DNA from: Allobacillus saliphilus
Lineage (GTDB): Bacteria; Bacillota; Bacilli; Bacillales; Alkalibacillaceae
Length of the DNA: 64,000 nt
NCBI RefSeq assembly: GCF_018138385.1
Contig: NZ_JAGSIE010000009.1
Location: 62,001 to 126,000, forward strand
Direction: 5' to 3'
In this document: positions 1 through 64,000 of the stretch, piece after piece
Position numbering within the stretch: position 1 is the stretch's first letter
Layout: each line of letters starts with the position of its first letter
Notes under the pieces: generated by a model
Seen by the model: the letters and a program-made list of their open reading frames with translations, nothing else
The model's database searches: none
Told to the model about the DNA's origin: nothing
Translations under genes and position numbers: made by a program

Positions 1-98
1 GGTGCTTCCTGTGTCTTAATAGGCAAGTAATTGAGCGCTTGTTGCAAAAATGGCGGTTTCTGTGCCGGCGGCTGTTGATAAAAACCAAAAGGATACAT
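1..98 (-). CDS. N-terminal fragment of a Pro/aromatic-rich small protein, possibly YppG-like
   Basis: Only the first 32 codons are in the window; the gene runs off the left edge. The start is an ATG at 98 behind a strong AGGAGG. The visible peptide begins MYPFGFYQQPPAQKPPF and is rich in Pro, Gln and aromatic residues with no clear domain. Such N-termini occur in small YppG-like spore-associated proteins of Bacillaceae, but the diagnostic C-terminal part is missing, so that is only a guess. No function is assigned. Confidence 0.5.
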   Translation of the reverse strand, partial: MYPFGFYQQPPAQKPPFLQQALNYLPIKTQEA

Positions 99-166
99 AA
101 AGAAAACCTCCTCATAAACTACTACTTATAGTCTACGAATGGGACAGCTATCACGTATGGGCGATT

Positions 167-832
167 TTATGATAATCGCCAATCAATTGGATTTTTATTC
201 TTCTCAATTAAGTATTGATTCGTTTTAGAGAACGGTTTGCTTCCAAAGAAACCTCTATATGCGGATAAAGGACTTGGATGTGCAGAATGGATTACAAGAT
301 GTTTGAATGGATTAATGGTTTGTCCTTTTTTTAATGCATGTTTTCCCCAAAGAATAAAAACAACATTTTCTTTATGCATACTAATTTCCTCGATAACATG
401 GTCTGTAAACTGTTCCCAACCTAAATGTCGGTGTGAGAACGCCTCTCCATTTCTTACGGTTAGAACCGAATTCAGCAAGAGAACGCCTTGATTTGCCCAA
501 CTCGTTAAGTCACCGTGAGTTGGTTCTGCAATTTGCATGTCGTCACTCAATTCTTTAAAAATGTTTCGTAATGATGGTGGGATCGGTTGTCCTTTTGCTA
601 CAGAGAAACTTAATCCGTTTGCTTGATTAACACCGTGGTAAGGATCTTGCCCGATGATGACCACTTTTGTTTGTTCAAACGATGTTTCATTGAATGCTCG
701 GAATAAATCCTCTTTCGCTGGGAAAACGGATTCTTTCTCATAGGCATGCTGTACTTCTTGTATTAATTGTTGGAAATACGACTTGTTAAACTCATGAGCT
801 AAGTGCTCATTCCAATCGGTGGTGATGTGCAT
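167..832 (-). CDS. ung: Uracil-DNA glycosylase (family 1)
   Basis: Removes uracil from DNA to start base-excision repair of deaminated cytosine. The 221-residue length is usual for the family. The water-activating motif GQDPYHG lies near residues 61-67 (catalytic Asp), and the DNA-intercalation loop HPSPLSA with the catalytic His lies near residues 184-190. The ATG at 832 has an AAGGGG ribosome site upstream. It lies between the partial gene at the left edge and a small DUF2584-like gene, all on the same strand, with no obvious functional link to either. Confidence 0.97.
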   Translation of the reverse strand: MHITTDWNEHLAHEFNKSYFQQLIQEVQHAYEKESVFPAKEDLFRAFNETSFEQTKVVIIGQDPYHGVNQANGLSFSVAKGQPIPPSLRNIFKELSDDMQIAEPTHGDLTSWANQGVLLLNSVLTVRNGEAFSHRHLGWEQFTDHVIEEISMHKENVVFILWGKHALKKGQTINPFKHLVIHSAHPSPLSAYRGFFGSKPFSKTNQYLIEKNKNPIDWRLS

Positions 833-908
833 ACTATTTCCCCTTATTATTTCCTGGGAAACCGCAGGAAACTCATACTTTCGACATGATTATGAAAGGA
901 TTCTGTCA

Positions 909-1157
909 TTAATTGACGCTATACAATGAAATTAATTGATATTGGCAAATGGTCAGTCCTTTAGAAAAGGATAATTTGACAACTTTTGCAGTGCCAATCT
1001 GGTCTGAATCAATAGAACGTTGAATATCAATCGGCTCTTCCATTGGAAATATTTGATATCCATCAAAGGTTATTTCAAATAAGTCGTTTTCTTCAGAGAT
1101 TCGTTGTTCTTGACCACCTGTAATGATTTTCCATTGCATGACAAACTGATTGGACAT
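909..1157 (-). CDS. Small conserved protein, DUF2584-like
   Basis: An 82-residue soluble protein without signal peptide or membrane segment. The layout (an early polar segment, a central EGYxxxP-like stretch seen here as FDGYQIFPMEEP, and a C-terminal end close to LISLYSVN) resembles the DUF2584 family of Bacillales, recalled rather than checked. The function is unknown. The ATG at 1157 follows a good GAGGTGAAGGG ribosome site. It lies between ung and a terminator hairpin that closes the yozE/tat cluster. Confidence 0.6.
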   Translation of the reverse strand: MSNQFVMQWKIITGGQEQRISEENDLFEITFDGYQIFPMEEPIDIQRSIDSDQIGTAKVVKLSFSKGLTICQYQLISLYSVN

Positions 1158-1254
1158 CCCTTCACCTCTTCTCTATTCCTTACTATTATCCTAGACGATA
1201 GTCGGGTGGTGTTTCAAGATATTTGTCAGACGCATTTGTAATTGTTTCTAAATG

Positions 1255-1302
1255 AAAAGCTGCACTCAGCTAGTCAAAACTCATGACTTGAGTACAGCTT
1301 TT
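1255..1302 (-). terminator. Probable intrinsic terminator after yozE
   Basis: Inverted repeat AAAAGCTGcACTCA / TGAGTaCAGCTTTT just after the yozE stop. On the minus strand the stem is followed by a short T stretch (CAGCTTTTCATTT). It would end the tatA-tatA-tatC-yozE transcript. Confidence 0.6.
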
Positions 1303-1304
1303 AG

Positions 1305-1529
1305 TTAGTTAACCTCATAATTTAAGTATTCCGACCACATTTCATCGAAAACGGATAGTGCTTCCGGAAAAGGGCTATTGAATTCAAGATAATCTGTCAG
1401 CTCTGCGTAACTGGTTGTTTGCTTTGGAAAATCATGTTCGTGAAACATCCAGTCAGCCAGTAGTTTTTGATGATCATGTCGATTCCGGATCCCTCGATAG
1501 CCCATGGCAAAATGATAGAAACTTCTCAA
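1305..1529 (-). CDS. yozE: YozE family protein (UPF0346)
   Basis: A 74-residue protein with the pattern of the YozE/UPF0346 family: an N-terminal SFYHF, a central DHQ...HDFP segment, then SYAELTDYLE and FDEMWSEY. The B. subtilis member is also about 74 residues and folds as a SAM-like helical domain; its role is unknown. The start is a TTG at 1529 behind AGGTGAG, with TTG read as Met. It follows tatC by only 15 bases and ends at a terminator, so it is the last gene of the tat transcript. Confidence 0.88.
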   Translation of the reverse strand: MRSFYHFAMGYRGIRNRHDHQKLLADWMFHEHDFPKQTTSYAELTDYLEFNSPFPEALSVFDEMWSEYLNYEVN

Positions 1530-1544
1530 TTAAACTCACCTACG

Positions 1545-2303
1545 TTATTCATCAGTATCTGTATAAAGTGCTTTCAAATGTTTCATTCTTCTTCGATAAA
1601 CGATACCGGACATGAATATCGCAATCTCATATAACAAAATTAGCGGCCCAGCAACAAGTAACTGTAACACGAAATCTGGGGGAGATAACATTGCCCCTAG
1701 AATAACAAGAATTAAATAAGCATACTTCCTTGTCTTTTTCATTACTTGTGGATCTAAAATACCTAAACTCGTCAAAAACATAGCGATTAAAGGTACTTCA
1801 AAGAAGAGTGCAAAAGGAATAGTTGTTTGCATAATGAATTTAAAGTAGTTTTTAGCTGTGTACATCTCTTGTACGACGCCTTCACTTAAATCCAAAAGAA
1901 AATGCAAGATTAGATCTTTAATAAAAAAGAACCCAAAAGCTAGACCTAATACGAATAACAGGAACATTGCCGGAATATACATCAAGCTCACTTTTCGTTC
2001 CTTTTTCGTCAAGCCTGGACTTATGAACAACCATAATTGCAATCCAAAAAAAGGCAAGGTGATCATCAGTCCTGCCATCGTAGCAATCATAATGTAGACC
2101 CATATAATTTCAAATGGGCTCAAAATTGTGAGCTGAAAGGGTACATCACCTTCAACATAAAAATAGATATCTTTTGCGAAATAGAATCCGAGACCAAAAA
2201 AAACAATGAATACACCTAGAGAAATGAATAATCTTTTTCTCAATTCCCCTAGATGACTTGTCCAATGCATATCATCTGGAATAGTTTGTGTGTTTTTTGC
2301 CAT
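1545..2303 (-). CDS. tatC: Twin-arginine translocase subunit TatC
   Basis: The multi-spanning receptor of the Tat pathway, which recognises twin-arginine signal peptides and exports folded proteins. 252 residues from the ATG at 2303, chosen because AGAAGGG lies at the right distance; a GTG three codons upstream overlaps that site. It shows the family N-terminus with HLGELRKRL, six hydrophobic segments and the conserved FFEVPL region (FALFFEVPLIA). Two tatA genes lie directly upstream on the same strand. Inside this window QcrA is a likely substrate. Confidence 0.96.
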   Translation of the reverse strand: MAKNTQTIPDDMHWTSHLGELRKRLFISLGVFIVFFGLGFYFAKDIYFYVEGDVPFQLTILSPFEIIWVYIMIATMAGLMITLPFFGLQLWLFISPGLTKKERKVSLMYIPAMFLLFVLGLAFGFFFIKDLILHFLLDLSEGVVQEMYTAKNYFKFIMQTTIPFALFFEVPLIAMFLTSLGILDPQVMKKTRKYAYLILVILGAMLSPPDFVLQLLVAGPLILLYEIAIFMSGIVYRRRMKHLKALYTDTDE

Positions 2304-2409
2304 ATCTTTCACCCTTCTAACGACAAAGCTTACAATTTCGAACGAATCAAATTAAGTATTACGAACAAAAGAAGATGTAAGGGGTTCCTTACACCTTCCA
2401 GTTCCCAAC

Positions 2410-2613
2410 TTATAGTTGATCTTTTTGATTTGCATCTTTTTGATCTTTTGATGAAGAGTCATCATTCACTAAATCATTTGTTGCTTTTTTGAATTCCTTC
2501 AACGTACTACCGAACGCTTTACCAATCTCCGGAAGCTTCGAAGGTCCAAATACCAATAAAGCAACAATTAGAATTAAAATCAAGCCAGGAATACCAATTC
2601 CTCCAAGTGACAT
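2410..2613 (-). CDS. tatA: Twin-arginine translocase pore subunit TatA (first copy)
   Basis: 67 residues: a single N-terminal membrane helix (about residues 6-22), then the [10 protein letters not shown] hinge typical of TatA, an amphipathic helix ([13 protein letters not shown]) and a short charged tail rich in Asp, Lys and Gln. The ATG at 2613 is preferred over an in-frame GTG that lies within the ribosome site GAGGTG. About 110 bases separate it from tatC and hold a small hairpin (2375-2393) that could modulate downstream expression. Confidence 0.95.
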
Positions 2614-2650
2614 AGCCTTCACCTCGCGATGATAAATTAGTTTATTTTAA

Positions 2651-2815
2651 TTAACGATGATGGTCCTTTTCATCTTCTTTTTCATTTTTTGTGGAATTTT
2701 TGAATTCCTTCAATGTTTGTCCAAATGCTTTACCTAACTCAGGCAGCTTTTTGGGACCAAACAATACAAGTAGAATCAATACAATTAATATCAATCCTGG
2801 AATCCCTATATGCAC
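2651..2815 (-). CDS. tatA: Second, very short TatA-type subunit
   Basis: A 54-residue gene with a GTG start at 2815 behind an AGGTG site. It has a membrane helix (residues 3-19), the TatA hinge [10 protein letters not shown], an amphipathic helix [13 protein letters not shown] and a highly charged tail ending in DHHR. It is shorter than typical TatA proteins but keeps the essential elements. It lies 37 bases upstream of the longer tatA gene. Paralogous TatA proteins beside one TatC are known in Bacillaceae; whether both are used here is unknown. Confidence 0.88.
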
Positions 2816-2915
2816 GGCTTACACCTGCCATTTCTTAATCTGTTACCTTCTTATTTTCACCGATTTGGGGAAATATTGCAAACATAAGCTTCATTTTTTA
2901 CAAAATATTCATGGT

Positions 2916-3395
2916 TTATTTTCGTTCGTATACATAAAAATCATGTTCGTGTTTATTTTTTTCATCAACAATACCTTTTTGCTTGGACACTTCCTCCCAG
3001 TAATTCCAATTGACTTTTGGGAAATAGCTATCTCCTTCAAATGTTTCATGGATGATTGTGACATACATTCGGCCAACAAAGTCAATTGCCTTCTCGAATA
3101 GCTGTGCTCCACCAATGATTATGATTTCATCATGATCATTAAATCGTTCAAGCTCGTCCCATGAATGAATGATGGTACATCCTTCTTGTTGGTAGTTTTC
3201 ATCCCTTGTCATAATAATATTCTCTCTATTCGGTAAGGGTCTACCAATGGACTCAAACGTCTTTCGTCCCATTACGATTGGTTTGCCAGTAGTCATTTTT
3301 TTGAAATATTTTAGATCGTTCGGTAGATGCCATGGCATACCATTTCGATAGCCAATGACCTGATTTTCATCAAATGCAACCATTAATGAATACAT
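2916..3395 (-). CDS. dfrA: Dihydrofolate reductase
   Basis: Reduces dihydrofolate to tetrahydrofolate with NADPH. The 159-residue length is normal. Visible signatures are the early NQVIGYRNGMPWHLPNDL (substrate loop with WHLPxDL), MGRKTFESIGRPLPNR (cofactor binding) and IIIGGAQLFE. It lies 14 bases downstream of thyA in an operon-like pair, and regenerates the folate that ThyA oxidises. The ATG at 3395 follows AAGGAGTG. Confidence 0.96.
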   Translation of the reverse strand: MYSLMVAFDENQVIGYRNGMPWHLPNDLKYFKKMTTGKPIVMGRKTFESIGRPLPNRENIIMTRDENYQQEGCTIIHSWDELERFNDHDEIIIIGGAQLFEKAIDFVGRMYVTIIHETFEGDSYFPKVNWNYWEEVSKQKGIVDEKNKHEHDFYVYERK

Positions 3396-3409
3396 ATTGT
3401 AATCACTCC

Positions 3410-4366
3410 TTAAACAGCGACAGGTGCTTTAATTGGTGGGTGTGGTTGATAATCCTTAATTTGAATATCCTCTACATCAAAATCGAAAATACGTTGTTTA
3501 TCTTGATTTAAAGCCAACGTTGGTCCCGCTTTTGGCGTACGGGAAAGCAGCGTTTTCACTTGTTCGAAATGGTTATGGTAAATATGAGCATCTCCAATCG
3601 TGTGAATAAATTCACCGACCTCAAGGTTACATTCATGCGCGACAAGGTGAGTCAATAACGCGTAACTTGCAATATTAAATGGGATGCCAAGGAAAACATC
3701 GCCACTTCTTTGGTAGAGCTGACAAGAGAGTTTTCCTTCATCTACATAGAACTGAAATAATGTATGACAAGGCGGTAAAGCCATTGATGGCACATCGATT
3801 GGATTCCATGCAGAAACAATTAACCTTCTTGATTGAGGGTTCTGTTTAATTTGTTCAATCACTTGCTTTAGTTGATCGACTGTTTCATCCGCCGGTCCAC
3901 GCCAGTCTCGCCACTGTTTTCCATATACGTCTCCTAGCTCACCAAAGCGACGAGCAAATGCATCATCCGTTAAAATGTTTTCTTTGAAGATTGCTAACTG
4001 TTCTTCATACTGTTTTTTAAACTCGTCGTCCTTCTGTGACCGGATACCGAAATCCGTCATGTCTGGTCCGTCATATTCATCACTTTCCACCCAGGACTTA
4101 AACGCCCATTCGTTCCATATGTTGTTGTTATGTTCCAATAAATATCGAATATTTGTATCACCTTTAATAAACCAAAGCAATTCACTGACAATTAACCGAA
4201 GAGGCACCTTCTTCGTTGTCAATAATGGAAAGTTTTCTTTTAGATCAAAGCGCATTTGATAACCGAAGATCGACCTAGTACCTGTTTTTGTTCGATCATC
4301 TCGATCAGAGCCATTTTCCATTACTTGCTTGCATAAATTTAAATAAGCTTGCTCATTTTTATTCAA
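3410..4366 (-). CDS. thyA: Thymidylate synthase (ThyA type)
   Basis: Methylates dUMP to dTMP using methylene-tetrahydrofolate. 318 residues, the longer form with the insert seen in Lactobacillus-type enzymes. The catalytic Cys is in [13 protein letters not shown]; the phosphate-binding arginines lie in [15 protein letters not shown] and [14 protein letters not shown]. The start is a TTG at 4366 with GGGAGG eight bases upstream; no ATG lies nearby in frame. It heads the thyA-dfrA pair. Confidence 0.96.
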
Positions 4367-4488
4367 CGCAAATGCCTCCCTATCTGTTTCTTATTCATAT
4401 TGTACCTAACATTGCACATAGATGGTAGAGAAAATGCGGATATGTTTATGAATTTTAATATGACAATCATATAACAAATGAGTAATAT

Positions 4489-4517
4489 TTGAATAATTAT
4501 TCTAGCCCATTCATAAA
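4489..4517 (+). promoter_or_regulatory. Possible sigma-A promoter of the NlpC/P60 gene
   Basis: TTGAAT (4489-4494) and CATAAA (4512-4517) are separated by 17 bases and lie about 36 bases upstream of the ATG. The -10 is a modest match. A 12-bp palindrome GAATAATTATTC (4491-4502) overlaps the -35, but AT-rich palindromes are common by chance. Confidence 0.4.
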
Positions 4518-4552
4518 AGTTTTAATATCAAAGTGCAAAGGGTGATGAAAAG

Positions 4553-5584
4553 ATGTTACGCAAAAAAAGAGGAAGACCAATGTTGTTGGGAACCGTTGCT
4601 GGAAGTTTGGCCATTAGTTCACCCCTCATCCTTCATGTGCCCGTTGACGCTCAAACGAAAGAACAGTTATCAGAGCTAAAACAATTGAAGTATGGAGACC
4701 ATGAACAAGCGGTTGTTGAATTGCAACGAAAATTAAAAGTACTTAGACATTATCAAGGCGAGTTTACACCGAACTATAATATTTTGACTGAGCATGCTGT
4801 GAAGAGCTTTCAATTAGAACACTCTCTTGAGGTTAGCGGTGAGGTAAATGATGAAACCATTCTTGCCCTGGAAGATGAAATGGATCAACATCATCACGAA
4901 TCTATTCGGCGCCATGCTGAAAAAATAACATATGGTGAACAGTCTAATCGGGTTAAAAACGTTCAACGCGCACTGAAATACTTTGGTTATTACGAATTTA
5001 CCATTGATGGAATCGCAGGTGTAAAAACAAGAGAAGCGTTGGTGATCTATGGAAGCATCGAAGGCTTTGATTTAGCACTGGATACAATGCGTACGCCTGA
5101 ACCGACTGTCCAGCAAGTAGAATCTCCCAATAGGTCGACCAACAGGCAGCAAGTGACACAACTGAGTTCTTCACCAAAGAAGAAAGAACAATCCGGTACG
5201 AAAATGAAGACAACGCAAAAACAAGCTAGCCATGCATCAGTCATGGCAACAGCTCAAGCTTATATTGGAACACCTTATGTATGGGGTGGTGAAACTCCTA
5301 CAGGATTTGATTGTAGTGGATTTTTACAATATGTATATAAACAGCACGGGGTCTCACTGCCAAGAACAGTAAGTGCTATTTGGAATTCGTCGCAATCCGT
5401 CGCTCAACCGAGCATTGGTGATTTAGTGTTTTTTGAAACATACCGATCAGGACCTTCACACGCAGGTATTTATCTTGGTAACGGGAAGTTCATTCATGCA
5501 GGTGCCTCATCGGGGGTAACGATTAGTCAGTTAGAAAATAACTATTGGAAATCACGGTACCTCGGTGCTAAATCGGTTCGTTAG
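4553..5584 (+). CDS. Secreted NlpC/P60 peptidoglycan endopeptidase with two peptidoglycan-binding domains
   Basis: 343 residues. A signal peptide is likely at the N-terminus (basic KKKRGRP, then a hydrophobic stretch ending near VDAQT). Two peptidoglycan_binding_1 repeats follow, about residues 42-100 (YGDHEQAVVELQRKL) and 120-165 (YGEQSNRVKNVQRAL). A Ser/Thr/Gln-rich linker leads to an NlpC/P60 domain from about residue 235. The catalytic Cys is in FDCSGF, the His in PSHAGIY, and the third polar residue is in FIHAG. The family cleaves D-gamma-Glu-(L)-meso-DAP bonds in wall peptides. It is monocistronic, with its own terminator. Confidence 0.92.
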   Translation: MLRKKRGRPMLLGTVAGSLAISSPLILHVPVDAQTKEQLSELKQLKYGDHEQAVVELQRKLKVLRHYQGEFTPNYNILTEHAVKSFQLEHSLEVSGEVNDETILALEDEMDQHHHESIRRHAEKITYGEQSNRVKNVQRALKYFGYYEFTIDGIAGVKTREALVIYGSIEGFDLALDTMRTPEPTVQQVESPNRSTNRQQVTQLSSSPKKKEQSGTKMKTTQKQASHASVMATAQAYIGTPYVWGGETPTGFDCSGFLQYVYKQHGVSLPRTVSAIWNSSQSVAQPSIGDLVFFETYRSGPSHAGIYLGNGKFIHAGASSGVTISQLENNYWKSRYLGAKSVR

Positions 5585-5593
5585 CAAAAGAAG

Positions 5594-5633
5594 GGATCAC
5601 CAGTTCATTTTATGAATTGGATGATCCTTTTTT
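5594..5633 (+). terminator. Intrinsic terminator after the NlpC/P60 gene
   Basis: Stem GGATCAcCAgTTCAT / ATGAAtTGgaTGATCC followed by a run of six T residues, starting 10 bases after the stop codon. Confidence 0.9.
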
Positions 5634-5693
5634 GTGCATACTACTCTTGCTTACTTCTTTTTCTGCGTTGATTAATGGCTATAATGTTATTGC

Positions 5694-5722
5694 TTGACGC
5701 TAAACTGACTATTCAGTATACT
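5694..5722 (+). promoter_or_regulatory. Sigma-A promoter of the cold-shock gene
   Basis: TTGACG (5694-5699), a 17-base spacer and TATACT (5717-5722). Transcription would start near 5729, giving a leader of about 154 bases before the ATG at 5883, typical of cold-shock mRNAs. Confidence 0.8.
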
Positions 5723-5728
5723 GAAAGT

Positions 5729-5882
5729 GCAATAAAGATGTGAAGGATTCAGGCTTTTCTGGCAAAAAATTGATGGATTTCGGATGGTGATTCATTAATC
5801 TTGCGAACGAACGAATCACTTTACATGATTATTGTGAATATCACACACCATCAGGTGAAAGTTTTTAGGAGGATTTATTTAA
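5729..5882 (+). promoter_or_regulatory. Long 5' leader of the cold-shock mRNA with a hairpin
   Basis: The predicted untranslated leader holds a hairpin at 5787-5819 (GTGATTCATT / AACGAATCAC, one mismatch) and a strong AGGAGG at 5867-5872. Long structured leaders regulate csp mRNA stability and translation in other bacteria; here that is inferred from layout only. Confidence 0.5.
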
Positions 5883-6083
5883 ATGGAAAACGGCGTAGTA
5901 AAATGGTTTAATGCTGAAAAAGGTTATGGATTCATTCAAGTTGAAGGTGGAGATGATGTATTCGTACACTACTCTGCAATTCAAGAAGAAGGTTTCAAAA
6001 CATTGGATGAAGGTCAAGAAGTTGAATTTGAAATTGTGGAAGGCGACCGCGGACCACAAGCTGCTAACGTAACTAAAAAATAA
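5883..6083 (+). CDS. Cold-shock protein, CspA/CspB family
   Basis: A 66-residue single cold-shock domain that binds single-stranded nucleic acid and acts as an RNA chaperone. RNP1 is visible as KGYGFIQVE and RNP2 as DVFVHYSAI, with the opening [11 protein letters not shown]. It is acidic overall, as usual for Bacillus Csp proteins. It is expressed alone, from the promoter at 5694-5722, and ended by the hairpin at 6100-6138. Whether it corresponds to CspB, C or D cannot be told from sequence. Confidence 0.96.
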
Positions 6084-6099
6084 TAGACAAAAAATATAT

Positions 6100-6138
6100 A
6101 CTGGCCAAGCCTATTTTAGGTTTGGCCAGTTTTCTTTT
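6100..6138 (+). terminator. Intrinsic terminator after the cold-shock gene
   Basis: Near-perfect stem ACTGGCCAAgCCT / AGGtTTGGCCAGT followed by TTTCTTTTT. Confidence 0.93.
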
Positions 6139-6167
6139 TGCGTAAAATATAAAATTTGAATTAGCTA

Positions 6168-6196
6168 TTGTTAATTTATCAAATTTTTATTATGCT
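6168..6196 (+). promoter_or_regulatory. Probable promoter of the preQ1-controlled transporter gene
   Basis: TTGTTA (6168-6173), a 17-base spacer and TATGCT (6191-6196). Transcription would begin near 6203, just upstream of the riboswitch. Confidence 0.55.
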
Positions 6197-6211
6197 TAAA
6201 GTTGTCTGTTA

Positions 6212-6250
6212 ACGCAGTTCGCAAAATCCTGCGTAATCAAAACTAAGGAG
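6212..6250 (+). promoter_or_regulatory. preQ1-I riboswitch, translational type
   Basis: P1 stem ACGCAG (6212-6217) / CTGCGT (6229-6234) encloses an 11-base loop TTCGCAAAATC, followed by the A-rich tail AATCAAAACTAAGGAG. The loop length, its UCGCA core and terminal C, and the CAAAAC-AAGG tail match the preQ1-I class as known from Thermoanaerobacter tengcongensis. The UCC at 6227-6229 can pair with GGA of the Shine-Dalgarno (AAGGAG, 6245-6250), so ligand binding would hide the ribosome site. The downstream gene encodes a queuosine-precursor transporter, which independently supports the call. Confidence 0.9.
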
Positions 6251-6258
6251 TGGTTTGA

Positions 6259-6939
6259 ATGTCAAATGAATTATTATGGTTAATTTTTGCATTGATCAAC
6301 TTTGTGATGGTCATATTTATCTATCGTATTTTTGGTAAAAACGGTTTGATAGTATGGATTGGTATGTCAACTGTACTCGCAAATATGCAAGTGTTAAAAA
6401 CGGTTGAATTATTTGGAGTTACTGCGACATTAGGGAATATCCTTTATGGGACGATCTTTCTCGCAACAGACATCATTAACGAAAAATACGGTAAAGCTGA
6501 AGCACGGAAAGCAGTATGGTTAGGTTTTTATACATTGGTTACGATGACCATTGTTATGCAATTTGCCTTGCTATTTCAACCACATGAATCAGATGTTGCC
6601 CATGAAGCACTTTCTGATATTTTCAATCTTGTTCCACAAGTGGCGGTCGGCAGTTTGCTGGCATATATCGTCAGTCAAAACATTGATGTCGTTATCTTTG
6701 CGAAGCTGAAGGAAAAATTTGCAGGAACGAAATTTTTATGGGTGCGTAATAACTTAAGTACAATGATCAGTCAGTTGATTGATACGACAATCTTCTCGGT
6801 TATTGCATTTTGGCACTTTCTTACGACGGATATCAGTGTGTGGCTCTCAATCTTCATCTCAACTTATGTCATTAAATTTCTTGTATCAGCGCTGGACACG
6901 CCGTTTATGTATTTGGCTAAAAAAACCCATAAACAATAA
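6259..6939 (+). CDS. ypdP: Queuosine precursor transporter (YhhQ/YpdP family)
   Basis: A 226-residue integral membrane protein with about six hydrophobic segments. Family features are the early ATLGNILYGTIFLATDIINEKYG-type region (here GTIFLATDIINEKYGK) and the C-terminal LIDTTIFSVIAF and FLVSALDTPFMYL. Members (DUF165/COG1738) import queuosine precursors such as preQ0/preQ1. The gene sits directly behind a preQ1-I riboswitch, so expression should fall when the precursor is plentiful. It is a single-gene transcript ended by the bidirectional hairpin at 6942-6987. Confidence 0.93.
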   Translation: MSNELLWLIFALINFVMVIFIYRIFGKNGLIVWIGMSTVLANMQVLKTVELFGVTATLGNILYGTIFLATDIINEKYGKAEARKAVWLGFYTLVTMTIVMQFALLFQPHESDVAHEALSDIFNLVPQVAVGSLLAYIVSQNIDVVIFAKLKEKFAGTKFLWVRNNLSTMISQLIDTTIFSVIAFWHFLTTDISVWLSIFISTYVIKFLVSALDTPFMYLAKKTHKQ

Positions 6940-6941
6940 TG

Positions 6942-6987
6942 AAAAAAGGATGCTACAAGTCAGTTTGACGGGTAGTCATCCTTTTTT
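6942..6987. terminator. Bidirectional intrinsic terminator
   Basis: AAAAAAGGATG-CTAC / GTAG-T-CATCCTTTTTT between the convergent transporter and sulfurtransferase genes; it has T runs on both strands. Confidence 0.88.
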
Positions 6988-7000
6988 ATATTGATTAATC

Positions 7001-7831
7001 TTATACTTCTCTATCGACTGGATTTTCATCGTTAGAAATCCAGTCACTGAAACTTCCTGGATAAAGCTTTACATTTGTATAACCCGCTTGCTGTAAGGCT
7101 AAGACGTTTGGTGTTGCTGTTACACCAGAACCACAGTAAACGATGACTTCTTTATTTCGGTCAATCCGTTGGAAATGTTTTTCAATATCCGGCTGGCTTT
7201 TTAATTGACCTTCTTCAAAAAGTTGTGACCAATCATAATTCAGAGCGCCTGGAATATGCCCTGCTTTATGATCAATTGGTTCAACTTTTCCTTTATATCT
7301 TTCCGCGTTTCGTGAATCAATTAAAATCACATCTTCATTTGTTAACTTCTGCTTCACTTCATTTTGATCGGCCATCAACTTTTCGTTCACTTGAAATTCT
7401 CCGTATTCAACAGGTGTTTTTTCAACCGTACCTTTTTCAGTAGGAAAATCACGATGCTTCCATGCCGGGAAACCCCCATTTAATATGAAAATGCTTGAAT
7501 GACCCATTGCCATTAGCATCCAATACATTCGAGAAGCAAATGCATGGTTATCATCATAAATAATGACTTCGGTATTCCTGTCAATTCCTCGATCGCCTAG
7601 TTTTCGAGCAAATGCTTTCCACTCTGGAAGTGGGTGTCTGCCTCCGACTCGATGCTCATGTACTGGATCACTGAGGTCACTATCTAAATTGAAATAAATT
7701 GCACCGGGTATATGAGCTGCACGATAATCTGATTCTCCTTTAGATGGGTCTTGTAAGTCGAAGCGGCAGTCTACAAACTGGACGGTTGAGTCTTTCCATT
7801 TTTGATAAGCCTCATCAACTGAAATAAACAT
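7001..7831 (-). CDS. Sulfurtransferase with two rhodanese domains (MST/thiosulfate type)
   Basis: 276 residues with tandem rhodanese domains. The N-terminal domain is inactive (about 1-125); the C-terminal one (about 150-275) carries the active-site loop CGSGVTA with the persulfide Cys, preceded by VIVYCGSG. CGSGVTA is the loop of mercaptopyruvate/thiosulfate sulfurtransferases. The ATG at 7831 is chosen because GGGAGG lies six bases upstream; an ATG two codons earlier abuts that site. This start overlaps the stop of the preceding gene (TAATG), so translation is coupled to the bpsB-type gene, an unexpected partner. Confidence 0.93.
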   Translation of the reverse strand: MFISVDEAYQKWKDSTVQFVDCRFDLQDPSKGESDYRAAHIPGAIYFNLDSDLSDPVHEHRVGGRHPLPEWKAFARKLGDRGIDRNTEVIIYDDNHAFASRMYWMLMAMGHSSIFILNGGFPAWKHRDFPTEKGTVEKTPVEYGEFQVNEKLMADQNEVKQKLTNEDVILIDSRNAERYKGKVEPIDHKAGHIPGALNYDWSQLFEEGQLKSQPDIEKHFQRIDRNKEVIVYCGSGVTATPNVLALQQAGYTNVKLYPGSFSDWISNDENPVDREV

Positions 7832-8352
7832 TACCATCCTCCCCTTCCCTTGTTATATTTTTCTAAAGCTTTATTTTCCATTGGAATTCGCTTGGACATT
7901 AGTCCTATGTGTAAGATTGGGAATATAATGGCTGACCAATAAGCATGAAATAATAAAGAAATGACGATAAATTCAAAGAACACGATCCAATAATTTGGAT
8001 GTTTCACTACTCGAAATAGTCCTTTATTGACGAGTTTTGCCCCTGGAAGTACAATGACTTTCGTATTCCAGTAGCGTCCCATTGTTTGCAGTAGCCAAAA
8101 ACGTAAAAGCTGAAGTAAGACAAAACTTATAAACCATACGACAGATAAAGGGGCTTGCAATTGATGGTTGTAATATGCTTCAATAAGCAACGCCAGGAAG
8201 AACAGCGTGTGTACCCATACGATCAGTTTATAATAAGGATCTTGTATCTCTATCGCACCTTGTGCTTTCTGATATTTTTCATTCGACTTGGCGAGTCGTA
8301 ACTCAAGAAGTCGTTGTAGGATGAGATAAAACCAGATTCCGAGATAAATCAT
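7831..8352 (-). CDS. ypbQ: Isoprenylcysteine carboxyl methyltransferase-family protein, alkylpyrone O-methyltransferase (BpsB/YpbQ)
   Basis: 173 residues with four or five membrane segments and the family C-terminal region VVKHPNYWIVFFEF (SAM-binding KHPNY/E pattern) in the ICMT superfamily. It overlaps the type III polyketide synthase gene by four bases (ATGA). In B. subtilis the same pair (bpsA-bpsB) makes alkylpyrones and O-methylates them. The assignment rests on motif plus gene neighbourhood. Confidence 0.9.
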   Translation of the reverse strand: MIYLGIWFYLILQRLLELRLAKSNEKYQKAQGAIEIQDPYYKLIVWVHTLFFLALLIEAYYNHQLQAPLSVVWFISFVLLQLLRFWLLQTMGRYWNTKVIVLPGAKLVNKGLFRVVKHPNYWIVFFEFIVISLLFHAYWSAIIFPILHIGLMSKRIPMENKALEKYNKGRGGW

Positions 8353-9413
8353 TTTATACGCTCCAATAAAAGCATTTCAGATGAGAACCCCGGTCCTAAT
8401 GCGGTCACTAGGTGCTTACCTTCTTTTTTGGACGTTTCTTCATTCAAAAATGCTTCCAATACAAAAAGGACGGTTGCTGAAGACATATTTCCGTATTGCT
8501 GTAGAATGGTTGAAGAAAGTAGAACATTTTGATGTTCATATAGCAGTTCTTCAATATTTTTAAGTATTTTTTTACCGCCCGGATGAGCGATCATCTGATT
8601 GATATCCCTTAATTCAACGCTGTTACCAGAAAGAAAATCATCTAAGTGGTCTTTCCAAAATGTATTCACAAGTTCGGGTATTTCACGGGAAAAGATGACG
8701 TGAAACCCATCATCCTTTACATCCCATCCCATAAGATCCATAGAGTTTTTCTTTATTCTCGAACTGGAGGCGGTCAATTGAAACTGTAAGCTGCCTTCAA
8801 TAGAAGGGTGATTCGCTCCCAACAGTAATACAGCTCCCGCTCCATCTGAAAATATAGCTGCACCGACAATATCTTTAGGTGTTAAGTCATCTGGATGAAA
8901 AGCGACACTCGCCAATTCGGTAGCAACTAATAAAACGGATTTAGTTGGGTGTGCTTTTAAGTAATCGTAAGCACGAGACAACCCACTGGCGCCACCTGCG
9001 CAACCTAGACCAAATAAAGGCATGCGTGTAATCCGGTCGTTCAAATCTAACCGGTTGATAAGTTCTGCATCTAACGTTGGTGTTAATATGCCTGTACTAT
9101 TGACGGTTATGATGGCATCAATATCAGATAACTGTAATTGTGTTTGGTTGTTCATACATTTGCTAACGGCTTCATAAGCAAGTTGAACTCCGTGTTCTTC
9201 ATATAGTTTGTTCCGTTCTTCAAACGATCTTCGTTGCTGAAAAAAAGAAGGATGAACAACAAAGTGGCGTTTACTGATATCCGCTTGGTCGAACACATTT
9301 AAAAATCGACGTAATCGCCGATCTGATACAAAGGAACTGATGAATTCTTTTGCATCCTCTTGCGTTAATTGCTGTTCGGGAACAGCTGTACCAATCGAAT
9401 GAATCATAGCCAT
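8349..9413 (-). CDS. bpsA: Type III polyketide synthase (BpsA/BcsA, chalcone synthase family)
   Basis: 354 residues of thiolase-like fold. The catalytic triad is visible: Cys in LFGLGCAGGASGL, His in IAHPGGKKIL, Asn in QYGNMSSATV. The B. subtilis enzyme condenses long-chain acyl-CoA with malonyl-CoA to alkylpyrones. The downstream overlapping gene encodes the matching O-methyltransferase, and a sulfurtransferase gene overlaps in turn, so three genes form one tight transcript. The ATG at 9413 follows AGGAGGAA. Confidence 0.95.
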   Translation of the reverse strand: MAMIHSIGTAVPEQQLTQEDAKEFISSFVSDRRLRRFLNVFDQADISKRHFVVHPSFFQQRRSFEERNKLYEEHGVQLAYEAVSKCMNNQTQLQLSDIDAIITVNSTGILTPTLDAELINRLDLNDRITRMPLFGLGCAGGASGLSRAYDYLKAHPTKSVLLVATELASVAFHPDDLTPKDIVGAAIFSDGAGAVLLLGANHPSIEGSLQFQLTASSSRIKKNSMDLMGWDVKDDGFHVIFSREIPELVNTFWKDHLDDFLSGNSVELRDINQMIAHPGGKKILKNIEELLYEHQNVLLSSTILQQYGNMSSATVLFVLEAFLNEETSKKEGKHLVTALGPGFSSEMLLLERIK

Positions 9414-9444
9414 ATTGGTGTTCCTCCTTCATTTCATGACTGAT

Positions 9445-10947
9445 TTAAGAAAGAGAAATTCCATAGATATCTGAATACTTGTTTGTTAAGTATTTGACAA
9501 GATATTGATGGTTTAACCCTTCTCCTGTTACGTCTTTCAGTAAATCGAGAGGTTCTTTCATGCTGCCATGCTGGTGAATATGCTTATTTAACCATTCTTT
9601 AATCTTTTTAAGTTCGTTTTGTTCGATTGCTTGCTCTATATTGATTTCTTTTTCAAGTGTATGTTTAAACTGAGCTCCATAGATATAGCCCAATGCATAA
9701 GAAGGAAAGTAGCCAAAGTCTCCACCAGCCCAATGAATGTCCTGTAATACGCCTTCGCGGTCTGTGGATGGCTCTATTCCTAAGTAATCTTTCATTTTGT
9801 CGTTCCAAATGCCTGGTAAATCTTTTACGTTTAAATCACCATTTAATAATCCTTTTTCAATTTCATATCGAAGCATGATATGTAATGCATAAGTCATTTC
9901 ATCTGCTTCAATCCGAATAAACGACGGTTTCACTTCATTGATTGATCGATAGAATTCATTCGGTGCAAGGTTTTTAAACGATTCAGGCGCATAGGTTAAA
10001 AATGTTGAGTAATTGGTATTCCAAAATGCTTTACTTCTTCCAATAAAGTTTTCCCAAAATAATGATTGTGATTCATGTATTCCCATTGAAGTTGCTGAGC
10101 AAACCGGTAATCCATAGAGTTTAGGATCGAACCCCTGCTCATATAAAGCGTGTCCACCTTCATGAATGGTTCCGAATACAGCTGTCCGAAAATCCTTCTC
10201 ATCATAATTTGTTGTCACCCGAACGTCTTGAGGATTGATTCCAATCGCAAAAGGGTGAACAGTTTCATCCAATCGTCCTGCTTCGAAATCATACCCCATT
10301 TGATCGAGTACATGTAAGGCAAATGCCTCTTGCTTTTCTTTCGGGAACTGAACGGTAATTTGATCGATCTGTGGTTTGAAAGATGAAGCTTTCACTTGTT
10401 CGATTAAACGGGATAAATCCTTTTGTAGCTTCGGAAACACACCATCTAACGTATCGACAGTCATGCCTGGTTCATAATGTTTTAAATGTGCATTATAAAT
10501 ATGACCTTCATAACCCCAATAATCCGCAAACCGAATATTATAATCGACGATTTTTTCTAAATAAGGCTGAAACATAGAATAGTCGTCTTTTTCCTTAGCT
10601 TCCTGCCAAACCGATTCGGATTCAGAAGTGAACTGAACAAACGCTTTGAATTCTTCGACAGGTATTTTATGATGAAAATCATATTCACGTTGGACTAATT
10701 CAATCGAGCGTCGGATATACGGATTTTCAGAAAGGCGTAGTTCATCAATGAATTCTTTCATTCGATCGGACGTCTGTAATTGATGAAGCCTTTCTGACAA
10801 ATAAGATAATGTTTCGGAACGTTGTTTAATGCCTTTTCTAGGTGCTTTTGTCCGAAGATCCCAAGCGATTAAATTACTAGCTTCCCTGTAATGTGAGATC
10901 TTCTTAAATTCATCCAAAAATGATTGTTCTTTTTTTGTAAGTTTCAC
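9445..10947 (-). CDS. ypwA: Carboxypeptidase Taq (metallopeptidase family M32)
   Basis: A 500-residue cytosolic zinc carboxypeptidase, same length as B. subtilis YpwA. The zinc site HEGGHALYEQG (HEXXH) lies near residue 262, followed by the M32 signatures GIHESQSLFWEN (third ligand Glu) and a C-terminal GYFPSYALGYIYGAQ. It removes C-terminal residues with broad specificity. It sits on the same strand between bpsA and ypsC, 31 and 18 bases away. Confidence 0.95.
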   Translation of the reverse strand: MKLTKKEQSFLDEFKKISHYREASNLIAWDLRTKAPRKGIKQRSETLSYLSERLHQLQTSDRMKEFIDELRLSENPYIRRSIELVQREYDFHHKIPVEEFKAFVQFTSESESVWQEAKEKDDYSMFQPYLEKIVDYNIRFADYWGYEGHIYNAHLKHYEPGMTVDTLDGVFPKLQKDLSRLIEQVKASSFKPQIDQITVQFPKEKQEAFALHVLDQMGYDFEAGRLDETVHPFAIGINPQDVRVTTNYDEKDFRTAVFGTIHEGGHALYEQGFDPKLYGLPVCSATSMGIHESQSLFWENFIGRSKAFWNTNYSTFLTYAPESFKNLAPNEFYRSINEVKPSFIRIEADEMTYALHIMLRYEIEKGLLNGDLNVKDLPGIWNDKMKDYLGIEPSTDREGVLQDIHWAGGDFGYFPSYALGYIYGAQFKHTLEKEINIEQAIEQNELKKIKEWLNKHIHQHGSMKEPLDLLKDVTGEGLNHQYLVKYLTNKYSDIYGISLS

Positions 10948-10965
10948 TGTTTAAGCACCTGCTCC

Positions 10966-12102
10966 CTACTTTGGTTTCCGTCCAAAATATTGATAATAGT
11001 CCGTTCGAATAAATCCATTAAATAGCTTTCTCTTCTTCGTAGCTTTTTTGCCGTATAACTGTTCAAAGTTTTCGTTAGACGTTAATAGATAAACACTCCA
11101 GGTCGGATGATTATCCATAATGCTCCCTATGGATTGATACATCTTCTCTACTTCTTTCTTTTCACCAATCCGATCACCGTATGGCGGATTTCCGATCAGG
11201 TAACCACCTTCAGTTCTAGGTTTAAAATCTTCTACCCGCATTTGCTTAAATTGAATAAGGTCTCCTAGTCCAGCTTCCAATGCATTTTGCTCAGAGATTT
11301 GAATGGCTTTCGGATCTAAATCACTGCCTTGAATGTCTAATGGTTGATCATAATTGGCTAAGTCCTCAGCCTCTTCAAGCGCGCGCTCCCAAATATCTTG
11401 TGGGAGTGTATTCCATTCTTCAGCCGCAAAGCTTCGATTGAATCCAGGGGCGATATTTTGACCAATTAAAGCGGCTTCAATTGGTATCGTTCCAGATCCG
11501 GCGAATGGGTCGACAAATGTCCGGTCTGGTCGCCAATTCGTCAATTGGATTAAAGCGGCTGCCAATGTTTCTTTAAGAGGTGCCTCCACTTGGTCAATTC
11601 GGTATCCTCTTTTATGCAATCCGGCTCCAGAGGCATCCAGCGATAAAGTGACTTGGTCCTTCAATATGGAAACTTCCACTTTGTACCGGGGTCCTGTTTC
11701 AGGTAACGCGGTAAAGATCTTTTTTCGTTCTTGAATTTTTTTCACAATTGCTTTTTTAACGATTCGTTGACTATCCGGTACCGAATAGAGTTTAGATTTA
11801 TGAGATTTACCTACGACATGAATAAAGCCTTCTTCTTCAATCCATTCATGCCATGGCAGCTCAAATGTCAGGTCAAATAGTTCTTCAAACGAAAAAGCGG
11901 AAAATTGCCCTATCATAATTTTAATACGATCTGCGGTTCGCAACCAAATGTTCGTTCGGGCGATTCCTGCTAAATCGGATTCAAATATGACACGGCCATT
12001 TTCCGTTTGAATGTTTTCGTATCCGAGTTGTTTGATTTCTTCTTTGACAAGACCTTCGAGCCCCATTGCTGCTGTAGCAATCAATGTTACATTGTCTTTC
12101 AA
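10966..12102 (-). CDS. ypsC: THUMP-domain RNA N2-guanine methyltransferase (YpsC/RlmL-N type)
   Basis: 378 residues: an N-terminal ferredoxin-like plus THUMP region (about 1-155), then a Rossmann methyltransferase. SAM motif I is DPFAGSGTIPIEAA and the catalytic motif is NPPYGDRIG. It is likely to methylate a guanine of 23S rRNA. The start is a TTG at 12102: the conserved N-terminus LIATAAMGLE begins directly after it, and the nearest upstream ATG is out of frame. As in B. subtilis, it lies next to rnpB. Confidence 0.92.
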   Translation of the reverse strand: MKDNVTLIATAAMGLEGLVKEEIKQLGYENIQTENGRVIFESDLAGIARTNIWLRTADRIKIMIGQFSAFSFEELFDLTFELPWHEWIEEEGFIHVVGKSHKSKLYSVPDSQRIVKKAIVKKIQERKKIFTALPETGPRYKVEVSILKDQVTLSLDASGAGLHKRGYRIDQVEAPLKETLAAALIQLTNWRPDRTFVDPFAGSGTIPIEAALIGQNIAPGFNRSFAAEEWNTLPQDIWERALEEAEDLANYDQPLDIQGSDLDPKAIQISEQNALEAGLGDLIQFKQMRVEDFKPRTEGGYLIGNPPYGDRIGEKKEVEKMYQSIGSIMDNHPTWSVYLLTSNENFEQLYGKKATKKRKLFNGFIRTDYYQYFGRKPK

Positions 12103-12149
12103 AAGTATTCATTCCCTTCGAGGGCTCCAACTCTATGTATAAAAAAATT

Positions 12150-12560
12150 GACCGATAAATGCTACATAAGCCATGTTCTGTTCCTTTGTACTGCAAACGG
12201 TGGTCAGCCTCGTACTCCGGTGTAACCATCTATCTGCAGACTTGAATCACAAGTCTGCCTCTATGCTAGGTTGAATTCCCTGCAATAGAGCGCCCCTACC
12301 TTATTTTGGGTTTCTCACTCGAGGGGTTTACCGCGTTCCACCTTGATTGTTTCCAATCAAGCTCGTCTCTGTGGCACTTTAAAGGGTTATGGACCATATC
12401 CGTTCAGGACGTAGGTCGAAACCCTGCCGTCAGCGATTACTCGCTGCCTTGACTTATTGTTTCGTCAAGCACGAACACTACAAGCATCTCAGCTTGTGTG
12501 AGCATGGACTTTCCTCTCGTAAACATATACGAGCGGTTACTTGAGCATTTATCGAATTTA
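12150..12560 (-). ncRNA. rnpB: RNase P RNA (type B)
   Basis: The catalytic RNA of RNase P, which matures tRNA 5' ends. P1 is formed by CGATAAATGCT (12554 downward) and AGCATTTATCG (to 12153). Universally conserved pieces are visible in order on the minus strand: GAGAGGAAAGUCCAUGCUC, GACGGCAGGGUU, GUGCCACAG, GUGGAACGCGGUAAACCCC, CGAGUGAGAAACCCAAA, UUUGCAGUAC and ACAGAACAUGGCUUA. The sequence follows the B. subtilis type B molecule closely. Ends are approximate to a few bases. The neighbours ypsC and gpsB are the same as in B. subtilis. Confidence 0.97.
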
Positions 12561-12573
12561 GTTTAGTTCATTC

Positions 12574-12582
12574 ATTATATCA
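12574..12582 (-). promoter_or_regulatory. Extended -10 promoter of rnpB
   Basis: TGATATAAT on the minus strand, i.e. TATAAT (12574-12579) with an upstream TG. No good -35 is seen at the usual spacing. Transcription would start near 12567, just before P1. Confidence 0.65.
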
Positions 12583-12634
12583 TAGAAAGAAGGGCCAATA
12601 TAAGTAATTTGCTGGAAATTTATTTTTGTTAGCC

Positions 12635-12919
12635 TTAGTATTTTTTTCCAAACACAGCTTTTTCAAGGTTCGACAAACGTTGTAGCACATCAGCATTCAC
12701 TTGGGAGCGTGGCATTGAACCAGTTGGTGCGTTTGTTGAGCTCGCTTGTGTCAGTCGGCTTACTTCTTCTTTCAGACGCGTAATTTCTTTTTGGAACTGT
12801 TCATAATCTTGAATGACAACATCTAAGAACTCGTCCACTTCATCTTGGTTGTAGCCTCGCATCGTTGTTTTAAATTCTTTATCCAGTATTTCCTGTGATG
12901 TTAAATTAATTCCTCTCAT
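12635..12919 (-). CDS. gpsB: Cell-cycle protein GpsB
   Basis: A 94-residue DivIVA-like protein that links septal and side-wall peptidoglycan synthesis and binds class A penicillin-binding proteins. The N-terminal membrane-binding/PBP-binding region reads LDKEFKTTMRGYNQDEVDEFLD; a coiled coil covers residues 35-60; a Ser/Thr-rich linker and a C-terminal trimerisation helix (ADVLQRLSNLEKAVFG) follow. The ATG at 12919 has GGAGG nine bases upstream; the ATG two codons earlier is too close. Its likely partner PonA is encoded 3.5 kb away. Confidence 0.95.
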   Translation of the reverse strand: MRGINLTSQEILDKEFKTTMRGYNQDEVDEFLDVVIQDYEQFQKEITRLKEEVSRLTQASSTNAPTGSMPRSQVNADVLQRLSNLEKAVFGKKY

Positions 12920-12938
12920 TTCCATTCACCTCCACGAT

Positions 12939-13487
12939 CTATAACTCATTCATCTCTCTAGCAACATCTTCTAATGTAAAAGAAGAAATAACATCCATTT
13001 CATACATATGATTTTGTTGGTATGTTCTTGCCAAATCCTCGAAATATTTCGGTGAACCCCCGTATTCCTCTTCATAAACGAGGATACAACCGTCTGTTTT
13101 TTCGATAAACCATTTATCTTTGATGACATATTGCCGAGGGTGCTCGTATGGTTTGTTTATTAAAGGTTGATAAAAATCAGCTTGCTTAATCATTTGATAA
13201 TATTTTTCCTGAACGCGCTCTTTCCATACTTTCTCTTGTTCCATAAACGGAGGAACAATAGCTGTATGAATGGTATATGTTTCTTTTAGTTCTTGAATGA
13301 GTTCAAATGCCCATGTTTCTACCCCTGGTTGTCCTGAAAGAAGCACCCACTCAACACCTTCATCCAAAAAGCGTAGAAGGGAGCGTTTTATAGCTTCTTT
13401 AATAACGAGAATTTTCTCATCTTTGTCATTTCGGATATTCAATTCGTATGGTTTATATCCTGTTATGGTAATTGCATTCATCGTCAT
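12939..13487 (-). CDS. ypsA: YpsA, SLOG-superfamily protein linked to cell division
   Basis: 182 residues, DUF1273. The conserved N-terminus ITITGYKPYELNIR and a nucleotide-binding-type loop WVLLSGQPGVETWAFE match YpsA of B. subtilis and S. aureus, where it affects FtsZ-dependent division and genetically interacts with GpsB, the next gene. No Shine-Dalgarno lies before the ATG at 13487 or the ATG at 13481. Instead an extended -10 element ends six bases upstream, suggesting a leaderless message (inference). Confidence 0.92.
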   Translation of the reverse strand: MTMNAITITGYKPYELNIRNDKDEKILVIKEAIKRSLLRFLDEGVEWVLLSGQPGVETWAFELIQELKETYTIHTAIVPPFMEQEKVWKERVQEKYYQMIKQADFYQPLINKPYEHPRQYVIKDKWFIEKTDGCILVYEEEYGGSPKYFEDLARTYQQNHMYEMDVISSFTLEDVAREMNEL

Positions 13488-13493
13488 AATATC

Positions 13494-13502
13494 AGTATAA
13501 CA
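13494..13502 (-). promoter_or_regulatory. Extended -10 element directly upstream of ypsA
   Basis: TGTTATACT on the minus strand: TATACT (13494-13499) with TG one base further upstream. The predicted start of transcription falls on or next to the A of the ypsA ATG. There is no clear -35, because the cdd terminator occupies that space. Confidence 0.5.
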
Positions 13503-13507
13503 AAAAA

Positions 13508-13529
13508 AGAGCTAGATTTCTCTAGCTCT
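13508..13529 (-). terminator. Intrinsic terminator after cdd
   Basis: AGAGCTAGA / TCTAGCTCT with a four-base loop, followed on the minus strand by seven T residues. Confidence 0.9.
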
Positions 13530-13545
13530 TCTGACATAATTTAAT

Positions 13546-13959
13546 CTATTTTTCACCTTGACCCGATCTCAGGTCTGCTGTAGTGAACGAATAAGGCAAT
13601 AATTTTTCAATCGTCGTTTCTTCAATCTCTCCAGTTCGACTAGCCATATAGATTGGCGTATCAGGTGAAAAGAATTCAGCCATCACTTGTCTACATGAGC
13701 CACACGGCGAAACAGGTCGGTCGGTATTGGCAATAACAGCAAGTTGGTCAAAATCTTTATCCCCTTCTGAAACAGCTTTGAAAATAGCTACTCGCTCTGC
13801 ACAACAGCTAACTGGATAAGCAGCATTCTCAATATTGCAGCCTTGATATACTTTACCGCTTTTCATTAAAATGGCTGCACCAACTGGAAACTTCGAATAA
13901 GGTACATAAGCTTTGTCTAACATCTCTTTTGCCAAATTCATTAATTCTTCTCGTTTCAT
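13546..13959 (-). CDS. cdd: Cytidine deaminase
   Basis: Deaminates (deoxy)cytidine to (deoxy)uridine in pyrimidine salvage. The 137-residue length matches the homotetrameric bacterial form. Zinc ligands and catalytic Glu are visible in CAERVAIF and PCGSCRQVM, preceded by GCNIENAAYPVSC, which binds the ribose. The transcript ends at the hairpin 13508-13529. Confidence 0.96.
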   Translation of the reverse strand: MKREELMNLAKEMLDKAYVPYSKFPVGAAILMKSGKVYQGCNIENAAYPVSCCAERVAIFKAVSEGDKDFDQLAVIANTDRPVSPCGSCRQVMAEFFSPDTPIYMASRTGEIEETTIEKLLPYSFTTADLRSGQGEK

Positions 13960-14003
13960 TTACGTTTCCCCTTTTTCTATTATATAAAAATTATACCTCA
14001 TCA

Positions 14004-14417
14004 TTATTGAGCCTCAAATTGATCTAATACCAGTTCGAAATTATATAGAACCGAATGATATAGTTCCATGAACCTCTTTCTTCTGACGTCATGAAAATAA
14101 CTATGTAAAATCATAATTTCGAGGTTATCTTTTGTATTTGTAATTTGATTTGGAAAAATAGGAAGTTTGTGAACGAGTTCATGCGCATCTGTCTCCCACT
14201 TTTCAATTTGTTCAAATAGCGGATAAGTTTCTTTTTTAACGATAGCAAAGTCGTCATAGTCTTTACGATTAAACTTTCTACCTTCCGAATATTGATGAAG
14301 TAAGTTCTCGAGTAAATTTTCTTTTAAATCTTTTGTAAACGCGATAAATTCTTCCATGATCTCACCTACCAGTGATGATAATGTATCATGAAAAAGCCTA
14401 TCGCGCCAATCATTCAT
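14004..14417 (-). CDS. yppE: YppE family protein (DUF1798)
   Basis: A 137-residue helical, soluble protein of the DUF1798/YppE family, known from a four-helix-bundle structure but without known function. The C-terminal LEIMILHSYFHDVRRKRFMELYHSVLYNFELVL is the family's most conserved part (shown here as LHSYFHDVRRKRF). The ATG at 14417 directly follows the stop of the small gene upstream, so the two are translationally coupled. It shares the neighbourhood with yppC, as in B. subtilis. Confidence 0.85.
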   Translation of the reverse strand: MNDWRDRLFHDTLSSLVGEIMEEFIAFTKDLKENLLENLLHQYSEGRKFNRKDYDDFAIVKKETYPLFEQIEKWETDAHELVHKLPIFPNQITNTKDNLEIMILHSYFHDVRRKRFMELYHSVLYNFELVLDQFEAQ

Positions 14418-14597
14418 TTATTTTTTGACTTGTGCTTTTGAAAAGAAACGATTTTCTAAAATCGTTAACTCTCTTTCCAATCGTCCTAATGATTTTAATA
14501 GTAATTCCTTTCGAACGTGATCTTCTTTAATGATTTGTTTTTTCATAATTGGCGTCCTCCTTTGTATTCGCTTAGCTATACGATTACACGCCATCAT
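14418..14597 (-). CDS. Small basic protein of unknown function with two possible starts
   Basis: I do not recognise this gene. From the ATG at 14597, behind AAGGAG, it has 59 residues with a basic N-terminus (NRIAKRIQRR). From an in-frame ATG at 14546, behind AAGGAGG, it has 42 residues starting MKKQIIKEDHVRK. Both starts have good ribosome sites, so either or both forms could be made. The C-terminal half is a charged helix, SLGRLERELTILENR, likely coiled coil. It sits between yppC and yppE and touches yppE directly. Confidence 0.65.
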   Translation of the reverse strand: MMACNRIAKRIQRRTPIMKKQIIKEDHVRKELLLKSLGRLERELTILENRFFSKAQVKK

Positions 14598-14654
14598 AAG
14601 AAACTCCTTCAAGCGTGACAAAACTAGAAAGATACCGACAAAGAATCTCTTGAA

Positions 14655-15617
14655 CTACTTTTTCTCAGCAAAGGAATCTTTCGCCTTTTCGATTGTATTC
14701 GTCAAATTCGCCAATGCAGATCGCTTTGTATAAAATTGTTCACCGATTGTTTTGATCTCTTTTAATGGAGCATCCTTAAACCATCTCTTTTTAACTTTTT
14801 TCCGGTCGTACCAATCCGTCCGTCTTTCCACTAATTGATGTTTTGTATTAGCGAAAGATTGATCTAACGTTGGCGTCTCAATATGCTTTTCGTTTAAAAA
14901 TTGCTCATATTCCATTCTGCTCCCTGTTACCTCTATTCGATCTGCAAAAGATTTGAATAAAGGGTAATGATTCGGATCGAATAATATGGATGCTATTTTC
15001 TTTCCGAATTGGATGCGCTTTGTCACTTGCTTAAAGCGCGGAACAAAATCGCCGTACAGGTCGCCTTTTAACGTAGGTAATAGCACGGCATTCATATGAA
15101 AAATCGATTGAAGATGATATGGAATGCGACGGAACACTTTCTTTTGAAATGGATCATTCTCAATAATCGGGTGCTGGATTAAGTTTTGTTCATTAATGAT
15201 TTGGGCATATAATAGATGATTCAGGTCTTTATTCTTATAAAATTTATACCACATCTTTTCCATGAAAGCCGAAACGTGAAAGTGTTTCAATAGAAAAAAC
15301 ATCGGTCTTTTTTGTTCTACGGATAGCTGGTAGATGAGTAATTGAGGGTAAGCATCCTGAAAAATATACCAGTTCGCACTTTCATAGGTTAAATAAAGAG
15401 ATTTCAATTCTTGTTTTGACAAAAGGTTTTGGTATGTTTCTGTTGATAAGTCCGTCATATTCCAGCCTGCATTCCGGGAGACAAAGCTCGCCAAAAATGC
15501 CCATTGTATATCCGGGTAACGCTCGTAAAAGGCCAAGTAAGCTTTTGTTCTAGATACATTATCGATATTATGTTTTTCTGTTTGCTCCTTTATATAGTGA
15601 ATCCATAGCTGAACCAT
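14655..15617 (-). CDS. yppC: YppC family protein (DUF2515)
   Basis: 320 residues, same length as B. subtilis YppC. Family features are the early NVSRTKAYLAFYERYPDIQW-type block (here YLAFYERYPDIQWAFLAS), VSRNAGWNMTDL and FEA/E-rich helices, and the C-terminal TDWYDRKKVKKRWF. Its function is unknown. It is divergent from recU, as in B. subtilis, sharing the 224-base region 15618-15841. Confidence 0.88.
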   Translation of the reverse strand: MVQLWIHYIKEQTEKHNIDNVSRTKAYLAFYERYPDIQWAFLASFVSRNAGWNMTDLSTETYQNLLSKQELKSLYLTYESANWYIFQDAYPQLLIYQLSVEQKRPMFFLLKHFHVSAFMEKMWYKFYKNKDLNHLLYAQIINEQNLIQHPIIENDPFQKKVFRRIPYHLQSIFHMNAVLLPTLKGDLYGDFVPRFKQVTKRIQFGKKIASILFDPNHYPLFKSFADRIEVTGSRMEYEQFLNEKHIETPTLDQSFANTKHQLVERRTDWYDRKKVKKRWFKDAPLKEIKTIGEQFYTKRSALANLTNTIEKAKDSFAEKK

Positions 15618-15782
15618 GTATCTCTTCCTTCATGTGTTTTTTATACAGTATGTACAAAGGAGCCTGAACAAAAACATTGGATTTGATATATTACAATGGT
15701 CGCATTAGGAAGCTACTCTATTGTTTGGTAAAATGGATAGAAAACACACGTTTGATAGAATAAGATTTAACGATATTGTTAA

Positions 15783-15810
15783 ATGACAGCAAACATACTT
15801 CTGATACAAT
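15783..15810 (+). promoter_or_regulatory. Sigma-A promoter of recU-ponA
   Basis: ATGACA (15783-15788), a 16-base spacer and TACAAT (15805-15810), each one mismatch from consensus, 31 bases before the recU ATG. The rest of the 15618-15782 interval shows nothing else clear. Confidence 0.6.
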
Positions 15811-15841
15811 GAAGTAAGGCTTTCATGAAAGGAAGGTAACG

Positions 15842-16447
15842 ATGAATTATCCAAATGGAAAAAAAGCCACCAAACCAACGGCAATCAATCGCTCGAAAAA
15901 CGTATTGAATACATACGGGAATCGCGGGATGACCCTCGAAAATGAAATTGTCGAAACGAATAAGTTTTATTTAGATACAAATATTGCTGTCATTCATAAA
16001 AAACCAACACCTATTCAAGTCGTACAAGTCGACTATCCGAAACGTAGTGCAGCAACCATTAAAGAAGCCTATTATCGTAGGCCTTCAACGACAGATTTCA
16101 ATGGATTGTATAAAGGCAGATATGTTGACTTTGAAGCAAAAGAAACGAATAATAAGACGTCTTTGCCATTCTCTAATATTCATGAACACCAAGTAGAGCA
16201 TATGCGACGAGTCGATCAACATGGGGGCATTTGTTTTTTCATTATCCGATTTAAACCTTTAAATGAAACTTTTCTGTTGCCAATACGTCCATTTATACGG
16301 GCTTGGGATACAGAATTTGATGGGAAACGTAAATCCCTTCCCTATAACTTTATAAAAGAAAACGGTTTTGAAATTCCTTTTAGATTACAAGCAAAGGTTG
16401 ACTACATCAAAGTCATCGAGAAGGTATACATTAACGGAGGAGATTGA
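15842..16447 (+). CDS. recU: Holliday junction resolvase RecU
   Basis: Cleaves Holliday junctions in recombination and chromosome segregation. 201 residues. The nuclease core is visible as RGMTLENEIVETN (catalytic Glu), PSTTDFNGLYKGRYVDFEAKET (catalytic Asp, the E-x-K pair in DFEAKE), and HQVEHM. The ATG follows GGAAGG. It overlaps the region just before ponA: the recU TGA lies between the ponA ribosome site and its ATG, an arrangement conserved in Bacilli. Confidence 0.96.
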   Translation: MNYPNGKKATKPTAINRSKNVLNTYGNRGMTLENEIVETNKFYLDTNIAVIHKKPTPIQVVQVDYPKRSAATIKEAYYRRPSTTDFNGLYKGRYVDFEAKETNNKTSLPFSNIHEHQVEHMRRVDQHGGICFFIIRFKPLNETFLLPIRPFIRAWDTEFDGKRKSLPYNFIKENGFEIPFRLQAKVDYIKVIEKVYINGGD

Positions 16448-16449
16448 TT

Positions 16450-19137
16450 ATGAGTCAAGAAACAAAAAGTCGAAAGGCTAAGAAACAACAAAATAAAAAG
16501 AAGAAAAAATTTAGTTGGAAAAAATTATTCATCAGCTTATTGATTGTCGGTTTGCTAGGTACTGTGGTTGTTGTCGCGGTCGCAATCTCATTCATTAGCG
16601 ATGCACCAAGCTTGGATGCGGAACAATTAGAAGATCCGCTCTCAACAACAATTGTTGATCGAAACGGTGAATTTGTAGCCGAATTGGGTGCCGAAAAACG
16701 ACGTAAGATTACCTATGAAGATTTGTCGCCATTAATGGAAGACGCTGTCTTGGCTACTGAGGATGTACGATTTTGGGATCATAGTGGAATTGATTTTAGA
16801 CGTACAGCAGCCGCAGTACTTGCGAACATTACCGATGGCTTCGGTTCACAAGGTGGAAGTACGATTACGCAACAAGTGGTCAAAAATGCCTTTTTAACGA
16901 AAGATAAAAAGATTAAACGGAAAGTTCAAGAGCAATACTTGGCGATTCAATTAGAAAAAGAATATTCAAAACAACAAATCTTGATGATGTACTTAAATAA
17001 AATCTATTATGGGAATGGGCTTTATGGTGTTGCGAAAGCTTCCGAAGCTTATTTCGGTAAAAAAGATTTGGGAGAATTGACGATTGCTGAAGCGGCATTA
17101 CTCGCTGGGATTCCACAGCGCCCTTCTGCTTATGATCCAGTCAAGAATCCAGATTTAGCAGAAGAACGTCGGAACACAGTATTGAACTTAATGGTTCATC
17201 ACGGAAAAATTACAGAAGCTCAAGCTGAAGAAGCAAAGCAAGTAAAAGTAGCTGACATGATTCAAGATGATTACGAAACAGAAATACCTTATGATTCATT
17301 CATCGAACAAGTCATACGTGAAACGGAAGATGAATTAGGTGACGATGTCGACATCTTCGCTTCTGGTCTAACCATTCATACGACTCTCGATCGATCAGCA
17401 CAGGAGCAAGTCGAATACTTGTTAAGTGACGAGTCACCTGTCAGCTTCCCAGATGAGGAAATGGAAGCTGGAATTGCTGCAATTGATACGAAAACAGGTG
17501 AAATTCTTGCAATTGGTGGCGGACGAAATAAAAAGGATGGTATTGGTGCTGGGTTTAACTTTGCATTGAACTCAGAGCGTGCACCAGGTTCAGCCATCAA
17601 ACCGATATTGGACTTTGGACCAGCTATCGAGCATTTAAAATGGTCTACGTATCATCAAATGAATGATGAACCCATATCTTTTCCTGATAAAAATGAACCA
17701 ATTCGAAACGCAGGTAGAGGTTATCATGGCTGGATGACAATGCGTGAGGCATTGTACCAATCCTATAACACGACAGCTTACAAAGCGTTTGATGAAGTTG
17801 GTGCTGATAAAGCTTATGAGTTTGCTGAAGGCTTGGGTATGAAAATGCCAGAACACCTCGTCCCCGCTGATTCAATCGGTGGTGGCAAACTGGAAACGAA
17901 TCCACTTGAAATGGCTGGAGCTTTTACAGCCTTTGGTAATGAAGGAATATACAATGAGCCTCACTCAGTCAAAAAAGTTGTTATGAGTGATGGAGAAGAA
18001 ATTGAAATCAATCCAGAGTCTCGTGCAGCGATGTCTGATTACACAGCTTATATGATTACAGATATGTTAAAAGATGTACCTAGAATTGGTACTGGTTCGA
18101 GGTATATCAATGTGAATGTTCCTGTTGCAGCGAAAACAGGTACGACTAATGAAGACAAGGATTCGTGGTTGGTCGGTTATTCAACCAATTTCACGATATC
18201 CGTATGGAGTGGCTACGCTGAGGAACAAAAGTCAATTCCAGATAAATCAATATCGCAACGCTTATTCAGTCAATTGATGAACCACATGTCTGAAGACGTT
18301 GAAACAGCTGATTTTGCAAGACCAAACTCTGTCGTAGAAGTTGCGGTCGAAAAAGGTTCCCGCCCGGCAAAATTAGCAAGTGATTACACGCCATCTGATC
18401 AGATCGTTACAGAGTTGTTCGTTAAAGGTCATGAACCGACTGAAACGTCTGATACTTATGTTGAGATGGATCCCGTTTCTAACTTCCAAGCAGTTTATGA
18501 AGAAGAGGATCAACTCGTTAACTTGTTCTGGGAGCATCCATTACTCGGCGATTCTGATAGAGATATCGAAGTGGAATTCGAATTAAGTGTCTCTGTAGAT
18601 GGAAGTGACATGCAATCTGTTACGACAACTTCTGAGACAGAATTCACATTCGATGAGATTGAACCAGGGTCTACCTATACCTTTGAACTCGTTGCTGTCG
18701 ATGCCAACAATACTGAAAACCGAAGTGATTCTATCACTACCTCGGTAGAAATTCCTGAAGAAGAGGAAGAAGAACCTGAGGAAGAAGAGGAAGAATTAGA
18801 AGAAGATAACGAAGAAGAAAATGAAGGCAACAACGGTAATGGCGAGAATGGTAACGACGGTAATAACGACAATAATGGAAATGGTGACGATGACGGTAAT
18901 AACAATGGAAACAATAATGATGGCGGCGGTAATTCTGGCAACAACTCAGGTGACCAAGATCAAGGAAACAATGAAGGTCAAGGTGATGGAGGAGAACAAG
19001 ATGAAACTGGTGGAGATGGCTCCACGGGAAGTGGTTCTGGTGATGGAAATTCCGCTAATGATGAAGGATCAGATGATACATCAGACTCTTCTTCATCAAC
19101 CAATAAACCTTCGGATAATCAAGATAACGCCGCATAA
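16450..19137 (+). CDS. ponA: Bifunctional penicillin-binding protein 1 (class A) with acidic low-complexity tail
   Basis: 895 residues: a basic cytoplasmic start, a membrane anchor (about residues 26-50), a GT51 glycosyltransferase domain (EDVRFWDHSGID, GGSTITQQ, YLNKIYYG), and a transpeptidase domain with SAIK (in PGSAIKPIL), SYN and KTG (in AAKTGTTNED). An FN3-like domain spans about 690-770. A tail of over 100 residues follows, first Glu-rich, then Asn/Gly/Asp/Ser-rich. The ATG at 16450 has GGAGGAG upstream; a TTG two codons earlier is less likely. PonA works with GpsB. B. subtilis PBP1 also has an Asn-rich tail, but this one is more acidic. Confidence 0.97.
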   Translation: MSQETKSRKAKKQQNKKKKKFSWKKLFISLLIVGLLGTVVVVAVAISFISDAPSLDAEQLEDPLSTTIVDRNGEFVAELGAEKRRKITYEDLSPLMEDAVLATEDVRFWDHSGIDFRRTAAAVLANITDGFGSQGGSTITQQVVKNAFLTKDKKIKRKVQEQYLAIQLEKEYSKQQILMMYLNKIYYGNGLYGVAKASEAYFGKKDLGELTIAEAALLAGIPQRPSAYDPVKNPDLAEERRNTVLNLMVHHGKITEAQAEEAKQVKVADMIQDDYETEIPYDSFIEQVIRETEDELGDDVDIFASGLTIHTTLDRSAQEQVEYLLSDESPVSFPDEEMEAGIAAIDTKTGEILAIGGGRNKKDGIGAGFNFALNSERAPGSAIKPILDFGPAIEHLKWSTYHQMNDEPISFPDKNEPIRNAGRGYHGWMTMREALYQSYNTTAYKAFDEVGADKAYEFAEGLGMKMPEHLVPADSIGGGKLETNPLEMAGAFTAFGNEGIYNEPHSVKKVVMSDGEEIEINPESRAAMSDYTAYMITDMLKDVPRIGTGSRYINVNVPVAAKTGTTNEDKDSWLVGYSTNFTISVWSGYAEEQKSIPDKSISQRLFSQLMNHMSEDVETADFARPNSVVEVAVEKGSRPAKLASDYTPSDQIVTELFVKGHEPTETSDTYVEMDPVSNFQAVYEEEDQLVNLFWEHPLLGDSDRDIEVEFELSVSVDGSDMQSVTTTSETEFTFDEIEPGSTYTFELVAVDANNTENRSDSITTSVEIPEEEEEEPEEEEEELEEDNEEENEGNNGNGENGNDGNNDNNGNGDDDGNNNGNNNDGGGNSGNNSGDQDQGNNEGQGDGGEQDETGGDGSTGSGSGDGNSANDEGSDDTSDSSSSTNKPSDNQDNAA

Positions 19138-19148
19138 TTAGATATAAA

Positions 19149-19183
19149 AAAGACATTGAGATTTCGTTCTCAATGTCTTTTTT
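19149..19183 (+). terminator. Intrinsic terminator after ponA
   Basis: AAAGACATTGAGA / TCTCAATGTCTTT with a six-base loop, followed by four more T residues. Confidence 0.93.
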
Positions 19184-19241
19184 TGTAAATTTATTTTCGG
19201 GCTACTCCCTGAGTGTATGTCTTTAAGGTTACTATGCATTT

Positions 19242-19388
19242 CTTCAACATTAATTGGCAAAGCTTCAACATTCTTTTTCTTTCCTTCAACGTTCATTAGC
19301 TGAGCTTCAACATTATCTTTCAATTCTTCAACATTAATCAATCGTTCTTCAACATTAATCTAGAGATCTTCAAACTATGTAAAGCCAG
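19242..19388. repeat. Seven-copy 21-bp periodic repeat with a conserved CTTCAACATT core
   Basis: The decamer CTTCAACATT (once CTTCAACGTT, last copy CTTCAAACTA) starts at 19242, 19263, 19284, 19305, 19326, 19347 and 19368, exactly every 21 bases; the 11 bases between cores vary. On the minus strand each core reads Asn-Val-Glu in one frame with a seven-codon period. That frame is open from 19358 to 19138, but has no ribosome site and runs through the ponA terminator. It fills the 285-base space between convergent ponA and nth together with the two terminators. I cannot decide between a protein-binding array and a degenerate peptide gene. Confidence 0.85.
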
Positions 19389-19407
19389 CTTTTCAAAAGA
19401 AGCTGGC
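19384..19407 (-). terminator. Probable terminator after nth
   Basis: GCCAGCTT / AAGCTGGC with an eight-base loop and TTTACA following on the minus strand; the U tract is short. Confidence 0.65.
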
Positions 19408-19422
19408 GATTGCTTAGTTCAG

Positions 19423-20088
19423 TTACGTTTTCGAAATGACTTCCCTCTTCTTCATTCGCTTTTTCCCTTCCCTACAAAGCTCTAACAAAGGACACTCAGG
19501 ACAGTTTGGTGACTTTGCCCTACAATGATAGCGCCCAAAGAAAATCATTCGATGATGTGTATCGCTCCATTCTTCCTCTGGAATTTTACGCATCAATGTT
19601 TTTTCTACTTCAAGTACAGAGTCCTTCCATCGACAAATGCCTAATCGCTTTGAAACTCGTTCGACATGTGTATCAACGGCTATTGCTGGCTTGCCAAAAG
19701 CAACGGACATTACGACGTTTGCCGTTTTTCTACCTACACCAGCTAACCCAATTAATTGATCATAATTATTCGGTACTTGGCCGTTATAATTTGCTATTAA
19801 GTCTTCAGATAGTTTGCGAATGTTTTTTGCTTTACTTCTAAATAATCCAATTCGTCGAATATCGTTTTCCAACTCTTCTAATGGTACATTTAAATAGTCT
19901 TCTGGTGACTTATACTTCTTGAATAAATCCGGCGTTACTTTATTTATGAGAGCATCTGTTGCTTGCGCTGATAAAACAACAGCAATTAATAATTCAAATT
20001 CGTTTGAATGAGTCAATTCACATTCAGCATCCGGAAACATCTCTTCAAATGTATCTAAAACGACTCTTATTTGTTTTTTGTTCAGCAA
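19423..20088 (-). CDS. nth: Endonuclease III (DNA glycosylase/AP lyase)
   Basis: Excises oxidised pyrimidines and nicks the abasic site. 221 residues. The helix-hairpin-helix LAGVGRKTANVVMS contains the catalytic Lys; VDTHVERVSKRLG contains the catalytic Asp. The 4Fe-4S cluster is C-x6-C-x2-C-x5-C, visible as CRAKSPNCPECPLLELC. It is 13 bases downstream of dnaD, as in B. subtilis. Confidence 0.97.
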   Translation of the reverse strand: MLNKKQIRVVLDTFEEMFPDAECELTHSNEFELLIAVVLSAQATDALINKVTPDLFKKYKSPEDYLNVPLEELENDIRRIGLFRSKAKNIRKLSEDLIANYNGQVPNNYDQLIGLAGVGRKTANVVMSVAFGKPAIAVDTHVERVSKRLGICRWKDSVLEVEKTLMRKIPEEEWSDTHHRMIFFGRYHCRAKSPNCPECPLLELCREGKKRMKKREVISKT

Positions 20089-20101
20089 GGTTCATTCCCC
20101 C

Positions 20102-20764
20102 CTACTCTTCTAACCAATTGTAATAGACGGATGTGTCTCGTTTTTCTTTTGGTTTTTCTTGCATCGGTTCTCTCGCTTGATTCATGTCGGCTGAACTTCG
20201 TATGCCTCTCTTCTTCCATTCGGCTAAAATTCGATCAATATAACGAAAGTTCATTTTTCCCATTAAGACTGCTTCTCGTAGAGCTGCTTTAATTAATGCT
20301 GGCTTAAATTGATCTTGGTCAAGCCAATGACTGACGGTTTCAATTTCTATAGGAGAAAGAGCACGGCCGAATTCTTGCTCAAATAGCCCGAACAGTTTCC
20401 CCTCTTCCTTCTTTTCTTGGTCTTTTGTAGAGGAAGTATCTTCATATAATTTGTTGAACAGAGGCTCTAGAGAGTACCATTCATGTACCATGCGTTGCTC
20501 ATCTTCTATTTGTTCAATACGTAAATAACCGTTGTTTTTTAGCTTTTTTAAAATATTAGCTACTTCATGTGGTGATAGTTGCATATTTTCGGAGATGAAA
20601 TCAAATGAAGGTAATAGATCGCCTTGTTGCTGTAACGTAATGAGTTGCAAAATAACAATGACATCTTGTTCCGCTAAATCAAGCTTTCGATAGGAGCGTA
20701 TTAACTCAGTCGGTACACTAATTTGATGCATCATCATTTTTTGATAAGAAAATGGTATATCCAA
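20102..20764 (-). CDS. dnaD: DNA replication initiation protein DnaD
   Basis: Helps load the replicative helicase at origins and restart sites. 220 residues from a TTG at 20764 with GAGGG seven bases upstream; this aligns with the B. subtilis N-terminus, while the ATGs at 20737 and nearby lack ribosome sites. There is an N-terminal winged-helix (about 15-110) and a C-terminal DnaD domain with FGRALSPIE and the YxxxIxxxW motif (YIDRILAEW). It ends in VYYNWLEE, as in B. subtilis. The asnS terminator upstream implies its own promoter. Confidence 0.93.
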   Translation of the reverse strand: MDIPFSYQKMMMHQISVPTELIRSYRKLDLAEQDVIVILQLITLQQQGDLLPSFDFISENMQLSPHEVANILKKLKNNGYLRIEQIEDEQRMVHEWYSLEPLFNKLYEDTSSTKDQEKKEEGKLFGLFEQEFGRALSPIEIETVSHWLDQDQFKPALIKAALREAVLMGKMNFRYIDRILAEWKKRGIRSSADMNQAREPMQEKPKEKRDTSVYYNWLEE

Positions 20765-20867
20765 AAACGATCCCTCTTTTCTAGGTCGTTCATATTTTTT
20801 ATTGTGTTTAAAGTAAGAATTAGACCGTAAAGTATATGAATAAAAAACAGATGACGATATCTTAAAA

Positions 20868-20895
20868 AGATGACTCAATATAAATTGAGTCATCT
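20868..20895 (-). terminator. Intrinsic terminator after asnS
   Basis: Perfect 12-bp stem AGATGACTCAAT / ATTGAGTCATCT with a four-base loop, followed on the minus strand by TTTTT, seven bases after the asnS stop. Confidence 0.93.
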
Positions 20896-20901
20896 AGTTT
20901 C

Positions 20902-22194
20902 TTAAGGATACAGTCGGTTTAACAAGCGTGGGAATGGAATCGTTTCACGGATATGTTCTGTTCCAGAAATCCATGCTACTGTCCGTTCTAAGCCAAGTCC
21001 AAATCCGGAATGCGGAACACTTCCATATTCACGTAGCTGCAAATACCACTCATATGCAGGACCTTCAAGCCCGTGTTCTTCATAGCGTTTTTTCATTAAT
21101 TCATAGTCATATATTCTTTCAGAACCACCGATGATTTCACCGTAACCTTCAGGAGCAATCAAATCAGCACAAAGAGCGACTTTCTCGTTGTTTGGATCTG
21201 GTTGCATATAAAATGCTTTAATTTCCGTCGGGAAATGAGTGATGAATACTGGTTGGTCATGTGCTTCTGCAATTGCTGTCTCATGTGGAGCACCAAAATC
21301 ATCGCCCCAATCAATATCGTCAAATCCTTCTTTTTTCAAGAATTCAATAGCCTCATCATACGTAATTCGAGGGAATGGCGCTTTGATTTTCTTTAATTGT
21401 TCTTTATCACGTTCCAATACATCTAATTCCATATCACAGTTTTTCAAAACAGATTGGACAAGATGCTGTACGTAATTTTCTTGAATGACTAAACTATCAT
21501 CATGATCCATGAAAGCCATTTCTGGTTCAATCATCCAAAATTCAATTAAATGGCGTCTTGTTTTAGATTTTTCTGCACGGAATGTCGGACCGAATGAAAA
21601 CACTTTTCCTAATGCCATTGCAGCAGCTTCTAAGTATAGCTGGCCACTTTGGGATAAGTAGGCATCTTCATCAAAATATTTCGTGTGAAATAATTCTGTA
21701 GTTCCTTCTGCAGAAGCTCCAGTTAAAATTGGTGGATCAATTTTGACAAAACCTTCATCATTGAAAAATTCGTATGTCGCACGGATAATTTCATTTCTGA
21801 CCTTCATAATGGCATGTTGTTTTTTCGAACGTAACCATAGATGACGGTGATCCATTAAAAATTCAGTTCCGTGTTCTTTTGGTGTAATTGGATAATCATG
21901 GGCTTCTTGAATAATTTCAAAGCCCGATACTTGTAGTTCATAGCCTAGAGGGCTACGCTTGTCCTCTACAACTTCTCCCGTTACGTAAAGAGAAGTTTCT
22001 TGGTTTAAGTGCTTCGCTTGTTCGAACAATTCTTCTCCTACAACAGACTTTACAATGACACCTTGGATAAAGCCTGTGCCATCACGGAGCTGCAAAAATG
22101 CAATTTTTCCACTAGAACGTTTATTATGAAGCCAGACACCAATCGTTACCGATTCATTTACGTGTTTGCCGACTTCTGCGATTGTTGTTTTCAT
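20902..22194 (-). CDS. asnS: Asparaginyl-tRNA synthetase
   Basis: A class II synthetase charging tRNA-Asn. 430 residues: an N-terminal OB-fold anticodon-binding domain (about 1-110), then the catalytic core with motif 2 [21 protein letters not shown] and motif 3 [13 protein letters not shown] (pieces shown: [22 protein letters not shown]). It follows aspB by 14 bases on the same strand, so no T-box leader is present here. The transcript ends at 20868-20895. Confidence 0.97.
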
Positions 22195-22208
22195 TAGTTT
22201 CTTCCTCC

Positions 22209-23396
22209 TTAATTCGACGAATGCTTTTTGACAAAACGAGCGATTCGTTTCGATGCTTCTTCTAAGTTTTCAAGCGATGTTGCGTATGAAAGACGTATGT
22301 TTTCCGGCGAGCCAAATCCAGAACCTGGAACGACGGCCACTTTTTCTTCCTCTAGCAATTGCTTCACCCATTCATCTGTTGAATCAAAAGGCGAATTTGC
22401 TACAACTTCAGATATGTTTGGAAACAAATAAAATGCACCTTTAGGCTTTACGCATGAAATCCCAGGAATTTCAGACATCCATTCATATAATTTGTTCAGT
22501 CGTTCTTCGAAGGCATCTTTCATTTCATTGAGTTTATGCTGGTCCATCGAGTATGCGCCAATTGCAGCAAACTGCGAAATGGTTGTCGGATTGGATGTCG
22601 AATGAGATGACAAGTTACTCATCGCTTGAATAATTTGTTGATTTCCAGCGGCATATCCAATACGCCAACCTGTCATGGCATGTGACTTACTAACCCCATT
22701 AATGACAACCGTATTTTCTTTTAATTCGTCAGATAACTGAGCGATCGATACATGTTCTTCAGAACCATAGATTAACTTTTCATAGATTTCATCAGAAACA
22801 ATGATTAGATCATGTTTAAGCGCAACTTCTCCAAGTGCCTTTAATTCTTCCTGTGTATAAAGAGTGCCAGTCGGGTTTGAAGGCGAATTTAAAATAACAG
22901 CTTTCGTGTAATCCGTTATTGAATTTTCCAGCTGCTCTGGAGTCATTTTAAAATCATTTTCTTCTGATGCTTTTACATAGACGGGCTGCCCTTCTGCAAG
23001 CTTCACTTGTTCTGGATAACTGACCCAATAAGGCACAGGAATGACGACCTCGTCACCACGGTTCAGTAATACTTGAAATAGATTATACAAAGCATGCTTG
23101 GCACCAGTCGTTACGATAATTTCCTTTTCGTTATACTGTAACCCCTGATCTTCTTGTAACTTCTTGATGATTGCTTGTTTTAAAGCAGGGATTCCACCAG
23201 CAGGCGTATAAGTTGTTTTCCCTTCATCCATCGCTTTTTTGGCGACATTTAAAATGTCTTCCGGTGTGTTGAAATCAGGTTCTCCAGCTCCAAGGCCAAT
23301 TACATCATGACCTTCTTCTTTTAATGCTTTCGCTTTCGATGTAATAGCTAAAGTTGTTGATGGGGTCAGTGCTTGAACGCGATCAGCTAATTCCAT
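22209..23396 (-). CDS. aspB: Aspartate aminotransferase
   Basis: A PLP-dependent class I aminotransferase interconverting aspartate and oxaloacetate. 395 residues from the ATG at 23396 (AAGGAG upstream); GTG codons a few triplets earlier overlap the ribosome site. The start [18 protein letters not shown] matches the B. subtilis family. The PLP Lys is in [15 protein letters not shown], the cofactor-binding Asn in NSPSNPTG, and the Asp-Tyr in SDEIYEKL. Pairing with asnS suggests coordinated aspartate/asparagine supply. Confidence 0.95.
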
Positions 23397-23426
23397 ATGT
23401 AACACCACTCCTTCATTTCGATTTCA

Positions 23427-23933
23427 TTATTCTTTTTTGAACGAGATTGAATCATAAATTTCCCCGTCACTAAAATAGAAATTTTGAAAGTAATATTGCT
23501 CACTTGTTGTATAGATGATTTCCCAAATGAATCGACCTTTTATAATTCCTGGTGATATAGACACGAGTTCGCAATTCGTGCATTGAGAAGACCATTGATT
23601 TAGCATTTCCTCTTTTGTTAAACCATCTTCTTGTTCGAGTAATTTTATATCATCTACTTTTTCTGTTTTCGGTACAAACACATAAAAAGCTTTACCTTCA
23701 TTATTTTCACCTAAGTACACAAAATAAGATGATTCGCCATTGAATTCAAATGATTCGTCTACCGATTCAATTGGACTGTGTTTAAGAGCAATCTCTGCTA
23801 CCTGTTTAATGTGATCTTTATGATCGCTTTTAGTGTTATAAGACGTAATCATCAGAATACTGAAAAGAGCAACCAAGGACAAAACAATCAGTAGAACTAT
23901 TCCGATGAGAATATACCTTTTCTTAATTTGCAT
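23427..23933 (-). CDS. ypmB: YpmB family membrane-anchored protein
   Basis: 168 residues: a short cytoplasmic start (MQIKKRY), one membrane helix (about 8-30), then an extracytoplasmic domain of the DUF5590/PepSY-like type. It lies 30 bases upstream of aspB, as in B. subtilis, where its function is unknown. A Cys pair (SSQCTNCEL) in the outer domain could form a disulfide or bind a metal. Confidence 0.85.
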   Translation of the reverse strand: MQIKKRYILIGIVLLIVLSLVALFSILMITSYNTKSDHKDHIKQVAEIALKHSPIESVDESFEFNGESSYFVYLGENNEGKAFYVFVPKTEKVDDIKLLEQEDGLTKEEMLNQWSSQCTNCELVSISPGIIKGRFIWEIIYTTSEQYYFQNFYFSDGEIYDSISFKKE

Positions 23934-24035
23934 TCTGTGGAACCTACCTTGCCATTTTCATTAGACTTTAAGCACACTGTTCATTATAACAGTAAACAAC
24001 AAAATTTTTCATTGTTTTCACTGAAATTTCATCGG

Positions 24036-24791
24036 TTATCTTCTGACAAGAAAGATTCGATAAGGATTATTCCCTAGTTCGATGTGAACGGATAATTTAT
24101 TCGTTAAAAAGAAAGCTTCAATCCACTCTTTTGAAAACACGTCATTCAGTAACCTCATTTGTTCTTTCTTTGCTTTTTCTTGAATCACAGCCACACGTGG
24201 ATCCAACTTATCCAAAAAACTGATATCTAAGTCTGCTTCATAGATATATGAGGGAATATAAACAATTGTCGCTCGGTCGCTCTTGTGATTAACTGATGAA
24301 GTTTCGTACCAATACGCAGAAAAATTATTCCGTTTTAGTTCTATGTTTCCGGCTTTACCTTGTTTAGAAGGATAATGGTTTACTTCGTAGTGTTTAGTCA
24401 GTTGAACAGATTTTTCTCTTGATAAATCGATAACCTGCATACCCTTTTGATCGATTGTACATGATTGTGAGCTCCTTGGTAGGATGAGTTGGTCAATTAG
24501 ATACTTTTTCGCCAGAAATGTTAGATTTCCACAATTGTGTTCATCAATTTTCGTAATAATAATGCCACGAATATTGTAATTGTTCCAATGACCTAATTGT
24601 TCAAGAATCTGTTGACGGTCGACCTCGTGCCCTGTATTGAATAAGTAAATATCCGTTTCATTCACTTTCAAAAAGGCGATATTCCCTTCATTAAGTGGAT
24701 AGTAAATTAATTCATCGTTTTGATCTGTTTGAAAAAGTGGAAAAGAAGTCATGGCTATTAATACTGCAAGAATAATTTTCAATGGCTTCAC
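24036..24791 (-). CDS. Secreted metallo-beta-lactamase-fold protein, ComEC-like, with degenerate metal site
   Basis: 251 residues with an N-terminal signal peptide (KPLKIILAVLIAMTSFPLF) and no other membrane segment. The core resembles the C-terminal ComEC beta-lactamase domain: NEGNIAFLKVNETDIYLFNTG in place of the GQGD...LIDTG block, then GIIITKIDEHNCGNL where active members have THxHxDHxGG. All usual metal ligands of that motif are replaced, so it is probably a pseudoenzyme or binding protein. It occupies the place of ypmA between ypmB and dinG. The family call is from pattern only. Confidence 0.6.
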   Translation of the reverse strand: MKPLKIILAVLIAMTSFPLFQTDQNDELIYYPLNEGNIAFLKVNETDIYLFNTGHEVDRQQILEQLGHWNNYNIRGIIITKIDEHNCGNLTFLAKKYLIDQLILPRSSQSCTIDQKGMQVIDLSREKSVQLTKHYEVNHYPSKQGKAGNIELKRNNFSAYWYETSSVNHKSDRATIVYIPSYIYEADLDISFLDKLDPRVAVIQEKAKKEQMRLLNDVFSKEWIEAFFLTNKLSVHIELGNNPYRIFLVRR

Positions 24792-24823
24792 CTATCCAAA
24801 AAAGATTTCTGACATCCTTCTTA

Positions 24824-27505
24824 TCATTTGTTATTGTCTTTATCATATGAGAGCCATTTTTTTGCATGGTCGATTATTTGTTGTGTATCTTCATAAAATA
24901 CAGATGTTTCACCGAGTGATTGAATAAATTGTTTTCCATAACGTTTACTCATAACACGTTTATCTAAAATAATCATTAATCCTCGATCTCCAGAATGGCG
25001 GATTAATCGGCCGAAAGCTTGTCGAAATCTGGTGATTGCTAATGGTAATGCCAATTGCTCAAAAGGGTTTTCTTTTTGTTGTTTCATTAGATTCCATTTT
25101 GCCTGATAAACCGGATGATTAGGCGACTCAAATGGAAGCCGGGCGATACAAATGATTTTTTCGGTATCATTTAAAAGATCTACCCCTTCCCAAAAAGAAT
25201 TCGTCCCTAACAATATACCGTCATCTGTTTCTTCAAATAGTTTTTTCAATTTATCTCTACTGCTGGATTGAATCCCTTGTGCAAGAATTGACACTGTCCG
25301 AGACGTTGGTTGTAAACGTTCATACGTGTCTTTTAATAATTGATAAGACGTAAATAACACGAGCATCTTTTTATTCGTTTGTGCATGAAAGCGGTCGACA
25401 AATGAAGCGACATGCTGAGCATAAGTTTTTGCACTCACATCTGTTATATTCGGGAAATCTGCTGGAATTAACACTTCTGTACGATTCACATATGCGCTTG
25501 GTAATGCATAAATAGATGTTGGTGTCTCTTCTGATAAACCGATCTGTGCTAAGAAATGTTGGAATGAATTTTTTAATTGTAAAGTAGAACTCATAAAAAC
25601 AATACTATTCGTGTATTGTCCATACCAACTACTTAACTGTTCACTCAAATCGATTTGCTCAATATTTAATGACGCTGCATTTTTCGCACCTTGTTGATCA
25701 ATTTCAATCCAACGTACCATTTTCTTTTCTTGTTGGAAAAATGTCGTTAAGAATTCGATGATTTCCTCTAACTGGCGATTCGCTTTCGTTTGAATCGACC
25801 GTTCAAGGTCTGTTTTTAAATATTTTTTTAAGATTGAATTTCTTAACTGATCACAGCTTAACAAAAATTGATTCAATTGTTCGCGAATCTCACCGCTAAA
25901 AATCATTTCCAAAGCCTCTTCGTCAACCGATAGTTGTATCTTACCCGTATCAGACACAGGGTCCTTTGGTGAATGAAGAAAGTCTACCGCTTGATAAATT
26001 AATCTGAAGAAAGAGTCTGCATTTATCCTTGCAGTTTCAATGACTTCGCTCATACCAATACGAGCGAGAGACTGAAACAATTGCAATGTAGATATATAAT
26101 CAATTTGATTCGACAGTTGATTCCTTGTGACATTTTCAAAATGATGAGCTTCATCGACGATAATCTGCCTGCTCGGTGGAATAGCTTTCCTTCCTTTTTT
26201 AAAGTCAGCGGTTAAAAATGCATGGTTTACAATAACAATCGCTGCTTTTTTTGCTCTTTCTTTAGCGAAAAAGAAATAGGAAGATCTGTCCGTAGGTTCA
26301 TCATCATGATCACAAGAAATCAATTTCCAAATATCCTGACCTCTAGATGGAAGTTGGAGCTCTTCTACATCTCCTGTCTCCGTCTCTGTTAACCAAACGA
26401 GAATGATTGCAAGTGATAGTGTAATATCAAAATTGGAAGAGTCTTTAATGGAACGGTCGTAAAATGCCTTAAATCGCCGCACGTGTAAATAATTACTCGG
26501 ACTCTTTAACAAAGCAAGACTTCCAGCTGGGAACAAGTTCGGGTAACGTTCGCTATAGCGGAAAATTTGTTTCTGTAATTGTAGAGTGTATGTACTGATA
26601 AGTGTACGAACATCATATTTACGGCTATATGCATAAGCCGCTAATAAATAAGCTAATGTTTTACCTAGTCCTGACGGCGCTTCGATGACTCGGTGTTGTT
26701 TATCTTGAAAGGCGCTATAAATTTCTTTTGCAATTTCTTGCTGACCTTCACGATTCTCCAGTAAAGGTTCTGACAATGTTTCGTTTAAATAATCATTGAA
26801 ATCATCAAAATTTGCGTTATTACTGACGTCAATCTCGCGTATTTGTTTAATCGCTAAGCCGTATTGGTAATCAAGTGCATAATTTGAGTCACTGCGTTGC
26901 CTTTTTTCAGCGATCAAATCATCGAAGAAAAACTCTGTATCTGTTTGGAAATTACTAATTAACGGTTTCAACTGAAGCAATGTTTCTAGTGGGAGCCCAT
27001 TCATTTTTTGAATGATTTCCAAAAAGATAAGAGCTGTTACATAGGCATCCGATAGCGCACGATGTGGCTTAAAATGCTTAATATTTAAATAATTGGTCAA
27101 ATCTTGAAGTCGATAACCAGGTGCTGAAGGAAAAAAAACACGTGACAATTCCACTGTATCGATTACTGCACATGCGATCGGAGAGTGTCCGGCCTTCACT
27201 AAACTTTGATTTAAAAATTCATAATCAAAGTGAACCGGGTGTGCGATAAAAAAGCAGTCATCAAAGAAAGGTAAAATTTTTGGAATTACTTCTTTGAAAG
27301 TCGGTGCATCGACTAAGTCGCTTTCGCTAATTCCTGTCAATTGTGAAACAAATGGAGGTATTGATCCATTCGGTTTAATATTTGATTCATATTCATCTAT
27401 GATTTTGCCGTCTTCAATGACTACAATGCCAATTTCGATAATTTCGTCTCCGTTTTTAACTGAGTTTCCTGTCGTCTCTAAATCGACCGATACAAATCGA
27501 GCCAT
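24824..27505 (-). CDS. dinG: DinG-family ATPase with N-terminal 3'-5' exonuclease domain
   Basis: 893 residues from the ATG at 27505 (GGAGGAG upstream). A DEDDh exonuclease of the DnaQ type (about 1-165) shows VSVDLETTG, HPVHFDYEF and HRALSDAYV. A superfamily 2 helicase-like part follows: Walker A APSGLGKTLAYL, VDEAHHFENV, and motif VI FRQAFGRLIRHSGDRG. The four-Cys iron-sulfur region of E. coli DinG is not seen; between Walker A and DEAH only one isolated Cys appears (LISCDHD). Gram-positive forms of this layout (S. aureus) act as exonucleases. It is 64 bases downstream of panD. Confidence 0.94.
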   Translation of the reverse strand: MARFVSVDLETTGNSVKNGDEIIEIGIVVIEDGKIIDEYESNIKPNGSIPPFVSQLTGISESDLVDAPTFKEVIPKILPFFDDCFFIAHPVHFDYEFLNQSLVKAGHSPIACAVIDTVELSRVFFPSAPGYRLQDLTNYLNIKHFKPHRALSDAYVTALIFLEIIQKMNGLPLETLLQLKPLISNFQTDTEFFFDDLIAEKRQRSDSNYALDYQYGLAIKQIREIDVSNNANFDDFNDYLNETLSEPLLENREGQQEIAKEIYSAFQDKQHRVIEAPSGLGKTLAYLLAAYAYSRKYDVRTLISTYTLQLQKQIFRYSERYPNLFPAGSLALLKSPSNYLHVRRFKAFYDRSIKDSSNFDITLSLAIILVWLTETETGDVEELQLPSRGQDIWKLISCDHDDEPTDRSSYFFFAKERAKKAAIVIVNHAFLTADFKKGRKAIPPSRQIIVDEAHHFENVTRNQLSNQIDYISTLQLFQSLARIGMSEVIETARINADSFFRLIYQAVDFLHSPKDPVSDTGKIQLSVDEEALEMIFSGEIREQLNQFLLSCDQLRNSILKKYLKTDLERSIQTKANRQLEEIIEFLTTFFQQEKKMVRWIEIDQQGAKNAASLNIEQIDLSEQLSSWYGQYTNSIVFMSSTLQLKNSFQHFLAQIGLSEETPTSIYALPSAYVNRTEVLIPADFPNITDVSAKTYAQHVASFVDRFHAQTNKKMLVLFTSYQLLKDTYERLQPTSRTVSILAQGIQSSSRDKLKKLFEETDDGILLGTNSFWEGVDLLNDTEKIICIARLPFESPNHPVYQAKWNLMKQQKENPFEQLALPLAITRFRQAFGRLIRHSGDRGLMIILDKRVMSKRYGKQFIQSLGETSVFYEDTQQIIDHAKKWLSYDKDNNK

Positions 27506-27568
27506 ATTTCTCCTCCTCTCCACCATAAATGTTTGGATGACAAAACAAACTCCCACTTGAAATGGGAG

Positions 27569-27952
27569 TTATAAAATCGTTAATGGTGGTTCCTCTTCAA
27601 GCTGCTGTTCAATTTGGTTTTTTTCGTTCAAAATAGCGATTGAAGGGCGGTGTTCGCCTAATTCTTTTTCATCAACTTGAACATAAGAAATAATAATGAT
27701 TTGGTCCCCTGGTTGAAATTTACGCGCCGCTGCTCCGTTCAAACAGATTACACCGCTGTCTGGTTCACCGGAAATCACATAGGTTTCAATCCGTTCTCCA
27801 TTATTATTATTGACAACTTGCACCTTTTCATGAGGCAAGATGCCTACCCTTTTCAATAATGTCGAATCGATTGTTATGCTTCCGACATAGTTTAAGTTCG
27901 CTTCAGTCACTGTTGCTCTATGAATTTTTGCATTCATCATGGTACGGATCAT
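27569..27952 (-). CDS. panD: Aspartate 1-decarboxylase
   Basis: Makes beta-alanine for pantothenate. 127 residues. The self-cleavage site that yields the pyruvoyl group is YVGSITID (Gly-Ser), with the catalytic Lys in [13 protein letters not shown] and the NGAAAR motif conserved. The first ATG gives [15 protein letters not shown]. It follows panC by two bases in the panB-panC-panD operon. Confidence 0.97.
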
Positions 27953-27954
27953 GA

Positions 27955-28833
27955 TTACTCGTCACCTCTGTAAATTTCTTCACCTGATTGATTAAGAATA
28001 AGATTATCAATTAATCGGGCTTCTTTATAATGCACTGCAATTGCGATAATGATTGAATCACTTTCTTTTATTAAAGGTCGTAAATCCGGGTAAGTCAAAC
28101 AGTTGACATAATCAATTTCACCACTGATCCTCTTTTGTAATGCATATTTTACATGGTCAATAACTTGATCACGTGACCAGTTTTCATTCGACTGAATATA
28201 CTGTTGACCAGCTTTCAATGCCCGATAAATATTTGGAGCTTCCTCGCGCTCGGCAGGAGATAGTCTAACATTTCGACTACTCATAGCTAATCCATCTGGT
28301 TCACGTTCAGTTGGAACAGGAACAAGTGTAATATTGAAATTTAAATCCTTAATTAATGCATCGACGACAGCCACTTGTTGTGCGTCTTTTAATCCAAAGT
28401 AAGTTTTGGTCGGTTGAATAATTAAAAATAATTTAGAAAGAACCTTGAGAACACCTTCAAAATGACCCGGTCTACTCGCCCCACAAAGAACATTCTGTCT
28501 AGTGAGAAGACTCATCTGAATAATACTTTGTGATGGGTACATCTCTTCGACATCCGGGTGAAAAACGATATCCACACCTGCTGCTTCCAAAAGTTTAGCG
28601 TCTCGTTCTAAGTCTCTTGGATAAGACGTTAAATCACTCGTTTGATTAAATTGTAACGGATTTACGAAAATACTAACGACAACGAAGTCATTTTCTTTTC
28701 GTGCGTTTTTCACTAACTGTAAGTGACCTTCGTGTAAATAACCCATTGTAGCCACAAAGCCGATTGAATGACCATTTTGATTAAGTTCTTTCGATTTCTC
28801 TCTCATTTGTTTGATGGTTTTTATATGTATCAT
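27955..28833 (-). CDS. panC: Pantothenate synthetase (pantoate-beta-alanine ligase)
   Basis: Condenses pantoate and beta-alanine with ATP. 292 residues. The HIGH-like motif is [12 protein letters not shown]; further conserved pieces are [23 protein letters not shown] and MSSRNVRLS. It overlaps panB by four bases (ATGA), so translation is coupled. Confidence 0.97.
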
Positions 28834-29666
28834 TTTTCTCCACCATATAACCCATCAAGCACATCATCGTTAATAGCATACGTATGCTCGTCTGATGGAA
28901 AATCAGTTGCTTTTACTTCACTTATGTAGGTTCTAATTGCATGATCGATACTCTCGTTTAAATTAGCTTGTGGTTTAACAAACTTTGCAAGACGCTCCAC
29001 ACCATATTGCAATAAATCATGGTAGACAAGTACTTGGCCATCTGTTCCACTTCCAGCACCAATACCGATTGTCGGAACGTTCGAGTTTTCAGTTATAAGT
29101 GTCGCAAGCTTTGCAGGCACACATTCAAGGACGATTGAAATGACCCCCGCTTCGTTTAATACATCGGCATTTTCAATTAATCGTCTTGCTTCTTCAGTTG
29201 TTTTACCTTGAACGCGATAGCCACCTAGGACTTGGAATGTTTGTGGTGTTAAGCCGATATGTCCAACAACCGGAATCCCAGCTTGTGTCAGCTTACGAAT
29301 TAAAGGGGCGAGCTCTTGCCCACCTTCGAGTTTTACTGCATCTGCTCCAGTTTCTTGAACGATTCGAGCCGCATTTCTCATCGCTTCCGCTTCAGAGACA
29401 TGAAAAGACATAAAAGGTAAATCAACGACGGTAAACGTATTAGGTGCCCCGCGTTTGACTGCTTTTCCATGATGAATCATATCATCGACTGTCACTGGAA
29501 TCGTTGAGTCATAGCCAAGAACAACCATTCCCAATGAATCTCCAACTAAAATCATATCGACACCTGCATTTTCTGCTGTTTTGGCAGATGGATAATCATA
29601 AGCTGTTAACATTGTAATTTTCTCATTTTCCTGTTTCATTTTTTCAAAGGTCCGTCTTGTTTTCAT
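28830..29666 (-). CDS. panB: 3-methyl-2-oxobutanoate hydroxymethyltransferase
   Basis: First committed pantothenate enzyme; adds a hydroxymethyl group from methylene-THF to ketoisovalerate. 278 residues from the ATG at 29666 (AAAGGGGGC upstream); a TTG seven codons earlier is unlikely. Conserved pieces are [36 protein letters not shown] and [14 protein letters not shown] (catalytic Glu in LECVP). It heads panB-panC-panD, just downstream of birA. Confidence 0.97.
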
Positions 29667-29680
29667 AAGTAAAGCCCCCT

Positions 29681-30652
29681 TTACCAATAAATTTCTGCTG
29701 AATACAAGGCTGTTTGTTTCCCTAATTCATCTTCAATAAGTAGTGCTCCATCATGTTGAATCCCAACAAACTTTGCTTGAAACGTTTCTTTTGTTTTAAT
29801 TGTTAACCACTCATTTAATCGATAAGCGTGTTGTTCCCACTCTTTCTTGATCGGTTCAAATCCTTCTTGTATAAATGTATCATACTTTTCTTCTAGACGT
29901 TGTGCAACTTCATGGAAAACCTGAGTTAAATCATATGACTTTCCAGTTTCAATTTTTAAAGAAGTTACTTTCTCTCTTAGTTCTTCAGGAAATTGATCTT
30001 GATCTTGATTAATATTCATTCCGATTCCAAGTAATATGTACTCTATTTGATCTTGTTCAGCTTGCATTTCGGTCAGAATACCCGTTAATTTAAGTCGTCT
30101 CGAGAAAACATCATTCGGCCACTTAATTTTCACTTCCAGACCTAATTGACGAAACGTTTCAACTAACGCAACAGCTGCAACCAAGGTTAATTGTGTAGCA
30201 TCTTTCGGTTCCAGAGAAGTTGGGCGTAAAATGACAGTAAACCATAATCCGTGCTTATCTTCAGAGTGCCATAACCTTTTCAGCCTACCACGACCCTTTG
30301 TTTGATGGTCGGCGATAATGACGGTTCCGTGTGGTGCGTCCTGTCTTGCTAGATCATGACCCAAAAATTGGGTTGAATCAATTGATTTACGGTGGATTAG
30401 ATTCTTACCAAGCCAATTTGTTGATAGCCCCCACTGTAATGAAGACGCTGATAATACATCAGGTACTCCAACAATACGATACCCTTTGTTCCGTACAGCT
30501 TCAATTTGATAGCCGTCTTTCTTCAATTCATTCATGTGCTTCCATATCGCTGACCTAGATATACCGAGTTGCTCAGACAATCGTTCACCTGATATATATT
30601 GATCAGAATGATTTGAAAGCAACTCAATTAGTCTTGTTCGGTTTGATTCCAT
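29681..30652 (-). CDS. birA: Bifunctional biotin-protein ligase and repressor BirA
   Basis: 323 residues: an N-terminal winged HTH (about 1-65, [19 protein letters not shown]), the ligase domain with [11 protein letters not shown] (biotinyl-AMP loop), LKIKWPNDV and the GIGMNIN motif, then an SH3-like C-terminus. It biotinylates acyl carrier subunits and can repress biotin genes. It overlaps the end of cca by 25 bases in another frame and precedes panB. Confidence 0.95.
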
Positions 30653-31833
30653 GCTTTCACTTGCCTTTCGATTTCATCTTTTTGATTCGGCAACTTACCA
30701 CGGAGCACTTGATATTCCAACTCACTGAGATATTCGCTAATCCATCTTCCTTTTTTTCTCTCTGGGCATATACGAATTAAATCAGACCCGTTGATTGCCA
30801 AGTCGCTTTTTTGCTTAATAGGCAACTGTTCGAACATTGAATAAAGTTCACTTACATCGTATGACTTACCTTCAACTAAGTGAATGAAGTCGTTCCATGA
30901 TGCAATATGTTCATCCGTTAACTTATACAATAGGTTATTCGTTAGTCCCTTTGTTTGATGTTGAGCAAAAGCTTCGTGAATAATAGTTGCTTTTCGTTTG
31001 ACCGCATTAGAGAGTTTATACGCATTACACCAAGCAGATATGGCTATCGACGGCTCTATAAAATGCAAATAAGCGATTAAGACGGCTTGATTGTCTATCG
31101 GTTCACGAAGTTGTTCATAAATTTCCAAGAAAACATTTTCATGCTCTTGAAAGACAGGTAGCTGTTGGTAAAGTTTGGTTTCTTTTAAATATTCCAATGC
31201 TTTTCCAACACCGATTCCACCGAACATCTTCGTCAATTCCACTGTAATTCGTTCTACGGAGATTGCGTCTAATAACGAGCGGTTTTCTTTTATAGCCATA
31301 ACTACTTCGTCATCAATGAAGAAATCCAATTGACTGGAAAATCGAACGGCGCGTAACATCCGAAGTGCATCTTCGTTAAATCGATCTTGTGCATGTCTAA
31401 CGGTCTGGATGCGTTTTAATTTTAGATCTTGTTGACCATTAAATGGATCGATAATGTTACCATCTAGACCCATAGCCATAGCATTAATCGTAAAATCTCT
31501 TCGACTTAAGTCTTCTTCAATGCTATCTACAAAAAATACACGGTCTGGTCGGCGGTGGTCTTTATATTCTCCTTCTGTTCGATAAGTAGTTACTTCATAT
31601 GATTCATTATTTAATAGAACCAATATAGTCCCATGATCAATACCAACAGGTACGGTTCTGTTAAATAATTGTTGAACAGTGTATGGATCTGCGTCTGTTG
31701 CTAGGTCAATATCACCGATTGGTCGATCTAATTGATAATCACGTACGGATCCACCTACGAAAAAACACTCATAACCGCTCTTGTTGAGTGTGTGTATAAT
31801 GGGTGCCGCTTGATCGAATGGTTTACCAACCAT
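30628..31833 (-). CDS. cca: CCA-adding tRNA nucleotidyltransferase
   Basis: Adds or repairs the 3'-CCA of tRNA. 401 residues, class II. The nucleotidyltransferase head shows FFVGGSVRDYQLDRPIGDIDLATDA with the two metal-binding Asp (split here: GGSVRDY, GDIDLAT), then RRDFTINAMA and the NTP-selecting ERITVEL helix (SVERITVELTKM). The ATG at 31833 is used. It lies 16 bases after bshA. Confidence 0.95.
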   Translation of the reverse strand: MVGKPFDQAAPIIHTLNKSGYECFFVGGSVRDYQLDRPIGDIDLATDADPYTVQQLFNRTVPVGIDHGTILVLLNNESYEVTTYRTEGEYKDHRRPDRVFFVDSIEEDLSRRDFTINAMAMGLDGNIIDPFNGQQDLKLKRIQTVRHAQDRFNEDALRMLRAVRFSSQLDFFIDDEVVMAIKENRSLLDAISVERITVELTKMFGGIGVGKALEYLKETKLYQQLPVFQEHENVFLEIYEQLREPIDNQAVLIAYLHFIEPSIAISAWCNAYKLSNAVKRKATIIHEAFAQHQTKGLTNNLLYKLTDEHIASWNDFIHLVEGKSYDVSELYSMFEQLPIKQKSDLAINGSDLIRICPERKKGRWISEYLSELEYQVLRGKLPNQKDEIERQVKAWNQTEQD

Positions 31834-31848
31834 AGAATCTACCGCCTT

Positions 31849-32973
31849 CTATACTTCGTAATAAAGATTTTCATAGCGCTTAATGATTTGTTCAGCATCA
31901 AAGTACTCTCTCACTCTTTCTTTGGAAAGGATGGACTGTCGTTTCCATTCGGACTCTTTGGATAAAAGATGGATAGCTCTATTGCTCATCCCTTCAATAT
32001 CGCCAACTTCACAAATATAGCCTGTTTCGCCGTCTTTTATCACTTCAGGAATCCCGCCCGTATTCGAACCAATTGACGGCACTCCAGCTACCATAGCTTC
32101 CAAAAGCACTAACCCGAAGCTTTCTTTTTCAGAGACTAACAGGTTTAAATCACTAATTGCGAACAAGTCATGTATATTGTCTTGCCTACCCATAAAAATG
32201 ACTTTTTCTTGTAATCCTAGACTTTGAACGAGTTGATAAGCATCACCATATTCAGGGCCATCGCCTATTAAAAGAAGTTTTGTGTTTACTGTTTGTTGAA
32301 CTCGATGAAAAACATGAATGACATCTTGAACTCTTTTCACTTTGCGAAAGTTGGAAATATGAATCATTACTTTTTCAGCTGGCTGAATGGATAATTTTCT
32401 TTTTAATTCTTTCTTATCAGTTGGTTCGTCTATTTTATCAGATTCAATAAAGTTATGAACGACTTCAATGTCTTTTTGTATATTTAGTAATTCTTTCGTT
32501 TGGTCCCTTAAACTATAGGAAACAGCCGTGACAGCATCCGACTCTTCAATGCCGAAACGAATTAAATTCGTTAGACTTGGATCAATACCAAGTACCGTAA
32601 TATCTGTTCCATGCAAGGTTGTAATGACACGCACATCTTTTTTCGCCATTTGTTTAGCTAAGAGAGCGCATATTGCATGTGGCATCGCATAATGAGCATG
32701 AATAATATCCAATTGTTCACGATCGATAACCTCGGCTATTTTACTCGCCAAAGATAAATCATAAGGCGGGTGTTTGAATACTGGATAATTTGCAATTTCA
32801 ACTTCATGGAAGAAGATATTAGGGTCTAGCCGTTTTAAACGAAATGGCATGGTTTGTGAAATGAAATGAATCTCATAATCCCGGTCTGATAAATGCATAC
32901 CTAATTCGGTTGCTACCACCCCAGATCCCCCGACTGTTGGATAACAAACGATACCTATTTTTTTATTCATCAT
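31849..32973 (-). CDS. bshA: N-acetyl-alpha-D-glucosaminyl L-malate synthase
   Basis: A GT4 glycosyltransferase catalysing the first step of bacillithiol synthesis. 374 residues. Typical pieces: [40 protein letters not shown] and the C-terminal [19 protein letters not shown] (E-x7-E motif). Two adjacent ATGs (32973, 32970) fit the conserved start, but the nearest GGAG is rather far upstream; coupling with the overlapping mgsA end may help initiation. The deacetylase bshB1, which lies here in B. subtilis, is absent. Confidence 0.95.
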
Positions 32974-33379
32974 ATAAGGATGTTGACTCCTTGACCATTC
33001 TCCAATCAAGCCATCCGCTTTGAATCCCGCGAATCATTATCTCAGCTGATGCTTCATTGGTAGCGAGAGGGATTCGATATACATCACATAACCTTAGTAA
33101 TGCAGTGACATCTGGTTCATGTGGTTGAGCTGTCAATGGGTCTCTAAAGAAAACAACCAAATCTAAATCATTAGCTGCGATTTTAGCACCGATTTGCTGG
33201 TCGCCACCTAATGGACCTGATTGAAATCGATGAACATCCAACCCAATCTCTTCTTGAATCATTTTTCCTGTAGTACCTGTTGCAAATAATTCGTAATCAT
33301 TAAAAATATCTTTGTAAGCTGTGACGAAATTGAGTAAATTCCTTTTTCTCTTGTCATGTGCAATTAATGCAATTTTCAT
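32963..33379 (-). CDS. mgsA: Methylglyoxal synthase
   Basis: Converts dihydroxyacetone phosphate to methylglyoxal, an overflow route. 138 residues. Key residues are visible in [28 protein letters not shown] and [14 protein letters not shown] (catalytic Asp). It is 11 bases downstream of dapB and overlaps the bshA start. Bacillithiol helps detoxify methylglyoxal, so the mgsA-bshA adjacency makes sense. Confidence 0.96.
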
Positions 33380-33390
33380 TATTTCACAAC

Positions 33391-34194
33391 CTATTCCATT
33401 AAGTTTTCAAGTCCATAAACGAAATCTTCACGGTTCATAACTTCATTAACTGCAAACTCAACACCGCTCATAAATGAAGCTCGATCTGCTGAATTGTGGT
33501 TAATCGTTAATGTTTGTCCACTCATCCCAAACACAACCTCTTGCTGGGCGATAAATCCTGGGAGTCGCATGCTGTGAATTTTCATTCCGTCTATGTCTGC
33601 CCCTCTGGCCCCTTTAATCGTTTCTATTTCCTCTGGATGCCCTTGCTTATGCTTTTCTCTTACTTCTTGAATCAGCTGAGCTGTTTTGACTGCTGTTCCC
33701 GAAGGTGCATCCAACTTGTTGTCATGGTGTTTCTCGATGATTTCAACATCTGGAAAATATTTAGCAGCCTCTTTTGCAAAGCGCATCATTAAAATGGCAC
33801 CAATCGCGAAATTCGGTGCGATAACAATGCCTGTTGCATTCGATGTACTTAATTCCTCAAGTTCTTGCAATTGATCACTTGAAAACCCAGACGTCCCGAC
33901 AACCGGTCGTACATGGTGAATCAGAGCTTGCTTCGCATGATGATAACCAGCATGGGGATTCGTCAGTTCAATTAAAACATCTGCGTTCACTTGATCGAAT
34001 GCTTCTGTCGCGTCTGTGAATATGGGTGCATCAAATGCAGGCATGCCTTCCAGATCGCGTAATTTCATTCCATTGTTTTTTCGGTCGATACAACCAACTA
34101 GGTGAAAATGCTCTGTGCGTTCAATTAACGATATAGCTTCTCGGCCCATTTTACCGCGAGGGCCGGCAACGACCATATTAATAGTTTTATTCAT
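33391..34194 (-). CDS. dapB: 4-hydroxy-tetrahydrodipicolinate reductase
   Basis: A lysine/diaminopimelate pathway enzyme. 267 residues. The cofactor loop is [13 protein letters not shown]; the active site [15 protein letters not shown] holds the catalytic His-Lys pair. It overlaps the end of ypjD by eight bases. Its product also leads to dipicolinate for spores. Confidence 0.96.
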
Positions 34195-34531
34195 GTTGAT
34201 TCTCCTTCTTCGTCCAACGGTTTTGATCTCTATGTTCTATTTTTGACATGCTTCGATCGAATGCTTCATCAAGCTCAATGCCAAGTGAATTCGCTAATGT
34301 CACCAACACAAAATAAACATCACCTAGCTCATCTTCAATCGACTTTTCTATTTCTGTAGATTTTTTCGGTTTTTCTCCATAATAATGATTAATCTCTCTG
34401 GCAAGCTCACCCATCTCTTCAGTAAAACGGGCCATCATAGAAAGTGGAGAAAAATAACCCTCTTCAAATTGACGGATAAACCGATCAACACGGTCTTGTG
34501 TTTCTTTTAATGTCACTGATTGTTTTTCCAC
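34187..34531 (-). CDS. ypjD: MazG-like nucleotide pyrophosphohydrolase YpjD
   Basis: 114 residues of the MazG/all-alpha NTP-pyrophosphatase fold. Metal-binding motif ExxE...ExxD: RFTEEMGELAREI and IEDELGDVYFVL. It probably removes unwanted nucleotides; the substrate is unknown. It heads the ypjD-dapB-mgsA-bshA-cca transcript and diverges from ypjC. Confidence 0.92.
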   Translation of the reverse strand: MEKQSVTLKETQDRVDRFIRQFEEGYFSPLSMMARFTEEMGELAREINHYYGEKPKKSTEIEKSIEDELGDVYFVLVTLANSLGIELDEAFDRSMSKIEHRDQNRWTKKENQHE

Positions 34532-34610
34532 GATTTAACGTCTCCTTCATGAAAACATCTAATCATATGTTAGCTAAACAGACGAATTTTGACAAATCAT
34601 TAAACTTTGT

Positions 34611-34639
34611 TTGATGAATCTACTTTATTTGTCTATAAT
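34611..34639 (+). promoter_or_regulatory. Sigma-A promoter of ypjC
   Basis: TTGATG (34611-34616), a 17-base spacer and a consensus TATAAT (34634-34639), 28 bases before the ypjC ATG. Confidence 0.85.
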
Positions 34640-34667
34640 ATTCTGGAGATATGTTTGGGGTGGTTAA

Positions 34668-35537
34668 ATGAAAATACCGATTAAAATGAAGAATACATTA
34701 TTTATTATCATTGGTTCTGCAATCTTTTCATTTGGAGTCGTCAATTTCAACATGGCGAATAATTTAACAGAAGGTGGATTTACAGGAATCACACTTCTTT
34801 TATACTTTCTTTTTTCTTGGGATCCTGCAATTATGAACCTTGTTTTGAATATTCCGGTATTTATCGTAGGATGGCGTTTGTTAGGACTATCGACGTTTAT
34901 TTATACGGTAATTGGTACTGTTATGGTTTCTGTATTTCTATGGATTTTTCAAATCTTCCCGTACGGATTTTCCTTACAAAATGATATGACACTGGCGGCA
35001 TTGTTTGCTGGTTCCTTTATTGGTGTAGGATTAGGAATTATTTTTCGCTATGGAGGTACAACTGGTGGCGTTGATATTATAGCTCGGCTAGTTAATAAAT
35101 ATATTGGCTGGGGTATGGGACGAACAATGTTTTTATTCGATGCTGTTGTTATTGTAGCATCAGTAATTTTTTATCTGAATGAAATTGAAGGTATGTACAC
35201 GTTAGTTGCGGTATTTATCGCCGCTCGTGTCATCGATTTCATGGTCGATGGTGCTTATGCTGCAAGAGGTGCTTTGATTGTATCAGAGCACCAAGAAGCA
35301 ATTGCCAATAAAATATTGAAAGAAATGGATCGCGGTGTGACGCTGTTACATGGAAGTGGTAGTTACACAGGAGAAGATAAGAAAGTCATTTACTGTGTTG
35401 TCGGACGAAATGAAATTATACGATTGAAAAATTTGATTAACGAAGTTGACCCACATGCCTTCGTTTCCATGATGACCGTGCATGACGTTCTCGGCGAAGG
35501 ATTCACTTTGGATGAAAATAAAAATCCGATTGATTAA
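34668..35537 (+). CDS. ypjC: YitT family membrane protein YpjC
   Basis: 289 residues: five or six membrane segments (about 10-190, DUF161/YitT_membrane) with the conserved NLTEGGFTGITLLLY and GGTTGGVDIIARL, then a cytosolic DUF2179 domain (about 210-285, RGVTLLHGSGSYTGEDKKV). Function is unknown; YitT proteins are suspected transporters. It is transcribed alone between its own promoter and the terminator at 35549-35589. Confidence 0.92.
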   Translation: MKIPIKMKNTLFIIIGSAIFSFGVVNFNMANNLTEGGFTGITLLLYFLFSWDPAIMNLVLNIPVFIVGWRLLGLSTFIYTVIGTVMVSVFLWIFQIFPYGFSLQNDMTLAALFAGSFIGVGLGIIFRYGGTTGGVDIIARLVNKYIGWGMGRTMFLFDAVVIVASVIFYLNEIEGMYTLVAVFIAARVIDFMVDGAYAARGALIVSEHQEAIANKILKEMDRGVTLLHGSGSYTGEDKKVIYCVVGRNEIIRLKNLINEVDPHAFVSMMTVHDVLGEGFTLDENKNPID

Positions 35538-35548
35538 TTACTTCAGTG

Positions 35549-35589
35549 CCTGAATGAAAATGCGTAACGTATTTTTATTCAGGTTTTTT
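35549..35589 (+). terminator. Intrinsic terminator after ypjC
   Basis: CCTGAAT-gAAAAT / ATTTTT-ATTCAGG followed by six T residues. Confidence 0.85.
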
Positions 35590-35657
35590 ATTTGTAATCT
35601 GAGTTAGAACGAAAAGATAATAAAAGTTCTTTTCCGTATTTTTCACCCTATAAAATA

Positions 35658-35691
35658 ATGGCATACTAGAATATTATGCCTAGTATGCCAT
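35658..35691 (-). terminator. Perfect 12-bp inverted repeat, probable yugP terminator
   Basis: ATGGCATACTAG / CTAGTATGCCAT with a ten-base loop, 29 bases beyond the yugP stop. The minus-strand continuation ATTATTTTAT is T-rich but not a clean U tract, so an operator-like role cannot be excluded. Confidence 0.55.
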
Positions 35692-35720
35692 GTGTGTCAT
35701 TATTTATCTTTATCAGAGAA

Positions 35721-36401
35721 TTAGTTATTACTGTTCAAATATAACAAAACAAAACGTAGAAGCTCCATAACTGCTACTGCTGCAGCGGCAACATATGTTA
35801 ATGCTGCGGCATTTAACACTTTCTTCGTTTCGCGATGTTCACTACTTGTCACAACTCCTGTAGAGACAAGCTGATTCATCGCACGATTGGAAGCATCGAA
35901 TTCAACAGGTAATGTAACCAACTGGAACAGTACAGCAAAAGCCATTAGGAAGATTCCTGCTAAGTAAAGTCCATTTGCTTGCAGAAAAATTCCACCTAGA
36001 ATTAAAAAGTACGCCATATTGGAACCCAAGCTTGCCATTGGAACTAAAGCTGTTCTAAAACGCAGAAATGCATAATCTTGCGCATGTTGAATAGCATGTC
36101 CGACTTCGTGAGCTGCAATGGCTGCAGCAGCTTGGGAAGGTCGATGGTAGTTGTCTGGCGATAAACGAACCACCTTTTGTCTTGGATCATAGTGATCGGA
36201 CAGGAAACCCTTCGTTTCCTCGACACGTACATCATATAAACCGTTATCTTGCAAAATTTTTAAAGCAACATCTCTTCCAGTCATACCAGAAGAATTTTGG
36301 ATTTTCGAATATTTTTGATATGTTTTCTTCACCCGGCTACTTGCCCATAAAGGTAGTATGAGCAATATTCCAAAGTAGATTAACATTGAGCCAATTGTCA
36401 T
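35721..36401 (-). CDS. yugP: Membrane zinc metallopeptidase YugP
   Basis: 226 residues, same size as B. subtilis YugP. An N-terminal membrane helix, then the conserved zinc site AAIAAHEVGHAIQHA (HEXXH), followed by three hydrophobic segments; the third ligand is probably in VEFDASNRA. Substrate is unknown. In B. subtilis it lies elsewhere, so its place beside ypjC is a local difference. Confidence 0.92.
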   Translation of the reverse strand: MTIGSMLIYFGILLILPLWASSRVKKTYQKYSKIQNSSGMTGRDVALKILQDNGLYDVRVEETKGFLSDHYDPRQKVVRLSPDNYHRPSQAAAAIAAHEVGHAIQHAQDYAFLRFRTALVPMASLGSNMAYFLILGGIFLQANGLYLAGIFLMAFAVLFQLVTLPVEFDASNRAMNQLVSTGVVTSSEHRETKKVLNAAALTYVAAAAVAVMELLRFVLLYLNSNN

Positions 36402-36443
36402 AGTCGTTCCTCCTATATATTTCTCTCTCTATATAGGTCAATT

Positions 36444-36632
36444 TTAGTCAAATTCATCATCGTTTTCAACACTTTTGCTCTGTTGCATTTGTTTATATTT
36501 TTTCCATGAAACATAAATTAATGAACTGATAACAATGGTAAAAATAACGGCTACGATTAACAAAAAGTGGCCCCAACTTGGTGTTCTGCTCATTACGAAA
36601 AAAGAACCAATAAGATGCCAATTATATCCCAT
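36444..36632 (-). CDS. Small single-pass membrane protein of unknown function
   Basis: 62 residues from the ATG at 36632 with GAGGGG nine bases upstream. One membrane helix (about 21-44, WGHFLLIVAVIFTIVISSLI), then a basic segment and an acidic end (VENDDEFD). I do not recognise the family. It lies downstream of ypjA, where B. subtilis has the larger ypjB. Confidence 0.65.
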   Translation of the reverse strand: MGYNWHLIGSFFVMSRTPSWGHFLLIVAVIFTIVISSLIYVSWKKYKQMQQSKSVENDDEFD

Positions 36633-36674
36633 TCAGCTCAACCCCTCTATAAAGGCTTTACTCATTTTATGCGC

Positions 36675-37259
36675 TTATAGGGTCAACTTAGAACGAGGGG
36701 ATTTGATACCATAGCGATAGACGAGCCATATTGAAAGTATACTTAACCAAAAAGTAAAGTAACCAACGTGATTCATTGAATCGGTTAATTGGTGGTAGAT
36801 CGGCATCATACCATACACATAGTCAATAACATCGTTGTGTAACGTCCAAATTGCCGCAACAATTAAATGTTTCATTTCGATTCGGTAAAATTTAGCATAA
36901 AGTAGTCCTTGTACAGCCATCGCTCCATGAGAAAATACTAACATCAATCCTACGGTGGTTATAGACGATAATTGAATGAACGTTAAACCATTCATCACAA
37001 CAGCCCATACTCCGTATTTAAATAATGTAAGCATAGCTAAAGCTTCTATGTATTTAAAATTTCGTCCTAGCAAGAAGCCAATTAGAACGATAACAAAAAA
37101 CAGAGATGCTGTAGGAGAATCAGGAACAAATGGGATAAAGATTGGTGGTGTTATTTCTAGTTGCCAACCATACCAAATATAACCATAGATCGTCCCTAAG
37201 ATGTTGATGATTAATAAGAGTATCACAAACGTTCGGTTCATTAATAAGTAGTTCAACAT
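36675..37259 (-). CDS. ypjA: YpjA family membrane protein (DUF1405)
   Basis: 194 residues from the ATG at 37259; a GTG five codons earlier is the alternative, and neither ribosome site is strong. Five or six membrane segments. Family pieces include GYIWYGWQLE, PFVPDSPTASLFF and LHNDVIDYVYG. Function is unknown; its position next to qcrABC is conserved in Bacillus. Confidence 0.88.
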   Translation of the reverse strand: MLNYLLMNRTFVILLLIINILGTIYGYIWYGWQLEITPPIFIPFVPDSPTASLFFVIVLIGFLLGRNFKYIEALAMLTLFKYGVWAVVMNGLTFIQLSSITTVGLMLVFSHGAMAVQGLLYAKFYRIEMKHLIVAAIWTLHNDVIDYVYGMMPIYHQLTDSMNHVGYFTFWLSILSIWLVYRYGIKSPRSKLTL

Positions 37260-37302
37260 ATGTTCTTCAACCCGCACTTTCTTGTATGTTCATGTGAAAA
37301 AA

Positions 37303-37334
37303 ACCGACAAAATCATTTAATCGATTTTGCCGGT
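37303..37334 (-). terminator. Intrinsic terminator after qcrABC
   Basis: ACCGgCAAAATC / GATTTTGtCGGT read on the minus strand, followed by seven T residues. Confidence 0.92.
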
Positions 37335-37359
37335 CTATATTCAACAAATTATACCATTA

Positions 37360-38199
37360 TTACTCAGCGGAATCTTCACCTTCGCTGCTATCTTCAGAGC
37401 CGGAGCTTTCTCCTTCTCCTTCTGCAGCTTCACCACCGGAAGCCGTCAAGATAAAGTCAGCTAGTTGGTTTAATTCTTCTTCTGAGCCAGTAAACATATC
37501 TGCAGGCATCTCACCGATACCGTTCTGTGCAATGTCTTTAATTGCAGCTGCATCGTATGGAAGGTCCACTAGATCTGGAGCCATTCCAGGGACACCTTGC
37601 AAACTGTCACCGTGACAGCTCATACAGTTATTTGCATATACTTCATAACCTGCATGATCTTTGTCTACTTCAACTTCAGTCATATTTGACACAGAGTATT
37701 CTGCACGCTCTTCCCAGTTAACTGCAGAAGCAGATTCATACGTTAACCAGAAAACGGAAACAACCGCTAATAGCATAAGAATAACTGCAATTGGTCGCTG
37801 TGTTGGACGACGGCCAGGCTTGCTATCTAGGAAAGGTGCTAACAATAGTGCACCGAAAGCTAGTCCTGGAATACCAATCGTACCAATTACCACATATTCT
37901 GCAGCCGCAAACTCATATTTCAACAATTCATATAAGAATAAGAAATACCAGTCAGGCAACGGAATATAACCAGATGTATTTGGGTCTGCTTTAATCTCTA
38001 AAGGAGATGGGTGAGCAGCAACCAAGCATAGAAAACCAATTAGGAATACAGCACCTACTAACCATTCTTTTAATAGAAAGTTTGGCCAAAACGGTTCTGT
38101 CCTACCAGGATATTCTGAATAGTCTTTTGGAATGGTTTGCTTTGGTCCCACTTTAATACGGGAATCGCCAACAAACTTCATACCTTTACCTTTTTGCAC
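37360..38199 (-). CDS. qcrC: Menaquinol:cytochrome c reductase cytochrome b/c subunit
   Basis: 279 residues: the C-terminal half of cytochrome b (three membrane segments, with PDWYFLFLYELLKYE) fused to a cytochrome c domain with the haem site CMSCH near residue 199 and Met ligand probably in GEMPADMF. The last 25 residues are Glu/Ser/Gly only, an acidic tail not typical of B. subtilis QcrC. The start is a GTG at 38199 behind AAGGAGGG. Last gene of the qcr operon. Confidence 0.96.
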   Translation of the reverse strand: MQKGKGMKFVGDSRIKVGPKQTIPKDYSEYPGRTEPFWPNFLLKEWLVGAVFLIGFLCLVAAHPSPLEIKADPNTSGYIPLPDWYFLFLYELLKYEFAAAEYVVIGTIGIPGLAFGALLLAPFLDSKPGRRPTQRPIAVILMLLAVVSVFWLTYESASAVNWEERAEYSVSNMTEVEVDKDHAGYEVYANNCMSCHGDSLQGVPGMAPDLVDLPYDAAAIKDIAQNGIGEMPADMFTGSEEELNQLADFILTASGGEAAEGEGESSGSEDSSEGEDSAE

Positions 38200-38234
38200 A
38201 GTGTTCCCTCCTTTTTGTATTCACTAAATAAAAC

Positions 38235-38909
38235 TTATAGTGGTCCGCTGATTCCTTGACGACGAATCATGATAAAGTGTGCTGCTAATAAACCGAATAA
38301 GACAGCAGGTAAGAAGAATACATGAATCGCAAAGAATCTGGTCAGGGTCTGTGCACCAACAATCGTAGGATCACCAGCTAGAAGTGTTTTAATCTCAGTT
38401 CCTATAAATGGTACACTTTCAGCAATTTCCAGTCCAACTTGTGTAGCGAAAAATGCTTTGTTGTCCCATGGTAATAGGTAACCAGTAAACCCTAAACCTA
38501 AAATTACAAAGAATAATAATACCCCAACAACCCAGTTCAATTCACGAGGTTTCTTGTAAGCACCTTGGAAAAACACACGCAGTGTATGTAAGAAAATCAT
38601 AACGATTACTACACTGGCTCCCCAGTGGTGCATTCCTCGAACAATTTGTCCGTGAGCAACTTCTGTTTGTAAGTATCGAACAGATTCCCAAGCATTTTCA
38701 ATATCCGGTACATAGTACATTGTCAAAAACATACCAGATAGAATTTGAATGACGACAACGAAAAACGTTAATCCACCAAAACAATAAACAAAAGCTGAGA
38801 AATGGTGGGCTGGGTTTACGTGCTCAGGAACTTCGTGATCGGCAATATCACGCCAGATTGGCGTTACATCCAATCGTTCATCAATCCAGTCATAAATTTT
38901 GTTTAACAC
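38235..38909 (-). CDS. qcrB: Menaquinol:cytochrome c reductase cytochrome b subunit
   Basis: 224 residues, the b6-type four-helix half of cytochrome b. Haem-ligand His pairs lie in GMHHWGAS / FLHTLRVF region and FAIHVFFLP / LAAHFIMIR. The haem c-type Cys of b6-type proteins is probably Cys43 (VYCFGGLTFF). The start is a GTG at 38909 behind a G-rich site overlapping the qcrA end. Confidence 0.96.
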   Translation of the reverse strand: MLNKIYDWIDERLDVTPIWRDIADHEVPEHVNPAHHFSAFVYCFGGLTFFVVVIQILSGMFLTMYYVPDIENAWESVRYLQTEVAHGQIVRGMHHWGASVVIVMIFLHTLRVFFQGAYKKPRELNWVVGVLLFFVILGLGFTGYLLPWDNKAFFATQVGLEIAESVPFIGTEIKTLLAGDPTIVGAQTLTRFFAIHVFFLPAVLFGLLAAHFIMIRRQGISGPL

Positions 38910-38912
38910 GTA

Positions 38913-39422
38913 TTATGCCCCCCCTCTTGCATGCGTTTCTGGACTTAGATACAGCTTTCCTTCTTCAACCTTAAACGTATACTCATGTAATGGTTCAGTT
39001 GGAGGAGTACCTGCAATGTTTTCTCCTTCAGCGTTGTAACGACCATCATGACAAGGACAGAAAAATTCATCTTCCTTTTCTGTTGCCCAGTCAACTGTAC
39101 AACCCAAGTGCGTACATACTGGTGATAAAGCTAGAATATCACCGTTACTGTCATAAAATACGAAAGCATTTTTTTCAACTTTCGATTCATACCAACCATC
39201 TGTTTGATCGACTTGGAATGAGACTTTCTGTGGTGTTTCTGTGATTTCATCTACGTCCAAAACGTAAACAAAGTCACCAGATTTCTCACCTTTCAATAGT
39301 GGGTCTACTGCAAATCCAACCATTGGCGCGATTAATGCAGCACCCATAAAGCCACCAACACCTGTTAAGGTATAGTTCAAAAATTGTCGACGAGAAACTT
39401 GGTTGTTCTTTTTATTGCTCAT
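38913..39422 (-). CDS. qcrA: Menaquinol:cytochrome c reductase Rieske iron-sulfur subunit
   Basis: 169 residues. The N-terminus carries a twin-arginine motif (VSRRQFLNYT) before a hydrophobic segment, so export is by the Tat system, as shown for B. subtilis QcrA; tatA/tatC lie in this same window. The 2Fe-2S ligands are CTHLGC and CPCHDG, with Cys bridging as in Rieske proteins. The ATG follows GAGGGGGG. It heads qcrA-qcrB-qcrC. Confidence 0.97.
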   Translation of the reverse strand: MSNKKNNQVSRRQFLNYTLTGVGGFMGAALIAPMVGFAVDPLLKGEKSGDFVYVLDVDEITETPQKVSFQVDQTDGWYESKVEKNAFVFYDSNGDILALSPVCTHLGCTVDWATEKEDEFFCPCHDGRYNAEGENIAGTPPTEPLHEYTFKVEEGKLYLSPETHARGGA

Positions 39423-39493
39423 TCTTTTCCCCCCTCTACCATCTGATGCAACGCATAGGGTCTTTCGAAACGATTATTTATTAGGACAATACA

Positions 39494-39522
39494 ATGATAG
39501 CGTATCCCTTCATTACGGTCAA
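39494..39522 (-). promoter_or_regulatory. Sigma-A promoter of qcrABC
   Basis: On the minus strand TTGACC (39517-39522), a 17-base spacer and TATCAT (39494-39499); start of transcription near 39487, a leader of about 65 bases. Confidence 0.75.
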
Positions 39523-39555
39523 TAAAAATCCTATTTCGACGAAAATTTTTCAAAA

Positions 39556-40017
39556 TTAAGACCAACTTTCTTTGATTAATTCTTCGATATCGATAATTTG
39601 AGAGCGAATGACTTCACGAACCTCATTTGATTGAAGATTGCCACTTTTGATTGCAGGAAGCCAAACTAATTCACCTTCTATGGAGCTTGACTGTTTTCGC
39701 CATTGTTTATCGAATGTTAATAGGAACACTTCGTTGAAAGGTTGTTTCTTCACTTCTTGGATAACATGATTAATGCGTTCAATTTCATTATCAATCAAAC
39801 TATTTTTTAAATAAGTATAGACTGGAAATAGAAATATTCTACCTTTCAATCGTTGTTCGAGTTGATGAGAGTATAAATTCATTAGCTCTTGTTGAAACGA
39901 CGTAAGAACCATTTCTTGATCATCATGAATGGCATAAGGGACTAATGGAATGATTGCTGTATCGATATATTCCTTTTCTTGGATATACATTTTTATATCT
40001 TGTTCAATATATTTCAT
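39556..40017 (-). CDS. ypiF: YpiF family protein (DUF2487)
   Basis: A 153-residue soluble protein. Conserved pieces of the family are YIDTAIIPLVPY near the start and RIFLFPVYTYL in the middle. Function is unknown. It lies between ypiB and qcrA as in B. subtilis, 15 bases after ypiB. Confidence 0.85.
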   Translation of the reverse strand: MKYIEQDIKMYIQEKEYIDTAIIPLVPYAIHDDQEMVLTSFQQELMNLYSHQLEQRLKGRIFLFPVYTYLKNSLIDNEIERINHVIQEVKKQPFNEVFLLTFDKQWRKQSSSIEGELVWLPAIKSGNLQSNEVREVIRSQIIDIEELIKESWS

Positions 40018-40032
40018 TTTATACTTCCCTCC

Positions 40033-40581
40033 TTATTCAGAGTGTTCTTTGTCAAGATTATTCAATAACTTGCTCCATTTCAAAAAAGCTTCTTCATCAC
40101 CTTGGTCTAACGCTTCATTTATTCTCTTTTGCAATGATTTTTTTTCATTTTCTCGAGATGTCTCTTCTAAAAATTTTTCGATCGCATTATAATCCTTTTT
40201 TTCCAAGTAATAATCGTCGGGTAAATATGGATTCTCTTCTAGTACATCTGCATATTCAGCCGATTGCCGGACGTCTTCATATATAAATTCAATAAACAAC
40301 TCTTGATCTTGATTTAAACGAATATCATGAAATGCTTTATCGACATCTGTCGTCACAATATGCTCTTTATAAAAACGGAATGGTCTACTTTCTTCTTCTT
40401 CCGTCGAAACAATGATGCTTCGTGGTGTCAAGTGAGCTTCATAGATAAAATGAATACCGTTAAGTAATTGTTCTCTTTTTAAAATATACTGAAGTAACCA
40501 CACGACTTCCCTTTGCTCAGGGGGATGTGTGGTTAGGAACCATTCAATAAAAGCCTTTTTTCGCTCAGAAGGCACTTGCAT
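40033..40581 (-). CDS. ypiB: YpiB family protein (UPF0302)
   Basis: 182 residues. The conserved UPF0302 N-terminal domain (KKAFIEWFLTTHPPEQRE, WLLQYILKREQLLN) is followed by an acidic, coiled-coil-prone C-terminus (NAIEKFLEETSRENEKKS, split from LQKRINEALD). Function is unknown. It sits between the TPR gene ypiA and ypiF. Confidence 0.9.
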   Translation of the reverse strand: MQVPSERKKAFIEWFLTTHPPEQREVVWLLQYILKREQLLNGIHFIYEAHLTPRSIIVSTEEEESRPFRFYKEHIVTTDVDKAFHDIRLNQDQELFIEFIYEDVRQSAEYADVLEENPYLPDDYYLEKKDYNAIEKFLEETSRENEKKSLQKRINEALDQGDEEAFLKWSKLLNNLDKEHSE

Positions 40582-40597
40582 TTCTTTACACCTGCCT

Positions 40598-41851
40598 TTA
40601 TTCGTTAGTCAATCGACTGACAAAATCACTAACTTCTTCATCTTCAGGTCGGAATGTCAAATAAGCTTCCAACAAGGATAGGCTTTGTTCCCGGTTACCT
40701 TCTTCATTCATAAAGTAACCATATTCTTTCAGAAAGTCTGGCTGCTCTTTAAATGAAGGATAAGCCTTTTCGTAAGCTTGCTTAGCTTGGTCAAACAATT
40801 CCAATTCGATCGAAACTTGAGCCTTTCTCCATAGGAGGATGTCTGGGTAAGCTTCATAACTTAAAAGCTCATCCAACAAGTCGTTGGCCGCTTCATAGTC
40901 CAAATCATCTTCATACAGTTCAAGTAGTCGCTCAGCAGCTTCTTCAAATCCAGGATCTAATGAAAGGGATTGTTTTAAATAAGATTCTGCATCTTTACGA
41001 TTCCCTAGCTCAACAGCGTACTCGGCTGCCAGTAAGTACAATTCGTTGTTGAATTCATCTTTTTGAATGCCTTGCTCTAATGCTTCAAAAGCTTCCTGAA
41101 CAGCTCCTTCCTCATGTAAGGAAGTTGCCAACAATGGATATACACTTGTATAATCCTGGTCGATTTCGAGCAATTTTCGCCACGCTTCAATCGCTACTTG
41201 ATATCTTTCCAATTGATACGCGGTATATCCATATTTGAATAGTTGATCTGGATGATCTAAAGTAATCATTTCATAATATCGTAACGCTTCTTCCCAATTA
41301 CCTAATGATGAGAGTGATTCAGCAAGCCGTTCTTTCACATTGACGATAGATACCTCTTCTTCCATCCGTTCAATTCGTTCATAATATGGTATCGCTTTCT
41401 GAAATTCTCCATTTGAAAAAGCCAATTCAGCCAATGCTAAATCAATAATCGGTTCGTTTGGTGAAATATCTTTTGCTTCTAGCAATTTTTGTTCCGATAC
41501 TTCAAATAAACCTTGTGTTTGATATAAATCGGCTAGTTGAACTAACGCCGGTACATAAGCTTCTTCTTCAGGACGAATCGTTTCCATTAATTCGATGACT
41601 TTCTCGTCATCCCCAATATCCGTATATATTTCGGCCAGTAGTAATTTAATGTGTGAGTCTTCAGGGTAAAGCAATAACATATCTTCATAGATTGCAATTG
41701 CATCATTCATTAATCCCCAATCTTGAAAAAGTTGGGCAATCTCAATTCGTTCATCTTCTCCAGCGCTCCGTTGGTATTCTTGTAAGAGTTGGATGGCGTC
41801 ATTTATTTTATCTTGGTCTTTCAATTGAAGTGCCTGATTAATAATATCCAT
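40598..41851 (-). CDS. ypiA: TPR-repeat protein YpiA
   Basis: 417 residues made almost wholly of about ten to twelve tetratricopeptide repeats (e.g. AIYEDMLLLYPEDSHIKLLL, LEEGIQKDEF-type helices), acidic, no signal peptide. The ATG at 41851 has AAAGGTGG nine bases upstream. Likely a protein-interaction scaffold; its partner is unknown. Follows aroA, as the same block in B. subtilis. Confidence 0.9.
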   Translation of the reverse strand: MDIINQALQLKDQDKINDAIQLLQEYQRSAGEDERIEIAQLFQDWGLMNDAIAIYEDMLLLYPEDSHIKLLLAEIYTDIGDDEKVIELMETIRPEEEAYVPALVQLADLYQTQGLFEVSEQKLLEAKDISPNEPIIDLALAELAFSNGEFQKAIPYYERIERMEEEVSIVNVKERLAESLSSLGNWEEALRYYEMITLDHPDQLFKYGYTAYQLERYQVAIEAWRKLLEIDQDYTSVYPLLATSLHEEGAVQEAFEALEQGIQKDEFNNELYLLAAEYAVELGNRKDAESYLKQSLSLDPGFEEAAERLLELYEDDLDYEAANDLLDELLSYEAYPDILLWRKAQVSIELELFDQAKQAYEKAYPSFKEQPDFLKEYGYFMNEEGNREQSLSLLEAYLTFRPEDEEVSDFVSRLTNE

Positions 41852-41895
41852 TATCTTCGGCCACCTTTCTTTCATTCTTTTGGAGAATGTATCGG

Positions 41896-43164
41896 TTATA
41901 TGAATTCATTCAACTGTTCAAAGAAATTAGGGTATGAGATTTTAACACAGTCTTGATCATCAACCGTTACGTCACCACTCGTAATTAACGAAGCAATCAT
42001 TGCTGTCATGGCAATTCGGTGGTCGTGAAATGTTTTGACCACTCCACCATGCAATCGAGTCCGTCCCTGTATGACCATTCCATCATCCTTCATCTGAATA
42101 TCTGCCCCGAGTTCTTCTAAACCAAGTACAGTCGCTTTTATGCGGTCCGTTTCTTTAAATCGTAACTCTTCTAAATGATGAAAGTGAGACGTACCTTCAG
42201 CCTGTGTTGCGACTAAAGCCAAAATAGGGATTTCATCAATGAGTGTTGGTATTTCATCAATTTCTAATGACGTTGCATTTAATGTCGAGTATCGAACAAT
42301 AATTGTTCCGACTGGTTCGTTCATCGCATCTAACTTTTCTATGATTTCGATGGATGCCCCCATTCGCTTCAATACGTTCAGAAAACCGATTCTCGTTGGG
42401 TTAAGACCAACATGTTCAATGGTCAATTCACTTCCTGGAGTAATGACTGCAGCTGCAATCCAATAAGCTGCTGATGAAAAGTCTCCAGGTACCTCGATGT
42501 TTTTTGCATGTAGCAATTGGTTTTCCTTTAAAGTAATTGTATCATTTTTATTTTCGATATGAAGCCCATAAGCTTCAAGCATACGCTCAGTATGATCTCT
42601 TGATTTCGTTTGTTCTGTTATAGATACATGAACTTGTCCGGTAAGTCCTGCGAGAAGTAAAGCTGATTTTACTTGAGCGCTGGCGACAGGCATTTCATAA
42701 TCAATCTGTTTCAGCGCACCTCCTTCAATTGTCATAGGTAAGTGGCCATCCTGTTGCAAAAAATTAAACGTTGCACCCATCATTGAAAGTGGTTTGGTCA
42801 CACGTTTCATTGGCCTACTTGATAAAGAAGGATCACCTTTTAATACAGTTTTAAACGGCATGGCTGACAAAACACCCGCCAACAACCTGGCAGTTGTCCC
42901 TGAATTACCAAGATCAATGGCATTTTTAGGCGCTGAGAACTTTAGAGGTCCCTCACTTTCAACGATGACTTGCTGATTGCGTTTAGTAATTTGTACCCCC
43001 ATCTCCTGAAAAGCATCCAGTGTACGTAAACAATCTTCCGAAAACAAGAAATTATCAATCACTGTCTTCCCTGTCGATAAGCTTGCTAAAATTGCAGCTC
43101 GGTGAGATATTGATTTGTCACCTGGAACGATGAGTGTTCCGTTAATACCGTTCATTTGAGCCAA
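41896..43164 (-). CDS. aroA: 3-phosphoshikimate 1-carboxyvinyltransferase (EPSP synthase)
   Basis: Sixth shikimate-pathway enzyme (called aroE in B. subtilis). 422 residues. PGDKSISHRAAIL, LGNSGTTARLLAG (PEP/S3P binding), SSRPMKRV and RFKETDRI are visible. The start is a TTG at 43164 behind AGGGTG; the ATG at 43155 is too far from it. It overlaps the end of aroB by 13 bases, leaving no room for the trp-hisC-tyrA genes found here in B. subtilis. Confidence 0.96.
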   Translation of the reverse strand: MAQMNGINGTLIVPGDKSISHRAAILASLSTGKTVIDNFLFSEDCLRTLDAFQEMGVQITKRNQQVIVESEGPLKFSAPKNAIDLGNSGTTARLLAGVLSAMPFKTVLKGDPSLSSRPMKRVTKPLSMMGATFNFLQQDGHLPMTIEGGALKQIDYEMPVASAQVKSALLLAGLTGQVHVSITEQTKSRDHTERMLEAYGLHIENKNDTITLKENQLLHAKNIEVPGDFSSAAYWIAAAVITPGSELTIEHVGLNPTRIGFLNVLKRMGASIEIIEKLDAMNEPVGTIIVRYSTLNATSLEIDEIPTLIDEIPILALVATQAEGTSHFHHLEELRFKETDRIKATVLGLEELGADIQMKDDGMVIQGRTRLHGGVVKTFHDHRIAMTAMIASLITSGDVTVDDQDCVKISYPNFFEQLNEFI

Positions 43165-44255
43165 TTGAATTCACCCTGATTCCACTTTGTAATAAATTCA
43201 TTGAGATAACTTTCCATTGTATAGACGTTGATATTTTGTAAGCATGGACTTCCAATTTGTTTCAAAAGAACAAGCTGCAATTCATCCTGCGTATTCTTTT
43301 TATCAAATTTCATGTTGTTTAGAAGCTCTGCACTTGTAACATCATCTAATTGTAACGGATAATCCATTTGCTTTACCCAATCCATCAGTCTTTGAAATGA
43401 AAATCCTTTCAGATGATTGAACTTCTCGTTCGATAACCATAGAGCAAAGATCATTCCAAGCATCACACATTCACCATGGGTACGCGAATTCATATGTGCC
43501 GCTTCCAATGCATGGCCAAATGAGTGTCCAAAGTTCAAGAATTTCCGAATACCCGTTTCTTTTTCATCCTTCTCTACAATCTTATTTTTCACTTGAATCG
43601 ACTGTACAAGCAAATGTTTAAAATCATTTGAAGAAAGGTCAAAATCCACTTTAATCGAAGACAACAAACTATCATATAACTTCTGGTCTGCAATTAATCC
43701 ATGCTTCACCATTTCAGCTAGACCGGAGCGTATTTCTTGCTCGTTAAGCGTTTGGTACATTTCGAGATCAAAAATAACTTGATGAGGCGGATAAAAGCTA
43801 CCTACGATGTTTTTCTTTCCGTCTAAGTTAATCGCTACCTTTCCACCAATACTACTATCGTGCGCAAGAATGGTAGATGGCATTTGTATGAATCCAATTC
43901 CTCTAGCAAAGGTCGCAGCGGCAAATCCCGCTAAATCCCCAACGACTCCGCCGCCTAATGCGAGGATGGCTGATTTTCTTGTCATGCGTTGATTTAGTAA
44001 AAATTGTTGCAAGCTTTTATATTGTTCCATCGATTTGGATTGTTCACCTGGCGGAATAACATAAACGTCAACTGAAAAAGATGATTTCAATTCTTGTAAA
44101 CAATCATCGAGATAATATTTTTTCACATGCTCATCCGTTACGATGACGAGTATTTCAATGGATGGATCAAGTAATTCCTTTATTCTATGACGCAAGCCTG
44201 CATCAATTAAAATCGGATACGTATGTGATTGAGCTGTAACCGAGAGTTCAATCAA
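43152..44255 (-). CDS. aroB: 3-dehydroquinate synthase
   Basis: Second shikimate-pathway enzyme, NAD- and zinc-dependent. 367 residues. NAD loop [21 protein letters not shown]; zinc ligands in HGLIAD (MVKHG), [12 protein letters not shown] and HGECVMLGM. The start is a TTG at 44255 overlapping the aroC stop by four bases. Confidence 0.96.
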
Positions 44256-45418
44256 AATAAACGAGTCCTTTCTCTGTAATCTGCAACTGATTTCTTTAAT
44301 TGATCCATGAAATCAGCTGGAAATTGATCTAGAACGGCGTTTGCGACTTCCCAAGCAACCACATGTTCCATGACGACAGCTGCTGCTGGAACAGCACAAG
44401 AATCAGAGCGTTCGATACTTGCCTTAAATGTTTCTTTCGTATCAATATCAACACTATTTAACGGTTTGTATAAAGTTGGTATGGGCTTCATGACTCCTTT
44501 TACGACGATTGGCATCCCAGTTGTCATGCCACCTTCAAACCCACCTAATCGATTTGTTTCGCGTTGATATCCATCTTGCTCATTAAAGCTAATTTCATCG
44601 TGAACTTCACTTCCACGTTTGTTTGCTACCTCGAAACCATCGCCAAACTCTACACCTTTAAAAGCATTTATACTCATCACACTGCCAGCTATTTTTCCAT
44701 CTAATTTTCGATCAAAGTGTACATGTGATCCAAGTCCTACAGGTACTCCTTCTACGTGTACCTCACATATGCCACCAATGGAGTCGCCTTCTTGCTTAGC
44801 TTGGTCAATAGCTGCTTTCATGTCTTCTTCCACTGAAGGATCAATGACATGCAATGATGATTGATAGGAAATCTCTTGTTTTTCTTTCATCGTTAATTCA
44901 GGTCGGTCATTTGCTTCTACTTGATAAATTTGTTTGACGAAACCTAATACTTCAATACCGATCTCTCGTAATAACTGCTTGGCAACTGATCCGGCCGCTA
45001 CTCTTGCAGCCGTTTCACGGGCAGAAGAACGTTCAAGGATATTACGCATATCCCGATGGTTGTACTTCAATGCACCATTTAAATCAGCATGCCCTGGACG
45101 AGGTTTTGTTACTTGTCTGCGGATTTCAGTATCCTTCGGTAAGGGTTCCGCCCCCATAATATCTGTCCAATGTTTATAATCGTCATTATTCAGTACTAGG
45201 CTGATCGGTGAACCTAAAGTTGAACCGTGTCTAACACCCGAAGTAATCTCAATTAAATCTTTTTCAATCTTCATCCGTCGACCTCTTCCGTAGCCTCCCT
45301 GTCTACGGATTAATGAGTGATTAATATCTTCAGCCAACAATTGTAAATGTGCTGGTATACCTTCGATAATTGTAGTAAGCTGCTTTCCATGTGATTCTCC
45401 TGCAGTTAAAAAACGCAT
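44252..45418 (-). CDS. aroC: Chorismate synthase
   Basis: Last shikimate-pathway enzyme, FMN-dependent (aroF in B. subtilis). 388 residues. Signatures: [43 protein letters not shown] and [10 protein letters not shown] near the C-terminus. It lies 15 bases downstream of cheR in the aro operon. Confidence 0.97.
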
Positions 45419-45433
45419 TGTCCATGACTCCTT

Positions 45434-46207
45434 TTAAACCTTTTGATAAAAAAATGAATCAATCGCTCGCAAGCCATATTTCTCTGGATGAAAAATCTGT
45501 TCTGTACTGCCAACAAACAAAATTCCACCTTCATTCAAATGGTGCGCGAATTGTGTATAGATTTTTGTCTTCGCTTCATCCGTAAAATATATTAATACGT
45601 TTCGACAACAAATTAAGTCGTATTTACCTGTAAAGGAATCAGCGAGTAAATTATGCTGTTCAAAGGATATGACTTTTTTTAATTCATCGTTTACTTGATA
45701 AACTTGTCCTTCATGATGAAAATACTTTCTTTTTTGTTCTTTCGTGACTTCTTTTAACGAACGCTCGTGATAAATACCTTGCTGTGCCTTATGTAATACA
45801 GTCTCATCTAAGTCAGTAGCTAAGATGTTCATCTGGTCCCAACGTAAAAATTCATGCAAAAGAATCGCTAGTGTATATGGTTCCTCTCCAGTCGAACATG
45901 CAGCACTCCAAACGTTGATGCGATCTTTGTCTTTTAGTAAATCAGGGAGTAAATTGGATTGGAGCCGTTCCCACCTTAAACGATTGCGAAAAAATTCTGA
46001 GACATTAATTGTCATTCGGTCTAATAATTCCGTTAATAATTCTCGGTCATTCTTTACTGCTTTGAAATAGCTTGAGAATGTGTCGAAACCACGCTTTTCT
46101 CTTAAGGAAGTCAATCGACGTTTCATCTGTTTCTCTTTATATAATCCTAAATCAATGCCTGTTTGCTTTTTAATTGAACTTACAAATTCAGTATAATCAT
46201 TCGTCAC
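45434..46207 (-). CDS. cheR: Chemotaxis protein methyltransferase CheR
   Basis: Methylates glutamates on chemoreceptors using SAM. 257 residues: an all-helical N-terminal domain (1-70), then a methyltransferase domain with SAACSTGEEPYTLAI and DLICCRNVLIYF. GTG start at 46207 behind AGGAGAG. It stands between ndk and aroC as in B. subtilis; the other che genes are not in the window. A -10 TATAAT lies about 45 bases upstream without a clear -35. Confidence 0.95.
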   Translation of the reverse strand: MTNDYTEFVSSIKKQTGIDLGLYKEKQMKRRLTSLREKRGFDTFSSYFKAVKNDRELLTELLDRMTINVSEFFRNRLRWERLQSNLLPDLLKDKDRINVWSAACSTGEEPYTLAILLHEFLRWDQMNILATDLDETVLHKAQQGIYHERSLKEVTKEQKRKYFHHEGQVYQVNDELKKVISFEQHNLLADSFTGKYDLICCRNVLIYFTDEAKTKIYTQFAHHLNEGGILFVGSTEQIFHPEKYGLRAIDSFFYQKV

Positions 46208-46344
46208 AACTTTTACTCTCTCCTACATCTGTAATACTTCTTATTATAAAGAAAATGGCGGTATAATGCTATTGTTCCATGAATCACCAAAATATTTAAA
46301 ACTCGATTCCATGATGGTTATTATTGATAACAGGAACAGCAAAA

Positions 46345-46371
46345 AAACCAGCTACAAATTGCAGCTGGTTT
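46345..46371 (-). terminator. Intrinsic terminator after ndk
   Basis: AAACCAGCT / AGCTGGTTT with a nine-base loop, followed on the minus strand by further T residues. Confidence 0.92.
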
Positions 46372-46389
46372 TCTGGAATTTAAGAATGC

Positions 46390-46836
46390 TTAGTAAATCC
46401 AAGTATCTTGATCTTTTTGATAATCAACGAGTTCTTCATTTAAGAAAAATAGTTCGATTTCACGTTTTGCTGACTCTTCAGAATCAGAACCATGAATTAC
46501 GTTCTTGCCTACTGTTAAACCAAAGTCACCACGAATAGTTGCAACGTCAGCATCTTGTGGGTTTGTAGCACCCATCATTTTACGTGCAGTTGCAATTACA
46601 TTTTCACCTTCCCACACCATCGCAAAAACTGGTCCGGAAGTAATGAAGTCAACCAATTCACCGAAGAATGGCTTATCACTATGCTCACCATAATGTGTTT
46701 CAGCTAAGTTTTGGGAGATTTGCATCAATTTAGCCCCCGCTAGTTTAAATCCTTTACTTTCAAAACGAGATACGATATCTCCAACTAGATTACGTTGTAC
46801 GCCATCAGGCTTGACCATAACGAATGTTCTTTCCAT
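46390..46836 (-). CDS. ndk: Nucleoside diphosphate kinase
   Basis: Equilibrates NDP and NTP pools by a phospho-His intermediate. 148 residues. [17 protein letters not shown] opens the fold; the active-site His is in [14 protein letters not shown]. The ATG at 46836 lies six bases after GAGGTG; the GTG three codons earlier is part of that site. Confidence 0.97.
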
Positions 46837-46882
46837 AGTTAACACCTCTTTAATGTATTTATGCTATTTTCAAACCGTAAAA

Positions 46883-46911
46883 AGTTTATCAAAGATTAAT
46901 GAAAATTACAA
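46883..46911 (-). promoter_or_regulatory. Probable promoter of ndk
   Basis: Minus strand TTGTAA (46906-46911), a 17-base spacer, TAAACT (46883-46888); modest match. Confidence 0.45.
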
Positions 46912-46919
46912 TTTAAATA

Positions 46920-47894
46920 TTAATATTTACGCTTCCCTAAATAGATCGCTATTTTTCGTAACGTTTTTTTAATCGGGTGTGACGGCAACGTTTCCAATGC
47001 ATTGAGTGCCCTGTCTAAATAAGCGTCACTCCAAGCATAAGCCTCATCAATCGCAGACGACCTACCGATATCGTGGATTGTTTGGATAATCTGTTCTCGA
47101 TTGTATGCTGTAGGATCTTTAAAATACGATTCAATGGATGAAAGTGAAGCATCATCATTTTGAATGGCTAGAATCGCTGGCAATGTTAGATGTCCATTTA
47201 ACAAATCACTTCCGACCGGCTTGCCAAGTTCTTTTTCGGAAGCTGTAAAATCAAGTATATCATCGATGATTTGATAAGCCATGCCAATATAATAACCAAA
47301 TCTTTTTAGCTGAATGATTTCTTCATCGCTGCATTGTGATGAGATTGCACCAAGTTCAGTGCTCGAAGCAATTAATAAAGCCGTTTTACGCTTTATTCTT
47401 CTAAAATAACGGAATAAATTCTGTCCAATCATATAGCGATCTTTTAATTGTTCAATTTCTCCCAATGTAAGTTGATGGATTGTATGCGATAGAACTTGAT
47501 GAAGTCTTGGTTCATCTAAATTCTGTAACAATTCAACTGCACGAGCAAAAATAAAATCACCTGTAAACATAGCTGTTCCATTATCCCATCGGTTGTTTAC
47601 AGTAGGTTTTCCTCTTCGGATTGTTGCCCGATCAATTACATCATCATGGACAAGTGAGGCCATATGGATTAATTCAAGGGCAATAGCGACTTCAATCACA
47701 TCTTTCTGCATTGGGGCACCAAATTTAGAAGCTAGCAAGACAAATACCGGACGTATCCGTTTACCACCAGCTTCCAAAAGATGACTTGATGTATGGCTGA
47801 TCATAGAAGGTTCAGCAGAAGTTATCTCTTTGATTTTACGTTCAACTTGATCCATCTCTGGCTTGATCGATGATAAAGTCGCTGCAAGTTTCAT
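46920..47894 (-). CDS. hepT: Heptaprenyl diphosphate synthase component II
   Basis: Catalytic large subunit making the C35 side chain of menaquinone-7. 324 residues of the trans-prenyltransferase fold. First Asp-rich motif LVHDDVIDRATIRRGKPT, second QIIDDILDF, plus GGKRIRPVF. It acts with HepS, encoded two genes upstream. Confidence 0.96.
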   Translation of the reverse strand: MKLAATLSSIKPEMDQVERKIKEITSAEPSMISHTSSHLLEAGGKRIRPVFVLLASKFGAPMQKDVIEVAIALELIHMASLVHDDVIDRATIRRGKPTVNNRWDNGTAMFTGDFIFARAVELLQNLDEPRLHQVLSHTIHQLTLGEIEQLKDRYMIGQNLFRYFRRIKRKTALLIASSTELGAISSQCSDEEIIQLKRFGYYIGMAYQIIDDILDFTASEKELGKPVGSDLLNGHLTLPAILAIQNDDASLSSIESYFKDPTAYNREQIIQTIHDIGRSSAIDEAYAWSDAYLDRALNALETLPSHPIKKTLRKIAIYLGKRKY

Positions 47895-47911
47895 CCGTTT
47901 TCACCTTTTCT

Positions 47912-48616
47912 TTATTTAGTGCCTTTGTGCATAGCTGCTGCACCAAGCGCGTATGATTTCACTTTGACATTTTTAAATCCTGCGTCTAAGAACATTTTTT
48001 TCAATGTTGCTTTATCCGGAAAGTTTTTTGTTGATTCATTTAGCCAAACGTATTCATCATAGCTTTTCGCAAATAATTTACCGAACAAAGGCATGATGCG
48101 ACGGAAGTAAAAAAAATACAGTTGTTTATATACCGGCAGGGTCGGTTGTGAAGTTTCAAGGCAAACAACACTTCCTCCCGGTTTAACAACGCGGTACATT
48201 TCTTCTAGTACACGATTGTAATCGGGAACATTTCGTAAACCAAACCCAATCGTTACATAGTCAAATGAATGATCTTCATAAGGTAAGTTCATTGCATCAC
48301 CGTGGGTAAATGTGATGTTTTCAATTTGCCGATCAGCTATCTTTTTCTCCCCGACAGAGAGCATGTTTTGACTGAAATCTAAACCGATGACTTTGCCGTC
48401 CTTTCCGGTCGCTTCAGATAAAGCGATTGTCCAATCACCTGTTCCACAGCATACATCTAAACAATCAGAACCTTGTTCAACAGCCATTCGCTTCATAACA
48501 TCTTTGCGCCATGCTTTGTGACGTTGGAATGAAATGATTGAGTTCATTTTATCGTAACGGTTATAAATTTTTTCAAATACAGAATGTACTTTTTCGGATT
48601 TTGTTTGAGGGTCCAT
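47912..48616 (-). CDS. menG: Demethylmenaquinone methyltransferase
   Basis: Final step of menaquinone synthesis (MenG/UbiE; menH in B. subtilis). 234 residues from the ATG at 48616 with GGAG four bases upstream; longer starts read into hepS. SAM motifs are [14 protein letters not shown] and [16 protein letters not shown]. It lies between the two heptaprenyl synthase genes, as in B. subtilis. Confidence 0.96.
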
Positions 48617-48629
48617 TAGTCTCCTACTT

Positions 48630-49283
48630 TCATTGACGGTTGATCGAATCCTCTTCAAATTGAGATTTTCGTTCTAGCCACTTGTCTTTTACTTGGCCGT
48701 TTCGTTGAATCATCTTTTCTATCCAGAATGGTTTGTGACTATAAACAAAATGATAAATGATTTGATTTCGTAAATGATTATAGTCAGTAAGTTGATAATA
48801 CAAAGCATAAGCGTCATACAAACCGATATAAATTTCTTCTACTTTATCAAGAATATCTATAACGGATAAATCCTCAGTATGTAAAAGCTCAACTTTTGTA
48901 CGATTAATTTGCTTAACTGTTTCTAGAAAATGCTCTAAGGCACTGAGTTCACCTGATCCGGATAACAGTTTATAAAACCAGGAACTATGATAGTCGCCAA
49001 TTAAGGCATTCATTTGGATAGAGCCAACCATATGATGTGTATGATTACTTTGTAAAAAATCAAACTCTACACGGTCATGAATTTGTAATGAAACTTGCAT
49101 GTGAATGATAGCATCAAAAATAATACGTTCCCTATCGTTCAATACAGGTTTGATTTCCTGAAAAAAATGCAAATGTTGTTTCAGGTGAACCGCGTCATAT
49201 CGATCTATATCAACGTATGTATGTTTATATTTATCTATAAATGTTTGGACCAATTGATCCTGATAGTCATTTACTGAATTCAA
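48630..49283 (-). CDS. hepS: Heptaprenyl diphosphate synthase component I
   Basis: 217 residues, helical small subunit that partners HepT and sets product length. It has low conservation but the family layout: an N-terminal helical half, then [19 protein letters not shown] and [13 protein letters not shown] start at 49283. It is the first gene of hepS-menG-hepT; B. subtilis has folE and mtrB just upstream, but here a promoter and hup are found instead. Confidence 0.88.
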
Positions 49284-49424
49284 TTAAATCACCCAACTGT
49301 ACCGTTCTAGGACTCCTATGATATTTTAGCATGTTCGACGCAAATTCGCTAACAAGAAGAAGAGAAAAATAAATTAAATTAATTTTCTCATATCGGTTTA
49401 CCTCTTCCGACTGGTGACAAATCT

Positions 49425-49452
49425 ATTATATAGGAACTTCCTTTGAGTTCAA
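49425..49452 (-). promoter_or_regulatory. Sigma-A promoter of hepS-menG-hepT
   Basis: Minus strand TTGAAC (49447-49452), a 16-base spacer and TATAAT (49425-49430). The spacer contains the palindrome AGGAAnTTCCT (49432-49442). The leader would be about 135 bases. Nothing else is clear in 49284-49500. Confidence 0.75.
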
Positions 49453-49502
49453 CCGACTTCGTTGTTCTAACTGAACCATTTACAATAAATTAGGCAAAAA
49501 TA

Positions 49503-49527
49503 AAAAAGGAGGTTATACCTCCTTTTT
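49503..49527 (-). terminator. Intrinsic terminator after hup
   Basis: AAAAAGGAGG / CCTCCTTTTT with a short loop, followed on the minus strand by T residues. Confidence 0.88.
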
Positions 49528-49548
49528 AGGGATTGACCCTATGTACTG

Positions 49549-49821
49549 TTATTTCACAGCATCTTTTAGGGCTTTACCAGCTTTGAATGCTGGAACTTTA
49601 CTTGCAGGGATATCAATTTGTTCACCTGTTTGAGGGTTACGTCCCTTACGAGCAGAACGCTCACGTACCTCAAAGTTACCGAAACCGATTAATTGTACTT
49701 TTTCTGATTTTTTCAATGAACCAGTGATTGCATCGAAAACTGCATCTACAGCATTAGAAGCGTCTTTCTTAGAAAGATCAGCTTGCTCAGCAACTGCATT
49801 AATTAAGTCTGTTTTGTTCAT
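49549..49821 (-). CDS. hup: Nucleoid protein HU
   Basis: 90-residue DNA-bending protein (hbs in B. subtilis). [35 protein letters not shown] (DNA arm; shown as two pieces [10 protein letters not shown] and GRNPQTGEQ) and [11 protein letters not shown] are classic. The ATG at 49821 follows AGGAGGTG; three upstream codons belong to that site. Expressed alone, with a leader of about 195 bases. Confidence 0.97.
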
Positions 49822-50022
49822 CCGTCTCACCTCCTCTCAAAGAGTGAGTAACTATATTAAATTGCATATTGTAAATTTTATACAATGCAACTTAACAATA
49901 AGTTCAATGAAATTGTTTAATCTACTTCGTTCTTTTCGTGCTATTATCTTGGTTAACAAAACGGTAAAAAGCCCGTAACCTTTGTGGTTCCTATATTTAA
50001 CAGGCACGCTAGCTGTATTTGA

Positions 50023-50051
50023 ATAGTATCACAAGCATATCCACCTTTCAA
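50023..50051 (-). promoter_or_regulatory. Main promoter of hup, with long leader
   Basis: Minus strand TTGAAA (50046-50051), a 17-base spacer and TACTAT (50023-50028). A second, weaker candidate with a 19-base spacer lies closer to the gene (TTGAAC 49902-49907, TATAAA 49877-49882). An imperfect inverted repeat TTGCATaTTGTA / TACAATGCAA lies at about 49862-49890. B. subtilis hbs also has more than one promoter. Confidence 0.65.
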
Positions 50052-50117
50052 TATAAAAATCCCTAAAACGCCTAATTTATCAACGTTTTGAGACATTTTT
50101 CTCATTTTAAACAGAAA

Positions 50118-50143
50118 AAAAGCGACATCTTTCTGTCGCTTTT
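50118..50143 (-). terminator. Intrinsic terminator after spoIVA
   Basis: AAAAGCGACA / TGTCGCTTTT with a six-base loop and further T residues on the minus strand, seven bases after the spoIVA stop. Confidence 0.92.
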
Positions 50144-50149
50144 GTAAAT

Positions 50150-51628
50150 TTATAGGATAATCGCGATCAATCCGCCGCTTCCTTCGTTAATGATTCGCTC
50201 GAGGGTATCTTTCAATTTATATCGAGCGTGTTCTGGCATAAGTGTTAACTTTGCGTGTATTCCTTCTCGAACGATCGAGCTTAATGAACGTCCGAAGATA
50301 TCTGACTTCCAAATGGACAACGGGTCTTCTTCAAAATCTTGCATTAAATATCGGACTAGTTCTTCACTTTGCTTCTCTGTACCGATAATAGGAGCGAATT
50401 CTGATTCGACATCCACTTTGATCATATGGATCGAAGGGGCTACCGCCTTCAATCTCACGCCGTAACGAGGTCCTTGGCGAATGATTTCCGGTTCTTCTAA
50501 TTTCATATCCTCTAATGTTGGATTCGCAACTCCATAACCGGTCTGCTTGACCATAGCAATCGCATCTTGATATTGGTCGTACTCTCTTTTGGCATCTGCA
50601 TAATCTTGAATTAACTCAAGTAAATGATCTTTTCCTCGAATTTCCACACCGACAATTTCATTTAATACTTGGTCATATAGTTCATCCGATGTGTGAAGTT
50701 CGACTTCTGCAATCCCTTCACCCATCTCCATACCGGATAACCTCGCATCAGTGACGAATTCATAATCGAAGAAATTACCTACTACTTGATCGACATCTCT
50801 CAAACGCCGAACATCTTTGACCGTTTCTTGAATCGCCTCTTGGAATTGCTTTCTGAGCCAGTGGTCATCCTTTAAGGACATCACCCAACTAGGGAGATTC
50901 ACATTGACTTCAATAACTGGGAATTCAAATAGTGCTTCTCGTAAAATGTTGTGAATGTCATCTTCCCGCATTTCCTCAACAGATACGGGAATGACAGGGA
51001 TATCATAAAGCTCAGCCAATTCATTACGAAGCTCGATTGTTTCCTGTTCATGTGGTCTCGAGGAATTAAGCACCATAATAAAAGGTTTACCTACTTCTTT
51101 TAACTCTTCAACCACACGGGCTTCAGCGTCAACATAATCATCTCTTGGAATTTCCCCAAAAGATCCGTCTGTTGTCACGACGACGCCAATCGTTGAATGC
51201 TCTTGAATGACCTTTCTCGTCCCAATCTCTGCTGCATCAGGAAACGGTATAGCTTCTTCATACCAAGGAGTATGAATCATTCGCGGTCCATTCTCATCTT
51301 CAAACCCTTTTGCTCCATTCACCGTATACCCTACACAATCAACTAATCTAACTTTGACATCCAGACCTTCATCAACGGAGATTTCTACCGCATTATTCGG
51401 TATAAACTTAGGTTCAGTTGTCATAATTGTTTTACCGGCTGCACTCTGAGGTAATTCATCCGTTGCACGGTCACGTTCATCTTCAGATTCAATGTTCGGT
51501 AATACAATCTGATTCATAAATTTTTTGATGAACGTGGATTTACCTGTTCGCACAGCACCAACAACACCTAAGTAAATATCTCCGTTGGTCCGCTTAGATA
51601 TGTCATGAAACACGTTGAAATTATCCAT
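50150..51628 (-). CDS. spoIVA: Spore coat morphogenetic ATPase SpoIVA
   Basis: Forms the basement layer on the forespore on which the coat assembles, using ATP. 492 residues, the family length. A P-loop GAVRTGKSTFIKKFM lies near residue 24, with TTEPKFIPNNAVEI, LVDCVGYTV and a conserved C-terminus ending GSGGLIAIIL. The ATG at 51628 follows GGAGG. A SigE-like promoter lies upstream. Nearly invariant in spore formers. Confidence 0.97.
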   Translation of the reverse strand: MDNFNVFHDISKRTNGDIYLGVVGAVRTGKSTFIKKFMNQIVLPNIESEDERDRATDELPQSAAGKTIMTTEPKFIPNNAVEISVDEGLDVKVRLVDCVGYTVNGAKGFEDENGPRMIHTPWYEEAIPFPDAAEIGTRKVIQEHSTIGVVVTTDGSFGEIPRDDYVDAEARVVEELKEVGKPFIMVLNSSRPHEQETIELRNELAELYDIPVIPVSVEEMREDDIHNILREALFEFPVIEVNVNLPSWVMSLKDDHWLRKQFQEAIQETVKDVRRLRDVDQVVGNFFDYEFVTDARLSGMEMGEGIAEVELHTSDELYDQVLNEIVGVEIRGKDHLLELIQDYADAKREYDQYQDAIAMVKQTGYGVANPTLEDMKLEEPEIIRQGPRYGVRLKAVAPSIHMIKVDVESEFAPIIGTEKQSEELVRYLMQDFEEDPLSIWKSDIFGRSLSSIVREGIHAKLTLMPEHARYKLKDTLERIINEGSGGLIAIIL

Positions 51629-51684
51629 CTTATCCCTCCGACCTTTTATACAGTATCGATTAACTGTTATTCATATGCACTATT

Positions 51685-51714
51685 AACTTATGACGTTGTC
51701 CTACTTGAATATGC
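51685..51714 (-). promoter_or_regulatory. SigE-like promoter of spoIVA
   Basis: Minus strand GCATATT (51708-51714), a 15-base spacer and CATAAGTT (51685-51692), close to the sporulation SigE pattern (ATATT ... CATACA-T). It lies about 55 bases before the ATG. B. subtilis spoIVA is known to be SigE-dependent. Confidence 0.55.
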
Positions 51715-51731
51715 CAGAAACATATAAAAAA

Positions 51732-51767
51732 ATAGAGATCCTACAGTTTCCTTAGTAGAATCTCTAT
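51732..51767 (-). terminator. Intrinsic terminator after yphF
   Basis: ATAGAGAT-CTAC / GTAG-ATCTCTAT with one mismatch pair and six T residues following on the minus strand. Confidence 0.85.
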
Positions 51768-51783
51768 GTATTCAGATATTAAG

Positions 51784-52494
51784 TTATTCGGATTGTTTTA
51801 AAATAATTTCTCCATCTTCCATAATCATGGCTGGTGAAAACGCAGGAACAATCGGGTAATGCTCTGCAAGAAGATAGCGAAGATCTCCTTCATATTTCTC
51901 TATACCTTCTTCTTCCATTAATTGATATACATCCGGTCTGAAATCGACTTTCGCATCTCCACCTTTACCAATGACAATATCTAACTCTTGTCCGGTATAA
52001 GGACTAGTGACTGTGTAACCATCTTTTAATCGTAGTTTTTCTCGGTCTATCGAGAAAATCCCGTTACCAATCCGCTCACCAAATGGAGCAAAATCATTTT
52101 CATTTCGATATAAATTGATTTGATAATTTACTGTTCTTAATTGTTGAGTTATTCGTGCATCCACTACTTTTACTTTTGGATCTTCTTCTGGGTTAATTAG
52201 AACATAGGAATACTTTCCGCCGCCTGCAAATGAATTACTAGGCACCTCACCCATTATTCCTTTTTCCCTCAATACCTGAAAATCAATAGGATATTTAATA
52301 AAAATTGGTGTGTTTTGATCTTTCGTTTCAATTGGTAAAAGTCCATTTGTTGTTTCTCGGTATTCATCAACAGCTTGTTGCACACGATCTAATTGTTCAT
52401 CATTCGTTGCCTGGTTTTCAGTAAGCTGATTATTCGGATAAAGACATCCGGTTAAAAGAATACTGGAAAAAATTAATAAAAGAATACGCATCAT
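51784..52494 (-). CDS. yphF: Lipoprotein YphF
   Basis: 236 residues. An N-terminal lipoprotein signal ends in the lipobox LTGC (Cys near residue 17), so it is anchored to the outer face of the membrane. The rest is acidic with no domain I know. Size and position between spoIVA and yphE match B. subtilis yphF; that is the main support. Confidence 0.7.
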   Translation of the reverse strand: MMRILLLIFSSILLTGCLYPNNQLTENQATNDEQLDRVQQAVDEYRETTNGLLPIETKDQNTPIFIKYPIDFQVLREKGIMGEVPSNSFAGGGKYSYVLINPEEDPKVKVVDARITQQLRTVNYQINLYRNENDFAPFGERIGNGIFSIDREKLRLKDGYTVTSPYTGQELDIVIGKGGDAKVDFRPDVYQLMEEEGIEKYEGDLRYLLAEHYPIVPAFSPAMIMEDGEIILKQSE

Positions 52495-52508
52495 TCTTCA
52501 TCCCTCAT

Positions 52509-52706
52509 TTATTCGGTAGGTCCACTTAGGACGATATAGAAAATAATGATTGCTCCGACAATCAAGCAAACATAAGCCGTCAAAGAAACGATAAATCTTA
52601 ACACACCAGATAACTTGTTTCTAGCCAAAATAATTAGGCCTGTTGCGGCAAAAAGTAAAACCATTCCTCCAAAAGATATGTACATATTTAGCATTGATTG
52701 AGACAT
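52509..52706 (-). CDS. yphE: YphE family small membrane protein (DUF2768)
   Basis: 65 residues with two membrane helices (about 8-28 and 37-60) joined by a short basic turn (ARNKLSG). Matches the DUF2768 layout and the position of B. subtilis yphE upstream of yphF. Function is unknown. Confidence 0.8.
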   Translation of the reverse strand: MSQSMLNMYISFGGMVLLFAATGLIILARNKLSGVLRFIVSLTAYVCLIVGAIIIFYIVLSGPTE

Positions 52707-52854
52707 GTTACAACCTCACTTTCTTCCCCAAAGATTATATCATATTCTTTAATCAGCTTATAAGTGATGAACTTGAAAGCTTTGTGAATTTTCAAGACAC
52801 ATCCATTTACATTATAGACAAACCAGAAGCCTTTCATCCGATGCAAAAGAAAAA

Positions 52855-52878
52855 AGAGGTGTAGGGGCGTACACCTCT
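52855..52878 (-). terminator. Intrinsic terminator downstream of spoVIF
   Basis: Perfect stem AGAGGTGTA / TACACCTCT with a six-base loop, followed on the minus strand by six T residues. It lies 90 bases beyond the spoVIF stop; the interval 52707-52968 holds no gene that I can support. Confidence 0.88.
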
Positions 52879-52968
52879 CAGACTAATTCCTCACAAGCAG
52901 CTCATCACTCTTTCACCATATCATATGACAATCACGTGGGTTTGAACGTTCGCTAGCCTATACAATTG

Positions 52969-53232
52969 CTATTTTTTAAAAATTTGTTGAAGCATGTTCG
53001 CATCCATTGATTGATTCTTTTTTGTAACCAATTCAACAATTCGATCTTCTTTCTCTTTGGTTACCGGACGATTGGCCATTTTACCTAACCTTCTGACAAG
53101 GTTTCGAACCGTTTTTTCATCCGAGAAATTTGCTTGTTGCATCGCATTTGCTATCTGCATGATCTCTTGTGGTGAAATATCCGCCTTTTTGCTTAGATGA
53201 TCCATAATCGAATTTGTAACATCATCCTTCAT
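52969..53232 (-). CDS. spoVIF: Stage VI sporulation protein F
   Basis: An 87-residue protein needed for late spore coat assembly in B. subtilis. Family pieces: NAMQQANFSDEKTVRNLVRR, GKMANRPVTKEKEDRIVE and the final LQQIFKK. It is helical, without membrane segment. A SigK-like promoter precedes it, consistent with mother-cell expression. In B. subtilis the gene lies elsewhere (yjcC); here it sits between gpsA and yphE. Confidence 0.92.
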   Translation of the reverse strand: MKDDVTNSIMDHLSKKADISPQEIMQIANAMQQANFSDEKTVRNLVRRLGKMANRPVTKEKEDRIVELVTKKNQSMDANMLQQIFKK

Positions 53233-53262
53233 ACGTTTTCCTCCTTACGAATACATTCATAT

Positions 53263-53289
53263 TACTATATGCATTCTGGAGAAAGCTGT
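53263..53289 (-). promoter_or_regulatory. SigK-like promoter of spoVIF
   Basis: Minus strand AC (53289-53288), 16 bases, then CATATAGTA (53271-53263), matching AC-N16/17-CATAnnnTA. It is about 30 bases before the ATG. Confidence 0.55.
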
Positions 53290-53318
53290 TCGTTCAACGA
53301 CAGGGATGTGTCATAAAT

Positions 53319-54344
53319 TTAATTAAAATCTACCGAGAGAGCGTTCAGTTCATTCGTCTTTCCTCGTTGCATTAAATCATCCACAACTTGGCGTGGGTCT
53401 TTGCCTTCAAACAGTAATTCGTAAATACCACTTGTAATCGGCATTTCTACTGCTTCGATTTCTGCTAATTGATGTACAGCTTTTGTCGTACGTACACCTT
53501 CGACGACCATTCCCATCTTATCAAGTACATCGGATAATTCATATCCTTCACCTAACATAAATCCTGCTCGATAATTACGACTATGTTGACTTGTACACGT
53601 GACAATAAGATCGCCGATACCAGTTAGTCCTGCAAACGTTAAAGGAGTAGCACCTAGCTTAACGCCAAGCTTTGCCATTTCAGCTAAGCCTCTCGTCATT
53701 AATGCCGCTTTAGCATTATCTCCATAACCGAGTCCATCTGATATACCAGCACCGAGAGCGATAATGTTTTTAAGTGCTCCACCAATCTCAACGCCGATAA
53801 AATCTTCGTTTGTATAAACCCGAAATACGTTATTCATAAATAAATCTTGTGCTTTTTCGGCTTCAGTTGACTTTAACGAAGAAACAGTCACCGTAGTCGG
53901 TTGTTGCAAGGCCACTTCTTCTGCATGGCTAGGCCCTGATAAAACAACTACTTTCTCACCTAATGATTCCCCTAATTCTTCCGTAATCATTTCTGAGATT
54001 CGTTTATGTGTTTCAGGTTCAATTCCTTTTGATGCATGCATGAGAACCTGATTGCTTGTTAGATACTGTTTCGCTTGTTTAATGACATCCCGAATTGCTT
54101 TTGTTGGAACGACAATCAATACAGCTTCGGAACCTTCTAGTGCAGTATTTAATTCATGGTAACCTTTAATTTTATCCGGCAGTTCAATCCCCGGTAAATA
54201 TTTGTCATTTGTATGCTTATCGTTGATCTCATCTGCTTGTTCTTTTCGGTGTGACCATAATCGAACCTCATGTCCGTTATGAGCCAATACCATGGCTAAT
54301 GCTGTTCCCCAGCTTCCAGCACCGAGTACCGTAACCTTTTGCAT
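53319..54344 (-). CDS. gpsA: Glycerol-3-phosphate dehydrogenase [NAD(P)+]
   Basis: Makes sn-glycerol-3-phosphate for phospholipids. 341 residues. Rossmann loop [16 protein letters not shown]; catalytic Lys in [28 protein letters not shown] and RNYRAG conserved. It lies 16 bases after der, a conserved pair. Confidence 0.97.
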
Positions 54345-54360
54345 TCTTCCACCTCATCAA

Positions 54361-55671
54361 TTAATTTCTTCTTCTGGCATAAATATTGACGGGCGTACCC
54401 TCAAAACCAAAAGCTTCTCGTATACGATTTTCCAAGAAACGTTCATATGTGAAATGCATCAATTGTGGGTCATTAACAAATACGACGAATGTTGGCGGCT
54501 TTGCGGCCACTTGAGTTGTATAAAGGATTTTTAGTTTTTGTCCTTTAATCGACGGTGTCGGATTAACGGCTAAAGCATCTTCAATCACTTCATTCAATAC
54601 GTTGGTTTTTACTCGTTTAGCATGATTTTCACCAGCCATGACGATTTTAGGCAATAAAGTGTGTAGTCTTTTCTTTGTTTTTGCCGATAAGAACACGATT
54701 GGTGCATAACTTAAAAATTGGAATTGCTTTCTGATCTCTTGTTCAAATTCCTTCATCGCATCTTGACTGCTCTCAACAGTATCCCATTTGTTAACGACAA
54801 TAACAATTGCACGTCCCGCATCATGTGCGTATCCAGCAATTTTTTTATCTTGTTCTCGTATGCCTGTGTCAGCATCAATTAAAATGAGAGCGACATCTGA
54901 ACGTTCGATTGCTTTCATAGCCCTCAGCACACTATATTTTTCTGTCGTTTCATAAACTTTGCCTCTTTTACGCATCCCTGCTGTATCGATGATGGTAAAA
55001 TCTCTTCCCTCTCTCGTAAAAGAAGTATCTACAGCATCTTTAGTTGTTCCTTCGATATCGCTAACGATGACACGATCAACGCCAAGTATGGCATTTACAA
55101 GAGAAGATTTACCGACATTCGGTCTTCCAATTAAGGAGAAATAAATTCTATCTTCATCCTCGATTTCATTGCTGCGATCAGGAAAATGCTTTACGACCTC
55201 ATCCAACAAATCACCTAAACCTAATCCATGTGTACCGGAAATTGGAAAAGGTTGTCCAAAACCTAATGCATAATATTCATAAATTAAATGTTGCATTTCA
55301 TAGCTATCAACTTTGTTAACGGCGAGCACAACCGGTTTATTGGACCGATATAAAATCTTTGCTACTTCTTCATCTGCACTCGTAATGCCTTCTCGACCAT
55401 TGACCAAAAAGATAATAACGTCTGCTTCATGAATTGCAATTTCAGCTTGCTCTCTAACTTGTACAAGCAGTGGCTCATCGCTTAAATCAATTCCACCTGT
55501 ATCAATTATATTAAAATCTGTATTTAACCATTCTGCTTTTGCGTAGATGCGATCTCGGGTAACACCAGGTGTGTCCTCAACAATCGAAATCCGCTCTCCA
55601 ACTAAACGATTGAAGATGGTTGATTTACCGACGTTCGGTCTGCCTACAATAGCAACAGTCGACTTTCTCAT
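54361..55671 (-). CDS. der: Ribosome-assembly GTPase Der (EngA)
   Basis: 436 residues, exactly the B. subtilis length. Two tandem GTPase domains, each with GRPNVGKS (near residues 9 and 183), DTPG/DTAG and NKxD, then a KH-like C-terminal domain. Needed for 50S subunit assembly. The ATG at 55671 has AGGA ten bases upstream; an ATG two codons earlier is too close. It is separated from ypfD by the inverted-repeat element. Confidence 0.97.
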
Positions 55672-55772
55672 AATCATTCATTCCTAACAACATAAGTAAA
55701 TTTTTTAATGCACAATCTGCAAAATTAAGACTTTTAACATTGTATTTCATAATAAAATAATCGGATAAAAAA

Positions 55773-55948
55773 GCTGGGACAAAAATTGCTTTATATCAGA
55801 AAGTAACGAGTGACAGCATATACCGATCTATACTTCCAGAAGCGAGACAACTTAATGAATGCTCGTTCTCCTATTCTGGAAATTTGCGTGTAATAAACCC
55901 TGCCATACTGCGCTTCTTCTGATTAATAAATGTTTGTTAAGTCCCAGC
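55773..55948. repeat. 176-bp nested inverted-repeat element between ypfD and der
   Basis: Four nested arms: GCTGGGAC 55773-55780 / GTCCCAGC 55941-55948; ATCAGAA 55795-55801 / TTCTGAT 55917-55923; TTCCAGAA 55834-55841 / TTCTGGAA 55874-55881; CGAG 55843-55846 / CTCG 55862-55865. An A run precedes it and CTCTT follows, so on the minus strand the structure ends in GTCCCAGCTTTTTT and could terminate ypfD transcription. No reading frame of note is inside. It fills most of the 321-base gap 55678-55998. Confidence 0.75.
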
Positions 55949-55998
55949 CTCTTCCAATCATTTTATTGTAAAGTTATTTCATGTAGCTTATTAAATCT

Positions 55999-57138
55999 TT
56001 AGTCCCTCATCTTTTTTAGTTTGTCCCCGACAAGGTCACCAAGTTGGAACGTATGGTCATCTTGGTCTTTTTGGTATTTTTGATATTCAGAACGATCTTG
56101 ATCTTCTTCAATTTCACGAATACTTAAAGAGATTCGTTTCTTTTCGGCATTTACTTCAAGCACTTTCGCTTTTACTTTCTGTCCTTGCTCAAGTACTTCT
56201 TCTGGTCTACCAATATGTTCTTTCGAAATCTGAGAAATATGCACAAGTCCTTCTACACCTGGAAGCACTTCTACGAAAGCGCCAAAATGAACGAGACGAA
56301 CGACATTTCCTTCAACAATTTCACCAACATTAATTTGTTCTTCAATTCGATCCCATGGACCAGGAAGTGTTTCTTTCACAGAAAGTCCAATTCGCTCATT
56401 GTCACGATCAACTGAAATGACTTTTACCTTCAATTGGTCGCCTTCACTAACGACATCGCTAGGTTGGTCAATATGCTGGTGGGATAATTGTGAAATATGA
56501 ACCAATCCATCCATTCCACCTAAATCAACAAAAACACCGAATGGAGCTAGTCGTTGTACAGTTCCTTCAACGATGTCACCAATTTCGAGGTCTTGTAGTA
56601 ATTTTTGTTTTTTCACTTGCAGTTCCTCTTCAGCTACAGCTTTATGGGAAACGATGATTCGGTTTTTTTCCTCATCCATTTCAATGATTTTTACAGATAA
56701 AGTTTTTCCTTTGTATTCACTTAAATCTTCTACGTAATGCGTTTCGACATGAGAAGCTGGCATAAATGCACTCAATCCAGCATTCACAACCAAGCCGCCA
56801 TTGACTGATTCAATCACTTCCACGTCGAAAACCTCTTCATTTTCGAAGCGTTCAGTCAATTTTTGAAATGCTATTTCGCGGTCTTTCATCTTTTTGGAAA
56901 GAATAATTGTATCTTCTTCTACTTTTTTGACAACGACACTCACTTCTTCCCCTTCAGACAATACTTCGCTTGTATGATCCACGTGCAAATGTGACAGTTC
57001 AGAAATAGGGATGACCCCATCAAATTTTGTTCCTGTATCTACAACTACTTGCTTCTCCTCTAATTTCAATACAGTTACATTCAATTCATCTCCAACATTC
57101 AACACATTTACTTCATGGTCTTCATGATTCTCTACCAT
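55999..57138 (-). CDS. ypfD: S1-domain RNA-binding protein (YpfD, RpsA-like)
   Basis: 379 residues from the ATG at 57138 (AAGGAGG eight bases upstream); a TTG 12 codons earlier is less likely. Four S1 repeats of about 70 residues (e.g. LNVGDELNVTVLKLEEKQV, GTVQRLAPFGVFVDLGGMDG, GNVVRLVHFGAFVEVLPGVEG; each quoted only in part) and an acidic C-terminus. It resembles ribosomal protein S1 but is the shorter Firmicutes form, not essential in B. subtilis. Confidence 0.93.
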   Translation of the reverse strand: MVENHEDHEVNVLNVGDELNVTVLKLEEKQVVVDTGTKFDGVIPISELSHLHVDHTSEVLSEGEEVSVVVKKVEEDTIILSKKMKDREIAFQKLTERFENEEVFDVEVIESVNGGLVVNAGLSAFMPASHVETHYVEDLSEYKGKTLSVKIIEMDEEKNRIIVSHKAVAEEELQVKKQKLLQDLEIGDIVEGTVQRLAPFGVFVDLGGMDGLVHISQLSHQHIDQPSDVVSEGDQLKVKVISVDRDNERIGLSVKETLPGPWDRIEEQINVGEIVEGNVVRLVHFGAFVEVLPGVEGLVHISQISKEHIGRPEEVLEQGQKVKAKVLEVNAEKKRISLSIREIEEDQDRSEYQKYQKDQDDHTFQLGDLVGDKLKKMRD

Positions 57139-57200
57139 GTCCAAATCCTCCTTCGTACCAGAACTCTTCTTCAATAAATTTAACTAAATAAATCATAACA

Positions 57201-57782
57201 TCATTTTCTATATTCATCTAATAATCGCTTTATATTTTCCATAATTTCATCGGTGACTTCCTGAGCAGATGGTTTATCTTTTTTCAATGATTCGAACTCT
57301 ATTGGTTTACCATAAATAACCGTCAACGGTTTAGACCGTTCATATTTCCCGATGATTGCACAAGGAATGACTGTAGCATTCGATCGCATAGCGAAAAAAC
57401 CAGCACCAGCAAGGCCTCTTTTCACCTGACCAGTTTTACTCCGAGTGCCCTCTGGAAACAGTCCTAATACATTCCCTTCCTCCAGAAGTTTCAAACCTTT
57501 TCGCAAAGCATTCCGATCACGCATACCGCGTTTAACCGGAAATGCATTGACATTTCTTAAAATAAACCCAATACCTTTTTTCTCAAACAGCTCTTCTTTC
57601 GCCATAAAATGAATTGTTCTTGGCGAGGTAATGCCGACTGTAGGTGGATCATAGTTTGAGATGTGATTAGAGCAAATAATTACAGGACCATCCTTGGGTA
57701 TGTTTTCTTTTCCAATGACTTTAATTTTAAATAACACTTTAAATAGGACAGAAACGAGAAATTTACCTAATGGATATAACAT
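57201..57782 (-). CDS. plsC: 1-acyl-sn-glycerol-3-phosphate acyltransferase
   Basis: Makes phosphatidic acid in the membrane. 193 residues. Catalytic HX4D is NHISNYD; substrate motif FPEGTRSKTG; an N-terminal hydrophobic segment anchors it. It abuts cmk (the ATG shares one base with the cmk stop). In B. subtilis plsC is not at this site, while cmk-plsC-rpsA order is known in other Firmicutes. Confidence 0.95.
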   Translation of the reverse strand: MLYPLGKFLVSVLFKVLFKIKVIGKENIPKDGPVIICSNHISNYDPPTVGITSPRTIHFMAKEELFEKKGIGFILRNVNAFPVKRGMRDRNALRKGLKLLEEGNVLGLFPEGTRSKTGQVKRGLAGAGFFAMRSNATVIPCAIIGKYERSKPLTVIYGKPIEFESLKKDKPSAQEVTDEIMENIKRLLDEYRK

Positions 57783-58462
57783 TACGCTTTCCCTTCCTCA
57801 TTTTCTTTTTGAGTGACTATTGAAAGAATCTTGTCTTTCACTTCATCTATGCTCATAGAAGTCGTATCCAATTCTATGGCATCGTCCGCTTTTATTAATG
57901 GTGAAACTTCGCGTTCTGAATCCAATTGATCTCGTTTGCGAATTTCATCTTTGAGCGTTTCTAAGTCTGATTCAAATCCGTTTTCCACATTCTCTTTATG
58001 GCGACGTTCTGCTCTTTCAATAACGGAAGCAATCAAAAAGATTTTTACTTCTGCATTTGGAAGAACGTGCGTACCTATATCTCTTCCATCCATAACGACA
58101 TTACCTTCTTCGGCTAATTGTTGTTGCATCGCAACCAATCTCTCACGAATTAAGCGATGTTTTGCAACAATTGAGACGTTATTGGTCACGTCTTTATCTC
58201 GAATTTCCTTTGAAACATTGATTCCATTTACATACACTTCTTGCTGTCCATCTGTTCCGGCTTGGAATGTAATTGAAGTATCATTCGCCAATTCCACTAA
58301 TTCATGTTCTTTTTCTAAGTTAACAGAAGCTTTTAACGCAGCTAATGTCATTGCGCGATACATGGCTCCTGTATCTATGTATAAATAACCTAGCTCTTTT
58401 GCCAATAATTTGGCTACGGTGCTTTTTCCTGCTGCAGCAGGCCCATCAATTGCGATTCTCAT
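57782..58462 (-). CDS. cmk: Cytidylate kinase
   Basis: Phosphorylates CMP and dCMP. 226 residues. P-loop [40 protein letters not shown] and RAERRHKE (lid) are visible. It overlaps ypfA by four bases (ATGA). Confidence 0.97.
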
Positions 58463-59148
58463 ATGCGTTTCCTCCTGGAATTTTGGTTGTTACTTAATTT
58501 CCTTCGTTCTTCTAATTGTTTTTCGAAAATGAATTTAATAATTTTCTCCCGATTATTTGGTTGGATATCAGTAAAATTAATAGACATGCGGGGTTCAGCA
58601 TGCTTTTGATCTAAAAAGTTTCGTACGACTTTCCCTGGACTTTCGATATATTCATATTTGTCAGAGCTAAAAGGTAATACAATCATTAAGCGGACAGTTT
58701 CATCTGGTTTGAAACGGTCTTGTGAATCAGTCACTACCGCTAAACCACCGCCACTGATATCGACAGATCTTGTTATTAAAGGAGCTTTCTCTTCCTCTAA
58801 AGAGTATACTGCAACATCTAGTACATTATCTACACGAACGTATTGTCTGCGTTGAATTTTTTTAATTTCTGTCGAATGAGGTATACGAATATAAAGAACA
58901 GGGATTTTTTTTATTTTTTTCCTACCTAAAATTTCTGAAGAAAATTTATAGACCACATTATTGGAACCAACGACTGATATATCCGCAAGTTGCCCATCGG
59001 CTACGTAAGTTGTTGTTCCCTTACGTTGGTGCGAAGGATATGTAAGATATAAATAATTTCGATCGAATTCCATAATTTTGCTTGTATGTTGCTCTTTGTT
59101 ACCATTTTGATCCATTTCTAACGTGACTCGCATACCTATTGTAAACAC
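58459..59148 (-). CDS. ypfA: PilZ-domain c-di-GMP receptor YpfA (MotI/DgrA)
   Basis: 229 residues: an N-terminal YcgR-like domain, then PilZ from about residue 100 with the c-di-GMP-binding RRQYVRV and DISGGGLAV. In B. subtilis this protein binds MotA and stops flagellar rotation when c-di-GMP is high. GTG start at 59148. The C-terminus is basic (SRRKRI). It lies between ypeB and cmk as in B. subtilis. Confidence 0.94.
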
Positions 59149-59197
59149 GTCACCATTCCCCTTCGTGAGTAGATATACTTATTATTACAAAAAAAAC

Positions 59198-59235
59198 GAA
59201 AAAGGAAAAGACATCTTTTTGTCTTTCCCTTTTTC
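59198..59235 (-). terminator. Intrinsic terminator after ypeB
   Basis: GAAAAAGGgAAAGACA / TGTCTTTtCCTTTTTC read on the minus strand, followed by eight T residues. Confidence 0.9.
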
Positions 59236-59238
59236 AAG

Positions 59239-60579
59239 TTAAGAGGATTCAAATATTTGCTCACTATTCTTCAAGCGTTCAACACCTTCTTCAAATCCAT
59301 CATCTGCATTAATATACACTTTGTAAGTTGAATCATTTGCTTGTCCAATGAATTCATAAGTCAATACTTCATCACCTAAGTCATTTTTAATAACTGCCAA
59401 CTTTGATACCTCGACTTCGAGTGCAGGATTGACTAACTCTTTCGCTTCTTCTTCTGTTAAGTTTTGTTCATAGTTAACGTCGTCTCTAGAATAATGGTTC
59501 ACTAAATAATCTCGAGCTGATAATGCGGTAATTTCACCATTATCCAAAGCTACTTTTACTTGAATACGATCTGGCTGATAGTAAACATCATCATCCGTAC
59601 GAACAAACGTGTAGACTCCGATTTTTTCATATTGCATCGATTCGGTCGGCTCCATATTTTCAAAACCGAGTTCTTTCAAATGTTCAGCTGCCTGGTTCAT
59701 TCCATCATGTAAACTGATTTCACGATCTTGGATATCACGGTTTAAAATAAAGGAAACAACTTGACCACCTTGTTGTGTAATTTCTGCATAGCCTCGGTGT
59801 GTGTCATTTTCAAAGGAAAAATAGTAGACAGGAAGGTCTGTCCCTTCCATTGATTCCGATACATTTAGCTCTAAAGACTCATCTAAGTCAAAATGTTTGC
59901 GAATAAACTGACTGGCTTCTTCTTCTGTAATTGGTTCTCCTTCCAGCTTAAGCTCTTTCTCATCTTCTGCTGTCGCTGTCAATCCAAATTGACTCCCTGC
60001 TTCTATATAACTCTCTGCGTTCGTTTCAACAGTTTGAAACCCATCGATAATTGTATTATCACCAGGCTCATTCGTTGCTAGGGCCATTTCAACATCCATC
60101 CAACGCAATCCTTCATTCAAAACTTCATGTTGAACTCGTCTCAAGTCTCTTTTGACCTCATTTGATTGTTCATATAGTTCAGCCAAATAATCTAATTCTT
60201 TCTGTTCTAGGGGATCATCATCAAGTTTACGTACGGCTACCCGATATGAATATTCACCGATATTATTTAAAAACTCCTGGGTTTTATTAAATGGCAACAG
60301 AGATAGTGGTAACATGCCGACATCACTATGTGCTTCTGAAGTGATTTTCCAAATATCAGCCATCTGTGGCGAAAGCCTTTCTGGCGTATTTGTAGCCATA
60401 ACGGTACTAATCTTATCATTCAATAAATCAATGCGATAAGTTAAATCATGAAAAGCTCGTTGATATCCGTTCTCCGCATGGACAAGAACTGCATCCTTAT
60501 CTTGGTGCTCTTGATACCCCCATATTCCAATGCCGAGCAACAAAACGCTTAATACTGCGATTGTTATCCATCGAACCAA
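59239..60579 (-). CDS. ypeB: Germination protein YpeB
   Basis: 446 residues: an N-terminal membrane anchor (about 3-22), a long helical region, then C-terminal PepSY-like domains. It is needed for SleB localisation and stability in spores, and the two genes are co-transcribed in the forespore. The start is a TTG at 60579 behind GGAGGTG. It is 16 bases downstream of sleB. Confidence 0.95.
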   Translation of the reverse strand: MVRWITIAVLSVLLLGIGIWGYQEHQDKDAVLVHAENGYQRAFHDLTYRIDLLNDKISTVMATNTPERLSPQMADIWKITSEAHSDVGMLPLSLLPFNKTQEFLNNIGEYSYRVAVRKLDDDPLEQKELDYLAELYEQSNEVKRDLRRVQHEVLNEGLRWMDVEMALATNEPGDNTIIDGFQTVETNAESYIEAGSQFGLTATAEDEKELKLEGEPITEEEASQFIRKHFDLDESLELNVSESMEGTDLPVYYFSFENDTHRGYAEITQQGGQVVSFILNRDIQDREISLHDGMNQAAEHLKELGFENMEPTESMQYEKIGVYTFVRTDDDVYYQPDRIQVKVALDNGEITALSARDYLVNHYSRDDVNYEQNLTEEEAKELVNPALEVEVSKLAVIKNDLGDEVLTYEFIGQANDSTYKVYINADDGFEEGVERLKNSEQIFESS

Positions 60580-60595
60580 TGTTCACACCTCCATT

Positions 60596-61402
60596 TTAAT
60601 TACAAAAAATATGTTTCCCGATTCGTTTAATCTGAGGTCTTCCCCATATCCAATCCGAAGTGGCAGTATCCGGATTAAAATAATAGGTTGCTCCACCTGA
60701 AGGGTCCCAACCATTAATGGCATCGAGAACAGCTTCTTTTGCTGTTTCATTCGGCTCCATATAAATTTGTCCATCCGCGACTGCAGTAAAAGCTAGGGGT
60801 TCAAAAACGACTCCAGAAATCGTATCAGGAAATGTCGAGCTTTCGATTCTGTTTAAGATAACAGCAGCAACAGCGACCTGTCCCTCATATGGTTCTCCTC
60901 TTGCTTCACCATACACAGCTTGTGCCATAAGACGGATATCATTTTGTGAGAAGCCTTTTGGTACGTTTACAGCGGTAGGCGTTGGAGTACTAGACTCTTC
61001 GTTAGTCGTTTGTTGTTCTCCACCTCGATCTTGACCTCCATAATGTGTGAATTTCTTCCCTTTATTTCTTTGTTCTTGTACATAACTTTGATCGTATTCT
61101 GTCGCTCGTTCAAGAGCTCGCTTCGTCTTTTCACCAACAAACCCATCTACTTTAATGCCGAATTCGTATTGAAAATTACGGGTTGCCCAATAGGTTCTCC
61201 ACCCAAAAACACCATCAATATCGCCGTTGTAAAAGCCAATATACTGAAGTCTAGCTTGTAATTCGATGACATCTTCACCAACAGCCCCTTGTTGTATGAC
61301 TTGGTTGGTAAACGCTTCTGCAGGCTTGGAAGGTCCTAAAAAAGACATGCCTACAACAACTAATAAAGGCAAAATCATCAACTTGAACTTTTTTTGATTC
61401 AT
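60596..61402 (-). CDS. sleB: Spore cortex-lytic transglycosylase SleB
   Basis: Depolymerises cortex peptidoglycan in germination. 268 residues: signal peptide (about 1-31, ending AEAF), a peptidoglycan_binding_1 domain (QQGAVGEDVIELQARL... about 35-95), a Gln/Thr-rich linker, and a hydrolase_2 domain with the catalytic Glu in AVYGEARGEPYEGQ. The ATG follows GAGGAGG. A weak GCATA that might be a SigG -35 lies upstream without a convincing -10. Confidence 0.96.
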   Translation of the reverse strand: MNQKKFKLMILPLLVVVGMSFLGPSKPAEAFTNQVIQQGAVGEDVIELQARLQYIGFYNGDIDGVFGWRTYWATRNFQYEFGIKVDGFVGEKTKRALERATEYDQSYVQEQRNKGKKFTHYGGQDRGGEQQTTNEESSTPTPTAVNVPKGFSQNDIRLMAQAVYGEARGEPYEGQVAVAAVILNRIESSTFPDTISGVVFEPLAFTAVADGQIYMEPNETAKEAVLDAINGWDPSGGATYYFNPDTATSDWIWGRPQIKRIGKHIFCN

Positions 61403-61476
61403 CGATTAACCTCCTCGATTCATTGTGACTTTCCATATTTTCCGCCTGAGTCCGAAATTTATGCGATAGAAGCACA

Positions 61477-61521
61477 AAAAACTGAGAACCAGAGAAAAAT
61501 ATTCTCCAATTCTCAGTTTTT
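61477..61521 (-). terminator. Intrinsic terminator after the asparaginase gene
   Basis: AAAACTGAGAA / TTCTCAGTTTT with an inner partial stem; T runs on both strands. It isolates sleB-ypeB from the upstream genes. Confidence 0.88.
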
Positions 61522-61598
61522 TCAACTAAGGTAATACATAGATCATACTGGTTTATTGTTACGCAGCTTGCTATTCAGGGGTTATAATTCATAGCTAG

Positions 61599-62552
61599 TT
61601 AAAAATACACGTTTTCTTTTGCGGCTAATTGAACGCTTAGTCGCACCCTCGCTTTTTTACTATCAAAATCGCGACCTAAAACTACTTGCTCATTATGTAA
61701 ATTATGAGCACTCCCTGGATAGTCGTATGTTGGATAGACAGAACCTTCCTCTGAAGATGTCGTAATGACCACATAAATGCCTTGTTCAATGCAACGTTTG
61801 ATTGCTGGCATCATGGAAGGTGTGACTTGCCCTCGACCTACCCCTTCAATAATAATTCCTTTACTTCCTGCATTTGCTAAAGCATCTAACACGACACCAT
61901 CACTTTCAATATGACACTTCACAATGTCTACACGAGGCAAGGAACTTTTAACTTGATAATATTCTCGGTTGATCGGCTTTTGAAATAGATAAACATCATC
62001 ATTATCAATGATGCCTAAATAGCCAAACCCAAATGCATTAAATCCTTGAATATTACTTGCGTGTTCCTTTTTCACATAGCGTGCTGAAAAAATGCGTTCA
62101 TTGAAAACAACAACAGTACCGCAATTTCTCAAGTCTGGGTGACTGGCAGAATAGATAGCGTGGCGTAAGTTAATGTATACATCACTACCTAAATCAGCAA
62201 TTGAACGTTGAGAGCCTGTTACGACAACTGGACGCTCATCAGCGATAGTCAAATCAAAAAAATATGCCGTCTCTTCCAATGTATCTGTCCCATGCGTGAC
62301 AACCACTCCATCCACATCAGGGTTTTCAAAGTGTTTTTCAATTCTATCTTTAAGTAGAATCCAATCATCGCCAGTCAAGTGAATGCTAGGCTTTTGAATA
62401 GCTGAGTCTATTTCTACATCAATGCCTTTTGGTAAGTCACATAATTCTGCAAGTTCTTCACCAGACATTGCACCCGAATCTAATTTTCCACTTGATTCTT
62501 TCGGTTTGCTCGCAATTGTTCCTCCTGTAGTGATTAATACGACTTTTTTCAA
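61599..62552 (-). CDS. ansA: L-asparaginase
   Basis: Hydrolyses asparagine to aspartate and ammonia. 317 residues from a TTG at 62552 (AGGTG six bases upstream); a GTG three codons earlier lies within that site. No signal peptide, so cytosolic. The two catalytic Thr are in ITTGGTIAS and VVTHGTDTLEE; VVTGSQR and EGVGRGQVT are also conserved. It stands between ypdA and sleB, where B. subtilis has prsW. Confidence 0.93.
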   Translation of the reverse strand: MKKVVLITTGGTIASKPKESSGKLDSGAMSGEELAELCDLPKGIDVEIDSAIQKPSIHLTGDDWILLKDRIEKHFENPDVDGVVVTHGTDTLEETAYFFDLTIADERPVVVTGSQRSIADLGSDVYINLRHAIYSASHPDLRNCGTVVVFNERIFSARYVKKEHASNIQGFNAFGFGYLGIIDNDDVYLFQKPINREYYQVKSSLPRVDIVKCHIESDGVVLDALANAGSKGIIIEGVGRGQVTPSMMPAIKRCIEQGIYVVITTSSEEGSVYPTYDYPGSAHNLHNEQVVLGRDFDSKKARVRLSVQLAAKENVYF

Positions 62553-62570
62553 ATGAATCACCTACCGTTC

Positions 62571-63551
62571 TTATTGCCTATTTTTGTGTTGTATATCCTC
62601 AGCGATTAAGCCACCGTGATATCGACCGTTTTCAATAAAAATTTTATTATTGTTATACCCAGCAGCCACTACCCCTGCAACATAGAGATTTTCAACATTT
62701 GTCTCCATTGTATTTGGATTATAGATTGGACAAGCAGACTGATCGAGCTCAATTCCACTTTTTTTCAAGAAAGGTTGATCTGGTTGATAGCCTGTCATAG
62801 CAAATACATAATCAGCCTTCACAGAATGTTCTTCGTCATTTTTGACGTATACTACATGAGATTTAGTAATTTCTTTTGGGATGGAATTAAAATGGATAAA
62901 TGCTTTCTCATTTCGCATTAACGAGTCAAATAGTGGTAAAATCCATGGCTTAACACTTGTTGAATAATCAGAACCACGGTAAAGAACAGTTACTTCCGCT
63001 CCCGCTTTTTCTAACTCTAATGTTGCGTCTACTGCTGAATTTTTTCCACCAATGACGACAACTTTTTTATTGAAAAAAGGATGTGCTTCTTTGAAATAAT
63101 GGGAAACATGAGGTAAATGCTCTCCCTTAATTCCCATATAATTCGGCTGTCCGTAATACCCAGTAGCCATCACCACAAATTCAGCTTGATATACTTTTTC
63201 AGTTCCCTTATGATCAACTGACTGTATTTGAAAATAATCCGTATTTTTCTGTACGTGTTGCACTTCCTCAAAGGTATTAATCCGCAGCCCTGTTCGTGTA
63301 GCGACAGTTCGATAATAATTCAACGCTTCATTTCGCACCGGTTTTTGTCTCTCAGAAACAAAAGGAATTTGTCCGATCTCCAATCGTTCACTTGAACTAA
63401 AGAACATTTGGTGTGTGGGATAATTATATATTGCATCTACCACACTTCCTTTCTCGATGATGAGCGAATCAATTCCGATATTTTTTAATTCAATAGCTGC
63501 TGATAAACCACATGGGCCAGCGCCAATAATAATGACTTTTTCCTTTTTCAT
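62571..63551 (-). CDS. ypdA: Bacillithiol disulfide reductase YpdA
   Basis: An FAD/NADPH oxidoreductase that reduces oxidised bacillithiol. 326 residues from the ATG at 63551 (AGGAG upstream). FAD loop IIGAGPCGLSAAIEL with the active-site Cys; NADPH loop VVVIGGKNSAVDATLEL. Pairs functionally with BshA. It neighbours gudB, as in B. subtilis. Confidence 0.94.
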   Translation of the reverse strand: MKKEKVIIIGAGPCGLSAAIELKNIGIDSLIIEKGSVVDAIYNYPTHQMFFSSSERLEIGQIPFVSERQKPVRNEALNYYRTVATRTGLRINTFEEVQHVQKNTDYFQIQSVDHKGTEKVYQAEFVVMATGYYGQPNYMGIKGEHLPHVSHYFKEAHPFFNKKVVVIGGKNSAVDATLELEKAGAEVTVLYRGSDYSTSVKPWILPLFDSLMRNEKAFIHFNSIPKEITKSHVVYVKNDEEHSVKADYVFAMTGYQPDQPFLKKSGIELDQSACPIYNPNTMETNVENLYVAGVVAAGYNNNKIFIENGRYHGGLIAEDIQHKNRQ

Positions 63552-63679
63552 CCTTTTACACTCCTGTTTGTTAAAAACCATCTATATAATGTGTGATTAA
63601 AAATTCCTACCAAATTAATGATAGGAGAAGAAGTACATATAATCAATGAATTAAACATTATTTATAAAGACAATAAAAA

Positions 63680-63708
63680 GCCAATGAACGCATATACCAT
63701 CCATTGGC
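63680..63708 (-). terminator. Intrinsic terminator after the glutamate dehydrogenase gene
   Basis: GCCAATG / CATTGGC with a 15-base loop, followed on the minus strand by TTTTTATT. Confidence 0.78.
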
Positions 63709-63722
63709 GATTAAATAATGTA

Positions 63723-64000
63723 TTAAATCCAACCTCTATATCTTGCAGCCTCTGTCGCTCTTCGTACACCAACCATATATGCTGCTAAACGCATATCGAT
63801 TTGGCGGTTTTGTGATGTCGTATACACATTATTGAATGAACGAACAAGGACTTCACGAAGTTTCTCTTGAACTTCTTCTTCTTTCCAGTAGTAACCTTGG
63901 TTATTCTGTACCCATTCAAAGTAAGATACAGTAACCCCACCAGAGGAAGCAAGTACGTCTGGCACTAGTAAGATTCCTCGTTCTGTTAAAATTTTAGTCG
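63723..64000 (-). CDS. gudB: NAD-specific glutamate dehydrogenase, C-terminal part
   Basis: Only the last 92 codons are inside the window; the start lies beyond the right edge. The visible segment begins [29 protein letters not shown] (quoted in part: [15 protein letters not shown]), a signature of Glu/Leu/Phe/Val dehydrogenases, and ends AARYRGWI. Adjacency to ypdA favours gudB over rocG. Confidence 0.88.

Follow-up and report, generated by a model that had tools for sequence, protein, structure and literature searches.

A dispersed array of 21-bp units between ponA and nth in Allobacillus saliphilus: a putative helix-phased set of protein-binding sites

Two convergent genes of Allobacillus saliphilus, a ponA-type penicillin-binding protein gene (16444..19137, plus strand; Transgly, Transpeptidase, and fn3 by Pfam) and an nth-type endonuclease III gene (19423..20088, minus strand; HhH-GPD by Pfam), are separated by a short direct repeat with a period of 21 bp. 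Positions refer to the window, i.e., the whole 64,000-nucleotide stretch of DNA that was analysed, in which a DnaD-type gene and a class II (D/K/N) tRNA synthetase gene are further neighbours. A step of 21 bp is two helical turns and also seven codons, and the initial annotation had considered both a protein-binding array on one face of the DNA and a repeating Asn-Val-Glu (NVE) peptide. The locus raises the question of whether such a repeat acts as peptide, as RNA, or as DNA, or is a selfish or neutral satellite.

Motif scanning and ortholog comparison delimited an array at 19221..19388, with no strand assigned; of its eight units of 21 bp, the two at the ends are degenerate and the six between them are good. 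On the plus strand, the core CTTCAACATT is matched exactly at 19242..19251, 19263..19272, 19305..19314, 19326..19335, and 19347..19356, and a degenerate scan places CTTCAACGTT, with a single change, at 19284..19293; the minus-strand reading of the window core is AATGTTGAAG. The same scan finds a degenerate core, CTTTAAGGTT, on the edge towards ponA (19221..19230, plus strand), and the sequence and the ortholog alignment mark CTTCAAACTA at the nth-side edge (19368..19377, plus strand). The location and the 21-bp spacing proved to be as annotated initially; of the seven cores then counted, five are exact and one carries the single change, whereas the seventh (19368) is off by several bases, and the degenerate copy at 19221 had been left out of the unit list. 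The exact core occurs 5 times in the 64-kb window against 0.35 expected, a number reached in 0 of 100 shuffles, and degenerate core pairs 21 bp apart (up to two mismatches) occur 6 times against 0.04 expected. Tandem Repeats Finder scores a 42-bp row (124) at the array above three 21-bp rows (62, 77, and 70). The ortholog array in a second genome of the genus (G001) lies at the same position, with no indels within it. The acidic Asn/Gly-rich C-terminal tail of ponA (18757-19137), unlike the adjoining array, differs by many indels between the two species. The array sits between two hairpins: a strong, terminator-like one of ponA outside the array (19148..19186, plus strand; 14-pair stem followed by a T run; -17.9 kcal/mol, z -7.62), and a weaker one 3′ of nth (19384..19407, minus strand; -13.4 kcal/mol, z -2.29, with 6 of 200 shuffles as good), which is possibly the nth terminator and overlaps the last degenerate unit by approximately 5 bases. 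Both were missed by a simple terminator scan, which listed another weak site at 19196-19213.

The initial annotation had held that many intergenic copies would support a mobile or regulatory repeat, and genome motif searches indeed found many, both in this genome and in its relative. In the genome holding the window (G000; 2.54 Mb in 80 contigs), core pairs 21 bp apart with up to three mismatches number 86, against 2 for the reversed pattern. Exact CTTCARYRKT pairs at this spacing number 144 in G000 and 133 in G001, and TATCRRCAGT pairs with one mismatch number 151 and 220, respectively; the reversed-pattern controls gave 0. The stretches examined contain at least 75 runs of three or more units (at least 33 in G000 and at least 42 in G001), in which loci L037 and L096 each enter twice owing to a phase break. 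The runs span 3-27 units, and only three of the 75 have just 3; genes were called from ORFs, and the two Allobacillus genomes cannot count as independent. Three subfamilies are distinguished on the minus-strand reading, namely N (AAYVYTGAAG), TE (ACTRYTGAAG), and TD (ACTGYYGATA), and TE and TD units occur in one phase within a single array at L048. The sequence family is common to Allobacillus species; the 20 further genomes searched in the same taxonomic family had between 0 and 2 pairs each. For Allobacillus salarius SKP4-8, two of the three loci compared align to G000 at approximately 93-99%. Among ten matching loci, four belong to Allobacillus and six to Bacteroidota or Clostridia, with repeats that differ by eye. 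A second dispersed element was observed 3′ of TE arrays at L046, L047, L049, and L050 (matches of 43-123 bp at 71-80%); by eye, it ends in a terminator-like inverted repeat near CGAACGATTT.

The peptide reading can be given almost no credence. It would make the array a small heptad-repeat protein, encoded on the minus strand by a short gene for a coiled coil, and translation does return N-V-E every seven codons on that strand in the window, within a frame that stays open for 67 codons (19138..19341, minus strand, TTG start). Furthermore, CTTCARYRTT matched viral contigs three times, and two of these (L205 and L206) carry NVE-heptad coding frames with ENVEDIQ repeats, which serve as a yardstick for translated repeats; the third (L207) has no open frame of more than 150 codons among those listed. 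Stop-free arrays in the NVE frame are frequent in TD (15 of 20) and TE (6 of 8), but only 6 of 47 N arrays are free of stops, the window ORF has no Pfam match, and its frame is broken by stops in the G001 ortholog, so that the open frame is not conserved between the species; the ORF was judged to be no gene. In-frame stops also lie near the frequency obtained by shuffling columns: 75 of 419 N units against 81.8 ± 5.7 (62 of 500 shuffles as low), 3 of 68 TE units against 5.8 (51 of 500), and 7 of 272 TD units against 11.5 ± 2.8 (29 of 500). All three values are a little below the shuffle mean; stops may be weakly in deficit, but they are not clearly avoided. In N units, which were picked on their core, the third codon of the triplet, Glu, is almost always GAA (403 of 414), and GAG does not occur. 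A translated heptad was consequently rejected.

Column tables describe the unit as a conserved core and a spacer of 6-8 weakly constrained bases, and the short sequence shared by the units is partly built into them by the choice of units on the core. In N units, positions 1, 2, and 6-10 hold 1.67-2.00 bits, positions 3-5 are variable (0.48-1.41 bits), positions 19-21 hold 0.57-1.27 bits, and positions 11-18 hold 0.02-0.64 bits. The free positions of TD units are 13-18 (0.06-0.58 bits), and in TE units positions 11-12 are conserved too. Between the two species, 101 of 1560 core sites (0.065 per site) and 297 of 1248 spacer sites (0.238 per site) are changed over the same 156 aligned unit pairs, against 290 of 1950 sites (0.149 per site) in the intergenic flanks of the array loci; the core thus changes more slowly than the flank, and the spacer faster. 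These rates come from 21 locus pairs and from unit pairs with at most 7 differences, more divergent or unaligned units being dropped; some edge units are flank, and L033 and L039 were matched to L081 on one side only. The excess of the spacer rate over the flank may arise from misaligned units. At positions 19-21, 76 of 468 sites are changed, which is nearly the flank level; because of this, and because positions 11-12 are conserved in TE, the limits of the core are soft.

The period is mostly exact. Among core-to-core steps within 70 bp, 678 are exactly 21 bp, a count biased upward because the detector favours runs in phase; the steps next in frequency are 42 (8 cases), 52 (7), 10 (6), 36 (6), and 12 (4), followed by 20, 30, 63, and 69 (3 each), and among the 25 commonest values a step of 23 appears twice and one of 19 once. 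Phase breaks are found at L037 and L096, and, by eye, a 10-base deletion separates the edge of L038 from that of L085. In the intergenic flanks, by comparison, 290 substitutions are accompanied by 20 gap events. The many copies, the 21-bp phase, and the constrained core support the dispersed repeat and the array on one face of the DNA that the initial annotation had envisaged, with binding itself as a prediction.

Placement relative to genes bears on whether the arrays act as transcript or as DNA. Array-bearing gaps in Allobacillus are co-directional in 44 cases, convergent in 21, and divergent in 5, compared with 53, 11, and 24 among array-free gaps of at least 60 bp at the same loci; for convergent versus divergent gaps, the P value is 0.0002 with both genomes pooled, which is too small because ortholog pairs are counted. 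By genome, 10 runs are convergent and 2 divergent in G000, and 12 and 4 in G001. Divergent gene pairs are avoided, and the orientation of the arrays ignores gene direction: in co-directional gaps the strand of the array agrees with that of the genes in 21 cases and disagrees in 24 (P 0.77). When array and genes share a strand, a terminator on that strand lies upstream of the array in 9 of 21 cases and downstream in 0; when the strands are opposite, it is upstream on the array strand in 0 of 24 and downstream on the gene strand in 11 of 24. Terminators therefore track the gene that ends at the array and not the strand of the array. Strand-bound roles in Allobacillus, such as Rho-utilisation sites or 3′-UTR elements, were rejected because orientation to the genes is even.

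A function at the RNA level, in which transcribed arrays would serve as small RNAs, sponges, or 3′ ends for an RNA-binding protein, is improbable. It could draw on the 52-nt arrays of Bacillus coagulans, which are reported as transcribed in the available portions of PMC8161180 and PMC8625621. In addition, the minus strand of the window array contains two weak promoter-like sites (the region has 3, with 1.4 expected), and no terminator was found by the scan at 41 of the 86 gene ends that face arrays. At the other 45 of the 86, however, a terminator precedes the array, compared with 26 of 75 control ends, and the window array itself has a hairpin on each side. The even orientation to genes (21 versus 24) also argues against this possibility, as do the lack of a stable fold of the array on either strand (z +1.35 and +0.03) and the lack of a pairing signal in the spacers. 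No near-threshold match to Rfam was found, the one CsrC match (12.4 bits; cut-off 61) falling on the ponA terminator stretch. Hairpins in which adjacent spacers would pair and the core would form the loop were considered and rejected, no register being clearly above expectation at lag 1; the largest excesses of complementarity were 0.417 versus 0.348 in TE and 0.297 versus 0.254 in TD.

The turnover of units speaks for a satellite. Array positions are often common to both species, and copy number differs by whole units: by two units at L110/L094 (twice), L038/L085, and L047/L076, by two and four units in the first array and two in the second at L036/L054, and by one at L045/L059, with 3 versus 19 units at one locus. 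Of twelve loci that lacked a partner stretch and were matched by their flanks, eight also have an array in the other genome, although at one of these eight the flanks are 2.7 kb apart; one lacks it (L101 of G000 versus L135 of G001), and three end at contig ends or have no clear flank. The type of core also varies with locus and species, L034 being mostly AATGTTGAAG and its G001 partner L087 mostly AACACTGAAG or AACCCTGAAG. The left flank of L033 matches the G001 locus L100 and its right flank L081, which is either a rearrangement with its breakpoint at the array or an assembly error.

Spacers in all three subfamilies are more alike within arrays than between them, as in satellites, and this likeness has a 42-bp superstructure. 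Spacer identity at even versus odd lags is 0.65, 0.63, and 0.61 versus 0.42, 0.42, and 0.41 in TD (random pairs 0.39), 0.50, 0.45, and 0.45 versus 0.40, 0.43, and 0.42 in N (random pairs 0.35), and 0.67, 0.68, and 0.65 versus 0.57, 0.61, and 0.61 in TE (random pairs 0.49). The even-odd contrast amounts to 0.213 in TD (permutation standard deviation 0.013, i.e., approximately 16 standard deviations) and 0.060 in N (0.009; approximately 6), and to 0.188 and 0.053, respectively, without near-identical units; in TE, a contrast of 0.067 is indistinguishable from permutations, the largest of which reached 0.127. It is positive in 14 of 18 TD, 28 of 45 N, and 5 of 6 TE arrays. In a simple reading, mispairing at the more similar even lags keeps the alternation going.

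These observations would fit a selfish or neutral satellite that changes by slippage or unequal exchange of whole units, often of 42 bp, and occasionally seeds new loci; it would be tolerated where promoters are unharmed, with which the avoidance of divergent gaps agrees, and its core would be kept by the needs of copying and not of the cell. This alternative is possible, if doubtful. Whole-unit differences between close relatives, the alternation in two subfamilies, and the differences in core type count in its favour, but turnover of whole units would not by itself preserve the core while randomising the spacer. Neither did the viral and plasmid searches disclose a phage or plasmid carrier: the viral contigs hold no TCGCGG or TATCRACAGT triple, plasmid matches are confined to the ponA terminator stretch, and a phage search with one TD array gave no match. 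A further difficulty comes from another genus, g73, in which the number of units is near constant, with 5 in 13 of 13 runs by the threshold used, and spacer identity is low (0.21-0.37 over lags; 0.353 at lag 1 and 0.365 at lag 2), a range given with no random baseline; a comparison of lags 1 and 2 showed no 42-bp alternation there. CCAGT directly precedes the first core in 7 of the 12 g73 arrays listed, a near variant does so in 2, and neither in 3; by eye, degenerate out-of-phase copies follow the array at L186, L189, and L192. Five-unit arrays after CCAGT were seen at L187-L190, L192, L193, and L197, several with an inverted repeat CTGGAAA...TTTCCAG by eye.

Arrays with other cores occur in other Bacillales. 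The published repeat signal of B. weihaiensis is TCGCGG (PMC8161180, available portion), and three copies of it at 21-bp steps are present in 16 of 299 genomes drawn from the order, a search with a published motif that tells nothing about the frequency of other motifs. The 20 stretches examined hold 21 runs and 106 units, one run being an opposite-strand reading of the L204 array that adds 6 of the 106. Their core is TCGCGGRWTT, spacer positions 12-17 hold 0.00-0.19 bits, and stops fall in every frame (10-69 of the 106 units); the anatomy of core and spacer is the same as in Allobacillus. In three array pairs of another genus, flank-matched by eye, 16 of 165 core sites and 53 of 150 spacer sites are changed. 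Gaps with TCGCGG arrays are co-directional in 11 cases, convergent in 7, and divergent in 3, compared with 16, 4, and 11 array-free gaps; orientation is with the genes in 7 and against them in 4 (3 once the double reading of L204 is dropped), too few arrays for orientation to be called even. Counted from dnaA, 15 of 18 arrays of G276 (P 0.004), 7 of 8 of G133 (P 0.035), 5 of 7 of G066 (P 0.23), and 6 of 7 of G297 (by hand, length rounded) lie in the origin half. Terminus regions often hold younger DNA, and for this reason, and because G276/G066 and G133/G297 are each one genus and G276 is in five contigs, the bias is a lead only; like the five-unit count of g73, it was noticed by inspection and not predicted. 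A signal of replication direction in these four genomes (25 leading and 15 lagging relative to dnaA, by hand) was dropped. Three copies of CTTCWAC at 21 bp (one mismatch) occur at least once in 82 of the 299 genomes. They are dense, with counts of 10 or more, in G000, G127, and G270 (in the last chiefly through one array) and in 8 of the 10 genomes drawn from genus g21 of family f10; reversed controls reached up to 11 in one genome (10 and 1 in G065), so that low counts mean little. In G030, the CTTCTAC-type arrays L068-L071 have approximately 6 units in similar order at different loci, and L071 has three runs, two of them adjoined, by eye, by stem-loop-like sequence.

A constrained core and period, nearly free spacers, and, in Allobacillus, even orientation are what is expected of a DNA-binding array on one helix face. 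The main reading, to which a probability of about one half is assigned, is accordingly worded as a noncoding array of putative binding sites for a sequence-specific DNA-binding protein, acting as DNA. Each 21-bp unit would comprise a recognition core (approximately 13 bp in N, three of them variable) and a nearly free spacer of approximately 8 bp. With steps of 21 bp, all cores would lie on one side of the helix, which could bring adjacent protein molecules into contact and let them bind cooperatively. The intergenic position, often just past terminators and in either orientation, suggests that the arrays act at the level of DNA rather than within a transcript; the protein patch may organise or anchor the nucleoid or insulate neighbouring transcription units. 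Against such a binding array, one genome contains three types of core and the cores of other genera differ again, so that a single protein would need tolerance or several proteins would be needed; moreover, copy number varies, one array is absent in the relative, the spacers are satellite-like, and the phase is not absolute. A broader reading, speculative and rather unlikely, is that Bacillales lineages independently keep genome-wide sets of phased operators for chromosomal DNA-binding proteins that change fast: the core differs while the 21-bp step and the core-plus-spacer anatomy are the same, placement in Allobacillus is indifferent to strand, and in two TCGCGG genera the origin half has the higher density of arrays. 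If true, the arrays would form a system for nucleoid organisation or insulation that has so far escaped recognition, with a fixed geometry and a recognition sequence that is replaced from genus to genus. The results narrow the function: they disfavour peptides as well as RNA that is structured or tied to one strand, and they favour a helix-phased binding array with a constrained core at the level of DNA. The arrays furthermore make clean test objects, being short, with a core that is fixed and spacers that are almost unconstrained, so that core and spacing can be changed separately.

Several known systems resemble the Allobacillus arrays. Iterons of theta-replicating plasmids are direct repeats of approximately two helical turns with a conserved core and a spacer and are bound on the same face; the Allobacillus arrays are instead dispersed over the chromosome, and the window array adjoins no rep gene and origin, its neighbours being the ponA, nth, DnaD-type, and tRNA synthetase genes. 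Enterobacterial REP/BIME are dispersed intergenic elements at gene ends that are rare between divergent genes, a distribution shared by the Allobacillus arrays; REPs are palindromic, whereas the Allobacillus units are not and show no complementarity or fold signal. The closest likeness is to the 20-21-nt tandem repeats described by Subirana and Messeguer (PMC8161180), which, in the portion of that work available, are constant in size, variable in sequence, and mostly noncoding, with a repeat length of two helical turns, for which nucleoid proteins or small RNAs are suggested and the function of constant-length repeats is stated to be an open question. Related literature comprises PMC6749651, PMC8625621, and PMC13234807, each available in part, and a J Bacteriol 2020 article as cited by others; no work settling the function of these repeats was found in the open-licence literature. 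The 52-nt Bacillus repeats are likewise constant in size, variable in sequence, and noncoding in the accessible text of PMC8161180, but have a period of 52 and not 21. The Allobacillus arrays share with the 20-21-nt class, as far as the same text describes it, constant length (within 70 bp, 678 core-to-core steps measure 21 and only 3 measure 20), at least 4 repeats (six good units in the window), several families of one length per genome (N, TE, and TD), a short characteristic sequence in all repeats, here partly built in by selection on the core, and a generally noncoding nature. Restriction to particular species, another feature of the class, may apply as well: the sequence is common to Allobacillus species, yet CTTCWAC at 21 bp is also dense in genus g21, G127, and G270. 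Allobacillus is not named among the hosts in that portion of PMC8161180. The kind of repeat is thus already published, and what the present analysis adds to the part of PMC8161180 available is the contrast of core and spacer between orthologs with its rates between species, the exactness of the 21-bp step, the orientation and its relation to terminators, the avoidance of divergent gene pairs, the alternation that forms a 42-bp superstructure, and the near-constant five-unit arrays.
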